Assembly (NCBI GenBank): GCA_023145615.1
Contig: JAGLDK010000019.1
Location: 1 to 34,382 of the forward strand
Direction of reading: 5' to 3'
DNA length: 34,382 nucleotides
Source of the DNA: Ichthyobacteriaceae bacterium
Lineage (GTDB): Bacteria; Bacteroidota; Bacteroidia; Flavobacteriales; JADGDT01
Shown here piece after piece: positions 1 to 34,382 of the stretch. The notes beneath the pieces were generated by a model. It ran no database searches. It worked only from the letters and a program-made list of their open reading frames with translations, and was not told the origin of the DNA. Position numbers and translations under genes: made by a program. The number at the start of each line of letters is the position of its first letter. Positions within the stretch are counted from its first letter, which is position 1.

Positions 1-158
1 AATTTTTGATTGTATGTTTTTTTTAAAAAATAATATACTTTTTATTACTAAATTTTAAACTTTATCATATAATTATTCTTGAATTCAACTAATACCCAAG
101 CCATTATCAGTTTAATTTTATGCTCCTAAATAGCCTTACAATAGCACTATTTTTAGAG

Positions 159-178
159 TGTTAAATTATAATTTAACA
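159..178. repeat. 20-bp perfect palindrome downstream of the first gene
   Basis: TGTTAAATT and AATTTAACA face each other across AT. It lies about 30 bp beyond the stop of the minus-strand gene ending at 208. It could act as a weak transcription end or a protein site. No T-run follows it on the minus strand. Confidence 0.4.
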
Positions 179-207
179 GATTGCTAATACAATACATTAT
201 AAAAGGA

Positions 208-1920
208 TTAGCTTTTTTTATCAACTGTAGTTTTCTTTAAAATCTTCTCTAATATTTTTTCAGTAATTAAATAAGTTGGCAAAACACCTTGATGTCCTAA
301 AGCACCCGATGCTAAAGTACTTCCAGTTTCTAGTGGATTATCCGATGCATAATACGCATACATTAATTTCACATCCTCCGATATACTTTTTCGGATTTTA
401 GATGCCGCCTGAATTGCCTTCTGATAATGTACTCCTTCCATTTCTAACCCTATAACTCCCCACGATGATTCATTAAAGAAACTTAAAATATCTCTGTTTT
501 GTAAAGATGTTCCTAAAACCGAAATCATTGGTCCAGAATAAACTCCCAATCCATAACCTTCGAAATCTTTTTTGGTAAAAGTATTATCGAAAGGATAATT
601 ATCGGCACTTCCTTCAAAAATATGAGCATCAGGAATCATAATATCACCTTTCGAACCCTGTAATATTCCAGCCTTTCCCATTATAGATATCGACTCGAAA
701 TTTAAATAATGCTTTTCTCCACTCGAATCCTCATAATATTTCAACAGCTCATCCATTGCCTCAAAAGCCTGTTCTCCAAAAGCATAATCCATAACCACAA
801 GTATAGGAGAATTATCTTTTTCAGTAGATTTTAAATCAAATGGTAAAACCATTTTTTTAATTAACGATGTATCGAAAATTTGAACATTAATATTAGTACC
901 CGATTCGTCGTTAATTTCAATCATTCCATACTGAAGTGCTTTATCTTTTATTTTTTTACGTAATTCAACTCCACTCTCGCTTCCAATATTAACAAAAAAC
1001 TCAACTCCCGGCATGTCTTTCGAGTATTTTGGCAATGCCGATCTACCATAAATCATATTCATAACACTGTGCATGTTTGCACTAATTACATGTATTGGTC
1101 GTTTTTCTAAACCATGCTTGTGTAAGGATTCTTTAATTGAATTAGCCCAAATTTCTCCATGAATATGATGCCCAATACTTTCTCTTAAAATTGCGTTAAA
1201 CGAAATTTCTCGTTTTTCGTTCTCTACAATTTCATTCATCGATAGTTTTCCAAGCCAATACATTATATGAATAAAACGCTCTGGATTTTTATCAGTTCCT
1301 AACTGTTTATATATATCGTGAACTTCCTCAAAGCTACGTCCTATAAGGCTACCAAGGTGCGTTAATGCAATCTCTCTATCAAGCCCATGTAAACGTGTAG
1401 AGTCTAAAACTATTTCCTCTATTTTTTGCCACTCTCTTATTGTTTTTCCTTCTTTATTTATTAATGCTCGAGAACTAATTTTTTTAGCTTCTTGAAACAA
1501 AAATGTAATATGAGTTAGAATATCATAAATTTCCGATCTACCACGGGTAATTTCAATATTCATTTGATCTTTATCAATTCTATAGCAATTTCTACGACGT
1601 TTTGGAGGTATAATTACTTCGAAATGAGATTTAGAAAACCCCTCATCTGAAGTAAAATTAATATATCTACACTCTTCAATTCCTTCAGGCAAACGATCAA
1701 TTACGTAAGTTAAACCATTTAATTCCACCTTGTTATTATCGGCAATACTTCCATAAATTTCGGGTTGCAACGATAGTAATTCATTTATTAATGCCTCTCC
1801 TGATAATCCTCCGGGTTTATAAAATCCACGATTAAATAAATGACGCATAGTAACGTATAATCGTTCTATTGCTGTTGATGATTCTTGAGCTCTGGTTCTT
1901 CCTATTTTCTTCATAAACAT
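208..1920 (-). CDS. Uncharacterised protein with a C-terminal nucleoside-phosphorylase-like region (resembles DUF6909)
   Basis: A 570-residue cytosolic protein with no signal peptide or membrane segment. I do not recognise an established function; it resembles a Bacteroidota family I recall as DUF6909. The C-terminal third (about 370-560) has features of the purine nucleoside phosphorylase/MTA-SAH nucleosidase fold: a strand-rich GKAGILQGSKGDIMIP stretch (415-430), the ribose-contact-like GLEMEG (491-496) and a late SDNP (526-529) where nucleosidases have a catalytic SD. The N-terminal 300 residues are helical with a basic patch near 107-111 (KRRRN). The start at 1920 is followed by a second ATG two codons in, so the true start may be 1914. 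It is last in a three-gene minus-strand run, 75 bp after a DUF1801 gene. The enzyme assignment is inference. Confidence 0.75.
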   Translation of the reverse strand: MFMKKIGRTRAQESSTAIERLYVTMRHLFNRGFYKPGGLSGEALINELLSLQPEIYGSIADNNKVELNGLTYVIDRLPEGIEECRYINFTSDEGFSKSHFEVIIPPKRRRNCYRIDKDQMNIEITRGRSEIYDILTHITFLFQEAKKISSRALINKEGKTIREWQKIEEIVLDSTRLHGLDREIALTHLGSLIGRSFEEVHDIYKQLGTDKNPERFIHIMYWLGKLSMNEIVENEKREISFNAILRESIGHHIHGEIWANSIKESLHKHGLEKRPIHVISANMHSVMNMIYGRSALPKYSKDMPGVEFFVNIGSESGVELRKKIKDKALQYGMIEINDESGTNINVQIFDTSLIKKMVLPFDLKSTEKDNSPILVVMDYAFGEQAFEAMDELLKYYEDSSGEKHYLNFESISIMGKAGILQGSKGDIMIPDAHIFEGSADNYPFDNTFTKKDFEGYGLGVYSGPMISVLGTSLQNRDILSFFNESSWGVIGLEMEGVHYQKAIQAASKIRKSISEDVKLMYAYYASDNPLETGSTLASGALGHQGVLPTYLITEKILEKILKKTTVDKKS

Positions 1921-1995
1921 ATAATTATTTAAGCCGATTTATTAGTATATATTAAGGGAAATAAATAGTGTACTTTTTAGTTATTTACTGTAAAG

Positions 1996-2415
1996 TTATA
2001 CTCCTAATAATGGTAAATTTTTAATTTTATGATAAGTTAAAGCCATTTTTATACAGTGTATTAATTCTGTTTCGGGTATTTTATCATTCAGTTTAAAAAC
2101 AATTGCTCTGTTTCCTTCAAATTCAAAAGTGTTTTTATATACTATTTTAAATGTTGGAACTAAATTAGATGTGCATTTAAAATATATTGCATACTGATTT
2201 GGTGTTTTCTTTTTCCAATCAATTCTTACAGTACTTCCATTTTTTGTTAAATAACTTGGTTCTCCCCATTTAAGAGTTTCTTCAAGTTCATCGAGTTCGC
2301 TTATTTCAGAAGCCGATTTTAAAATCAACTCTCTAAGATATTGCATCTGAGGTTGCACCGATTCGGGATATTTATTAAAAACCTCTTTAACTTGATTATC
2401 TATAATTAATTTCAT
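1996..2415 (-). CDS. DUF1801 (YdhG-like) domain protein
   Basis: A 139-residue soluble protein. The pattern VKEVFNKYPESVQ near the start, LEETLKWGEPSY at about 44-55, and YAIYFKC then FKLNDKIP later matches the DUF1801/YdhG fold, a small alpha/beta domain of unknown biochemical role that is common in Bacteroidota and Firmicutes. KWGEPSY is the family's most recognisable element. The domain fills the whole protein, so it is not a fusion. It lies 83 bp downstream of the decarboxylase gene and 75 bp upstream of the nucleosidase-like gene, all on the minus strand. Cotranscription is possible, but the gaps do not prove it. Confidence 0.8.
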   Translation of the reverse strand: MKLIIDNQVKEVFNKYPESVQPQMQYLRELILKSASEISELDELEETLKWGEPSYLTKNGSTVRIDWKKKTPNQYAIYFKCTSNLVPTFKIVYKNTFEFEGNRAIVFKLNDKIPETELIHCIKMALTYHKIKNLPLLGV

Positions 2416-2498
2416 GTAAATATTGTTACTAAATTAAAAGTGAACAGGTAAACATTACAATACTCTAAAAATAAACAATGTAAACGCTGTACTTAAAA

Positions 2499-3734
2499 TT
2501 AAAAACTATTTGATAAATCTTTAATAAACATATTTAAATCGTCGAGCTCAACATGATCCATAACCACAATTTTATACCATTTATTATCTCCGGTATGTGT
2601 TTGAGGTACAAGTCCGTATTTTGTAACCAATACTTTTGGTATGTATTCGGCATGCATTGTTACTAAATTCATGTGAGGATCTCTGAAATACTGTACACCA
2701 AGTTCGTCGAGCTTACTACATAACCACGATGTGCGGTAAAGTAGTTTGTTAATTTTTTCAAGCCATCCGTATGGACCATAAGTAAACAAAATCATCCAAA
2801 CCGATAGCGCATTTGCACCCGATCTACTACCACTTACAGTAATATCCATTCCGCTAACATACTCAGCCTCTTCGGTAAACACATATTTCATAAGTCCTTT
2901 ACGGGCTATAAAAACACCTGTTCCGTAAGGTGCCTGAAGCATTTTATGTGCATCAAGAGTAATAGAGCTTATATGTTCGTTTAAAAAATTAACCTTCGAT
3001 TCGGTATTACTTATTGGATAAATAAAACCTCCAAAAGCTGCATCAACATGCATTTTAAACTTTAAGTTGTGTTTGTTCATAACATCAACATAAATATTTG
3101 GATTATCAACCGACCCGAACATTGTTGTTGCCATGTTAGATACTACTATAAAGTATTTTTTACCGTTTGATTTAGAGTTTTCTACAACCTCATTTAACTT
3201 ATCAACAATAATATCACGAGTGTTAAATTCTACCGGAACCTCTATCCAATCGATATTTAATATGTTACCCGATTTTGGCATTGAGTAATGAGAATCTGCC
3301 GAAGAAATTATAGCAATCTCATGATGTTCAGCCTTATATATTCTTTTAAAATAGTTTCGGTAAATCCAAATTGCTTGCAAATTAGCCTCAGTTCCACCAC
3401 TTGCAATGTAGCCGTCAAAGTGTTCGTCTTCATCACCTTTCAACACATCTTTTGCTAACAACTCAATGGCTTCTCGTTCTAAAGCCTGAGTACCCGCAAA
3501 AAAAGCTTCCGACTCTCCAAGTGTATGACAACCTATGTGGTTTGGATTTTGAACAAATGTTCTTAACAATGGTGCATACTCTAAAAATGGAGCATTATCG
3601 TAAAACACTTCTCCATCTAAGTGCGAAGCCGGTATTCCTAGCGATTTTACCGTTTTAAAATTGGTATTTTCTTTTAAAGCACCTGTTATACGATGGTTTA
3701 TTTCGGTTGTTGTAAGTTTTTTCCAAATCTTCAT
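2499..3734 (-). CDS. PLP-dependent group II amino-acid decarboxylase
   Basis: A 411-residue fold-type I PLP enzyme of the group II decarboxylase family (glutamate, tyrosine, aspartate and histidine decarboxylases, MfnA). Seen: SGGTEAN (112-118) for phosphate binding, H149 in SHYS (ring stacking), D231 in HVDAAFGG (pyridine nitrogen), and the Schiff-base lysine K264 in DAHK, followed by the family's small/aromatic APYGTGVF. The substrate cannot be read from sequence; the archaeal-type length and the DAHK context favour MfnA-like enzymes acting on tyrosine, aspartate or glutamate. It is the first gene of a minus-strand run and borders the 2.5-kb repeat-rich tract. Two AspT-type exchangers lie beyond that tract, which could fit a decarboxylation/antiport pair. 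Confidence 0.88.
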   Translation of the reverse strand: MKIWKKLTTTEINHRITGALKENTNFKTVKSLGIPASHLDGEVFYDNAPFLEYAPLLRTFVQNPNHIGCHTLGESEAFFAGTQALEREAIELLAKDVLKGDEDEHFDGYIASGGTEANLQAIWIYRNYFKRIYKAEHHEIAIISSADSHYSMPKSGNILNIDWIEVPVEFNTRDIIVDKLNEVVENSKSNGKKYFIVVSNMATTMFGSVDNPNIYVDVMNKHNLKFKMHVDAAFGGFIYPISNTESKVNFLNEHISSITLDAHKMLQAPYGTGVFIARKGLMKYVFTEEAEYVSGMDITVSGSRSGANALSVWMILFTYGPYGWLEKINKLLYRTSWLCSKLDELGVQYFRDPHMNLVTMHAEYIPKVLVTKYGLVPQTHTGDNKWYKIVVMDHVELDDLNMFIKDLSNSF

Positions 3735-3918
3735 ATCTGCTGTCGATAAAATTAATTCTTAACAATTTACAACAAAACCAAGTTATAAGCATATTAACGC
3801 TACTAATAGTATTTAAAAACGACTATAAACAGTTTAATCAGATTAATAACTTATTCGTTCTTAAATTAAAATAGCAAACAACCTTGTAAATATTCCCTTA
3901 AGTAATGGTTAATTATTC

Positions 3919-3952
3919 AGCACCTATAAGTACTCGTTAATTTATAGGTGCT
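3919..3952. repeat. 11-bp inverted repeat (hairpin) before the decarboxylase gene
   Basis: AGCACCTATAA (3919-3929) and TTATAGGTGCT (3942-3952) pair perfectly across a 12-nt loop. No T-run follows on either strand, so a terminator is unlikely; an operator or cruciform is as likely. It sits 185 bp upstream of the decarboxylase start, at the left edge of the repeat-rich tract. Confidence 0.6.
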
Positions 3953-5258
3953 CTGACAAACCAAGTAAAAATATTAAAATTCGTTATTATCGAATCACGG
4001 TATTTATTAGATAACCAATTTATATACACAAATAATTGTGTAATGGCACCTATTAACTTGCTAACTCTTTAAATATACAGATATGTTAATAAATATATAA
4101 TCTACTGTTAATAAGATGAAAAATAATAGAGCTTATCAACCAAAAACTTTATCAACATTCATTTAATAACTATGTAAACAAAAAAATAATAACCTTGTAA
4201 AGTATCTATTTAAAAGGAATACTTAATAACAACTATTGTTAATAAGTTGTTAATTATACAAATCCTCAGCATAAAACATTATATTTTTAAGAACGTAAAG
4301 TATTTAACATACATATAATAACTTTTATCAACATATATTAATAACACACATTAGCTACTGTAATTCAGCAATAAATAATTAACATTATACATACAATATA
4401 TAATAAGTAGTAAAAGTTATTAATTAGTAATTAATAACTTTATAAACAGGTGTTAATAGTTAAACTATAAATCTGAAATAGCTTTATACAACATGTTAAA
4501 AAGTATGTTGATTACTATATATAATATTATGTAATTTCAGTTATAAACATACTGTTACAAACTTTATTAAACTATGTTTATAACTAATGTAAACACCTGA
4601 TTTACTTAAATAAGTTATAAAATATTGATGTTAATTATTTTTAGTAATTATACCTAAAACACATATTTATGAATTAGTTAATAAACTGTTATTAAGATTT
4701 GTTTATAGTATGTGGAAGTTTTTAAACAATAATTAATATAGAATGTTGATATTTGAAAAATCATATTTATACAGCTAACAATATGTAGTAATTTGGAGTT
4801 TAATTAACTGCTTAATGGTTTAACTTATTAGTAGAATACATGATTGATAAACAATACAGGTTTAACTGTTGGAGATATTTGCGTAGTTCTAGTAATTTCA
4901 ATCTATTTTAGAACTTACATATATGATAGTACTGTATATTATCAATACTAATAAAGATCTATTTAGCTGAAAACCATATTAAAGTAGGGATATCCAGTAA
5001 AACCCTGAATAAACACAAGAGGATGCTATTATAGTTTGAGGATTGTTTGTTATAAAATATCTATAAATAATATAATGTTATGTTTTATAATAACACATTG
5101 TTTATTAGTAACTACAATAGTTAAACATATTTATTAACTAATAAACACTTTATATTACTGAATTTTAGAGTGTTAAATTGATAATTATACATTAATAATT
5201 AATAACTTAACGGAGTGTTATAATAATAAGTAAACCAATATTTAAACAATGATGTTGG

Positions 5259-5280
5259 TTATTAACATTTATGTTGATAA
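5259..5280. promoter_or_regulatory. Dyad TTATTAACA-N4-TGTTGATAA
   Basis: Two copies of the array nonamer face each other with a 4-nt spacer, giving a 22-bp near-palindrome. It has the same geometry as the dyad at 5391. This looks like a site for a dimeric DNA-binding protein. Confidence 0.5.
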
Positions 5281-5388
5281 CTGATATTAAGAAATAAAAA
5301 TATGTTTGATAACTATAAACACACCGTTACTATTATAACATAACAGTTTAAAAAGGGCATTAAATAGTAGTTATTAATTGCCATTAAA

Positions 5389-5414
5389 TTTTATTAACAC
5401 CCATGTTAATAAAA
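5389..5414. promoter_or_regulatory. Perfect dyad TTATTAACA-N4-TGTTAATAA
   Basis: The arms at 5391-5399 and 5404-5412 are exact complements. The pairing extends two more bases on each side, to an 11-bp arm around CCCA. It repeats the spacing of the dyad at 5259. Confidence 0.55.
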
Positions 5415-5852
5415 AAGCTTAAGTACTGATTTTAAAGGGAAGTTAATTAACACTACTTACTAACAATGTTGTTAATTAAAAACAATACTTTGTAATAAGT
5501 TGTGCTTGACTTGTATTACTTAAGTACTGTATTGAAAAAATAGTTTAATAATACAAGAATAACTATTCATTACTTATTAAAACTATATCTACAAGTTTTT
5601 AACACTTACTTACATATTTACACGTTAATAGTTATTAATAATTTGTTGTTAGTTATTATATTAACAACTATTAATAAGTAAAATAAACCGCTATAAATAG
5701 GGGGTTTAAAGTCTAAAGTTATTATTTTAATGTGTTAATAATATTTAGTTAAGTTTAAATACAAGCAATCCTCAACAAAGTTTTACAGTTATTAACACAG
5801 TATATTATATTATTATATTTTTAAAGTTTAATTAAATAAAAGAATATATATA

Positions 5853-6048
5853 TATAAGATTAAATTTGAAGTGTAAAACTCAACGAAATTAATAATTAGC
5901 CGAAATGATAGTCTGAGAATAAGAAAATATAGCAATTAGTTTTACGGTATAATTAGCTGTTTTTAGAGCTTATTTTAATCTTATGCAGTAACATAATACC
6001 CCTAGCTATATTTTAGAGCCTTAAAACGGCTAATTTTATAAGATTAAA
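5853..6048. repeat. Nested inverted repeats with three copies of ATAAGATTAAA
   Basis: The outer arms are AATTAGCCG (5894-5902) and CGGCTAATT (6027-6035). The inner arms are AAAATATAGC (5924-5933) and GCTATATTTT (6005-6014). ATAAGATTAAA occurs directly at 5854 and 6038, and inverted at 5974-5984. This part of the tract lacks the TTATNAACA sites and could be a folded RNA, a cruciform or an old small mobile element. Confidence 0.4.
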
Positions 6049-6259
6049 CTTAAAAGTACAGCAGATATACGTTTTTAACCTATTAAGGTTTTTGTAGCTG
6101 TGTATTGTATCAGCATTAAAAACAACATTAAGTAATAACATTGTTAATAACCATTTAATATGTTATTAATGGTTTGCTAAACAACTAATATAACGGTTTA
6201 GTTATTAACTTAATTTTTTTGAATTGATTTATTTTGAAACTTAGATTCAACCTATAAAT

Positions 6260-7771
6260 ATGAAAAATATACTACTCCTTATTATACTACTACATATAGG
6301 TACAAATGTTTTTTGTCAGGACACAATAAAACAACCTATTACAAAGTTTTTTTATAAAGATGGAAGTTTGTCGAGCGAGGGAACTCTAATAGATGGGAAA
6401 CCCGATGGTTACTGGAAAACATATTATAAAAATGGAAAATTAAAATCGGAAGGTAACCGTGTTAACTATCAACTAAACAATAATTGGAAGTTCTACAACC
6501 AAGAAGGAGATATTACAAAGCAAATAATATATAAAAACGGAATACGTAACGGAAACGAAACTCATTATAATAAAGGGGTTTTAGCAGAGTTAATACCGTA
6601 TGTTAATAATATAAAAGAAGGTATATTATATAAGTATTTTAAAAGCGGAAACGTGCATTATCAAAAAAAATATGTAAATAATCAAGCATCGGGTAAGGCT
6701 TATGAGTTTGATGATAAGCACAACATTATTACAATAGAAACCTATAAACAAGGAGTATTAAATAAAATACAAAGAGTAAACCGTACTGATATAAAAGAAT
6801 TTAAACAAGGTTTGTGGGTTTGGTTTAATAAAAATAAGGTAATAATTAAACAAGGTACATTTACACATGGTGTAAAACATGGCTATTTTAAGTATTACGA
6901 TAGAAAAGGTAAATTGTTGAAAACCGAAAAGTATGTTAATGGAGAACTGCACGAAGACGCTGTAGAAACTGCAAAACTTGATATACGCAGAAGTTATTAT
7001 AGTAACAATAATATGTTGAAAAGCTATAATAGTTATAGAAAAGATAAAAAAGATGGAGTTCAGAAATTGTTTAATAATGAAGGAAAAGTTACATCAACCG
7101 AAATATATTATTTAGGAGTTTTAAGCTTTAAAGGTGGTGTAATTGATGATAAAGGAAAAAAACAAGGCGAATGGACTGAGTTTTATAGAAAAGGTGCCAA
7201 AAAATCGGAAGGAAGTTTCGAGGATAATAACAAATCAGGATTGTGGAAATATTATTACGAATCGGGTAATATTGAGCAAGAAGGAATTTACAAAAAAGGA
7301 AAAGCCACTAATAAATGGGTTTGGTATCATAATTCGGGTAAAGTACTTAGAGTAGGTTATTACATTTCGGGTAAAGAAAACGGAGAGTTTACAGAGTATG
7401 ATGCTAACGGTAAAATTGTATCGAAAGGAGAATATATAAATGGTAAACTATCGGGAGATTGGTTATATGTAAATGAGGATTATAAAATTTTTGGACGTTA
7501 TATTGATGGAAAAAAAGATGGTTTATGGACCGAAATAAATATGGTTAATAAAAATATTGTTTCGAAAGTAAATTATTATGAAGGCTATTTAAATAACACA
7601 TCAACTTACTATTATTTAAATGGAATAAAAAAAGCTGAAGGAAATTATACATCTGGCAAAAAACACAACAATTGGAATTATTATAATGAGCAAGGTGTAA
7701 AAACGGTTAAAGTATATTACAATAATGGAAAAGCAATTAAATACAATAACAAGCAGTTGAGCGAACTATAA
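6260..7771 (+). CDS. Secreted MORN-variant (YwqK-like) repeat protein
   Basis: A 503-residue protein with a clear signal peptide (MKNILLLIILLHIGTNVFC, cleavage near Q20). The rest is a run of about 17 repeats of roughly 23 residues with consensus G-x-W-x-x-Y-Y-x-x-G-K-x-x-x-E-G-x-Y, for example GYWKTYYKNGKLKSEG near 49. This is the MORN_2/YwqK-type repeat, which folds as a beta-meander. In databases such proteins often carry the name YwqK family antitoxin, but nothing here supports a toxin-antitoxin role. Periplasmic or surface exposure is expected. It is the first gene to the right of the repeat-rich tract and is followed by a hairpin at 7834-7861. Function unknown; a structural or binding role is the safest guess. 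Confidence 0.82.
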   Translation: MKNILLLIILLHIGTNVFCQDTIKQPITKFFYKDGSLSSEGTLIDGKPDGYWKTYYKNGKLKSEGNRVNYQLNNNWKFYNQEGDITKQIIYKNGIRNGNETHYNKGVLAELIPYVNNIKEGILYKYFKSGNVHYQKKYVNNQASGKAYEFDDKHNIITIETYKQGVLNKIQRVNRTDIKEFKQGLWVWFNKNKVIIKQGTFTHGVKHGYFKYYDRKGKLLKTEKYVNGELHEDAVETAKLDIRRSYYSNNNMLKSYNSYRKDKKDGVQKLFNNEGKVTSTEIYYLGVLSFKGGVIDDKGKKQGEWTEFYRKGAKKSEGSFEDNNKSGLWKYYYESGNIEQEGIYKKGKATNKWVWYHNSGKVLRVGYYISGKENGEFTEYDANGKIVSKGEYINGKLSGDWLYVNEDYKIFGRYIDGKKDGLWTEINMVNKNIVSKVNYYEGYLNNTSTYYYLNGIKKAEGNYTSGKKHNNWNYYNEQGVKTVKVYYNNGKAIKYNNKQLSEL

Positions 7772-7833
7772 TACATTTTTATGCTAAGTTTTAACAGTTT
7801 TTTACTTTAGTATTGTTTTATTTTAAATTATTA

Positions 7834-7861
7834 GAGGATTAAAATGCTAGTTTTAATCCTC
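7834..7861 (+). terminator. Hairpin after the MORN-like gene
   Basis: GAGGATTAAAA (7834-7844) and TTTTAATCCTC (7851-7861) pair perfectly over a 6-nt loop, 63 bp after the stop codon. No T-run follows, so termination here would be atypical. Confidence 0.5.
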
Positions 7862-7961
7862 ATTATCAATATAGTAGATTACAATTTACACATATAATAT
7901 TACAATTTATTAAACATGTAATTAGTTGTTAATTATATGTAGGTAATTTTGTGTTGATTAT

Positions 7962-7969
7962 TACATTTG
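7962..7969 (+). promoter_or_regulatory. Candidate Bacteroidota -7 element for the transporter pair
   Basis: TACATTTG fits the TAnnTTTG -7 consensus and lies 31 bp before the first transporter start. No convincing -33 TTG is at the right distance. Confidence 0.35.
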
Positions 7970-8000
7970 TATCGGTTTAGGAAACTTAAAACTTACACAA

Positions 8001-9620
8001 ATGGACTTATTATTAAACCTTCTTGAAAAAGATTATTTTGTATTATTTCTGGTTATTGGGCTTGGAATTGCAATTGGAAAAATTAAAGTAAAAGGAATAT
8101 ATTTTGATATTTCGGCTGTAATATTTGTTGCTATATTTTTCGGATATTTATATAAACTTTTCGGAATTGAAGTTACCATACCAAGTATTGTACAACAAAT
8201 AGGTTTGGTATTATTTATATACACAATAGGAATGCAGGCAGGACCTACATTTTTCTCATCATTTAAATCTCAAGGATTAAAACTTATTGCATTAGCCGGA
8301 ATAACAGTTACTACGGGTGGTATTGTTGCCATGGTTATATCGTCAACAATGGGTGTTGAAATGGAAATGATGACTGGTTTATTAACCGGAGCACTTACAA
8401 GTACACCTGGTTTGGCTGCTGCTATTGAAGCTGCACAATCGCCGGTAGCATCAATAGGTTATGGAGTTGCTTATCCATTTGGAGTACTTGGAGTTATATT
8501 ATTTGTAAAGTTAAGTCCTAAGTTTTTTGGTATTGATATTAATAACGAAGAGAAAAAGTACAAAGATAAATCGGAGGCTAATATCTCCCCTATCAGTAAT
8601 AAAAACTTCATTATATCGAACGAAAATATTAACGGTAAAACTTTAGAAGAACTTAATATTAGATTTATGACTAAAGCTAATATTTCGAGAATAATGAAAC
8701 CTAATAAAGATTCGGTAGTTCCCGAACCTACTACTGTGCTTGAAATAGGAGATATGGTTAAGGCTGTAGGATCGGATAACGCACTTAAAAGAGTTGAAGT
8801 TTTACTAGGACATTCAACCGATATTAAAATTCCTAGAAGTGGAACTTACGAAATAAAAAGATATATAGTAAGTAATAAAAATGTTGTTAATAAAACAATA
8901 CAAGAACTTAACCTTTTAGATAATTACCTTGCAACTGCAACACGTATTAGAAGATCAGGAATTGACTTAATTGCTCGTCCATCAACAAGTTTAAGATACG
9001 GAGATAGAATATTGGTTTCGTGCTCTAAAGGTAACGTACCCGCAATAACAGAGCTGTTTGGCGATAGTTTAAAAACTGTTGAAGAAACAAGTTTTTTACC
9101 TGTTGCATTTGGTATTGTTATTGGTGTATTGGTTGGTAGTATTAGTTTTCCGTTAGGAAATTTTCATTTTAAATTGGGTTTAACTGGTGGTGTATTATTA
9201 TCGGCATTAGTATTAAGTTGGAAAGGAAAAACCGGACCAATAGTTTGGACTTTACCCGGAAATGCTAACCAAATATTACGTCAGTTTGGATTGTTACTTT
9301 TCTTAACCCCCGTTGGTTTAAAAGCAGGTACATCTCTACTACAAGCTATTGAAGAAAATGGAGCCATATTATTTGCATATGGTGCAGCAATTACTTTAAT
9401 ACCAATGATTACTACTGTAATATTCGGAAAATATATTTTCAAACTAAATTTCTTAACTATTTTAGGAACTTTAACCGGTGGTATGACATCAACACCAGGT
9501 TTAAGTGCTACCGATTCAATGACAGAATCGGACGCTCCACAGGTGGCATATGCTGCTGTTTATCCTTTTGCATTGGTTATAATTATTGTTATTGTTGAAG
9601 TAATGATGATATTTAAATAA
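8001..9620 (+). CDS. AspT/YidE/YbjL-type transporter with two internal TrkA_C domains (first of a pair)
   Basis: A 539-residue inner-membrane protein of the aspartate:alanine exchanger (AAE) family. Two homologous membrane halves (about 1-180 and 365-539) flank two cytosolic RCK_C/TrkA_C domains (about 201-272 and 284-358). Each half carries the family's signature: GLVLFIYTIGMQAGP (68-82) with TGALTSTPGLAAA (129-141) in the first, and GLLLFLTPVGLKAG (430-443) with TGGMTSTPGLSA (492-503) in the second. Length and order match AspT, YidE and YbjL. AspT exchanges aspartate for alanine, but the substrate here is unknown. A paralogue follows after 51 bp on the same strand, so the two are probably cotranscribed and might act together. 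Confidence 0.88.
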   Translation: MDLLLNLLEKDYFVLFLVIGLGIAIGKIKVKGIYFDISAVIFVAIFFGYLYKLFGIEVTIPSIVQQIGLVLFIYTIGMQAGPTFFSSFKSQGLKLIALAGITVTTGGIVAMVISSTMGVEMEMMTGLLTGALTSTPGLAAAIEAAQSPVASIGYGVAYPFGVLGVILFVKLSPKFFGIDINNEEKKYKDKSEANISPISNKNFIISNENINGKTLEELNIRFMTKANISRIMKPNKDSVVPEPTTVLEIGDMVKAVGSDNALKRVEVLLGHSTDIKIPRSGTYEIKRYIVSNKNVVNKTIQELNLLDNYLATATRIRRSGIDLIARPSTSLRYGDRILVSCSKGNVPAITELFGDSLKTVEETSFLPVAFGIVIGVLVGSISFPLGNFHFKLGLTGGVLLSALVLSWKGKTGPIVWTLPGNANQILRQFGLLLFLTPVGLKAGTSLLQAIEENGAILFAYGAAITLIPMITTVIFGKYIFKLNFLTILGTLTGGMTSTPGLSATDSMTESDAPQVAYAAVYPFALVIIIVIVEVMMIFK

Positions 9621-9671
9621 ACTATACTTAAAATTTAAGTTGTGTAAAAACAACTATTAAATTATATAATT

Positions 9672-11285
9672 ATGATTGAATTATTAACTGAAGAGTACTT
9701 TGTTTTATTCTTTATAATGGCAATTGGTATTGCTATTGGAAAGATTAAAATTAAAGGCATTGGATTAGATCAATCGGCTGTAATATTTGTTGCCATGATT
9801 ATTGGTATGATTTACGACAGATTTGGTATTCAATTTCAGTTTTCGGAAGTTATAAATAAATTTGGATTAGTACTATTTATTTACACAATAGGAATGCAAG
9901 CCGGACCATCGTTTTTTAAATCGTTTAAGGCATACGGTTATCAAACTTTTATATTAATTACGGGTATGTTAGTAATGGCAGCTATAGTATCTGTTAGCCT
10001 TGTATCGTTTTTCGACTTACATAAAGGTATGGCTGTAGGATTATTTACTGGTGCAATAACAAGCGCATCGGGTTTAGCTGCTGCTAGTGAGGTTTCAACT
10101 TCGCCTTATGTTAAAATTGGTTATGGTATTGCTTTTCCGGTTGGAATTATTACAATAATTGCATTTGTTAAAATGAGTGTTAAATTGTTTGGAGTAAATA
10201 TTAAAGACGAAGAAGAAAAATATAAATTAGATATTGAGGATCAAAATTACTCTATTGTAAACCGCCATTTTTCTGTTACTAACGAAAATGTTGATGGTAA
10301 AACCCTAAAAGAAATAGGATTACGAACTATTACACACTGTACATTAGCTAGAATAATGCGAGCTAATGGCGATTTAATAATTCCTTGTGATACTGCAATT
10401 TTATACACAGGAGATATTGTAAAGGTAGTTGGTAAATCAACCGACTTAGAAATGGTGTCGATGATAATTGGTCATGAAACAACTAAAAAAATACCTAGTT
10501 ACAAAAATTTCGAGTCTAAATGGTATGTAATTACCAATAGCCGTATTGTATCTCGATCTCTTAGAGAAATTGATTTAATGCAAAACTATACAGCTACAAT
10601 TACTCGTATCAGACGTGCAGGTATTGACATTACTCCTTATGCCGATTTTAAATTCAGATATGGAGATAAAATTATGATTTCATCGCCTAAAGAAAACGCA
10701 CGAGCTTTTTCTCAAATTTTCGGAAATAAATTAAGTAAGTTATCTGAAACCAGTTTTTTACCTGTTGCAATAGGTATTATTTTAGGAGTTTTACTTGGTA
10801 CAATTTCTTTTCCATTTTTAGGATTGAATATAAAATTAGGACTTACAGGTGGGGTACTTGTTATTTCAATATTAATGAGTTACAAAGGTAAAACTGGTCC
10901 AATTATTTGGAACCTTAATGCATCGGCAAATCAATTATTACGTCAGCTAGGGTTGCTATTATTCTTAATTCCGATAGGATTAGAACTTGGTAGCCAAATA
11001 ATAGATACGTTTTTGTTATACGGATTTAAACTATTTGTAGTTAGTTTCTTTATTACTTTAATTCCACTTGTTGTAACCACAATTATAGGAAAATATGTAC
11101 TTAAAATGAACTTTTTAGTTCTGTTAGGAGTAATAACCGGAGGAATGAATTCAACCCCCGGACTTACAGTAGCCGAAACCATGACTGAAACCGAAACACC
11201 ACAAATGGCTTATGCATCGGTGTATCCGTTTGGTTTGGTATTGATTATTGTAGTATCTCAGATTTTAGGTATGATAATGGGGTAG
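9672..11285 (+). CDS. AspT/YidE/YbjL-type transporter, second paralogue
   Basis: A 537-residue paralogue of the preceding gene with the same order: membrane half, two TrkA_C domains, membrane half. FGLVLFIYTIGMQAGPSFF (64-82) and the second-half GGMNSTPGL are kept. The first-half pore-like motif reads TGAITSASGLAAA (126-138) instead of TGALTSTPGLAAA, so the TP pair is replaced by AS. This suggests divergence in substrate or a non-equivalent role in a complex. The linker after the first half is charged (KDEEEKYKLDIED). It is separated by 51 bp from its neighbour, with no terminator seen between them. The substrate is unknown; a dicarboxylate or amino acid is the family-based expectation. Confidence 0.87.
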   Translation: MIELLTEEYFVLFFIMAIGIAIGKIKIKGIGLDQSAVIFVAMIIGMIYDRFGIQFQFSEVINKFGLVLFIYTIGMQAGPSFFKSFKAYGYQTFILITGMLVMAAIVSVSLVSFFDLHKGMAVGLFTGAITSASGLAAASEVSTSPYVKIGYGIAFPVGIITIIAFVKMSVKLFGVNIKDEEEKYKLDIEDQNYSIVNRHFSVTNENVDGKTLKEIGLRTITHCTLARIMRANGDLIIPCDTAILYTGDIVKVVGKSTDLEMVSMIIGHETTKKIPSYKNFESKWYVITNSRIVSRSLREIDLMQNYTATITRIRRAGIDITPYADFKFRYGDKIMISSPKENARAFSQIFGNKLSKLSETSFLPVAIGIILGVLLGTISFPFLGLNIKLGLTGGVLVISILMSYKGKTGPIIWNLNASANQLLRQLGLLLFLIPIGLELGSQIIDTFLLYGFKLFVVSFFITLIPLVVTTIIGKYVLKMNFLVLLGVITGGMNSTPGLTVAETMTETETPQMAYASVYPFGLVLIIVVSQILGMIMG

Positions 11286-11521
11286 TAAATACTAATTATG
11301 TGGTTATACTTTAATTTTAAATAGATATTTAAACGTTTGATTTTTAATGTATTAGATGTGTTTAATGTAAAATAAAAGTACAAGCGTTTTAATATGCAAA
11401 TGCTAACAACCTATGGTAAAGTAGTTGGTTTTTATGAAAAAGCAGGAAAAACTCAACCAATACTGTCATTAAAAACAGATATATTTTTGTTCACTTGTTT
11501 ACATTTAATTTTAAACCTTCA

Positions 11522-13486
11522 TTAACCTTCAACTATTGGAATAGCACAAAAAATACTAGTACCCATTTTACTACTCGAAGAAATTTCCATTTCTCCATCC
11601 AATATTTTTACAAGAGTTTCTATTTCGAGCAAACCACTTTTATAATTTTTTTTATTGACATTAAACCCAATGCCATCATCTTCTATGTTGAAAGTAAACT
11701 CATTTTGGTGTCCTATTACTTCAATAAGTATTTCAGTTGCTTTAGAGTGCGTTATAGAGTTATTAACAGCTTCTTGAATTATTCTGTATATATGTAGTCG
11801 TTTCGATCTTTCTACCTTTTTAAAATCCAAAAAATCAATACTTATATCAATATCTGTTGTTGAATTAAGCTCGTCAATCATCAATTTTAAACTACTTTTT
11901 AATCCCGAAAATTTTAGGGTTTGATGAGATAGTTGATGAGATATAGTTCTTACATTATTATAAATTACAGATAAACTATCTGTAATACTTATATCGTTAA
12001 TAGGTGTACCTATTAGTAATTTATGTTCTACTTCATCAATACTATTTAAAACATTTACTTGAAGTTTTTGAGTAATTGAATTGTTAGTTTTATTTAATCC
12101 GCTTATGTATGAATTAAACATTAGGCGTTGATGATTATTTTTTTCGATTAATAACTTTTGTCTGAAAAACTCATTTTTTATTTCCTTATCAAATAAAGTT
12201 ACATTGAAAATTATTATTTCAATAAATGTACCAGTCATCATTAAATCATATTTTAATAAACTTCCAGGCAAATATCCTAATCCTATAAACATAATAACCA
12301 AAGCCCCTAGTATAGTTGGAGATAATGCAAGAAAAAATATATTTGACAGTGATTTTTTTTTATTTTTAACCAACAAAGCAACCAGTATAATTATCAACAA
12401 GTTAAAAACAGTTAAATAATAGTAAAATTTTATTACATATATTTTTTGTTCATCAATAGTATATATCCAAACTACTAGAGCTATAATGTATATGTACGAC
12501 ATTTTATCGAGTAGAAAATATAGCTTACTAAAAAAATCTTTAATTTTAAAAAAGTGTAAACTAAATCGTATAAACGAAAAAGTACTTATAAAATATAAAA
12601 CGTGTGTGTAGTTAAATATTTCAGGAATATTAGGATATACATATTCTGTTGTGTAGCCACGGTACGATAAAAACATTAACCATGTTGATGCAATATATAA
12701 AGTGTACATCAACACTTCTTTATTATTATAGGTAAAAGTAAGTATCATACCCATTAATATTGCAAGCATAACTACAATAAAAAATATTAGATGTATAATT
12801 TTTTTTACATCCATACTACTATTATAATAATTATTGGTTTGAATTTTTAAAGGAAAAGAAAGAGAATCGTTTATTTTTTTAATCTTTAGTATATAGGTTT
12901 CATTGCTGTTTGATGTTGCAGTTATGGGAAAAAATATTTGTCCTGATATAATTGTTCTTTCTTTTAATTTTAAATCAGTACCCGCAACAAATAGCTTATT
13001 AAAGCTACCATCGGGTTTGTAGTTATATAAAGTTACCTTGTGTATGTTTGGTGTTTCCGAACTTATTACATAATCAACATCCTCATTAACATTATTCTTA
13101 ATATTAAACACCACCCAGTAATAATCTTTATTAAAACCTCGGGTTGATTTATTATCAACTTTATATATGCTTCCTGAAGCTATTTTATTGGCAACCTCCA
13201 AAATTCCATAATCAACATCCGATTTATAAACATTGGTATAACTATTAAAATTTTCTTTATTAAAATCGGCATTTTCAATAACAAAACCGTTACTAGGTTG
13301 GGGTATTTTATTGGCGTAAATATTTGTACTAAAAAGTATAAGCACTAATGCTATATAAATTTTAAAAATACTATAAGCCTTATAATTTGATTTTATACTT
13401 GAATATTTTTTAAATATATCTAACAACAATACTTTAATATTAGTATAAATATATGTTACAAGTAGTAGTGTAATTTGCTTAATCAT
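11522..13486 (-). CDS. 7TM-DISM sensor protein with a degenerate histidine kinase core (no phospho-acceptor His)
   Basis: A 654-residue protein: N-terminal hydrophobic signal (about 43-58), periplasmic 7TMR-DISMED2-like domain (about 65-225, with STRGFNKDYYWVVF at 114-127), seven-helix membrane region (about 229-432) and a HisKA_3/HATPase-type core. The dimerisation helix 1, which should read ELHDN, reads KLQVN (474-478), so Gln476 replaces the histidine. Helix 2 is canonical (VRTISHQLSHQTL, 512-524). The ATPase has an intact N box (IQEAVNNS, 570-577) and G1 box (DDGIGF, 603-608), but the G2 region (SSKMGTSIF) is weak. It starts with ATG 8 bp inside the upstream kinase gene, so translation is probably coupled. 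It is likely a pseudokinase partner of that protein; a heterodimer is inference. Confidence 0.85.
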   Translation of the reverse strand: MIKQITLLLVTYIYTNIKVLLLDIFKKYSSIKSNYKAYSIFKIYIALVLILFSTNIYANKIPQPSNGFVIENADFNKENFNSYTNVYKSDVDYGILEVANKIASGSIYKVDNKSTRGFNKDYYWVVFNIKNNVNEDVDYVISSETPNIHKVTLYNYKPDGSFNKLFVAGTDLKLKERTIISGQIFFPITATSNSNETYILKIKKINDSLSFPLKIQTNNYYNSSMDVKKIIHLIFFIVVMLAILMGMILTFTYNNKEVLMYTLYIASTWLMFLSYRGYTTEYVYPNIPEIFNYTHVLYFISTFSFIRFSLHFFKIKDFFSKLYFLLDKMSYIYIIALVVWIYTIDEQKIYVIKFYYYLTVFNLLIIILVALLVKNKKKSLSNIFFLALSPTILGALVIMFIGLGYLPGSLLKYDLMMTGTFIEIIIFNVTLFDKEIKNEFFRQKLLIEKNNHQRLMFNSYISGLNKTNNSITQKLQVNVLNSIDEVEHKLLIGTPINDISITDSLSVIYNNVRTISHQLSHQTLKFSGLKSSLKLMIDELNSTTDIDISIDFLDFKKVERSKRLHIYRIIQEAVNNSITHSKATEILIEVIGHQNEFTFNIEDDGIGFNVNKKNYKSGLLEIETLVKILDGEMEISSSSKMGTSIFCAIPIVEG

Positions 13487-15329
13487 AAGTATTAATTTTA
13501 GAGTATAACGAAACGGTAGTTCCTTTACCTAAAACAGAGTTTATTGATAAAATTCCATCTATTTTTTCGGCTCTATTTTTCATATTTTTAATACCATTAC
13601 TGTTGTAATTTAATTTGTCGGTTTTAAATCCAACACCATCATCCGAAACAACAACTTCAAGTTCGTTATTTTTTTGTTGAGCAAATATTGTAATATTATT
13701 AGCGTTCGAATATTTTATAGCATTAGTAATAGCCTCTTGTATAATACGTATTACCTGAAGTGTAAAGGTGCCTTTAATGTTATCAATGTTATTGCTATTT
13801 AATGTTATGTTTATATCGGATATGTTATTTAGTTTAGCTACTACTAGCTCAATATTATGGAGTAAACTATTTGTTAATTCGGTATTTCGGGTTAAACTTT
13901 CCGACAAAGATTTAACTTTATCTTTTATAATATTTAGTTCGGAAATTATAATTTCCGAATTATTATATTTTTTAAGCATAGCCAACCTACTTCCAATATT
14001 ATCGTGCAATTCTTCTGATATTGTACTTCGTATATTTTCAATTCCTTCTGAATAAGCAACAAGCATCATTTTTTCGTTTCCTGTACTTTCAAGTAATAAT
14101 ATTTCTCGTTGTTTATTATTTGAATTTACGTTACTTAAAACTGCCATCATGTATATTAAAAACTCAATTAATGTACCTAATAGCGTAGGTTCGTAATACA
14201 AAATTTTTGCTGAAATTATTGATATTCCAGATAATATAGTTAGCAACCCTCCTATTAAAAGAGGTAAAAATGAAATGAAAAAAACATATGATGGTTTATG
14301 TTTTTTAATCATCATATAAATTAATATTAATAAAATACCTACTAAGTGTATAATAATAGAAATGTATAGTATTCTAAAAATATAGAATTTAAAAAACATT
14401 GGTAAAGCCATGGAAACAATAAATCCAATAATATATACTTTAGTTATTCTTTTCAACCATTTATATATTACTTTAAACTTTACTTTTATTTGTAAAAATG
14501 AAATAGAAAAGTAATTAAAACTAGCCATTACCAAAAATAATACATTTTTGAAATAGAAATTTAAATAAGGTGCATTAGGATAAAAATAGTAATAAGCATA
14601 ACTTTTATAAACAGCATATAACACTATCATTGTAATGCCATAAAGTCCGTATGCAATAAATAAATTATGTTTTAAAATACCCCCCATTATAAAGCTCATA
14701 ATTACAAATACAAACATTAAAACAAAAAATACTGCGTAGTAAAAATTAGTAGATTTATCTTTTAAAGTATAATTAAGCTTGTTGTACAAATTTAATTGAA
14801 ACGATAAAGTATCGTTAAGCTTAACTATTTTTATAACATAAGTTTTACTTGTTTTATGCTTTAAATTAATAGGAAACATAATTTGTTGAGTTTTAACTCT
14901 TCTTTCCTTTAACTTTATATTTGTTCCGGTGTATTGTAATGTATCAGTTATAAAATTTATGTTATACAATATTGCCTCATCAATATTTGTGGTAGTATTA
15001 CGTATTACAAATTCAGTATCATTACTATTATTTTGTAACTTAAAAAACACCCAATAATAACTTCTGTTAAAACCTCTTGATGGTAAATTATTAACGGGTA
15101 AAATTTCGTTATTTTCTATTTTTTTAAGTAAATCTGCTAACTCATAATTTACATCTGATTTATAAACAATAGTACTTTCGTTTATTGATAAAGTTTCTGT
15201 ATCGTTATAAATTTTAAGAGGTTTAATATTTAATATAGGAGTTTCGGAATGTGCTATTTTGGTTAAAAACAGAACAATTAAAAGAAGTAAATATTTATAT
15301 TTCAAAATTAGTTTTTGTATAAGTTGCAA
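13479..15329 (-). CDS. 7TM-DISM sensor histidine kinase, HisKA_3 type
   Basis: A 616-residue paralogue of the downstream gene, with the same layout: signal segment (12-28), 7TMR-DISMED2-like domain (about 35-190, with SRGFNRSYYWVFF at 84-96), seven membrane helices (about 196-400) and a kinase core. The phospho-acceptor is H442 in EELHDNIGSRL. The N box IQEAITNAI (530-538), G1 DDGVGF (563-568) and G2 GKGTT (601-605) are intact. The frame has no ATG near the start: it opens with TTG at 15329, and a second TTG eight codons later (15305) also gives a good signal peptide. The frame is closed by a stop at 15360-15362. The presumed partner is the NarL-type regulator encoded just upstream. The sensed ligand is unknown; DISMED2 domains are thought to bind carbohydrates. 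Confidence 0.88.
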   Translation of the reverse strand: MQLIQKLILKYKYLLLLIVLFLTKIAHSETPILNIKPLKIYNDTETLSINESTIVYKSDVNYELADLLKKIENNEILPVNNLPSRGFNRSYYWVFFKLQNNSNDTEFVIRNTTTNIDEAILYNINFITDTLQYTGTNIKLKERRVKTQQIMFPINLKHKTSKTYVIKIVKLNDTLSFQLNLYNKLNYTLKDKSTNFYYAVFFVLMFVFVIMSFIMGGILKHNLFIAYGLYGITMIVLYAVYKSYAYYYFYPNAPYLNFYFKNVLFLVMASFNYFSISFLQIKVKFKVIYKWLKRITKVYIIGFIVSMALPMFFKFYIFRILYISIIIHLVGILLILIYMMIKKHKPSYVFFISFLPLLIGGLLTILSGISIISAKILYYEPTLLGTLIEFLIYMMAVLSNVNSNNKQREILLLESTGNEKMMLVAYSEGIENIRSTISEELHDNIGSRLAMLKKYNNSEIIISELNIIKDKVKSLSESLTRNTELTNSLLHNIELVVAKLNNISDINITLNSNNIDNIKGTFTLQVIRIIQEAITNAIKYSNANNITIFAQQKNNELEVVVSDDGVGFKTDKLNYNSNGIKNMKNRAEKIDGILSINSVLGKGTTVSLYSKINTYD

Positions 15330-15376
15330 TAAATTAACAGAGTAGTGTATAATTACAACTCAGTGGCACTGTAAAT

Positions 15377-15428
15377 AAACAAAGTTCGCAAACAGCTTAT
15401 TTTATTAAGTTGTTTGCGAACTTTGTTT
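15377..15428. terminator. 22-bp-stem hairpin between response regulator and kinase genes
   Basis: The arms at 15377-15398 and 15407-15428 pair at 21 of 22 positions (the other is G-T) over an 8-nt loop. On the plus strand TTTTTAATATTT overlaps and follows the right arm. In the gene direction (minus) only GTTTATTTAC follows, so it may be a leaky terminator or attenuator that lowers kinase expression relative to the regulator. Confidence 0.65.
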
Positions 15429-15470
15429 TTAATATTTCCTTTAAAATATCAATTAAACTTTATATATTTT

Positions 15471-16115
15471 TTATGTCGAAATAGGTATCATACCTGATAA
15501 TATATTTTCTTTAAGTACAAAAGAAATCATTTCGGACGTAGTACTAACATTAAGTTTTTTTCTGATGTTTTTACGGTGTCTATCAACAGTATGACGGCTA
15601 ATATTTAGCTCCTCTCCTATTTTAATAGAATTTTCGCCATTAATTAAAAGTCTTAAAATTTGTTCTTCTCTGTTGGTTATTTTTAATTTGTAAGCAACAT
15701 CGCCAGCTCCTTTTTCAGTTTCTAACTTAAGATTATTACCAACATAAAACTTTTTGTTTTTATTAACAAAACCAATAACATCATAAAGTTCATCAACGCT
15801 TGCATCTTTCGATAGGTATGCGTTAGCTCCAAATCGCTTCGATTTTTTTATAACCTCGCTATCTTTATACATACTAAGTACCGAGATATATGGTTTAATA
15901 TTTAAATGTTTTAAAGATTCTAAAACATCAAAACCCGAAATTTCAGGCATATTTAAATCTAAAAAAACAATATCAGGTTTTGTTAAAGGCAATTTTTCAA
16001 TAGCTTCTTTTCCCGAATAAATAATATCTACACTAGATACAGTATCGTTTTTTTGAAGAATACCTTGCAAGCCTTGGGCAAATAGGCTTTGGTCGTCTAC
16101 AATTGTAATTTTCAT
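15471..16115 (-). CDS. NarL/FixJ-family response regulator (REC plus LuxR HTH)
   Basis: A 214-residue two-component regulator. The receiver domain (1-120) has the acidic pair D7-D8, phospho-acceptor D53 in FLDLNMPE, S81 at the switch position and K103 in LSKD. The LuxR-type helix-turn-helix (about 142-203) reads ITNREEQILRLL and IGEELNISRHTVDRHRKNIRKKLNV. The protein is expected to dimerise and bind DNA when phosphorylated by the neighbouring 7TM-DISM kinase. The kinase genes follow 141 bp downstream on the same strand, separated by a strong hairpin. Upstream, 79 bp separates it from cvpA. A -7-like TATATTTG lies at 16139-16146 on the minus strand. Target genes cannot be read from the window. 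Confidence 0.92.
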   Translation of the reverse strand: MKITIVDDQSLFAQGLQGILQKNDTVSSVDIIYSGKEAIEKLPLTKPDIVFLDLNMPEISGFDVLESLKHLNIKPYISVLSMYKDSEVIKKSKRFGANAYLSKDASVDELYDVIGFVNKNKKFYVGNNLKLETEKGAGDVAYKLKITNREEQILRLLINGENSIKIGEELNISRHTVDRHRKNIRKKLNVSTTSEMISFVLKENILSGMIPIST

Positions 16116-16138
16116 AAAAAAAATTTAATAAGTGCACT

Positions 16139-16146
16139 CAAATATA
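16139..16146 (-). promoter_or_regulatory. Candidate -7 element for the response regulator
   Basis: TATATTTG on the minus strand fits TAnnTTTG, 23 bp before the start codon. There is no TTG at the expected -33 distance, so this is only moderately supported. Confidence 0.4.
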
Positions 16147-16194
16147 AAAATATTAGAACACTAATTTAATTTAAAACTTTATAAATTATGTTTA

Positions 16195-16764
16195 TTACTC
16201 CGATTTTTCGTTCATAACTTTATTTATGGTATTATCCATAACCTTGTCAGTTGTATCATCCCACCATTCTTTCATGTTATGATCTTTTAGCATGGGTAAA
16301 GTGTTATTCGATAAAGTTGAAATTTGCTCAAATAATATTGATTCTTTAAGCGTTTTTTCTTCAATAAAATTAAAAGTTTCGTTTACTTGTACAAACACAC
16401 TAAGTATAACACTTACAATAAATGCCATTTTTATGGTTCCAAAAACAGCACCAAGTAACTTATTTAACCATCCTAAAGCAATAACCGATGCCACGCTTGT
16501 AAGTGCTTTTCCTATCATTGAAACAACAATCATTATTCCAAAAAAAGTAATACCAAACGCAATTAACGATATTGATGCACTATCCCAATTAAACTTATCG
16601 CTTAAAAAAGCCCCTACTATATCCGAAAATTCAATAGCTCCGTATATACCTAAAACCAATGCTAATAAAGAGGCAATTTCTACTAAAAACCCCTTTAATA
16701 ATCCTTTAACTAGTCCGTAAATTAGCAGTCCGCCAATAAATAAATCAATGTAATTTAGTTCCAT
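16195..16764 (-). CDS. cvpA: CvpA family membrane protein
   Basis: A 189-residue inner-membrane protein with four hydrophobic segments (about 7-23, 30-50, 65-88, 104-124). The N-terminal pattern NYIDLFIGGLLIYGLVKGLLKGF and the later ALGWLNKLLGAVFGTIK (96-112) are typical of CvpA. The family was named for colicin V production in E. coli but is widespread; in other bacteria it is linked to envelope stress and bile resistance. The C-terminal tail (about 130-189) is hydrophilic and cytosolic or periplasmic. It is preceded by a good Bacteroidota promoter (16794-16822) and followed after 79 bp by the response regulator. Whether it belongs functionally to the sensor system is unknown. Confidence 0.87.
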   Translation of the reverse strand: MELNYIDLFIGGLLIYGLVKGLLKGFLVEIASLLALVLGIYGAIEFSDIVGAFLSDKFNWDSASISLIAFGITFFGIMIVVSMIGKALTSVASVIALGWLNKLLGAVFGTIKMAFIVSVILSVFVQVNETFNFIEEKTLKESILFEQISTLSNNTLPMLKDHNMKEWWDDTTDKVMDNTINKVMNEKSE

Positions 16765-16793
16765 TATAATAAAAAATGTAAATTATTTCTGTG

Positions 16794-16822
16794 CAAAGTA
16801 AACATTATCCTAAATTTGCAAA
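16794..16822 (-). promoter_or_regulatory. Bacteroidota-type promoter for cvpA
   Basis: On the minus strand TTTG (16819-16822), 17 bp, then TTACTTTG (16794-16801). This matches TTTG-N17-23-TAnnTTTG except for one base in the -7 box. It ends 29 bp before the cvpA start. Confidence 0.55.
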
Positions 16823-16987
16823 TTGATTATTTAAATAAATAATAAAAAGTAAATTAAAAAGTATTTAAATATTATTTTTAATTACTGTAATATCAGTACT
16901 TTAGCGTAGTATTTATGCTGTTTTTTATATTAAAAAAAGTATAGATAAAATATGTGTACTTTTTAATTTTACACCAAATAATTAAAT

Positions 16988-17347
16988 ATGTTGATAGATA
17001 TATCGGAAGATGACTTAAATATTGGTTGGAATGAAGTCAAAAATTTTCTTTCAGATAAATTTGCTGATGGAGAAAAAGTTGATGTTGAAACCATTTTGTA
17101 TTTAATAGGAGTACAGGAATTAGGAACAGGTAAAAACACATTCGAAAAGGAAGAAAAAGTTGAACTTATGCACATGGCTACTTGTTTATTACTTGAGCCT
17201 TTTGGATATTTTAAACTTCAACAAAAAGATATTGATGGTTGGTTACATTTTAAGCAAATAAAATCGACAGATAACATGAGTGGAGATGATCAATTTAAAA
17301 TGTTAAAAATAGCTACTATTAATTATTTTAAAAATAATGTTTGGTAG
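16988..17347 (+). CDS. Uncharacterised small acidic protein
   Basis: A 119-residue soluble protein that I do not recognise. It has no signal peptide, membrane segment or metal motif. It is predicted to be mostly helical, with an amphipathic middle stretch ETILYLIGVQELG (36-48) and KVELMHMATCLLLEPFGYF (56-74). Asp and Glu are frequent in the N-terminal half. It is divergent from cvpA (223 bp between starts) and lies 132 bp upstream of pheS on the same strand, so it may share transcription with pheS. The conserved-looking composition and ordinary codon use suggest a real gene. Its function cannot be assigned. Confidence 0.7.
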   Translation: MLIDISEDDLNIGWNEVKNFLSDKFADGEKVDVETILYLIGVQELGTGKNTFEKEEKVELMHMATCLLLEPFGYFKLQQKDIDGWLHFKQIKSTDNMSGDDQFKMLKIATINYFKNNVW

Positions 17348-17479
17348 TACATTGTTTAAATAACAGTGTAATTTAATTTAGTAAATAATATTTGTGGTTT
17401 TTGTTTTAATAAATAGTAAGTTTCTTTTTTAAGAAATGAAATGTTGTTATAAAACAAAAAGTAGATAAAAAATAAAACA

Positions 17480-18502
17480 ATGTTAGGAAGAGTTAAAGAA
17501 CTTATTGCTGAAGTAGAAGCTTTTGAAGCTAACGGAACGGCAGGTGTAGAGGAGTTCAGAATAAAATTTCTTGGTAAAAAAGGAATTATGAACGATTTGT
17601 TTAAAGAGTTTAAAAATGTTGAACCAGCATCTAAAAAAGAGTTTGGTCAGCTATTGAACGATCTTAAAACAAAAATTCAAGAAAAAATAGATACTGCTAA
17701 AGACTCTTTAGACGCAACCGAAGATTCGAAAAGTGTTTTTGGAGATTTAACTCGTCCATCTCAGCCATTAAATTTAGGATCTCGACACCCAATTTCGATT
17801 GTACGAAACAGAATTGTAGAGATATTTAATAGAGTTGGATTTACTGTATCGGAAGGTCCGGAAATTGAAGACGATTGGCATAACTTTACAGCATTAAATT
17901 TACCCGAGTATCATCCTGCACGAGATATGCAAGACACGTTTTTTATTCAAACTAATCCAGATGAGTTACTTCGTACACACACATCATCGGTTCAGGTTAG
18001 ATTTATGGAGGAAAATAAGCCGCCTATACGTACAATATCTCCGGGTAGAGTATTCCGTAACGAAGCTATATCGGCACGTGCACACTGTATATTTCATCAA
18101 GTAGAAGGTTTGTATATTGACGAAAATGTTTCGTTTGCCGATTTAAAGCAAATGCTAATGTATTTTTCGAAAGAACTTTTCGGAAAATCTAAAATTCGTT
18201 TACGCCCTTCGTACTTTCCATTTACTGAGCCAAGTGCCGAAGTTGATATTTATTGGGGACTTGAAACAGAAACCGATTATAAAATAACAAAAGGTACTGG
18301 TTGGTTAGAAATTGGAGGTTGTGGTATGGTTGATCCAAATGTGTTAGATAACACAGGTATCGACTCTAAAAAATACAGCGGATTTGCATTTGGTTTCGGA
18401 GTAGAACGTATTGCAATGTTATTATATCAAATTGGAGATATTCGTCATTTTTTCGAAAATGATGTTCGTTTTCTTGAACAGTTTAAAGCTGATTTAAAGT
18501 AA
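17480..18502 (+). CDS. pheS: Phenylalanyl-tRNA synthetase alpha subunit
   Basis: A 340-residue cytosolic enzyme subunit (E. coli PheS 327) that charges tRNA-Phe as an alpha2-beta2 heterotetramer with PheT. An N-terminal coiled-coil arm (1-75) binds tRNA. The class II catalytic core has [14 protein letters not shown] (103-116, motif 1 region), the motif 2 loop [19 protein letters not shown] (189-207) and motif 3 [10 protein letters not shown] (305-314). [10 protein letters not shown] (248-257) is the conserved substrate-pocket segment. The beta subunit gene is not in this window, which is usual in Bacteroidota, where pheS and pheT are often separate. Two unknown genes follow closely on the same strand (27 bp, then an overlap). 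Confidence 0.97.
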
Positions 18503-18529
18503 TTATTCGGGTCATTAACCTTTTGGTTT

Positions 18530-19243
18530 ATGGCCTTTTTTATTAACTCATTTATTATAAACTACCCAAATAGTATGGTGATTGAAGTTGAAAATTTAGT
18601 AGAAAAAGAACAAATTAATGCTCTTAAAGTAGAATTTTATAAAGATAAATCTAATTTCGAAAGACATATAAATCTTTTTGAAACCAATATATCTATAATA
18701 GAAAAATGGTACGATAGTGATAATTCTGATTTGGTTCTTTTAGGGTTTAGACTTGCTATTGTAAAATATATTTTTGCACTTATTAGTACACAGCGTACTA
18801 AACATGCCGAAGAGTATATTTTGTTGCTAGAAAAAAAGTTACGTTCATATAAGCATTCCGAAGCAAAGCAAGAGTTACTTGAGTTGTTTCAGTATTATAA
18901 GGCTCATACTTTTTACTTAAACCATAAATATTATAAATCTAAACAAGCTTATAATCTTTTATTGCAGTGTAAACCCGACAATATTCAGTATATAGATGGT
19001 TGGAGAGATACCGAATTTGAAATTTCGAAAAATACTAGAAATTTTATAATGATTGGTGGAATTATTATTTTTGCAATAAGTCGTTTTCAAATTTACGGCA
19101 CACAATTTACCATGAATAATACAACTTATTTAAGTATGTTGTTTTTTGTTATTGGTTGGTTATACACGCCATTAAAACAGTTACAATTACGATACAAACA
19201 AAAAGGGTATGAAGAAAGATATAGAAATAATAAAGGAAAGTAA
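18530..19243 (+). CDS. Uncharacterised helical protein with two C-terminal membrane segments
   Basis: A 237-residue protein I do not recognise. Residues 16-165 are helical and TPR-like in rhythm (AEEYILLLEKKLRSYKH; KYYKSKQAYNLLLQCKP). Two membrane segments lie near 173-190 (FIMIGGIIIFAISRF) and 200-216 (YLSMLFFVIGWLYTPL), ending in a basic tail (YKQKGYEERYRNNKGK), so the N-terminal part is probably cytosolic. The first ATG is at 18530, 27 bp after pheS. A second ATG at 18575 (Met16) is an equally good start and would drop an odd hydrophobic leader. The 3' end overlaps the next gene by 35 bp in another frame, suggesting translational coupling. Confidence 0.65.
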   Translation: MAFFINSFIINYPNSMVIEVENLVEKEQINALKVEFYKDKSNFERHINLFETNISIIEKWYDSDNSDLVLLGFRLAIVKYIFALISTQRTKHAEEYILLLEKKLRSYKHSEAKQELLELFQYYKAHTFYLNHKYYKSKQAYNLLLQCKPDNIQYIDGWRDTEFEISKNTRNFIMIGGIIIFAISRFQIYGTQFTMNNTTYLSMLFFVIGWLYTPLKQLQLRYKQKGYEERYRNNKGK

Positions 19244-19625
19244 AGTTTATGTAAGTGTTATTCAGGAATGGAATAGCGAGTATGAGTGGCACGATTGGGT
19301 TGCTTATGTAATAAACGATACTGATGTAGAAATTGAGAATGTAATTGTGGTATCGAAAGGAAATGGTACTAAAGATGGAGAAAAGGTAATTACATCAACC
19401 ATGCGTCATGGTATGAAAGCAATTGAAGCAAAAAGTTATGCTAAAGTTGAGCTTATTAATGGCGATGCCATAAATCTTAATAATATATTTAACCTAACTT
19501 ATTTTATGAATAATAAGTTGTTTGATGGTAGATATACTTTTAGAGAAAACACTATAAATAATCGTGCATTAAGAGATATTCCTTGTATTAATATGAAGGG
19601 TATAATGGCATCTAATGTTAGATAA
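19209..19625 (+). CDS. Conserved small protein found next to pheS; function unknown
   Basis: A 138-residue soluble protein. The pattern of an acidic/aromatic N-terminus (VIQEWNSEYEWHDWVAYVINDTD, split here as 18-28 and 29-40), then STMRHGM, AKSYAKVEL and TFRENTINNRALRDIP resembles a Bacteroidota family that I recall being mislabelled phenylalanyl-tRNA synthetase subunit alpha because of its position beside pheS. It has no aminoacyl-tRNA synthetase motif and is mostly beta-strand. Its start lies 35 bp inside the preceding gene. A strong bidirectional terminator (19677-19714) follows, closing the pheS transcription unit. The association with pheS may be only positional. Confidence 0.75.
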   Translation: MKKDIEIIKESKVYVSVIQEWNSEYEWHDWVAYVINDTDVEIENVIVVSKGNGTKDGEKVITSTMRHGMKAIEAKSYAKVELINGDAINLNNIFNLTYFMNNKLFDGRYTFRENTINNRALRDIPCINMKGIMASNVR

Positions 19626-19676
19626 TTTTATGTATTTTTAATTAAAAGGGAACAGGATAAAACTATTTATTAAAAT

Positions 19677-19714
19677 AAAAAACACACTTTAGAAATTTCT
19701 AAAGTGTGTTTTTT
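19677..19714. terminator. Bidirectional intrinsic terminator
   Basis: A fully self-complementary sequence centred at 19695/19696: AACACACTTTAGAAA pairs with its complement, flanked by A-run and T-run. It sits between the plus-strand gene ending at 19625 and the minus-strand Lrp gene ending at 19737, so it serves both. Confidence 0.85.
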
Positions 19715-19736
19715 ATTTTTTGAGCAACAATATACA

Positions 19737-20201
19737 TTATATTTCAATTTGACGACCTATTGTTTGTGTTAGAGAAATAAAAGTTTCGGTACGTGAAACT
19801 CCACTTATTTTTTGAATTTGTTTACTTAAAACAGTCATTAAATGATCGTTATCGTAACAAATTATTTTAACAAATAAAGAATAATTACCAGTTGTGTAAT
19901 GACATTCTAAAACTTCAGGAATTTTCTCAAGTTCTAAAACTATTCTTTCGTTATCCTCTGCTTTATCCAAAAATAATCCTAAAAAAGCTGTAGTTCTATA
20001 ACCAAGTACCTTTGCATTTATATGTAAATGATGTCCTGATAATAATCCTGTTTTTTCAAGTTTACGTAATCGTTGGTGTATTGCTGCTCCCGATACTCCT
20101 ACTTTTCTAGCTATTTCTAAAATAGGCGTTCTAGCATCGCGCATCATTTCTCGCACAATAACTTTATCTATACCGTCCATTTGCAAATCATCTTTTCCCA
20201 T
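19737..20201 (-). CDS. Lrp/AsnC family transcriptional regulator
   Basis: A 154-residue DNA-binding protein. The N-terminal winged helix (about 8-65) has MDGIDKVIVREMMRDART, then IARKVGVSGAAIHQRLRKLEKTG, typical of Lrp. The C-terminal RAM (ligand-binding, octamer-forming) domain spans about 70-154, with VLECHYTTGNYSLFVKI and the closing SRTETFISLTQ. Such proteins sense amino acids and regulate their metabolism or transport. The target here is unknown. It ends at the bidirectional terminator shared with the pheS cluster. Upstream, TATTTTTG at 20225-20232 (minus) is a possible -7 box. The next gene on the same strand ends 119 bp upstream, so it is probably its own unit. Confidence 0.93.
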   Translation of the reverse strand: MGKDDLQMDGIDKVIVREMMRDARTPILEIARKVGVSGAAIHQRLRKLEKTGLLSGHHLHINAKVLGYRTTAFLGLFLDKAEDNERIVLELEKIPEVLECHYTTGNYSLFVKIICYDNDHLMTVLSKQIQKISGVSRTETFISLTQTIGRQIEI

Positions 20202-20224
20202 AGAGCATATTTAATTATTTAATG

Positions 20225-20232
20225 CAAAAATA
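20225..20232 (-). promoter_or_regulatory. Candidate -7 element for the Lrp-type gene
   Basis: TATTTTTG on the minus strand fits TAnnTTTG, 23 bp before the start. No clear -33 box was seen. Confidence 0.35.
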
Positions 20233-20320
20233 CTAAAATAATATCAGTTTATAACTATATGAGGTTTGATATTCGATTAATGTAATTATTTAAGGTTAAA
20301 TAAGTGTTTTTATTGATAAA

Positions 20321-20809
20321 TTATATGTTGCTCTTGATTTCAAGCTCATTTTTAGCCTGATCGAACGATATAATTTCCCCATCTTTCATAGGTATTATGT
20401 CAATTTTTCTAATACCCAATTTTCGCAAATCTTTCTCAGCAAGTTTAGCCTGAATCATGCTTCTAAAATACCCAATATGTAATTTGTAATCATCTCCAAG
20501 CTTTGTAAAAAACTGAGTTTCCTCTAAATTCATTTTAGGGTTTCTAAGCACTCCTATTTGTACTCTATAATATGTACCACGTGGAGTTGTTCCAGTAAGT
20601 TGTAATAATTCGTTTTCATGCTCCTTTTTAATATTGTTTAATTCAACATAAATTTCATCATTTTGCTTGTACAAAGTGTCAATTTTAGTCAGTAAAGAGT
20701 TAATATATTTTTGATCATTATCAAAACCGGCTTTAACCGCATACGGACTTACAGAAGCACAACTACTAATAAATGAAGTTAAAACGAAAAGGTAAATTAG
20801 TTTTTTCAT
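20321..20809 (-). CDS. Lipoprotein with a SPOR-like C-terminal domain
   Basis: A 162-residue lipoprotein. The signal peptide ends in a lipobox FISSC with Cys17 as the lipidation site. Residues 30-70 are likely coiled coil (INSLLTKIDTLYKQNDEIYVELNNI, in two stretches). The C-terminal part (about 78-142) reads like a SPOR domain, which binds denuded peptidoglycan: YYRVQIGVLRNP, then KLHIGYFR-type LHIGYFRSMIQAKLAEKDLR. No Asp follows the Cys (next is Ala), so outer-membrane sorting is possible. A well-formed promoter (20852-20882) precedes it. A role at the septum or in wall attachment is inference from the domain. Confidence 0.8.
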   Translation of the reverse strand: MKKLIYLFVLTSFISSCASVSPYAVKAGFDNDQKYINSLLTKIDTLYKQNDEIYVELNNIKKEHENELLQLTGTTPRGTYYRVQIGVLRNPKMNLEETQFFTKLGDDYKLHIGYFRSMIQAKLAEKDLRKLGIRKIDIIPMKDGEIISFDQAKNELEIKSNI

Positions 20810-20851
20810 GTGTATATATGTAAGTTATTTTATAATATGTTTATTAAAATA

Positions 20852-20882
20852 CAAAGTAACAATTTATGAATGAGACTGCAAA
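20852..20882 (-). promoter_or_regulatory. Bacteroidota-type promoter for the SPOR-like lipoprotein
   Basis: On the minus strand TTTG (20879-20882), 19 bp, then TTACTTTG (20852-20859), 42 bp before the start codon. Same -7 variant as the cvpA promoter. Confidence 0.6.
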
Positions 20883-20952
20883 GGTTAGATAAACGTATAA
20901 TTAATAATATAAACTACTTATTTTCAGGTATTTATATGTCGATTTAAATAAC

Positions 20953-20960
20953 TAACTTTG
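20953..20960 (+). promoter_or_regulatory. Candidate -7 element for the U32 gene, with a long leader
   Basis: TAACTTTG followed by CAC is a typical Bacteroidota -7 box, 212 bp before the U32 start. The leader contains AAAAGAGTA (20974-20982) complementary to TACTCTTTT (21053-21061), with a smaller inner stem ATTAG/CTAAT (21026-21044). Confidence 0.45.
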
Positions 20961-21172
20961 CACGAATTTTTAAAAAAGAGTAAAGGGTTGTTCTAAAAAC
21001 TTAAATTATATTTTTTACATGTATTATTAGTCTTAATGTCTAATATTAAAAATACTCTTTTAGCACTGCTAAATTAAGCTATTTTTCTTTTTTGTATAAC
21101 AAACAAACAGCAAGTAAATATATTTAAACAGTTAAAAATACCCATACTAATCTTACACGAAATATTAAAAAG

Positions 21173-22426
21173 ATGAGAAAAGATAATAAGATAGAATTAA
21201 TGGCTCCTGCTGGTAATTTCGATTCGTTGCAAGCTGCCTTAGATAATGGTGCCGATTCAATATATTTTGGGGTTGAGCAACTTAATATGAGAGCTCGTGC
21301 ATCGGTTAATTTTACTATGGATGATTTAGTTGAAATTGTAGAACGATGCAAGGCTAAAGAAGTTAGATCGTACCTTACATTAAATACTATAATTTTCGAT
21401 CATGATTTAAAGCTAATAAAACTACTTATTGATAATGCTAAATCGGCAGGTATTACAGCAGTAATTGCCATGGATCAATCGGTAATTATGTATGCAAAAG
21501 AAGTTGGTATGGAAGTACATATTTCTACTCAGCTTAATATTACTAATATCGAAACCGTAAAATTCTATTCTCATTTTGCTGATACAATGGTTATGGCGCG
21601 TGAACTAAGTTTGCGTCAGGTAAAAGCTATTGTTGATGGTATTAAAAAAGAAGATGTTAGAGGACCATCGGGTAACTTAATTGAAGTTGAAATATTTGGT
21701 CATGGTGCGTTATGTATGGCAGTATCGGGTAAATGTTATTTAAGTTTACACGCTCAAAACTCGTCGGCAAACCGTGGTGCTTGTAAACAAGAGTGCCGTA
21801 GAGCTTACGAGGTTAAAGATTTAGAAACAGGTAACATACTTAAAATAGATAACGAGTATATTATGTCGCCTAAAGATTTATCGGTAATTAATTTCCTTGA
21901 TGAGTTAATTGATACTGGTGCAATGGTGCTTAAAATAGAAGGTAGAGGAAGAGCTCCCGAATATGTTGCAACCGTTATAAAAACATATCGTAAAGCTATT
22001 GATTCGTATTACGAAGGAAATTACACTCAAGAAAAAGTTGGAGAGTGGATGGATGATTTACGCACTGTATATAATAGAGATTTTTGGGGTGGATATTTAT
22101 ACGGAAAAGAACTTGGAGAATGGTCGGATACTAGCGGAAGTCAGGCAACTCAAAAAAAGACTTACATAGCAAAGGGGCGTCATTATTATCCGAAACCACA
22201 AATAGCTGAGTTTTTAATGGAAGCACACGATATGAAAGTTGGTGATAAGTTATTAATTACCGGACCAACTACTGGTGCTCAAGAATTCGAATTAAAATCG
22301 ATGATGGTTAACGATGCTGTTGCCCAAGAAGCTAAAAGAGGTGATTTAGTTACCTTTCCTTTAGATTTTAAAATTCGTCCTTCTGATAGCTTATATAAAA
22401 TTGAGAAAACGGAATTTGCTAAATAA
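21173..22426 (+). CDS. Peptidase U32 family protein, probably tRNA uridine 5-hydroxylation protein (TrhP/YegQ type)
   Basis: A 417-residue protein labelled U32 peptidase or collagenase-like by family, but characterised members YegQ/TrhP and the Bacillus TrhP pair form 5-hydroxyuridine at position 34 of tRNA, using prephenate and an Fe-S cluster. Seen: the N-terminal ELMAPAGNFDSLQAALDNGA (8-27), the central EIFGHGALCMAVSGKC (173-188) and NRGACKQECRR (200-210). These give four cysteines C181, C188, C204 and C208, arranged as for a 4Fe-4S cluster. A C-terminal beta-barrel (about 330-417) follows. The next gene, 32 bp on, is a one-cluster ferredoxin, which fits an Fe-S-dependent hydroxylation rather than proteolysis. 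The exact product is inferred. Confidence 0.87.
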   Translation: MRKDNKIELMAPAGNFDSLQAALDNGADSIYFGVEQLNMRARASVNFTMDDLVEIVERCKAKEVRSYLTLNTIIFDHDLKLIKLLIDNAKSAGITAVIAMDQSVIMYAKEVGMEVHISTQLNITNIETVKFYSHFADTMVMARELSLRQVKAIVDGIKKEDVRGPSGNLIEVEIFGHGALCMAVSGKCYLSLHAQNSSANRGACKQECRRAYEVKDLETGNILKIDNEYIMSPKDLSVINFLDELIDTGAMVLKIEGRGRAPEYVATVIKTYRKAIDSYYEGNYTQEKVGEWMDDLRTVYNRDFWGGYLYGKELGEWSDTSGSQATQKKTYIAKGRHYYPKPQIAEFLMEAHDMKVGDKLLITGPTTGAQEFELKSMMVNDAVAQEAKRGDLVTFPLDFKIRPSDSLYKIEKTEFAK

Positions 22427-22458
22427 TTTGCAATTAAAAAATCAACTAAACACTTACT

Positions 22459-22689
22459 ATGATAGTAATAACATTTCAGAGAAATAAATGTATTGGATGT
22501 AATTATTGTGTTGAAAACGCACCTAACAATTGGGTTATGTCGTCGATTGATGGAAAAGCTTCGTTATTAGAATCAAAAGAAAAAAAAGGTTTTTATACTC
22601 TAAAAACTTACGATGATGCTATTTACATTGAAAATAAATCGGCTCAAGATAATTGTCCTGCAAAACTTATAACTGTTAAAAAAATATAA
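22459..22689 (+). CDS. Small ferredoxin with one 4Fe-4S cluster
   Basis: A 76-residue electron carrier. C11, C14 and C17 (CIGCNYC) plus C66 in NCPAKLI bind one 4Fe-4S cluster. The second cluster of bacterial two-cluster ferredoxins is absent, and the region between (18-65) is typical of monocluster ferredoxins. It starts 32 bp after the U32 gene on the same strand and has no promoter of its own, so it is probably the electron donor or cluster partner of that protein. A 16-bp inverted repeat and an intrinsic terminator follow (22696-22833). Confidence 0.92.
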   Translation: MIVITFQRNKCIGCNYCVENAPNNWVMSSIDGKASLLESKEKKGFYTLKTYDDAIYIENKSAQDNCPAKLITVKKI

Positions 22690-22695
22690 CCTTAT

Positions 22696-22793
22696 TGGTT
22701 CTCTAACAAATTTAGTGATTTATAGAATCGTTATTATCGTTACAAACGTTATTATCGAATATTAATAATTTTACTTTATTTGTTAGAGAACCA
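22696..22793. repeat. Inverted-repeat element with 16-bp arms
   Basis: TGGTTCTCTAACAAAT (22696-22711) and its exact complement (22778-22793) enclose 66 bp. Inside are two direct copies of CGTTATTATCG (22729-22739, 22747-22757); a third copy occurs at 3982-3992. It may be a small non-autonomous mobile element or a large hairpin in the ferredoxin mRNA. No clear target duplication was found. Confidence 0.5.
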
Positions 22794-22804
22794 TTTTATA
22801 TAAA

Positions 22805-22840
22805 TAGCGGTGTTTTTTTTAAGAATACCGCTACCTATTT
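22805..22840 (+). terminator. Intrinsic terminator after the ferredoxin gene
   Basis: TAGCGGT (22805-22811) and ACCGCTA (22827-22833) pair, followed by CCTATTTTTT. It closes the U32-ferredoxin unit before glnS. Confidence 0.65.
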
Positions 22841-22962
22841 TTTGAAAAACAACAAAGTTGATGGTAACTATAACTAAATCATCAACATCAAATTATTTAA
22901 TTTGCACCTTAAATAGTTGTACATTAATAATTGTACTTTGATAATTGATAACTGACTATAAA

Positions 22963-24663
22963 ATGGACAAGCCTATTAGTAATGAAAATGAAGAAAAAAA
23001 ATCTTTAAATTTCATTGAGCAATTAGTTGAGAAAGAAATAAAAGAAGAAAAGCATAATGGTAAAATCTTAACTCGATTTCCGCCTGAGCCAAATGGATAT
23101 TTACACATAGGACATGCTAAGGCAATTTGTGTAAGTTTTGGTATTGCTAAAAAATATGGAGGAAAAACCAATCTTCGTTTTGATGATACCAACCCTGCTA
23201 AAGAAGAAGCTCGTTATGTTGATGCTATAAAAGAAGACATAAAATGGCTTGGATTTGAATGGGAAGGAGAGCCAAAGTTTACTTCTGATTATTTTGATCA
23301 GCTTTATACTTGGGCTTGCGATCTTATTAAAAAAGATAAGGCTTATATTGATTCTCAGTCGTCGGAAGAAATGGCAAAGCAAAAAGGAACGCCAACAACT
23401 CCAGGAACTCATAGCCCAAACAGAAGTAGAAGTGTAGAGGAAAACCTTGATTTATTCGAAAGAATGAAAAATGGTGAGTTTGAAGAAGGAACTCATGTTT
23501 TAAGAGCCAAAATTGATATGGCTCATTCAAATATGCATATGCGAGATCCTTTAATGTATCGTATTATTAATGCACCACACCACCGTACAGGAGATAAATG
23601 GCATATTTACCCAATGTACGACTGGGCACACGGAGAGTCGGATTATATTGAAGGTATTACAAATTCGTTATGTTCTTTAGAGTTTGAAATACACCGTCCG
23701 TTATACGAATGGTTTGTTGAAAATATAAAATCAGATATGTATCAACCGTTACAATCGGAGTTTGCACGTTTAAATCTAAACTATACAGTTATGAGTAAAC
23801 GTAAACTACTTCAGTTGGTTGAAGAAAACTTAGTTACCGGTTGGGACGATCCACGTATGCCTACAATTTCAGGATTACGAAGAAGAGGATATACACCTAA
23901 ATCAATAATAGATTTTGCTGATACTATTGGTGTAGCAAAACGAAATAATACAATTGATGTAGCGGTTTTAGAAAATTCGGTACGTAATGATTTAAATAAA
24001 ACAGCACCAAGAGTAATGGCTGTTTTAGATCCTATTAAAGTTGTTATTGATAACTTTACTGAAGGAGAAGTTGAGTGGCTTGATGCTGAAAACTCTCAGG
24101 AAGACGAAAGTTTAGGTTTCAGAAAAGTACCTTTTACAAAGGAAATATATATTGAAAGAGAAGATTTTAGAGAGCAAGCAAACAAAAAATTCTTCCGTTT
24201 AAAACTTGATAAAGAAGTACGATTAAAGAATGCGTACATTATTAAGGCAGTAAGCGTTGAAAAAGATGAAGAAGAAAATATTACTGTTATACATGCTACT
24301 TACGATCCTAAATCTAAATCGGGTAGTGGTACTGAAGAGTCGTTACGTAAGGTAAAAGGAACTTTGCATTGGGTGTCGGTATCAGAGTCTGTTGACGCTG
24401 AAATACGTCTTTACGATCGTTTATTTATGAATGAGAACCCTGATGGAGATAAGGAAAAAGACTTTAAAGAGTTTTTAAATCCTGATTCTTTAGAAGTAAT
24501 TACTGCTAAAGTTGAACCATCACTTAAAGAATGTAAATCTCAGGATAGATTTCAATTTCAGAGAATGGGATATTTTGTAGCTGATAACGATTCAACAGCC
24601 AATAAACTTGTATTTAACAAAACGGTTGGATTAAGAGATAGTTGGGCAAAAAAGGATAAGTAA
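22963..24663 (+). CDS. glnS: Glutaminyl-tRNA synthetase
   Basis: A 566-residue class I synthetase that charges tRNA-Gln directly. The HIGH motif lies in PPEPNGYLHIGHAKAI (40-55) and the KMSKS equivalent in VMSKR (276-280). The GlnRS-specific DDTNPAKEE (74-82) and the C-terminal anticodon-binding beta-barrels (about 340-560) are present. Length matches E. coli GlnRS (554). I chose the ATG at 22963; a longer frame opens at TTG 22945 but adds only six residues. GlnRS in Bacteroidota is considered an old transfer from eukaryotes. It is preceded by a terminator and followed by another (24718-24750), so it is probably monocistronic. Confidence 0.97.
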   Translation: MDKPISNENEEKKSLNFIEQLVEKEIKEEKHNGKILTRFPPEPNGYLHIGHAKAICVSFGIAKKYGGKTNLRFDDTNPAKEEARYVDAIKEDIKWLGFEWEGEPKFTSDYFDQLYTWACDLIKKDKAYIDSQSSEEMAKQKGTPTTPGTHSPNRSRSVEENLDLFERMKNGEFEEGTHVLRAKIDMAHSNMHMRDPLMYRIINAPHHRTGDKWHIYPMYDWAHGESDYIEGITNSLCSLEFEIHRPLYEWFVENIKSDMYQPLQSEFARLNLNYTVMSKRKLLQLVEENLVTGWDDPRMPTISGLRRRGYTPKSIIDFADTIGVAKRNNTIDVAVLENSVRNDLNKTAPRVMAVLDPIKVVIDNFTEGEVEWLDAENSQEDESLGFRKVPFTKEIYIEREDFREQANKKFFRLKLDKEVRLKNAYIIKAVSVEKDEEENITVIHATYDPKSKSGSGTEESLRKVKGTLHWVSVSESVDAEIRLYDRLFMNENPDGDKEKDFKEFLNPDSLEVITAKVEPSLKECKSQDRFQFQRMGYFVADNDSTANKLVFNKTVGLRDSWAKKDK

Positions 24664-24717
24664 ATTGTTTTGGTATTCTTGTATATATTACAAAGCCATA
24701 ATTTTATAGATTAAATT

Positions 24718-24750
24718 AAACCACGTTTATATTTTAAACGTGGTTTTTTT
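24718..24750 (+). terminator. Intrinsic terminator after glnS
   Basis: AAACCACGTTTA (24718-24729) and TAAACGTGGTTT (24735-24746) form a 12-bp stem with a 5-nt loop, followed by a T-run. This is a textbook terminator 55 bp after the glnS stop. Confidence 0.9.
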
Positions 24751-24779
24751 TATAACTTTATTATTAAACATAATAAGTT

Positions 24780-25073
24780 ATGAAAAAGTACATTATATTT
24801 TTATTACTGCTAATAGGTATTACATTTTCTTGTGGAACTGTAACTACAAAAATACCAGAAGGCACTCCGCCTGAAACCGCTGAACTTATGAAAAAGCACA
24901 ATCTATCGGTAGATGAAGCAAATGCTGTTATACTTGCTTTCGATAATAAAACAGGACTACAAAACATAAGACTTGATGATATTTCATCGGCTTACAAAAA
25001 AAATATAGGAGGACGTAGATATCTTGTACTTCGTATATCGGGCAGAAACGAAATGATGATAAATTTGGATTAG
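24780..25073 (+). CDS. Small lipoprotein of unknown function
   Basis: A 97-residue protein with a lipoprotein signal: hydrophobic core KYIIFLLLLIGI, then TFSC with Cys18. The mature part is about 80 residues. It has a helical EGTPPETAELMKKHNLSVD (26-44), then VDEANAVILAFDNKTG (43-58) and a closing strand RYLVLRISGR (78-87). I do not recognise the family. It stands alone between the glnS terminator and a convergent bidirectional terminator at 25113-25158. Confidence 0.72.
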   Translation: MKKYIIFLLLLIGITFSCGTVTTKIPEGTPPETAELMKKHNLSVDEANAVILAFDNKTGLQNIRLDDISSAYKKNIGGRRYLVLRISGRNEMMINLD

Positions 25074-25112
25074 AAAAGTATATTGTAATTGTTTATTCAA
25101 GTACAAATTAGG

Positions 25113-25158
25113 CATAAAAAAAGGTCAAACAAATTATACTTGTTGACCTTTTTTTATG
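25113..25158. terminator. Bidirectional intrinsic terminator
   Basis: CATAAAAAAAGGTCAA (25113-25128) pairs exactly with 25143-25158, flanked by A- and T-runs within the stem. It separates the convergent lipoprotein gene and beta-barrel gene. Confidence 0.85.
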
Positions 25159-25171
25159 TTGATATGTATTA

Positions 25172-25690
25172 TTATAGTATGTATCTAATTCCAAGTGCAA
25201 TACCGTTATTAATATGAAAATTAGTACCAATTTCGGGTCTGTAATCAAGAGATATATTAAATGGTACTTGCGTTAAATGATATTCTATTCCGATATTAAG
25301 CGGAATACCAAAATACATTTCAGAACTTGGCATAGTATTTCGGTATTCTACGTGTTTGTATTTATAGTAAGAATAACTATTATTACCTACAGAAATACCA
25401 GCTCCAAAATACCATTTAAAACCTTTTAATTCAGGTACAGGCAATATCCATTGATATAATCCTGTTAATTTAAAACCAGAAACATTTACCGTTCCATTAC
25501 CATTATTGTAAGAACTGCTAAAAATACCTAAATCTAGTTCTAATCTGTTTTTAGATCCAAGTACGTGTTGATACGATGCTTCAGCTCCAAATTGACTTCC
25601 GCCACCTAATCTTAAACCAATAGTGTTTTGTGCAAAAGATGATGTTGTAATTGTAAATAATACAATAAGTAGAGTTAAAATTTTTTTCAT
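25172..25690 (-). CDS. Outer-membrane beta-barrel protein (paralogue 1)
   Basis: A 172-residue secreted protein with signal peptide MKKILTLLIVLFTITTSSFA, cut before QN. The mature chain alternates polar and hydrophobic residues as in a small (about eight-strand) beta-barrel: GLRLGGGSQFGAEASYQHVLG (split over 25-45), FSLD-type strands such as FNISLDYRPEIGT, and a C-terminal aromatic/hydrophobic end GIALGIRYIL that suits outer-membrane assembly. It is 22 bp downstream of a paralogue with the same plan (SYQHxxG, LRPEI-type motif). Function unknown; porin-like or adhesin-like roles cannot be told apart. Confidence 0.82.
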   Translation of the reverse strand: MKKILTLLIVLFTITTSSFAQNTIGLRLGGGSQFGAEASYQHVLGSKNRLELDLGIFSSSYNNGNGTVNVSGFKLTGLYQWILPVPELKGFKWYFGAGISVGNNSYSYYKYKHVEYRNTMPSSEMYFGIPLNIGIEYHLTQVPFNISLDYRPEIGTNFHINNGIALGIRYIL

Positions 25691-25712
25691 TTTTTTTTAC
25701 TAAAATAAAAAA

Positions 25713-26234
25713 TTAATAATTACCCATCAAATACCTTAATGTAACACCAACTCCACCAGCTGAATTTTGTCCACTAACTGATTTTGCTACAATTTCAGGA
25801 CGTAAATCAACAGAGAAGCTCAAAGGTGTAGTATCCATAGTGTATTCAATTCCTACAAGAAGTGGAATTGCAAAGTACACTCCTTGCTTACTGAATTTAT
25901 TTTCAGAACTAAGTCCGTTATAAACAGAGTGTCCTGCGCTAAATCCACCACCAATATTTATAATTGCTTTTCCTCTTTTGTCAAGATAAATTTCTCTAAT
26001 GTAAAGTCCACTAAATTTATATCCTTCATGACTAGTTTGTTTACTAACTGAAGAAAAGATACCAAATGCACCTTCCATTTTAGTTGTATTTCCTATAAAA
26101 TGTTGGTAAGAAACTTCGGCATCGAAACCTACACCACCACTAAGTCTAAATCCAAATGAATAAGGTTCTTTTTGAGCATATGTTGAATAGCTCAACGACA
26201 TTAGTATAAATAATGTCAATATAATTCGTTGCAT
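25713..26234 (-). CDS. Outer-membrane beta-barrel protein (paralogue 2)
   Basis: A 173-residue paralogue of the next gene. The signal peptide is MQRIILTLFILMSLSYSTYA, cut before QK. Shared landmarks include GFRLSGGVGFDAEVSYQHF (about 28-46), the SVDLRPEI strand and the terminal GVTLRYLMG. It is the first gene of the pair and carries a strong Bacteroidota promoter (26262-26291). Its product is likely an outer-membrane barrel of unknown function; tandem duplication is the simplest origin for the pair. Confidence 0.82.
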   Translation of the reverse strand: MQRIILTLFILMSLSYSTYAQKEPYSFGFRLSGGVGFDAEVSYQHFIGNTTKMEGAFGIFSSVSKQTSHEGYKFSGLYIREIYLDKRGKAIINIGGGFSAGHSVYNGLSSENKFSKQGVYFAIPLLVGIEYTMDTTPLSFSVDLRPEIVAKSVSGQNSAGGVGVTLRYLMGNY

Positions 26235-26261
26235 AATTGAAAAGGTTAAGTTTTACTTTAA

Positions 26262-26291
26262 CAAATATAACAACTAGATGTAAAATAACAA
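26262..26291 (-). promoter_or_regulatory. Bacteroidota consensus promoter for the beta-barrel pair
   Basis: On the minus strand TTG (26289-26291), 19 bp, then TATATTTG (26262-26269), a perfect TAnnTTTG box 27 bp before the start codon. This is the best promoter match in the window. Confidence 0.65.
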
Positions 26292-26439
26292 GTTATAACA
26301 TGTTTATTTTAGGATAAACTACATGTTTTGTAATATAAGCTTTACTTGTAGTGTAGTAACTGTTTTAGTTTATAATAACTCTTATTTATTTAAGTTAATA
26401 TTAAGTGTATTTTATATAGTAGTAAGAATTTTGTAAGAA

Positions 26440-27057
26440 TTATCTGTAAAAAAGTTGTTCATTTATGTATTCTCCAATACCTTCGGGTAGCATAGGTCTA
26501 ACATTTTTTCCATTTTTTATAGACTGTCGAATAAAGGTTGCAGAAATTTCCATTTGAGGTACATTTTCTACTAAATTAACCTTATTATGATTGTGGTATT
26601 CTCCTTTTTTAGCACCCGGACGAGGATACACATATAAACTATGATTACTAATTATATATTCATGATTTTTCCACTTATGAAAGTTTTGCAAATTATCCTC
26701 TCCCATAATTAAAGCAAACTCATGTGTTGGATATTTTTCAATTAAAAGCCCTAAAGTTTTAGAAGTATAGTTTGGTTGATCCATTTTAAATTCAATATCC
26801 GAAGCCCTTAATTTAGGATAGTTTTCAATAGCACGTTGCACCATATCAAATCTATGATAATCGTTTAGTAAAGTATCCTTTTTCTTAAACGGATTATGAG
26901 GAGTAACCACAAACCAAACTTCATCGAGCTCCGAATTTTCAACCATGTGATTGGCAATAATTAAATGCCCAACATGTATTGGATTAAAAGTACCAAAGTA
27001 TAAACCAATTTTTTTGTTAGCCAATTTTGGAGTTATAATATCACCTATTAAAGACAT
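26440..27057 (-). CDS. nadD: Nicotinate-nucleotide adenylyltransferase
   Basis: A 205-residue cytosolic enzyme that adenylates nicotinate mononucleotide in NAD synthesis. The nucleotidyltransferase motif GTFNPIHVGH (22-31) and the second motif ISATFIRQSI (171-180, usually ISSTxIR) bind ATP. VTPHNPFKK (51-59) is the NadD-type substrate loop. I chose ATG 27057 because a longer frame from 27144 would overlap gmk and adds 29 residues with no counterpart in the family. It follows gmk by 64 bp on the minus strand, an arrangement common in Bacteroidota. Confidence 0.95.
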   Translation of the reverse strand: MSLIGDIITPKLANKKIGLYFGTFNPIHVGHLIIANHMVENSELDEVWFVVTPHNPFKKKDTLLNDYHRFDMVQRAIENYPKLRASDIEFKMDQPNYTSKTLGLLIEKYPTHEFALIMGEDNLQNFHKWKNHEYIISNHSLYVYPRPGAKKGEYHNHNKVNLVENVPQMEISATFIRQSIKNGKNVRPMLPEGIGEYINEQLFYR

Positions 27058-27121
27058 AATTGAGTTTTGAAAATTATTTATGAATATTGAGTTTATGAAA
27101 GTTTTAGGTACTAGTTTACTT

Positions 27122-27694
27122 TTACTTCTCAATAAATTTAACAATTAATTCAGAAGCTTCGTTCTGAGCAACTTCTAAATTATCGTTTATTAAAACATAG
27201 TCGAAATCTTTAGAATACGAAATTTCCTCTTCTGCTTTAGCAAGTCGCATTTCTATCTTTTCGGCAGTTTCTGTGCCTCTTCCTTCAAGTCTAACTCTTA
27301 ACTCTTCTACACTAGGAGGTTTAACAAATACAGCAAGAGTATTGTTACTAAACTGTTTTTTAATATTTAAACCACCAATAACATCAATATCAAAAACTAC
27401 AGTATTTCCCTTTTCCCAAATACGTTCAACCTCACTTTTAAGAGTTCCGTAATAGTTATCAGTATAAACTTCTTCCCACTCTAAAAACTCTCCGTTATCG
27501 GCTTTGTTTTTAAAATCTTCAGGCGATAAAAAATAATAATCCTTTCCATTAACTTCACCTTCTCTAGGTTTTCTGGAAGCTGCAGAAATAGAAAATTCTA
27601 AACCCAAATCTCGTGTTAGTAAGTTCTTTACAATTGTTGTTTTACCCGATCCTGAAGGTGCCGAAAACACTATTAATTTACCTTGTTTTTTCAT
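27122..27694 (-). CDS. gmk: Guanylate kinase
   Basis: A 190-residue enzyme that phosphorylates GMP to GDP. The P-loop is APSGSGKTT (12-20). The GMP-binding region has SRKPREGEVNGKDYYFLS (40-57) with the conserved S/T-R-x-x-R-x-G-E pattern. EWEEVYTDNYYGT (72-84) and VFDIDVIGG (99-107) match the family. Length fits (E. coli 207). It lies third in the minus-strand run yicC, namZ, gmk, nadD. A 17-bp perfect hairpin lies in the gap from namZ (27714-27752), so expression may be adjusted relative to the upstream genes. Confidence 0.96.
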   Translation of the reverse strand: MKKQGKLIVFSAPSGSGKTTIVKNLLTRDLGLEFSISAASRKPREGEVNGKDYYFLSPEDFKNKADNGEFLEWEEVYTDNYYGTLKSEVERIWEKGNTVVFDIDVIGGLNIKKQFSNNTLAVFVKPPSVEELRVRLEGRGTETAEKIEMRLAKAEEEISYSKDFDYVLINDNLEVAQNEASELIVKFIEK

Positions 27695-27713
27695 GCTTGT
27701 TATTATTTAATAC

Positions 27714-27752
27714 AAATTTGGCAAAGAATAAAACATATTCTTTGCCAAATTT
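27714..27752. repeat. 17-bp perfect hairpin between namZ and gmk
   Basis: AAATTTGGCAAAGAATA (27714-27730) and its exact complement (27736-27752) pair over the 5-nt loop AAACA. No T-run follows in the gene direction, so it looks like an mRNA processing or attenuation element, not a full terminator. Confidence 0.65.
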
Positions 27753-27783
27753 ATTAATTATTGCTTTGCAATTTAATAGTCTG

Positions 27784-29004
27784 TTACTTATACAAATAAT
27801 ACTTTTTAGAATCTGCCTTAAACTTTTTAGCAGGCTCCTCCCAAAGTTGTTCAATATCTTTATACTTATAATTTTTAGTAAAAGTTTTTCTGATAGTATC
27901 ACTACCACAAACCTTATCAAACATATTATACCTTGCTTTATCAATATCAAAAAGCGGGTGCATTTTACACAATCCGTATAAAACTTCAGCAAATTTAAAC
28001 TGAATTTTAGTAAGATTTACCTTTTCGAAATCAGTAATATGTATTTGTACCCCAGATAATTCTTTTCCTTTATTATTAGAGTAATAAGGTTTGTAATGAA
28101 TAGGACGAAAATGTACACCTTCCATTTTTTCGGCATTTAAAGCATCCGCAATTTTATCCGAATCAAGCCAAGGCAACATAAAAGTTTCGAAAGGCATAGT
28201 ATATCCAATACCTACCAAACTAGCCTGAAGCTCACCAATAATACCCGAAACAGCATAGTAAAACGAAGTTTCCCAATTAGGAATGTGTGGAGAAGTAGCA
28301 ACCCAAGGCAATTTAGTATCGCCAAACAACATACTACGTTTCCAATTTTTCATTTCCACAACAGTTAAATCACACTTAATTTTGTTGGCAAGCAAGCCTT
28401 CCTCGTTAATATAATGTGCAAATTCTCCTGGAGTAAATCCATATACATAAGGAATAGGAAACTGACTTACAAACGAAATATATTCGTCTTCAACCAAAGG
28501 TCCTTCAACTCTTTCTCCACCAAGCGGATTTGGACGATCAAGCACCACAACCGAAATATTATTTTCGGCAGCAGCCTCCATTACAAGCCCTAAAGTACTA
28601 ATGTAAGTGTACGATCTAACTCCAATATCCTGAATATCGTAAACCAAAACATCAACACCTGTTAACGATTTACGGCTAGGCTTTCTGTTTTTTCCGTATA
28701 ACGAAAATACTTTTACCCCAGTTTTAGGATCATTATAATCATCAACCTTATCTCCTGCCGAAAAATTTCCACGAACTCCATGTTCCGGACCATATAAGGC
28801 AACCAAATTTACGTTCTTAGCTAAAATATCAATAGTCGATTCATAATTTCTATCAATAGCAGTAGGGTTAGTAATTAAACCAACTCTTTTGTCTTTTAAA
28901 ATATCAAAATTGTTATCTCTTAAAACCTCAATTCCGGTTTTAACTTGTGCGTTGGCTGTAAGCGCAAAAATTGTTATTACTAACAATAGTAATTTTTGTT
29001 TCAT
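27784..29004 (-). CDS. namZ: DUF1343 protein, exo-beta-N-acetylmuramidase (NamZ type, GH171)
   Basis: A 406-residue secreted or periplasmic enzyme with signal peptide MKQKLLLLVITIFALTANA, cut before Q20. The DUF1343 landmarks are GIEVLRDNNFDILKDKRVGL (25-44), LYGPEHGVRG (90-99), VYDIQDIGVRSYTY (135-148), LDRPNPLGG (165-173) and GTKLPW-like GDTKLPWVATSPHIP (239-253). The family was characterised as GH171 exo-muramidase NamZ, which removes non-reducing-end MurNAc during peptidoglycan recycling (Bacillus subtilis, Tannerella forsythia). It sits between yicC and gmk on the same strand, 19 bp after yicC, so it is probably cotranscribed with housekeeping genes. Activity is inferred from the family. 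Confidence 0.9.
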   Translation of the reverse strand: MKQKLLLLVITIFALTANAQVKTGIEVLRDNNFDILKDKRVGLITNPTAIDRNYESTIDILAKNVNLVALYGPEHGVRGNFSAGDKVDDYNDPKTGVKVFSLYGKNRKPSRKSLTGVDVLVYDIQDIGVRSYTYISTLGLVMEAAAENNISVVVLDRPNPLGGERVEGPLVEDEYISFVSQFPIPYVYGFTPGEFAHYINEEGLLANKIKCDLTVVEMKNWKRSMLFGDTKLPWVATSPHIPNWETSFYYAVSGIIGELQASLVGIGYTMPFETFMLPWLDSDKIADALNAEKMEGVHFRPIHYKPYYSNNKGKELSGVQIHITDFEKVNLTKIQFKFAEVLYGLCKMHPLFDIDKARYNMFDKVCGSDTIRKTFTKNYKYKDIEQLWEEPAKKFKADSKKYYLYK

Positions 29005-29023
29005 AGTGGGTTTTTATAATTAT

Positions 29024-29884
29024 TTACAATACATTTAATACTTGTTCTTTAATTTTTTCCAACTCATCTTTCATCTGTACAACAATACGTTGTAGCTGAG
29101 AATGGTTCGATTTAGATCCAAGAGTGTTAATTTCTCTACCAATTTCTTGAGAAATAAAACCAAGTTTTTTACCGTTAGATTCTCCCGATTCAATCTCCTC
29201 TAAAAAATATTTAAGGTGATGATCAAGTCTAACTTTTTCTTCAGTAACATCAAGCTTTTCAATATAAAAAATCATTTCTTGCTCAAATCTGTTCTGATCA
29301 ATATTTAATTTTAAATCGTCAATGCTTTTAGCAATACGCTCACGCACAGTATTTACACGCTCTTCTTCGTATTTAGGTACTTCTTTAAGTAAATCGGCAA
29401 TATTTAAAACTCTTAAACTAAGCTCGTTAAAAAGAGATACACCCTCAGTTTTTCTGTAATCATTTAGTTCCGATAAAGCTAATTTAACAATGGTAACAAC
29501 CTCTTTCCACTCGTCATTATCAAGCTCCTTACGTTCAGTTTTAACAGTATCAGGAAACTTAACAGCCATTTTTAAATACTCAGTTTCATCAGCACCATCA
29601 TAAATACCTTTTAAACCATTAATATAGCCGTTAATAATTTCTTTATTTACAGTATAAGGACTATCATCGCCAGTAACTTCAACAAACAAATTCAATTCAA
29701 CCTTACCACGCATAATGCTTTTAGATGCCAACGATCGTATATCAAGCTCTTTAGCTCTGTAAACCGATGGTACTCTAACATTTAAATCTAATTGCTTACT
29801 GTTTAAAGTTTTTACTTCAACTGTTAACTTTTTGGTTGGTAATTGCGATACCGCCTTACCAAAACCTGTCATCGAAAGAATCAT
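29024..29884 (-). CDS. yicC: YicC/YloC family endoribonuclease
   Basis: A 286-residue cytosolic protein. It begins with the family hallmark MTGFGKA (5-11), has KTLNSKQLDLNVRVP (25-39), and ends with the DUF1732 domain, whose LDHHLKYFLEEI, GKKLGFISQEIGREINTLGSK (in two stretches) and terminal MKDELEKIKEQVLNVL are highly conserved. E. coli YicC is a hexameric RNase involved in small-RNA turnover. The gene is commonly next to gmk; here namZ lies between. A perfect TATATTTG -7 box is at 29916-29923. It is the first gene of the yicC, namZ, gmk, nadD unit. Confidence 0.95.
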   Translation of the reverse strand: MILSMTGFGKAVSQLPTKKLTVEVKTLNSKQLDLNVRVPSVYRAKELDIRSLASKSIMRGKVELNLFVEVTGDDSPYTVNKEIINGYINGLKGIYDGADETEYLKMAVKFPDTVKTERKELDNDEWKEVVTIVKLALSELNDYRKTEGVSLFNELSLRVLNIADLLKEVPKYEEERVNTVRERIAKSIDDLKLNIDQNRFEQEMIFYIEKLDVTEEKVRLDHHLKYFLEEIESGESNGKKLGFISQEIGREINTLGSKSNHSQLQRIVVQMKDELEKIKEQVLNVL

Positions 29885-29915
29885 ATCGTTTGTTTTTTTT
29901 ATTCAAAATAATTAA

Positions 29916-29923
29916 CAAATATA
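29916..29923 (-). promoter_or_regulatory. -7 element of the yicC operon
   Basis: TATATTTG on the minus strand is identical to the -7 box of the beta-barrel pair. It lies 31 bp before the yicC start. No TTG at the -33 distance was found. Confidence 0.45.
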
Positions 29924-29978
29924 ATAATTAGTTAACTACCTTTTTTATTAGTTTATTGATTATTATCATCAATAATAA

Positions 29979-30332
29979 CTACCCATGTAATTCCTGTTTC
30001 AAGGCTTCCACGTTCTTTTTAGAATTACCAATAAAAATTTTGTTATTTATCATAGCAACCGGACGCTTCAGAAAAGTATAATCCATTAAAATATATTTCT
30101 TAAAATCAGCCTCACTTAAATTCATTTCTTTTAAACCAAGCTCCTTATATTTTTTAGCCCTTTTACTAAACAAAGCCTCGTACGATTTCGATAATTCATA
30201 CATTTCCTCAAGTTGCTCAACAGTAACCTCATTACTTTTAATATCCTGCATTTCAATTTCTTCAATAGGAGCAATCTCTTTTAGTATTCTTTTATTAGTG
30301 TCGCAAGTTGATAAATGATATATTTTTTTCAT
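29979..30332 (-). CDS. ArsC/Spx-like thioredoxin-fold protein
   Basis: A 117-residue protein of the arsenate reductase (ArsC)/Spx/YffB superfamily. The N-terminal strand and single cysteine IYHLSTCDTNKRIL (4-17, C10) match the ArsC CxTxxR-type loop, and KRPVAMINNKIFIG (about 82-95) is the cis-proline RP loop. The helical insert with KELGLKEMNLSEADFKKYI (about 60-78) is typical. The three active-site arginines of true ArsC are not all evident, so arsenate reduction is not assured. I chose ATG 30332; an in-frame ATG at 30365 adds 11 residues before the first strand with no family support. It lies upstream of yicC, with 94 bp between. Confidence 0.8.
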   Translation of the reverse strand: MKKIYHLSTCDTNKRILKEIAPIEEIEMQDIKSNEVTVEQLEEMYELSKSYEALFSKRAKKYKELGLKEMNLSEADFKKYILMDYTFLKRPVAMINNKIFIGNSKKNVEALKQELHG

Positions 30333-30386
30333 GTATATATATTTGTTTAAATAGTTTTTTAACAAGAGTAGAAATAAATAATTATT

Positions 30387-30480
30387 ATGGCATAACCTTC
30401 CGCTATCGCTACAGGTCGGGCTATCGGCTAAATCTTTTTGCGAAAAAGCAAAAAGGATACCGCCTTTATCCCTTATGCTA
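30387..30480 (-). repeat. GC-richer dispersed repeat of the Bacteroidota intergenic type
   Basis: A roughly 94-bp block with far more G and C than its surroundings. Read on the minus strand it has AGGGATAAAGGCGGTATCC, then a hairpin CTTTTTGC/GCAAAAAG (30434-30455), then AGCCGATAGCCCGACCTGT. I recall near-identical wording scattered between genes in many Bacteroidota genomes. GGCATAA (30389-30395) and TTATGC (30473-30478) bound it. Copy number cannot be checked here. Confidence 0.55.
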
Positions 30481-30626
30481 AAAAAAACACAGCATAAAAG
30501 TTATTGCAGTTTAAATTCAACCTTAAATTAATAAAAGCGAAAGTAGAACTTATTGTGTTTTGTAGGCAACAAAATCATTTTTATTCATGAAGTTGATATT
30601 AATTTTATTTACCTCTGTGTTATTTA

Positions 30627-30668
30627 TATTAATTTGTAATCAATATAAATTATGATTACAAATTAATA
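30627..30668. repeat. 16-bp perfect hairpin in the 595-bp gap before the MBL gene
   Basis: TATTAATTTGTAATCA (30627-30642) pairs exactly with 30653-30668 over a 10-nt loop. It has no T-run. A 22-codon hydrophobic reading frame (30587-30655) ends inside it. The rest of the gap (30481-30586, 30669-30927) holds nothing else I can name apart from a TAAGTTTG box at 30757. Confidence 0.55.
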
Positions 30669-30927
30669 GGTTGCTTTGATAATATAATACAAAAGGGAAT
30701 TTTAAAGAAAAGAAGCTGTACGCTATAATAAATATAACCTAATAAATATATTTTAGTAAGTTTGATGAAATTTTAGGTGTTAAAATAAAGTTGCATTTAT
30801 TAGTTTAATCTAAATTATTAAGGATTTACCAAAACTAAAAAAATGAAATTTATAACATAATTACTGAGTAATATCTGAGTATTATAAGTTTCAACGAGAC
30901 ATAGAAATTATATCAAACCAAAATAGT

Positions 30928-31764
30928 ATGAAAATATCAGTATTATTAGAAAACCAAGTTTGCCAAACCTGTTCAGCCGAACTAAGTGGAGAGCACGGAT
31001 TAAGTATGCACATTGCATTGAATAATAAAAATGTTTTATTCGATACCGGACAAACGGATATGTTTGCATCAAATGCAATAGAAATGGGTATTGATATTTC
31101 GGAAGTTGATATTTTAGTTTTATCTCATGGGCATTACGATCATGGGGGAGGGTTGCAAAAGTTTTTCGAGTTAAATAAAACTGCGAAAGTTTATATGCAC
31201 AGCAATGCTATTAACGATTATTATTCTGCTTCAATGGGCGAACCACGCTATATTGGATTAAATAAAGAGGTAATAGAAAAGAACAAACAACGAATTGTTT
31301 ACATAAATAATGATATTGAAATATCAGAAGGAGTTACAGTGTTAACTAACTTTAAAGAGAATTTTCCGAAACCAACGGGTAACTCTAAGCTCTACGAAAA
31401 ACAAAACGGAGAATTAGTAAGCGACCAATTCAAACACGAAATATTATTAATTATATCAGAAGCAGATAAAAATGTTGTTTTAACGGCATGCTCTCATTCC
31501 GGAATTATTAATATGACTAATAAAGCCGAAGAGTTTTTATCAGGAAAACCAATAACTGCAGTTTTAGGAGGATTCCATTTAAGTAGTAGAGGACGAAATG
31601 CAGAAACGCCTGAGTATATTGGAAATTTAGTTTCTGAAATAAAAAAAATTGATTTACAATTCTACACCGGACACTGCACCGGAGAGGCAAATTTTAAAAG
31701 TATGAAAGGTGTTTTAGGAGATAAACTAAAAAGCATGAATGTAGGAGAGGTTATAGAAATATAA
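30928..31764 (+). CDS. MBL-fold metallo-hydrolase, DHPS-like subgroup
   Basis: A 278-residue soluble metallo-beta-lactamase-fold enzyme. The metal-binding motif HGHYDH is at 67-72 (SHGHYDHGGG). Other ligands are likely the His in ACSHSGI (about 188-194) and the His in GGFHLSS (about 213-219). FDTGQTDMFASNA (38-50) precedes the motif as in the subgroup related to the archaeal 7,8-dihydropterin-6-methyl-4-(beta-D-ribofuranosyl)-aminobenzene-5'-phosphate synthase. Bacterial members have no settled substrate. It is alone on the plus strand, preceded by a 595-bp gap and followed by a strong terminator (31796-31836). Confidence 0.87.
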   Translation: MKISVLLENQVCQTCSAELSGEHGLSMHIALNNKNVLFDTGQTDMFASNAIEMGIDISEVDILVLSHGHYDHGGGLQKFFELNKTAKVYMHSNAINDYYSASMGEPRYIGLNKEVIEKNKQRIVYINNDIEISEGVTVLTNFKENFPKPTGNSKLYEKQNGELVSDQFKHEILLIISEADKNVVLTACSHSGIINMTNKAEEFLSGKPITAVLGGFHLSSRGRNAETPEYIGNLVSEIKKIDLQFYTGHCTGEANFKSMKGVLGDKLKSMNVGEVIEI

Positions 31765-31795
31765 ATAATTGTTCTTTTACATATATTCAAGTAAC

Positions 31796-31836
31796 AAAAA
31801 AGGCTGAATTGCAAATTTGCAACTCAGCCTTTTTTT
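31796..31836. terminator. Bidirectional intrinsic terminator
   Basis: A 20-bp self-complementary stem centred at 31815/31816, with one mismatch: AAAAAAGGCTGA on the left and TCAGCCTTTTTT on the right. It serves the plus-strand MBL gene and the convergent minus-strand nucleotidase gene. Confidence 0.88.
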
Positions 31837-31916
31837 GTATAAGTTTTTATAATATTAAAGTTTAAATGTGGCAGGTAACCATCAACAATTAAAAATCAAC
31901 CATCAACTATTATTTA

Positions 31917-32456
31917 CTAATCTAAATAAGGAAATAAACACATTGGTTTATCATCCTCAATATTATTATCATCATTCAGTCCATCATTATAAAAATCAGG
32001 ATAGTTAATGTTTTCTTTATCACACAAATACTCAATAACGTTAAGCCAATTTGAATATTTTCCTTGTCCAAAATGAATAAGTTCACCTTCAAACTTATCA
32101 GCACCATTATTTAACCTATCATCAATTAAATAATCACCTTTATTAAGCTGTTTATTATGTGTTAAAATTAACTTCTTGTACCCAACTTTAGGAAGTTTAT
32201 TTCTAACCCACATTAATTTATCGCTCCAAGCCGAAGGATTTTCCCAAGGAGAAGCCGACATAATATATATATTAAAATGGTTCGATAAAAACTCAACCGA
32301 TTCAATAGCCCTTGGCATAGCATCCATTAAAGCAAAAACACCATATATATCGTCAATATTATCTTTGTACTTATTTACAGTACGTTCTGCTATTTTAGGT
32401 ATTGCCGATTCAAAATCAACAATAACATTATCCATGTCAATATAAATTGTTTTCAT
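31917..32456 (-). CDS. 5'(3')-deoxyribonucleotidase (HAD superfamily, NT5C type)
   Basis: A 179-residue cytosolic phosphatase. The HAD motif I is DMDNVIVDF (7-15), with D7 as nucleophile and D9 as general acid. MSASPWENPSAWSDK (70-84) is the motif II region with the family's SPW. THNKQLNKGDYLIDDRLNNG (99-118) contains the motif III lysine and the DD pair of motif IV. These match the small 5'-nucleotidase (deoxy, pyrimidine) family, which dephosphorylates dUMP and dTMP in nucleotide salvage. The C-terminal tail (150-179) is acidic. It stands alone, convergent with the MBL gene across a terminator. Confidence 0.88.
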   Translation of the reverse strand: MKTIYIDMDNVIVDFESAIPKIAERTVNKYKDNIDDIYGVFALMDAMPRAIESVEFLSNHFNIYIMSASPWENPSAWSDKLMWVRNKLPKVGYKKLILTHNKQLNKGDYLIDDRLNNGADKFEGELIHFGQGKYSNWLNVIEYLCDKENINYPDFYNDGLNDDNNIEDDKPMCLFPYLD

Positions 32457-32543
32457 AAAAAAAGTTTAGTTTGTCAATTTTACAATAATTGAACCATAGT
32501 ATCAAGTATATAATCTAATTTATATTTAAGAATATCTGTAAAG

Positions 32544-32733
32544 TTATCGTTACAAATATTATAGTTAAAAAACCGTGATAACGATAAATTATATGCTTAT
32601 TCTGATGCATACCTACAAATGGCTGAAAGCCTTATTATTATCGTCCTGAAAGGGCAGTTTAAAATTTTGTAACGTTACATTAAACTGCTATTTTATGGCG
32701 GATTAACATTGGGTATATATTGGTATAAGCATA
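32544..32733. repeat. Palindrome-rich intergenic segment, possible REP-type remnant
   Basis: The 347-bp gap at 32457-32803 contains TTATCGTTA/TAACGATAA (32544-32552, 32579-32587), TATGCTTAT/ATAAGCATA (32592, 32725), two GAA-loop mini-hairpins GGCTGAAAGCC (32621-32631) and GTCCTGAAAGGGC (32643-32655), GCAGTTTAA/TTAAACTGC (32654, 32680) and the palindrome TGTAACGTTACA (32668-32679). The GAA-loop hairpins resemble decayed REP elements of Bacteroidota. Confidence 0.45.
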
Positions 32734-32803
32734 ATAAATAACACTTTATCAAATCATGAAACTTGTAATAGAACCATAATTAATAGTATTCATCTGTTCG
32801 CTT

Positions 32804-33481
32804 TTATACATGCTGATTTTCGTACTTCTTTGTTTTTAATGCCTGAACCAACATAAACGCTTGTTCAACTAACGATTCTTGTATAATAAGTATTAATTCG
32901 TTTTGTGTAGAAACCACTTCCGAAATTGGGATTCCAATCCAAGCAAGTTGTTTAAAAATATAGTAATAAAGCCCCGATGTACTTTCGTTGTTTGGTGGTA
33001 GTTGTATTATTAATGCCGACATATTTGTTGTTTTACCAATTAACTTATCGGTTTTATATATTTTATCAACTTCAGTTTCGTGTTTACTATCTATAATAAT
33101 AGTAAGCTCGTAAACTCCTTTTATGTACGATAAAAATGCTCTGTTATCTACACTTCTTATTTTCGATAAATCCGATTGTTTTACCTCTTCGTGTTCAACA
33201 TTAGTAAATGTATATTCTGTTAAATTAGAAATAAGCATTACGTTATTTATTGAGTTAACACTTTCTTCTAATTTCTGAGCCTGCACATTTATTTTGTCAA
33301 CATATCTTTTCAATGCCATTAATATCGACCCAATTGTTACATTTTCTTTAGTTATTATTTCAACATCGTTTTTAATGCTTCTTGCCAAAGCAGTAAGGTT
33401 TATTAAGTCTTTAGCCATTAGCTCTAGTAAAAAAGGCTTTCGGTTTATTATGTCCTGGGTTATTTGTGGAATAGTTCTCAT
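32804..33481 (-). CDS. ACT-domain protein, possible amino-acid-responsive regulator
   Basis: A 225-residue soluble protein. The C-terminal part (about 153-217) reads like the ACT domain of aspartate kinases: SALIIQLPPNNESTSGLYYY, FKQLAWIGIPISEVVSTQNELILII and EQAFMLVQAL, in the beta-alpha-beta-beta-alpha-beta order. The middle (about 60-150) may be a second, diverged ACT-like unit (YELTIIIDSK). The N-terminal 60 residues are helical (LLELMAKDLINLTALARSI, GSILMALKRYV) and could be a small helix-turn-helix. It has no kinase domain. It is divergent from dapB with 127 bp between starts, so a role in sensing lysine or another aspartate-family product is plausible. Function is inference. Confidence 0.72.
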   Translation of the reverse strand: MRTIPQITQDIINRKPFLLELMAKDLINLTALARSIKNDVEIITKENVTIGSILMALKRYVDKINVQAQKLEESVNSINNVMLISNLTEYTFTNVEHEEVKQSDLSKIRSVDNRAFLSYIKGVYELTIIIDSKHETEVDKIYKTDKLIGKTTNMSALIIQLPPNNESTSGLYYYIFKQLAWIGIPISEVVSTQNELILIIQESLVEQAFMLVQALKTKKYENQHV

Positions 33482-33608
33482 AGTACTTGGTTTAGTTGTT
33501 GTTAAAATAATAACATCAATGTTAAATTCAGTACAATATAACGAAATAATTCATTGAGCATTTGTATAGTGGTAGTATTGTGTTATGATAATTAAAACAC
33601 AATAAATT

Positions 33609-34379
33609 ATGAACATATTAATTCATGGCTATGGAAAAGTAGGAAAGCTAGTAGAAAAACTTGTATTAGAAACACAAGGAGTAAAACTTGTTGGAATTGT
33701 GAGTTCTGAAAATTCGGAATCCACATTGTCGAACATAAATAAAGTTGATTTAAACAAGGTTGATGTTATTATTGATTTCAGTACCGGTAGTGCTTTTGTT
33801 AGTATGATAAAGTATGTATCAGTAAATAACCCTAAAGTTTGTGTAGTAACCGGAACTTCAGATTGGGAAAATTATACCGATGAATTAACTAAAACTGTAG
33901 CCAGTAATAATATGCGTTTTTTATATGGGGCTAATTTTTCTATCGGAACAGCTTTATTTATTGAAATAGCTTCTGAAGCATCAAAAATGTTCAATAATTT
34001 CGAAATGTTTGATGTTGCCTTGCTCGATATTCATCATAGAAAAAAGAAGGATATGCCAAGTGGAACCGCAAAAACAATAGCAAATAATGTTGTTGATATA
34101 ATTAACCGAAAAACTAGTTCGCTTTATGGTAATACAAATGGAGTTATTGCCGATAACCAATTTCATGTAAACAGCATTAGAGTTGGAGAAAACAAAGGTT
34201 TTCATGAGCTAATATTTGATTCGGAAAACGAGGTGGTTAAAATTTCTCAACAAACATTAAGTAGATATAATTATGCACACGGAGCTTTAAAATCGGCTCA
34301 GTGGCTTATTACTCAACAAAAACCGGGTTATTACACTTTTAGCAACTATATACGTACAATAATAGGTATGCAACATTAA
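33609..34379 (+). CDS. dapB: 4-hydroxy-tetrahydrodipicolinate reductase
   Basis: A 256-residue cytosolic enzyme of lysine and diaminopimelate synthesis that reduces the DapA product with NAD(P)H. The Rossmann motif is GYGKVGK (7-13), with IIDFST (54-59) and the GTS segment (81-83) lining the cofactor. The catalytic region is HHRKKKDMPSGTAK (142-155), with H142 and K146 or K147 in the positions of the catalytic His and Lys. The substrate loop SGTAK is intact. Length is near the family's 240-270. The coding region is complete, ending two bases before the window edge. It is divergent from the ACT-domain gene. Downstream dap genes, if any, lie outside. Confidence 0.95.
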   Translation: MNILIHGYGKVGKLVEKLVLETQGVKLVGIVSSENSESTLSNINKVDLNKVDVIIDFSTGSAFVSMIKYVSVNNPKVCVVTGTSDWENYTDELTKTVASNNMRFLYGANFSIGTALFIEIASEASKMFNNFEMFDVALLDIHHRKKKDMPSGTAKTIANNVVDIINRKTSSLYGNTNGVIADNQFHVNSIRVGENKGFHELIFDSENEVVKISQQTLSRYNYAHGALKSAQWLITQQKPGYYTFSNYIRTIIGMQH

Positions 34380-34382
34380 AAA

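Follow-up and report, generated by a model that had tools for sequence, protein, structure and literature searches.

A gene-free tract with fifteen TTATNAACA sites as the probable chromosomal replication origin of an Ichthyobacteriaceae bacterium

Introduction

The locus described here raises a simple question: what is the role of a long, gene-free tract in which one 9-mer, TTATNAACA, occurs 15 times? The tract lies in a stretch of 34,382 nucleotides, analysed as a whole and referred to below as the window, which is contig C20 of a draft genome of 2.1 Mb (108 contigs, 68% complete). The Ichthyobacteriaceae, to which the source belongs, are a family within the Flavobacteriales. The 9-mer differs from the E. 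coli DnaA box by a single letter, with A instead of C at position 6, and it had been suggested that the tract is a replication origin using a shifted DnaA box.

Continuous bacterial origins span approximately 250-950 bp and contain 5-19 boxes, while a spacer gene extends split origins to about 2 kb; none of the high-affinity boxes that have been tabulated has A at position 6 (PMC4285127). Origins that lie apart from dnaA have been described in Prevotella intermedia and as a general feature of the Bacteroidota (PMC4755523), and in Algorimicrobium, a Flavobacteriaceae genome, the origin was placed by mnmG (PMC12843772).

Results

Architecture of the tract and abundance of the 9-mer

The ORF-free tract (3759-6244, 2.49 kb) contains 15 exact TTATNAACA sites, spanning 4084 to 6150, of which seven are on the plus strand and eight are on the minus strand, where they read TGTTNATAA, the commonest tract 9-mer of that form. 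The recount recovers every site of the original prediction, clusters included, and places the expected number at 1-3 where about one had been estimated; the flanking genes diverge, as had also been proposed, with the PLP-dependent decarboxylase to the left and the MORN-repeat gene to the right. The features are collected in Table 1.

Table 1. Features of the candidate origin and of its surroundings (window coordinates)
Feature	Position	Strand	Remarks
DUF6909 protein	208..1920	-	homologue ~20 kb from G047 GC-skew minimum
PLP-dependent decarboxylase	2499..3734	-	left flank
Candidate oriC	3735..6259		gene-free, AT-rich (78.5% A+T); flanking genes divergent
Dispersed repeat A	3898..4060		many genome copies; box-free
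Box cluster I, 8 boxes	4084..4583		
Putative DnaA box TTATTAACA	4084..4092	-	
Putative DnaA box TTATTAACA	4106..4114	-	
Putative DnaA box TTATCAACA	4149..4157	+	
Putative DnaA box TTATTAACA	4237..4245	-	
Putative DnaA box TTATCAACA	4325..4333	+	
Putative DnaA box TTATAAACA	4440..4448	+	
Putative DnaA box TTATAAACA	4541..4549	+	
Putative DnaA box TTATAAACA	4575..4583	-	
Dispersed repeat B	5039..5232		~30 matches in the genome part examined; box-free
Box cluster II, 4 boxes	5259..5412		two convergent pairs, 4-nt gap each, 132 bp apart
Putative DnaA box TTATTAACA	5259..5267	+	
Putative DnaA box TTATCAACA	5272..5280	-	
Putative DnaA box TTATTAACA	5391..5399	+	
Putative DnaA box TTATTAACA	5404..5412	-	
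Weaker box TTTTTAACA	5596..5604	+	aligned sequence: TTATCAACA (G002), TTTTCAACA (G001)
Box cluster III, 3 boxes	5733..6150		boxes 5733 and 5789 within the part conserved in two congeners
Putative DnaA box TTATTAACA	5733..5741	-	
Putative DnaA box TTATTAACA	5789..5797	+	adjoins AT-richest segment
Candidate DNA unwinding element	5801..5860		3 G/C in 60 bp, lowest in the tract; putative function
Putative DnaA box TTATTAACA	6142..6150	-	
MORN-repeat protein	6260..7771	+	right flank; conserved with right part of tract in both congeners
glnS	22945..24663	+	origin-proximal in G047 (~8 kb) and G004 (~5 kb)

Over the full window there are 27 TTATNAACA sites, compared with 8.1 +/- 2.9 in dinucleotide shuffles, none of 100 shuffles reaching 27. 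When Markov models (orders 1 to 4) are trained on the tract itself (3735-6259), the means are 1.1-3.0 sites, and not one simulation (1000 per order) yields 15 or more; even against the order-4 model, the excess is approximately five-fold. Other contigs of the same genome (615 kb) carry the motif at 0.70 per 2.5 kb, or 1.28 per 2.5 kb of ORF-free DNA. Taken together, the shuffles, the models and the other contigs indicate that the excess is both real and local. The draft as a whole contains 603 copies, compared with 540 of a reversed control pattern, and no ORF-free stretch in the window or these 615 kb is longer than the tract (the runner-up is 1.43 kb). The textbook box TTATNCACA does not occur in the tract; the window has three copies, with 2.8 expected, which is the chance level.

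The candidate unwinding element starts 4 bp past the box at 5789-5797 and is mostly kept in two congeners. The spacing of the convergent pairs in cluster II was found in none of 60 relatives at its exact 4-nt gap, and is therefore not a conserved origin signature. The dispersed repeats were ruled out as the source of the sites, as neither of them contains a box; repeat A is modular (approximately 3898-3944, 3947-3992 and 4017-4055), and its modules also occur singly.

No Rfam RNA was detected within the tract; elsewhere in the window, a Flavo-1 RNA (RF01705) lies at 30410-30483 on the minus strand, indicative of a flavobacterial source. Beside the MORN gene, two adjoining Asp-Al_Ex/TrkA_C (AspT/YbjL-like) permease genes occupy 8001-11285, a pairing seen in the same genus only. 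AspT-like permease loci in named genomes (Winogradskyella, Marinilabilia and others) showed neither MORN/AspT synteny nor box clusters outside the genus.

GC skew and the origins of complete relatives

Cumulative GC skew over the window reaches its minimum at 4394, within cluster I. For the most part, however, skew here tracks the strand of the genes, and third-position values do not clearly separate leading from lagging strands. As the draft state of the genome gives no global skew curve, the skew check was run in complete relatives. Two complete genomes from other families, G004 and G047, were each sampled as 20 stretches of 20 kb, and the minima were then resolved contiguously. The G004 minimum falls at 1,457,211, close to five TTATNAACA sites at 1,457,368-1,457,864; the pgk-rpiB gap contains four of them, and the remaining one is located within the beginning of the rpiB gene. 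For G047, the minimum was mapped to 2,547,347, with four sites at 2,547,004-2,547,323, between rpiB and rnr. Each skew minimum is thus located roughly 20-160 bp from a cluster of TTATNAACA sites, rather than at one of TTATNCACA sites, the outcome that a shifted-box origin had led one to look for. Each gap holds four sites, where 0.24 (G004) and 0.44 (G047) are expected; within the stretches analysed around the minimum, the two clusters are the sole places with at least three sites per kb and are among the AT-richest DNA. The DNA upstream of rpiB has 2-4 TTATNAACA sites in nine further Flavobacteriales genomes, and 0-1 in several others.

The dnaA gene is remote from these minima, being located near 280 kb in G004 and at 1.818 Mb in G047 (about 1.18 Mb and 0.73 Mb away, respectively), and no dense box cluster is found in the stretches around dnaA in G001, G002, G004, G047 and G058. 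In the 68% complete source draft, dnaA was not detected. The tract is therefore not an origin of the dnaA-linked kind, dnaA being far from the origin in both complete relatives and giving no hit in its own draft.

Synteny and conservation in congeners

The link between the window and these minima was examined by gene content. The genes of eight stretches from family f1, to which the same-genus congeners of the source (G001 and G002) belong, were compared with 400 kb around both minima and with 800 kb sampled from the same genomes, strict matches being those with a minimum of 45% identity and 70% length coverage. There are 26 strict matches near the minima and three in the sampled DNA. Eight of the 26 derive from the window, while none comes from contig C24 (discussed below) or from the contigs that carry dnaA in G001 and G002. 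The genes glnS, gltX, ybeY, mnmG and that of the DUF6909 protein surround the minima of the relatives, and are carried either by the window contig or by its counterpart in a congener. On contig C9 of G002, the gap upstream of the MORN gene (13.1-13.6 kb) is followed by glnS at about +10 kb, gltX at +15 kb, and ybeY and mnmG at +20 kb; from the G047 minimum, the same order is seen at similar distances (glnS +8, gltX +14, ybeY +19 and mnmG +19.5 kb).

The MORN-upstream gap of the congeners is short (0.5-0.6 kb) and contains three TTATNAACA sites each in G001 and G002, where 0.25 and 0.33 are expected (P approximately 0.001 and 0.004, respectively); when TTTTNAACA is also counted, each gap has five sites, with 0.7-0.8 expected. 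The right part of the tract (5587-5863) aligns with this gap in both congeners; neither of them has an equivalent of the left part, which includes clusters I and II. The approximately 400 bp at 5860-6259 also lack a congener counterpart; in both congeners the AT-rich element directly precedes the MORN gene.

The rpiB locus was considered as the origin of family f1 and ruled out: no TTATNAACA site lies upstream of rpiB in the three f1 genomes. The origin of this family therefore appears to sit beside the MORN gene instead.

These comparisons bear on whether the array could have arisen without function, through AT-rich drift and repeat insertion. The tract is indeed very AT-rich and contains two dispersed repeats, but the repeats are box-free, the five-fold excess persists against an order-4 model, and clusters recur in the congeners and at other origins; such an explanation is scarcely credible.

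A second dense cluster on contig C24

The original prediction, made from the window, mentioned only isolated copies of the motif, inside genes, outside the tract. A scan of the window and 615 kb of the genome (contigs up to C59) revealed a second dense cluster on contig C24, with seven sites in approximately 580 bp. An intergenic region of about 220 bp (12,915-13,132), upstream of a gene for an M3-family peptidase, contains five TTATNAACA and two TTATGCACA sites in a palindromic arrangement. Clusters of DnaA boxes situated away from dnaA and off the origin are characteristic of the datA and DARS loci, which titrate or reactivate DnaA. It is conceivable that the compact C24 cluster is the true origin, and that the tract is an accessory DnaA-binding locus of the datA-like titration type, or a reactivation locus. 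The C24 sites are more densely packed than those of the tract; however, they form strong hairpins (DNA fold z = -7.6), more like a terminator or a palindromic element, and no site precedes the orthologue of the peptidase gene in G002, where the neighbouring upstream gene is, admittedly, a different one. The regions around the skew minima contain no match to any C24 gene, in contrast with the strict matches of the window. The tract shares with datA and DARS a box cluster away from dnaA, but its equivalents sit at GC-skew minima, and synteny, rather than direct mapping, puts the tract itself in the origin neighbourhood. We therefore consider an origin on C24 improbable, and rate its cluster as a putative secondary DnaA-binding or terminator-like locus.

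The DnaA recognition helix and box position 6

The TnCACA portion of the E. coli box is read by a DnaA helix comprising residues 434-451, and the T435M protein is defective in binding (PMC5742627). Alignment of the G001 protein to E. coli domain IV (1j1v) shows that Thr435 is replaced by Ala, in the motif RDHATV, and G002 has the same motif; the recognition helix is DHTTV in E. coli and DHATV in both congeners. The comparison of this helix, proposed along with the shifted box, thus reveals a difference at residue 435. DHATV is found in most of the Flavobacteriales DnaA proteins examined, while DHSTV is present in G038 and in families f5 and f9.

The origin upstream of rpiB allows the boxes to be compared at one location. 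Five Flavobacteriaceae with DHATV have TTATNAACA here, whereas G038, which has DHSTV and is equally AT-rich, has five copies of TTATNCACA and none of TTATNAACA. Two boxes can be aligned column by column: CTTATCCACA of G038 corresponds to GTTTTCAACA or GTTATTAACA in the others, and its GTTATCCACA to GTTATTAACA. The boxes are thus TTATNCACA in G038 and TTATNAACA in its relatives, which raises the possibility of a joint change at residue 435 and box position 6, the G038 lineage having kept or regained Ser; this co-change is suggested by one switch only. The correspondence is not strict: the higher-GC genomes with Ala (G041, G058 and G015) mix A and C boxes, and family f5, with Ser, has a recurrent C box and some A boxes near rpiB, not necessarily at the f5 origin. 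The replacement of Thr by Ala at residue 435 in most of the Flavobacteriales examined is a plausible candidate for the cause of the A at position 6. The wider proposal, that in this order the loss of the Thr/Ser hydroxyl at 435 relaxed or shifted position 6 from C to A, leaving AT-rich members with TTATNAACA and the Ser-bearing G038 with TTATNCACA, is offered tentatively, its chances being slightly below even.

The same observations bear on whether another protein could bind the array, such as a partition centromere protein, a nucleoid organiser or a regulator of the MORN gene, the tract being merely near the origin. The constant 4-nt gap of the convergent pairs (5259/5272 and 5391/5404) could suit a dimer, and the conserved part of the tract is directly upstream of the MORN gene. 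Against this, the same 9-mer clusters at skew minima amid other flanking genes (pgk/rpiB and rpiB/rnr), and a lineage with a different DnaA residue 435 has TTATNCACA in its place. No evidence specific to an array for a partition or nucleoid protein was found, and we regard binding by such other proteins as very unlikely, even more so than an origin on C24.

Discussion

The tract combines a cluster of box-like 9-mers, an adjoining AT-rich element and an origin-proximal gene neighbourhood. It departs from the classical pattern in that its boxes lack C at position 6 and that the congener DnaA lacks Thr435. The array itself, its independence from the dispersed repeats, the clusters at the skew minima of relatives, the synteny and the partial conservation in congeners together argue that the tract is very probably the chromosomal oriC, with TTATNAACA as its putative DnaA box. 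The earlier suggestion of an origin with a shifted DnaA box is thereby strengthened, through the skew minima, the synteny of origin genes and the difference at residue 435.

In the mechanism that we propose, DnaA, encoded elsewhere in the genome, would bind the 15 TTATNAACA boxes, which probably represent the high-affinity site of the clade. The box-bound DnaA would oligomerise, and an AT-rich element, most likely that at 5801-5860 beside the box at 5789, would be opened. The helicase would then be loaded, and two forks would depart in opposite directions, as expected if initiation is bidirectional.

Like the continuous origins of E. coli and Streptomyces, the tract has asymmetric 9-mer boxes within one intergenic region and an adjoining AT-rich element, and its 15 boxes fall within the range of 5-19 (PMC4285127). 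It is unlike them in length, its boxes being spread over 2.07 kb with no spacer gene, against approximately 250-950 bp for continuous origins (PMC4285127), and in having TTATNAACA in place of TTATNCACA. As in Prevotella intermedia and Algorimicrobium, the origin is not beside dnaA, and it is mnmG-linked in relatives of the window genome; the Prevotella origin was, however, sought with the E. coli box allowing one mismatch (PMC4755523). Literature searches returned no published consensus in which TTATNAACA is a Bacteroidota DnaA box. A precedent for the box is found in the Mollicutes, also with AT-rich genomes, where A is allowed at position 6: the box of Mycoplasma hominis is TTATTAACA (PMC2751442), and the consensus for the group is TT(T/A)TC(C/A)ACA (PMC3322544). 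The Mollicutes differ in belonging to another phylum and in having few boxes, located around dnaA, and no link to residue 435 was drawn there. A box with A at position 6 in Mollicutes and Bacteroidota origins distant from dnaA are thus already known; what is new is the recurrence of the shifted box across the Flavobacteriales, a candidate correlate in DnaA, and an unusually long single-gap origin of 2.07 kb.

Origin finders take TTATCCACA and dnaA as their default cues (PMC10225481), which fail to indicate the origin in the genomes analysed here. To locate oriC in Flavobacteriales, drafts included, a practical guide is to combine TTATNAACA with the glnS-mnmG and rpiB/rnr neighbourhoods. If the link to residue 435 is true, these bacteria would represent a natural experiment in the joint change of specificity of an essential initiator and all its sites.

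Follow-up and report, generated by a model that had tools for sequence, protein, structure and literature searches.

Sensor kinases are homodimers as a rule. The window, the whole 34,382-nt stretch of DNA analyzed here, encodes two adjacent and related 7TM-DISM sensor kinases, K1 and K2, the latter of which carries glutamine in place of the phospho-acceptor histidine. This arrangement raises the question of whether K2 is a decaying copy, one half of a kinase that works only as a mixed dimer, or a subunit that acts through its neighbor. The initial annotation proposed an obligate heterodimer, with each chain supplying what its partner is missing. The best explanation in our view, to which we give a probability of roughly 0.45, is that an old tandem duplication produced the pair and that K2 is a pseudo-histidine kinase paired with K1, phosphate passing only via H442 of K1.

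The K1 and K2 ORFs and their coordinates were borne out by the ORF list of the window (Table 1), and the 8-bp overlap of the two genes, already claimed in the initial annotation, was read directly in the bases. Both proteins exceed the Pfam cut-offs for 7TMR-DISM_7TM (61.9 bits in K1 and 71.1 in K2, cut-off 29), 7TMR-DISMED2 (47.2 and 50.7, cut-off 22) and HATPase_c; each is a complete 7TM-DISM receptor whose kinase core is of the DesK type. The HisKA_3 model gave 12 bits for K1 (cut-off 24) and no match for K2 at an E-value of 1; this model is a weak test because even K1 is missed, and the DesK-like label of K1 comes from its box and fold instead. The start codons of both genes are uncertain; TTG alone is given for K1 in the ORF list, and the ATG of K2 yields an unusually long N-terminus. 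The adjacent NarL/LuxR-type response regulator, in which D53 lies within LDLNMP when counted on the translation, is the probable partner. The genome is a 2.1 Mb draft of 68% completeness, and its sole other 7TM-DISM match is on a different contig.

Table 1. Features of the K1/K2 locus (positions in the window).
Feature	Position	Strand	Description
K2	11522-13486	minus	654 aa; K1 paralog with the same domains, DHp with KLQVN
K2 Q476 codon CAA	12059-12061	minus	phospho-acceptor place, in TQKLQVN; next codon V, not D
K1	13479-15329	minus	616 aa, TTG start; 7TM-DISM receptor, DISMED2 sensor, DHp with ELHDN, HATPase_c
K1/K2 overlap	13479-13486	minus	8 bases ATGATTAA, end of K1 and start of K2
K1 H442 codon CAC	14004-14006	minus	phospho-acceptor His, in SEELHDN
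Hairpin	15379-15426		within the 141 bases that separate the regulator from K1
NarL/LuxR-type response regulator	15471-16115	minus	receiver and HTH domains

The conserved boxes of K1 and K2 were compared with those of 25 outside kinases, which were left of 46 kinase-like ORFs matched at E up to 1e-8 once 21 had been dropped as repeats, seven loci holding the window itself having been excluded beforehand. Boxes were scored with a position-specific score built from these outsiders. The acceptor histidine and the following aspartate are present in all 25 related kinases of the alignment, and LHD was also found in 5/5 further relatives fetched later; K2 has glutamine and valine at these positions. 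The codons confirmed the two residues on which the initial annotation had been built, H442 in EELHDN of K1 and Gln476 in KLQVN of K2. The helix-1 box of K2 has a lower score than any of the 25 outsiders (z = -4.5), and that of K1 is ordinary (below 19/25). The initial annotation had named a read error at the Q476 codon as a possible source of the glutamine. Where K1 has CAC GAT, K2 has CAA GTA, and the codons before the leucine are GAA GAA in K1 versus CAA AAA in K2. As the neighboring codons differ too, a single miscalled base cannot give the K2 box, which rules out this explanation. The LHD box of DesK/NarX-type (HisKA_3) kinases is thus present in K1 (ELHDN) and replaced by LQV in K2, and we do not class K2 as an active kinase on this basis. 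The charges of the first helices (-1 in K1 and +2 in K2, compared with -3 to +3 among the 25 outsiders) gave no signal of complementarity.

The nucleotide-binding boxes are better preserved in K2 than its phospho-acceptor box. The E and N of the N box, the D, G and G of the G1 box and the G of the G2 box each occur in 25/25 outsiders, and all of them are retained in K2, whose N-box score is ordinary; the N and G1 boxes are therefore kept, as had been claimed. In contrast, the G2 arginine, found in 24 of the outsiders and replaced by leucine in the remaining one, is absent from K2. The earlier description of this G2 box as weak is overstated: the arginine is lost and the score is low, but the glycine is kept and the score stays within the range of the outsiders (below 22/25). 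The loss of the arginine casts doubt on ATP turnover by K2, and the loss of H and D together with the retention of the nucleotide-binding residues would fit a subunit that still binds ATP. K1 has H, D and all of the nucleotide-binding residues checked, and thus appears to be an intact sensor kinase with no clear catalytic defect in its sequence.

The second DHp helix shows the opposite pattern. The helix-2 core of K1 scores below all 25 outsiders (z = -2.7) and a longer segment below 24 of them (z = -2.2). The K2 motif is normal (below 7/25), in agreement with the initial annotation, which had called this helix canonical. The reciprocal helix pattern of K1 and K2 is real as a pattern. The statement of the same annotation that K1 has lost its canonical second helix goes too far; its score does fall below those of all the outsiders, but the core retains V, S and L with K replacing R, residues about 458-503 are predicted to form a continuous helix (block pLDDT about 68-90), and the corresponding DesK segment scores lower still (4.5 versus 8.8 for K1). 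DesK has a HisKA_3-type DHp and works as a homodimer; it has been solved alone, phosphorylated and in complex with its regulator, according to the PDB titles. DesK chains were the top fold matches for both core models and would be their nearest solved fold; DesK itself is a single kinase with a different sensor. However, the core models rest on two sequences and have a mean pLDDT of 73 for K1 and 55 for K2, the latter being too weak to be read beyond the order of elements. As a pseudo-histidine kinase, K2 has lost the acceptor and retains the fold in a low-confidence prediction.

These results bear directly on the obligate heterodimer, in which K1 would give the histidine, K2 the working second helix, and both homodimers would be inactive. 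The helix-2 core of K1 and helix 1 of K2 each lie below all 25 outsiders while their counterparts are normal, both kinase cores sit on equally long branches (see below), and FasB/FasC are reported, in the part of the source available, as heterodimers and not homodimers. However, because DesK scores lower than K1 on the helix-2 core and the K1 helix is modeled as continuous, the departure of the K1 motif does not show a need for the other chain; moreover, the nucleotide-binding residues of K1 are all there. We consider this reading unlikely. Its evolutionary form, a split sensor kinase in which tandem duplication was followed by reciprocal DHp loss, leaving the histidine helix in one chain and the canonical helix 2 in the other so that the mixed dimer alone signals, is distinctly unlikely; if it were true, two versions of one 7TM-DISM sensor would have to be read together. 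Since its His, Asp and nucleotide residues are present and its helix 2 is no worse than that of DesK, K1 may well work as a homodimer. It can probably also work alone, so that the pair need not be obligate. Of the earlier inference, the notion that the two proteins act together is likely in view of their sister relation and gene overlap, whereas obligate mutual complementation is unsupported, K1 being complete.

As K2 has lost the acceptor, we compared its history with that of K1. The two proteins share 30% identity across 608 aligned positions. A maximum-likelihood tree built from 15 full-length proteins, 18 rows less L028, L057 and the second kinase of L033, joined them as sisters with 100/100 support and gave end branches of 1.10 and 1.15. 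The sister relation recurred in trees of the sensor and kinase parts (SH-aLRT 99 and 92, respectively), which comprised 16 rows without the most distant ones (L018, L031, L033, L056, L057 and L028); the sensor part gave end branches of 1.55 and 1.39, the kinase part 2.29 and 2.26. The trees gave warnings of unusual composition in the K1 and K2 rows and of long branches meeting, and the rates and the K1-K2 join are uncertain because of these long branches and the odd composition of both kinase cores. Given end branches of nearly the same length, K2 has not been decaying at a higher rate than K1.

The reading frame of K2 was also compared with chance. Its 654 codons contain no stop in DNA of 25% GC, whereas shuffles keeping the codon-position composition contained 33 stops on average and 0/2000 were stop-free. 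K2 as a pseudogene was rejected on the open frame against 33 expected stops, a branch like that of K1 and the conserved N and G1 boxes. For the same reasons it is highly improbable that K2 is a functionless relic, even though it has lost the phospho-acceptor and the G2 arginine and has no ortholog in any of the samples searched. K2 instead looks maintained, as a retained pseudo-histidine kinase rather than a decaying copy.

The nearest outside relatives of K1 and K2 are single kinases that match along most of their length at roughly 20-25% identity. In 12/12 relatives examined in the nearest clade (L052, L053, L067-L071 and L072-L076), the single kinase has a regulator, recognized visually or from a short motif, immediately upstream, which is the same order as that of the regulator and K1 here. 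The simplest history would start from a regulator-kinase pair in which the gene of the 7TM-DISM sensor kinase underwent an old tandem duplication.

Because they are sister paralogs with overlapping genes and about equal branches, and because K2 retains residues that bind nucleotide but lacks those that accept phosphate, K1 and K2 probably function jointly, as a mixed pair. We suppose that they pair through their DHp helices and that all phosphate would flow via H442 of K1 to the adjacent NarL-type regulator. K2 would tune K1 and bring in a second, slightly different sensor; H442 of K1 may in addition receive phosphate in trans from the ATP-binding domain of K2. As only gene overlap and kinship tie K2 to K1, K2 could conceivably act apart from it, for instance as the partner of a different cellular kinase or as a receptor that binds ATP, but the 8-base overlap, like the sister relation, favors a local partner, and we regard this as very unlikely.

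This type of system is already known from the parallels of FasB/FasC, RetS/GacS and DivL, and the tandem 7TM-DISM version in which the downstream member has lost H and D is a variant of it. No tandem 7TM-DISM pair of the K1/K2 kind was found in searches of an open-licence library of papers. Pairs with one acceptor-less chain show how gene duplication can turn a two-component into a three-component system, and such natural pairs make it simple to ask, with no need for mutations, which histidine receives its phosphate from the ATP domain of which chain.

RetS, which we take to be a 7TM-DISM-class sensor, is described in the accessible part of its source as an inhibitor of GacS that acts in a heterodimer. 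It thereby resembles the proposed K1/K2 pair in modulating a second kinase by heterodimerization, but RetS and GacS are hybrid or unorthodox kinases, whereas K1 and K2 are adjacent tandem paralogs with short DesK-type cores. DivL has Tyr as its acceptor and is not a tandem paralog of its partner. As far as the available text goes, it has a histidine kinase fold without kinase activity that has been repurposed and binds DivK~P by its regulator-docking face; it is thus like K2 as a pseudo-histidine kinase working through others, but has PAS sensors, unlike K2 (PMC4211667). These two systems, together with the normal helix 2 of K2, speak for an inhibitory or reverse-acting K2, which would either block K1 in the manner of RetS-GacS or bind the phosphorylated regulator and report back in the manner of DivL. 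Sequence does not separate activation from inhibition, but the retained nucleotide residues would be needless for pure blocking, and we regard this role as somewhat unlikely.

Among published systems, the best parallel to the preferred reading, a pseudo-histidine kinase paired with K1, is FasB/FasC, which belongs to the three-component system FasBCA. As described in the portion of the report at hand, these are adjacent kinase-like membrane sensors with a response regulator, and two-hybrid assays detected heterodimerization and no homodimers; H246 of FasC is required, the FasC kinase domain is dispensable, and one partner is proposed to be a pseudokinase (PMC12675982). K1 and K2 are likewise two adjacent kinase-like sensors with a response regulator, although a hairpin lies between the regulator and K1 here. 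The two pairs also differ in that FasB/FasC have six predicted transmembrane segments, no 7TM-DISM being named in that portion of the report, and in that FasC bears the required His while its own kinase domain is dispensable, whereas K1 has both His and nucleotide residues (PMC12675982). K2, in turn, is without His, Asp and the G2 arginine. In Corynebacterium, native ChrS and HrrS are reported to form heterodimers and a frameshifted ChrS pseudokinase is described, and no significant heterodimerization is given for truncated ChrS in the part of the study available (PMC9491836).

Among the samples searched, the K1-K2 pair is known from one genome. No ortholog was found in the other two genomes of the genus, which are 97 and 99% complete and where no match came near the ortholog level, or in 60 relatives, 395 genomes of the order (including that of the window), 395 of the class, 395 of the phylum, 9 of the order of G447 and 128 of the order of G981. 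As these samples overlap and were drawn evenly rather than completely, absence of orthologs is not proven. Pattern scans of genome and viral contigs, which depend on short peptides matched almost exactly and would overlook relatives of 25% identity, confirmed no relative, and phage and plasmid collections gave distant matches only. Four other neighboring 7TM-DISM pairs, in G053, G118, G086 and G195, were picked by eye among the matches listed. In G053, G086 and G195, each member appears by eye to retain a histidine box of its own kind. In G118 (L028 4465-8780), the upstream ORF consists of a 7TM part and a receiver with no kinase seen by eye, and a larger 7TM hybrid kinase lies just downstream. 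A 7TM-DISM kinase and a 1013-aa kinase are in tandem before a regulator in G255 (L033 4781-9706), both keeping LHD. Since other pairs keep their His boxes, as judged by eye, loss of H is not general in such pairs. The kinase ends of the G255 tandem look nearly identical.

The gap between the regulator and K1 contains a long, near-perfect hairpin of -28 kcal/mol (z = -9.85 versus shuffles). It is terminator- or attenuator-like and may uncouple expression of the regulator from that of the kinases; because of this strong hairpin, their co-expression is not certain. A weaker sequence resembling it is present on contig C24 of the same genome. Convergent to the kinases, positions 8001-11285 of the window encode tandem Asp-Al_Ex/TrkA_C transporters of 539 and 537 aa, another adjoining pair of paralogs, and positions 6260-7771 encode a 503-aa protein with a whole-protein match to MORN_2 repeats.
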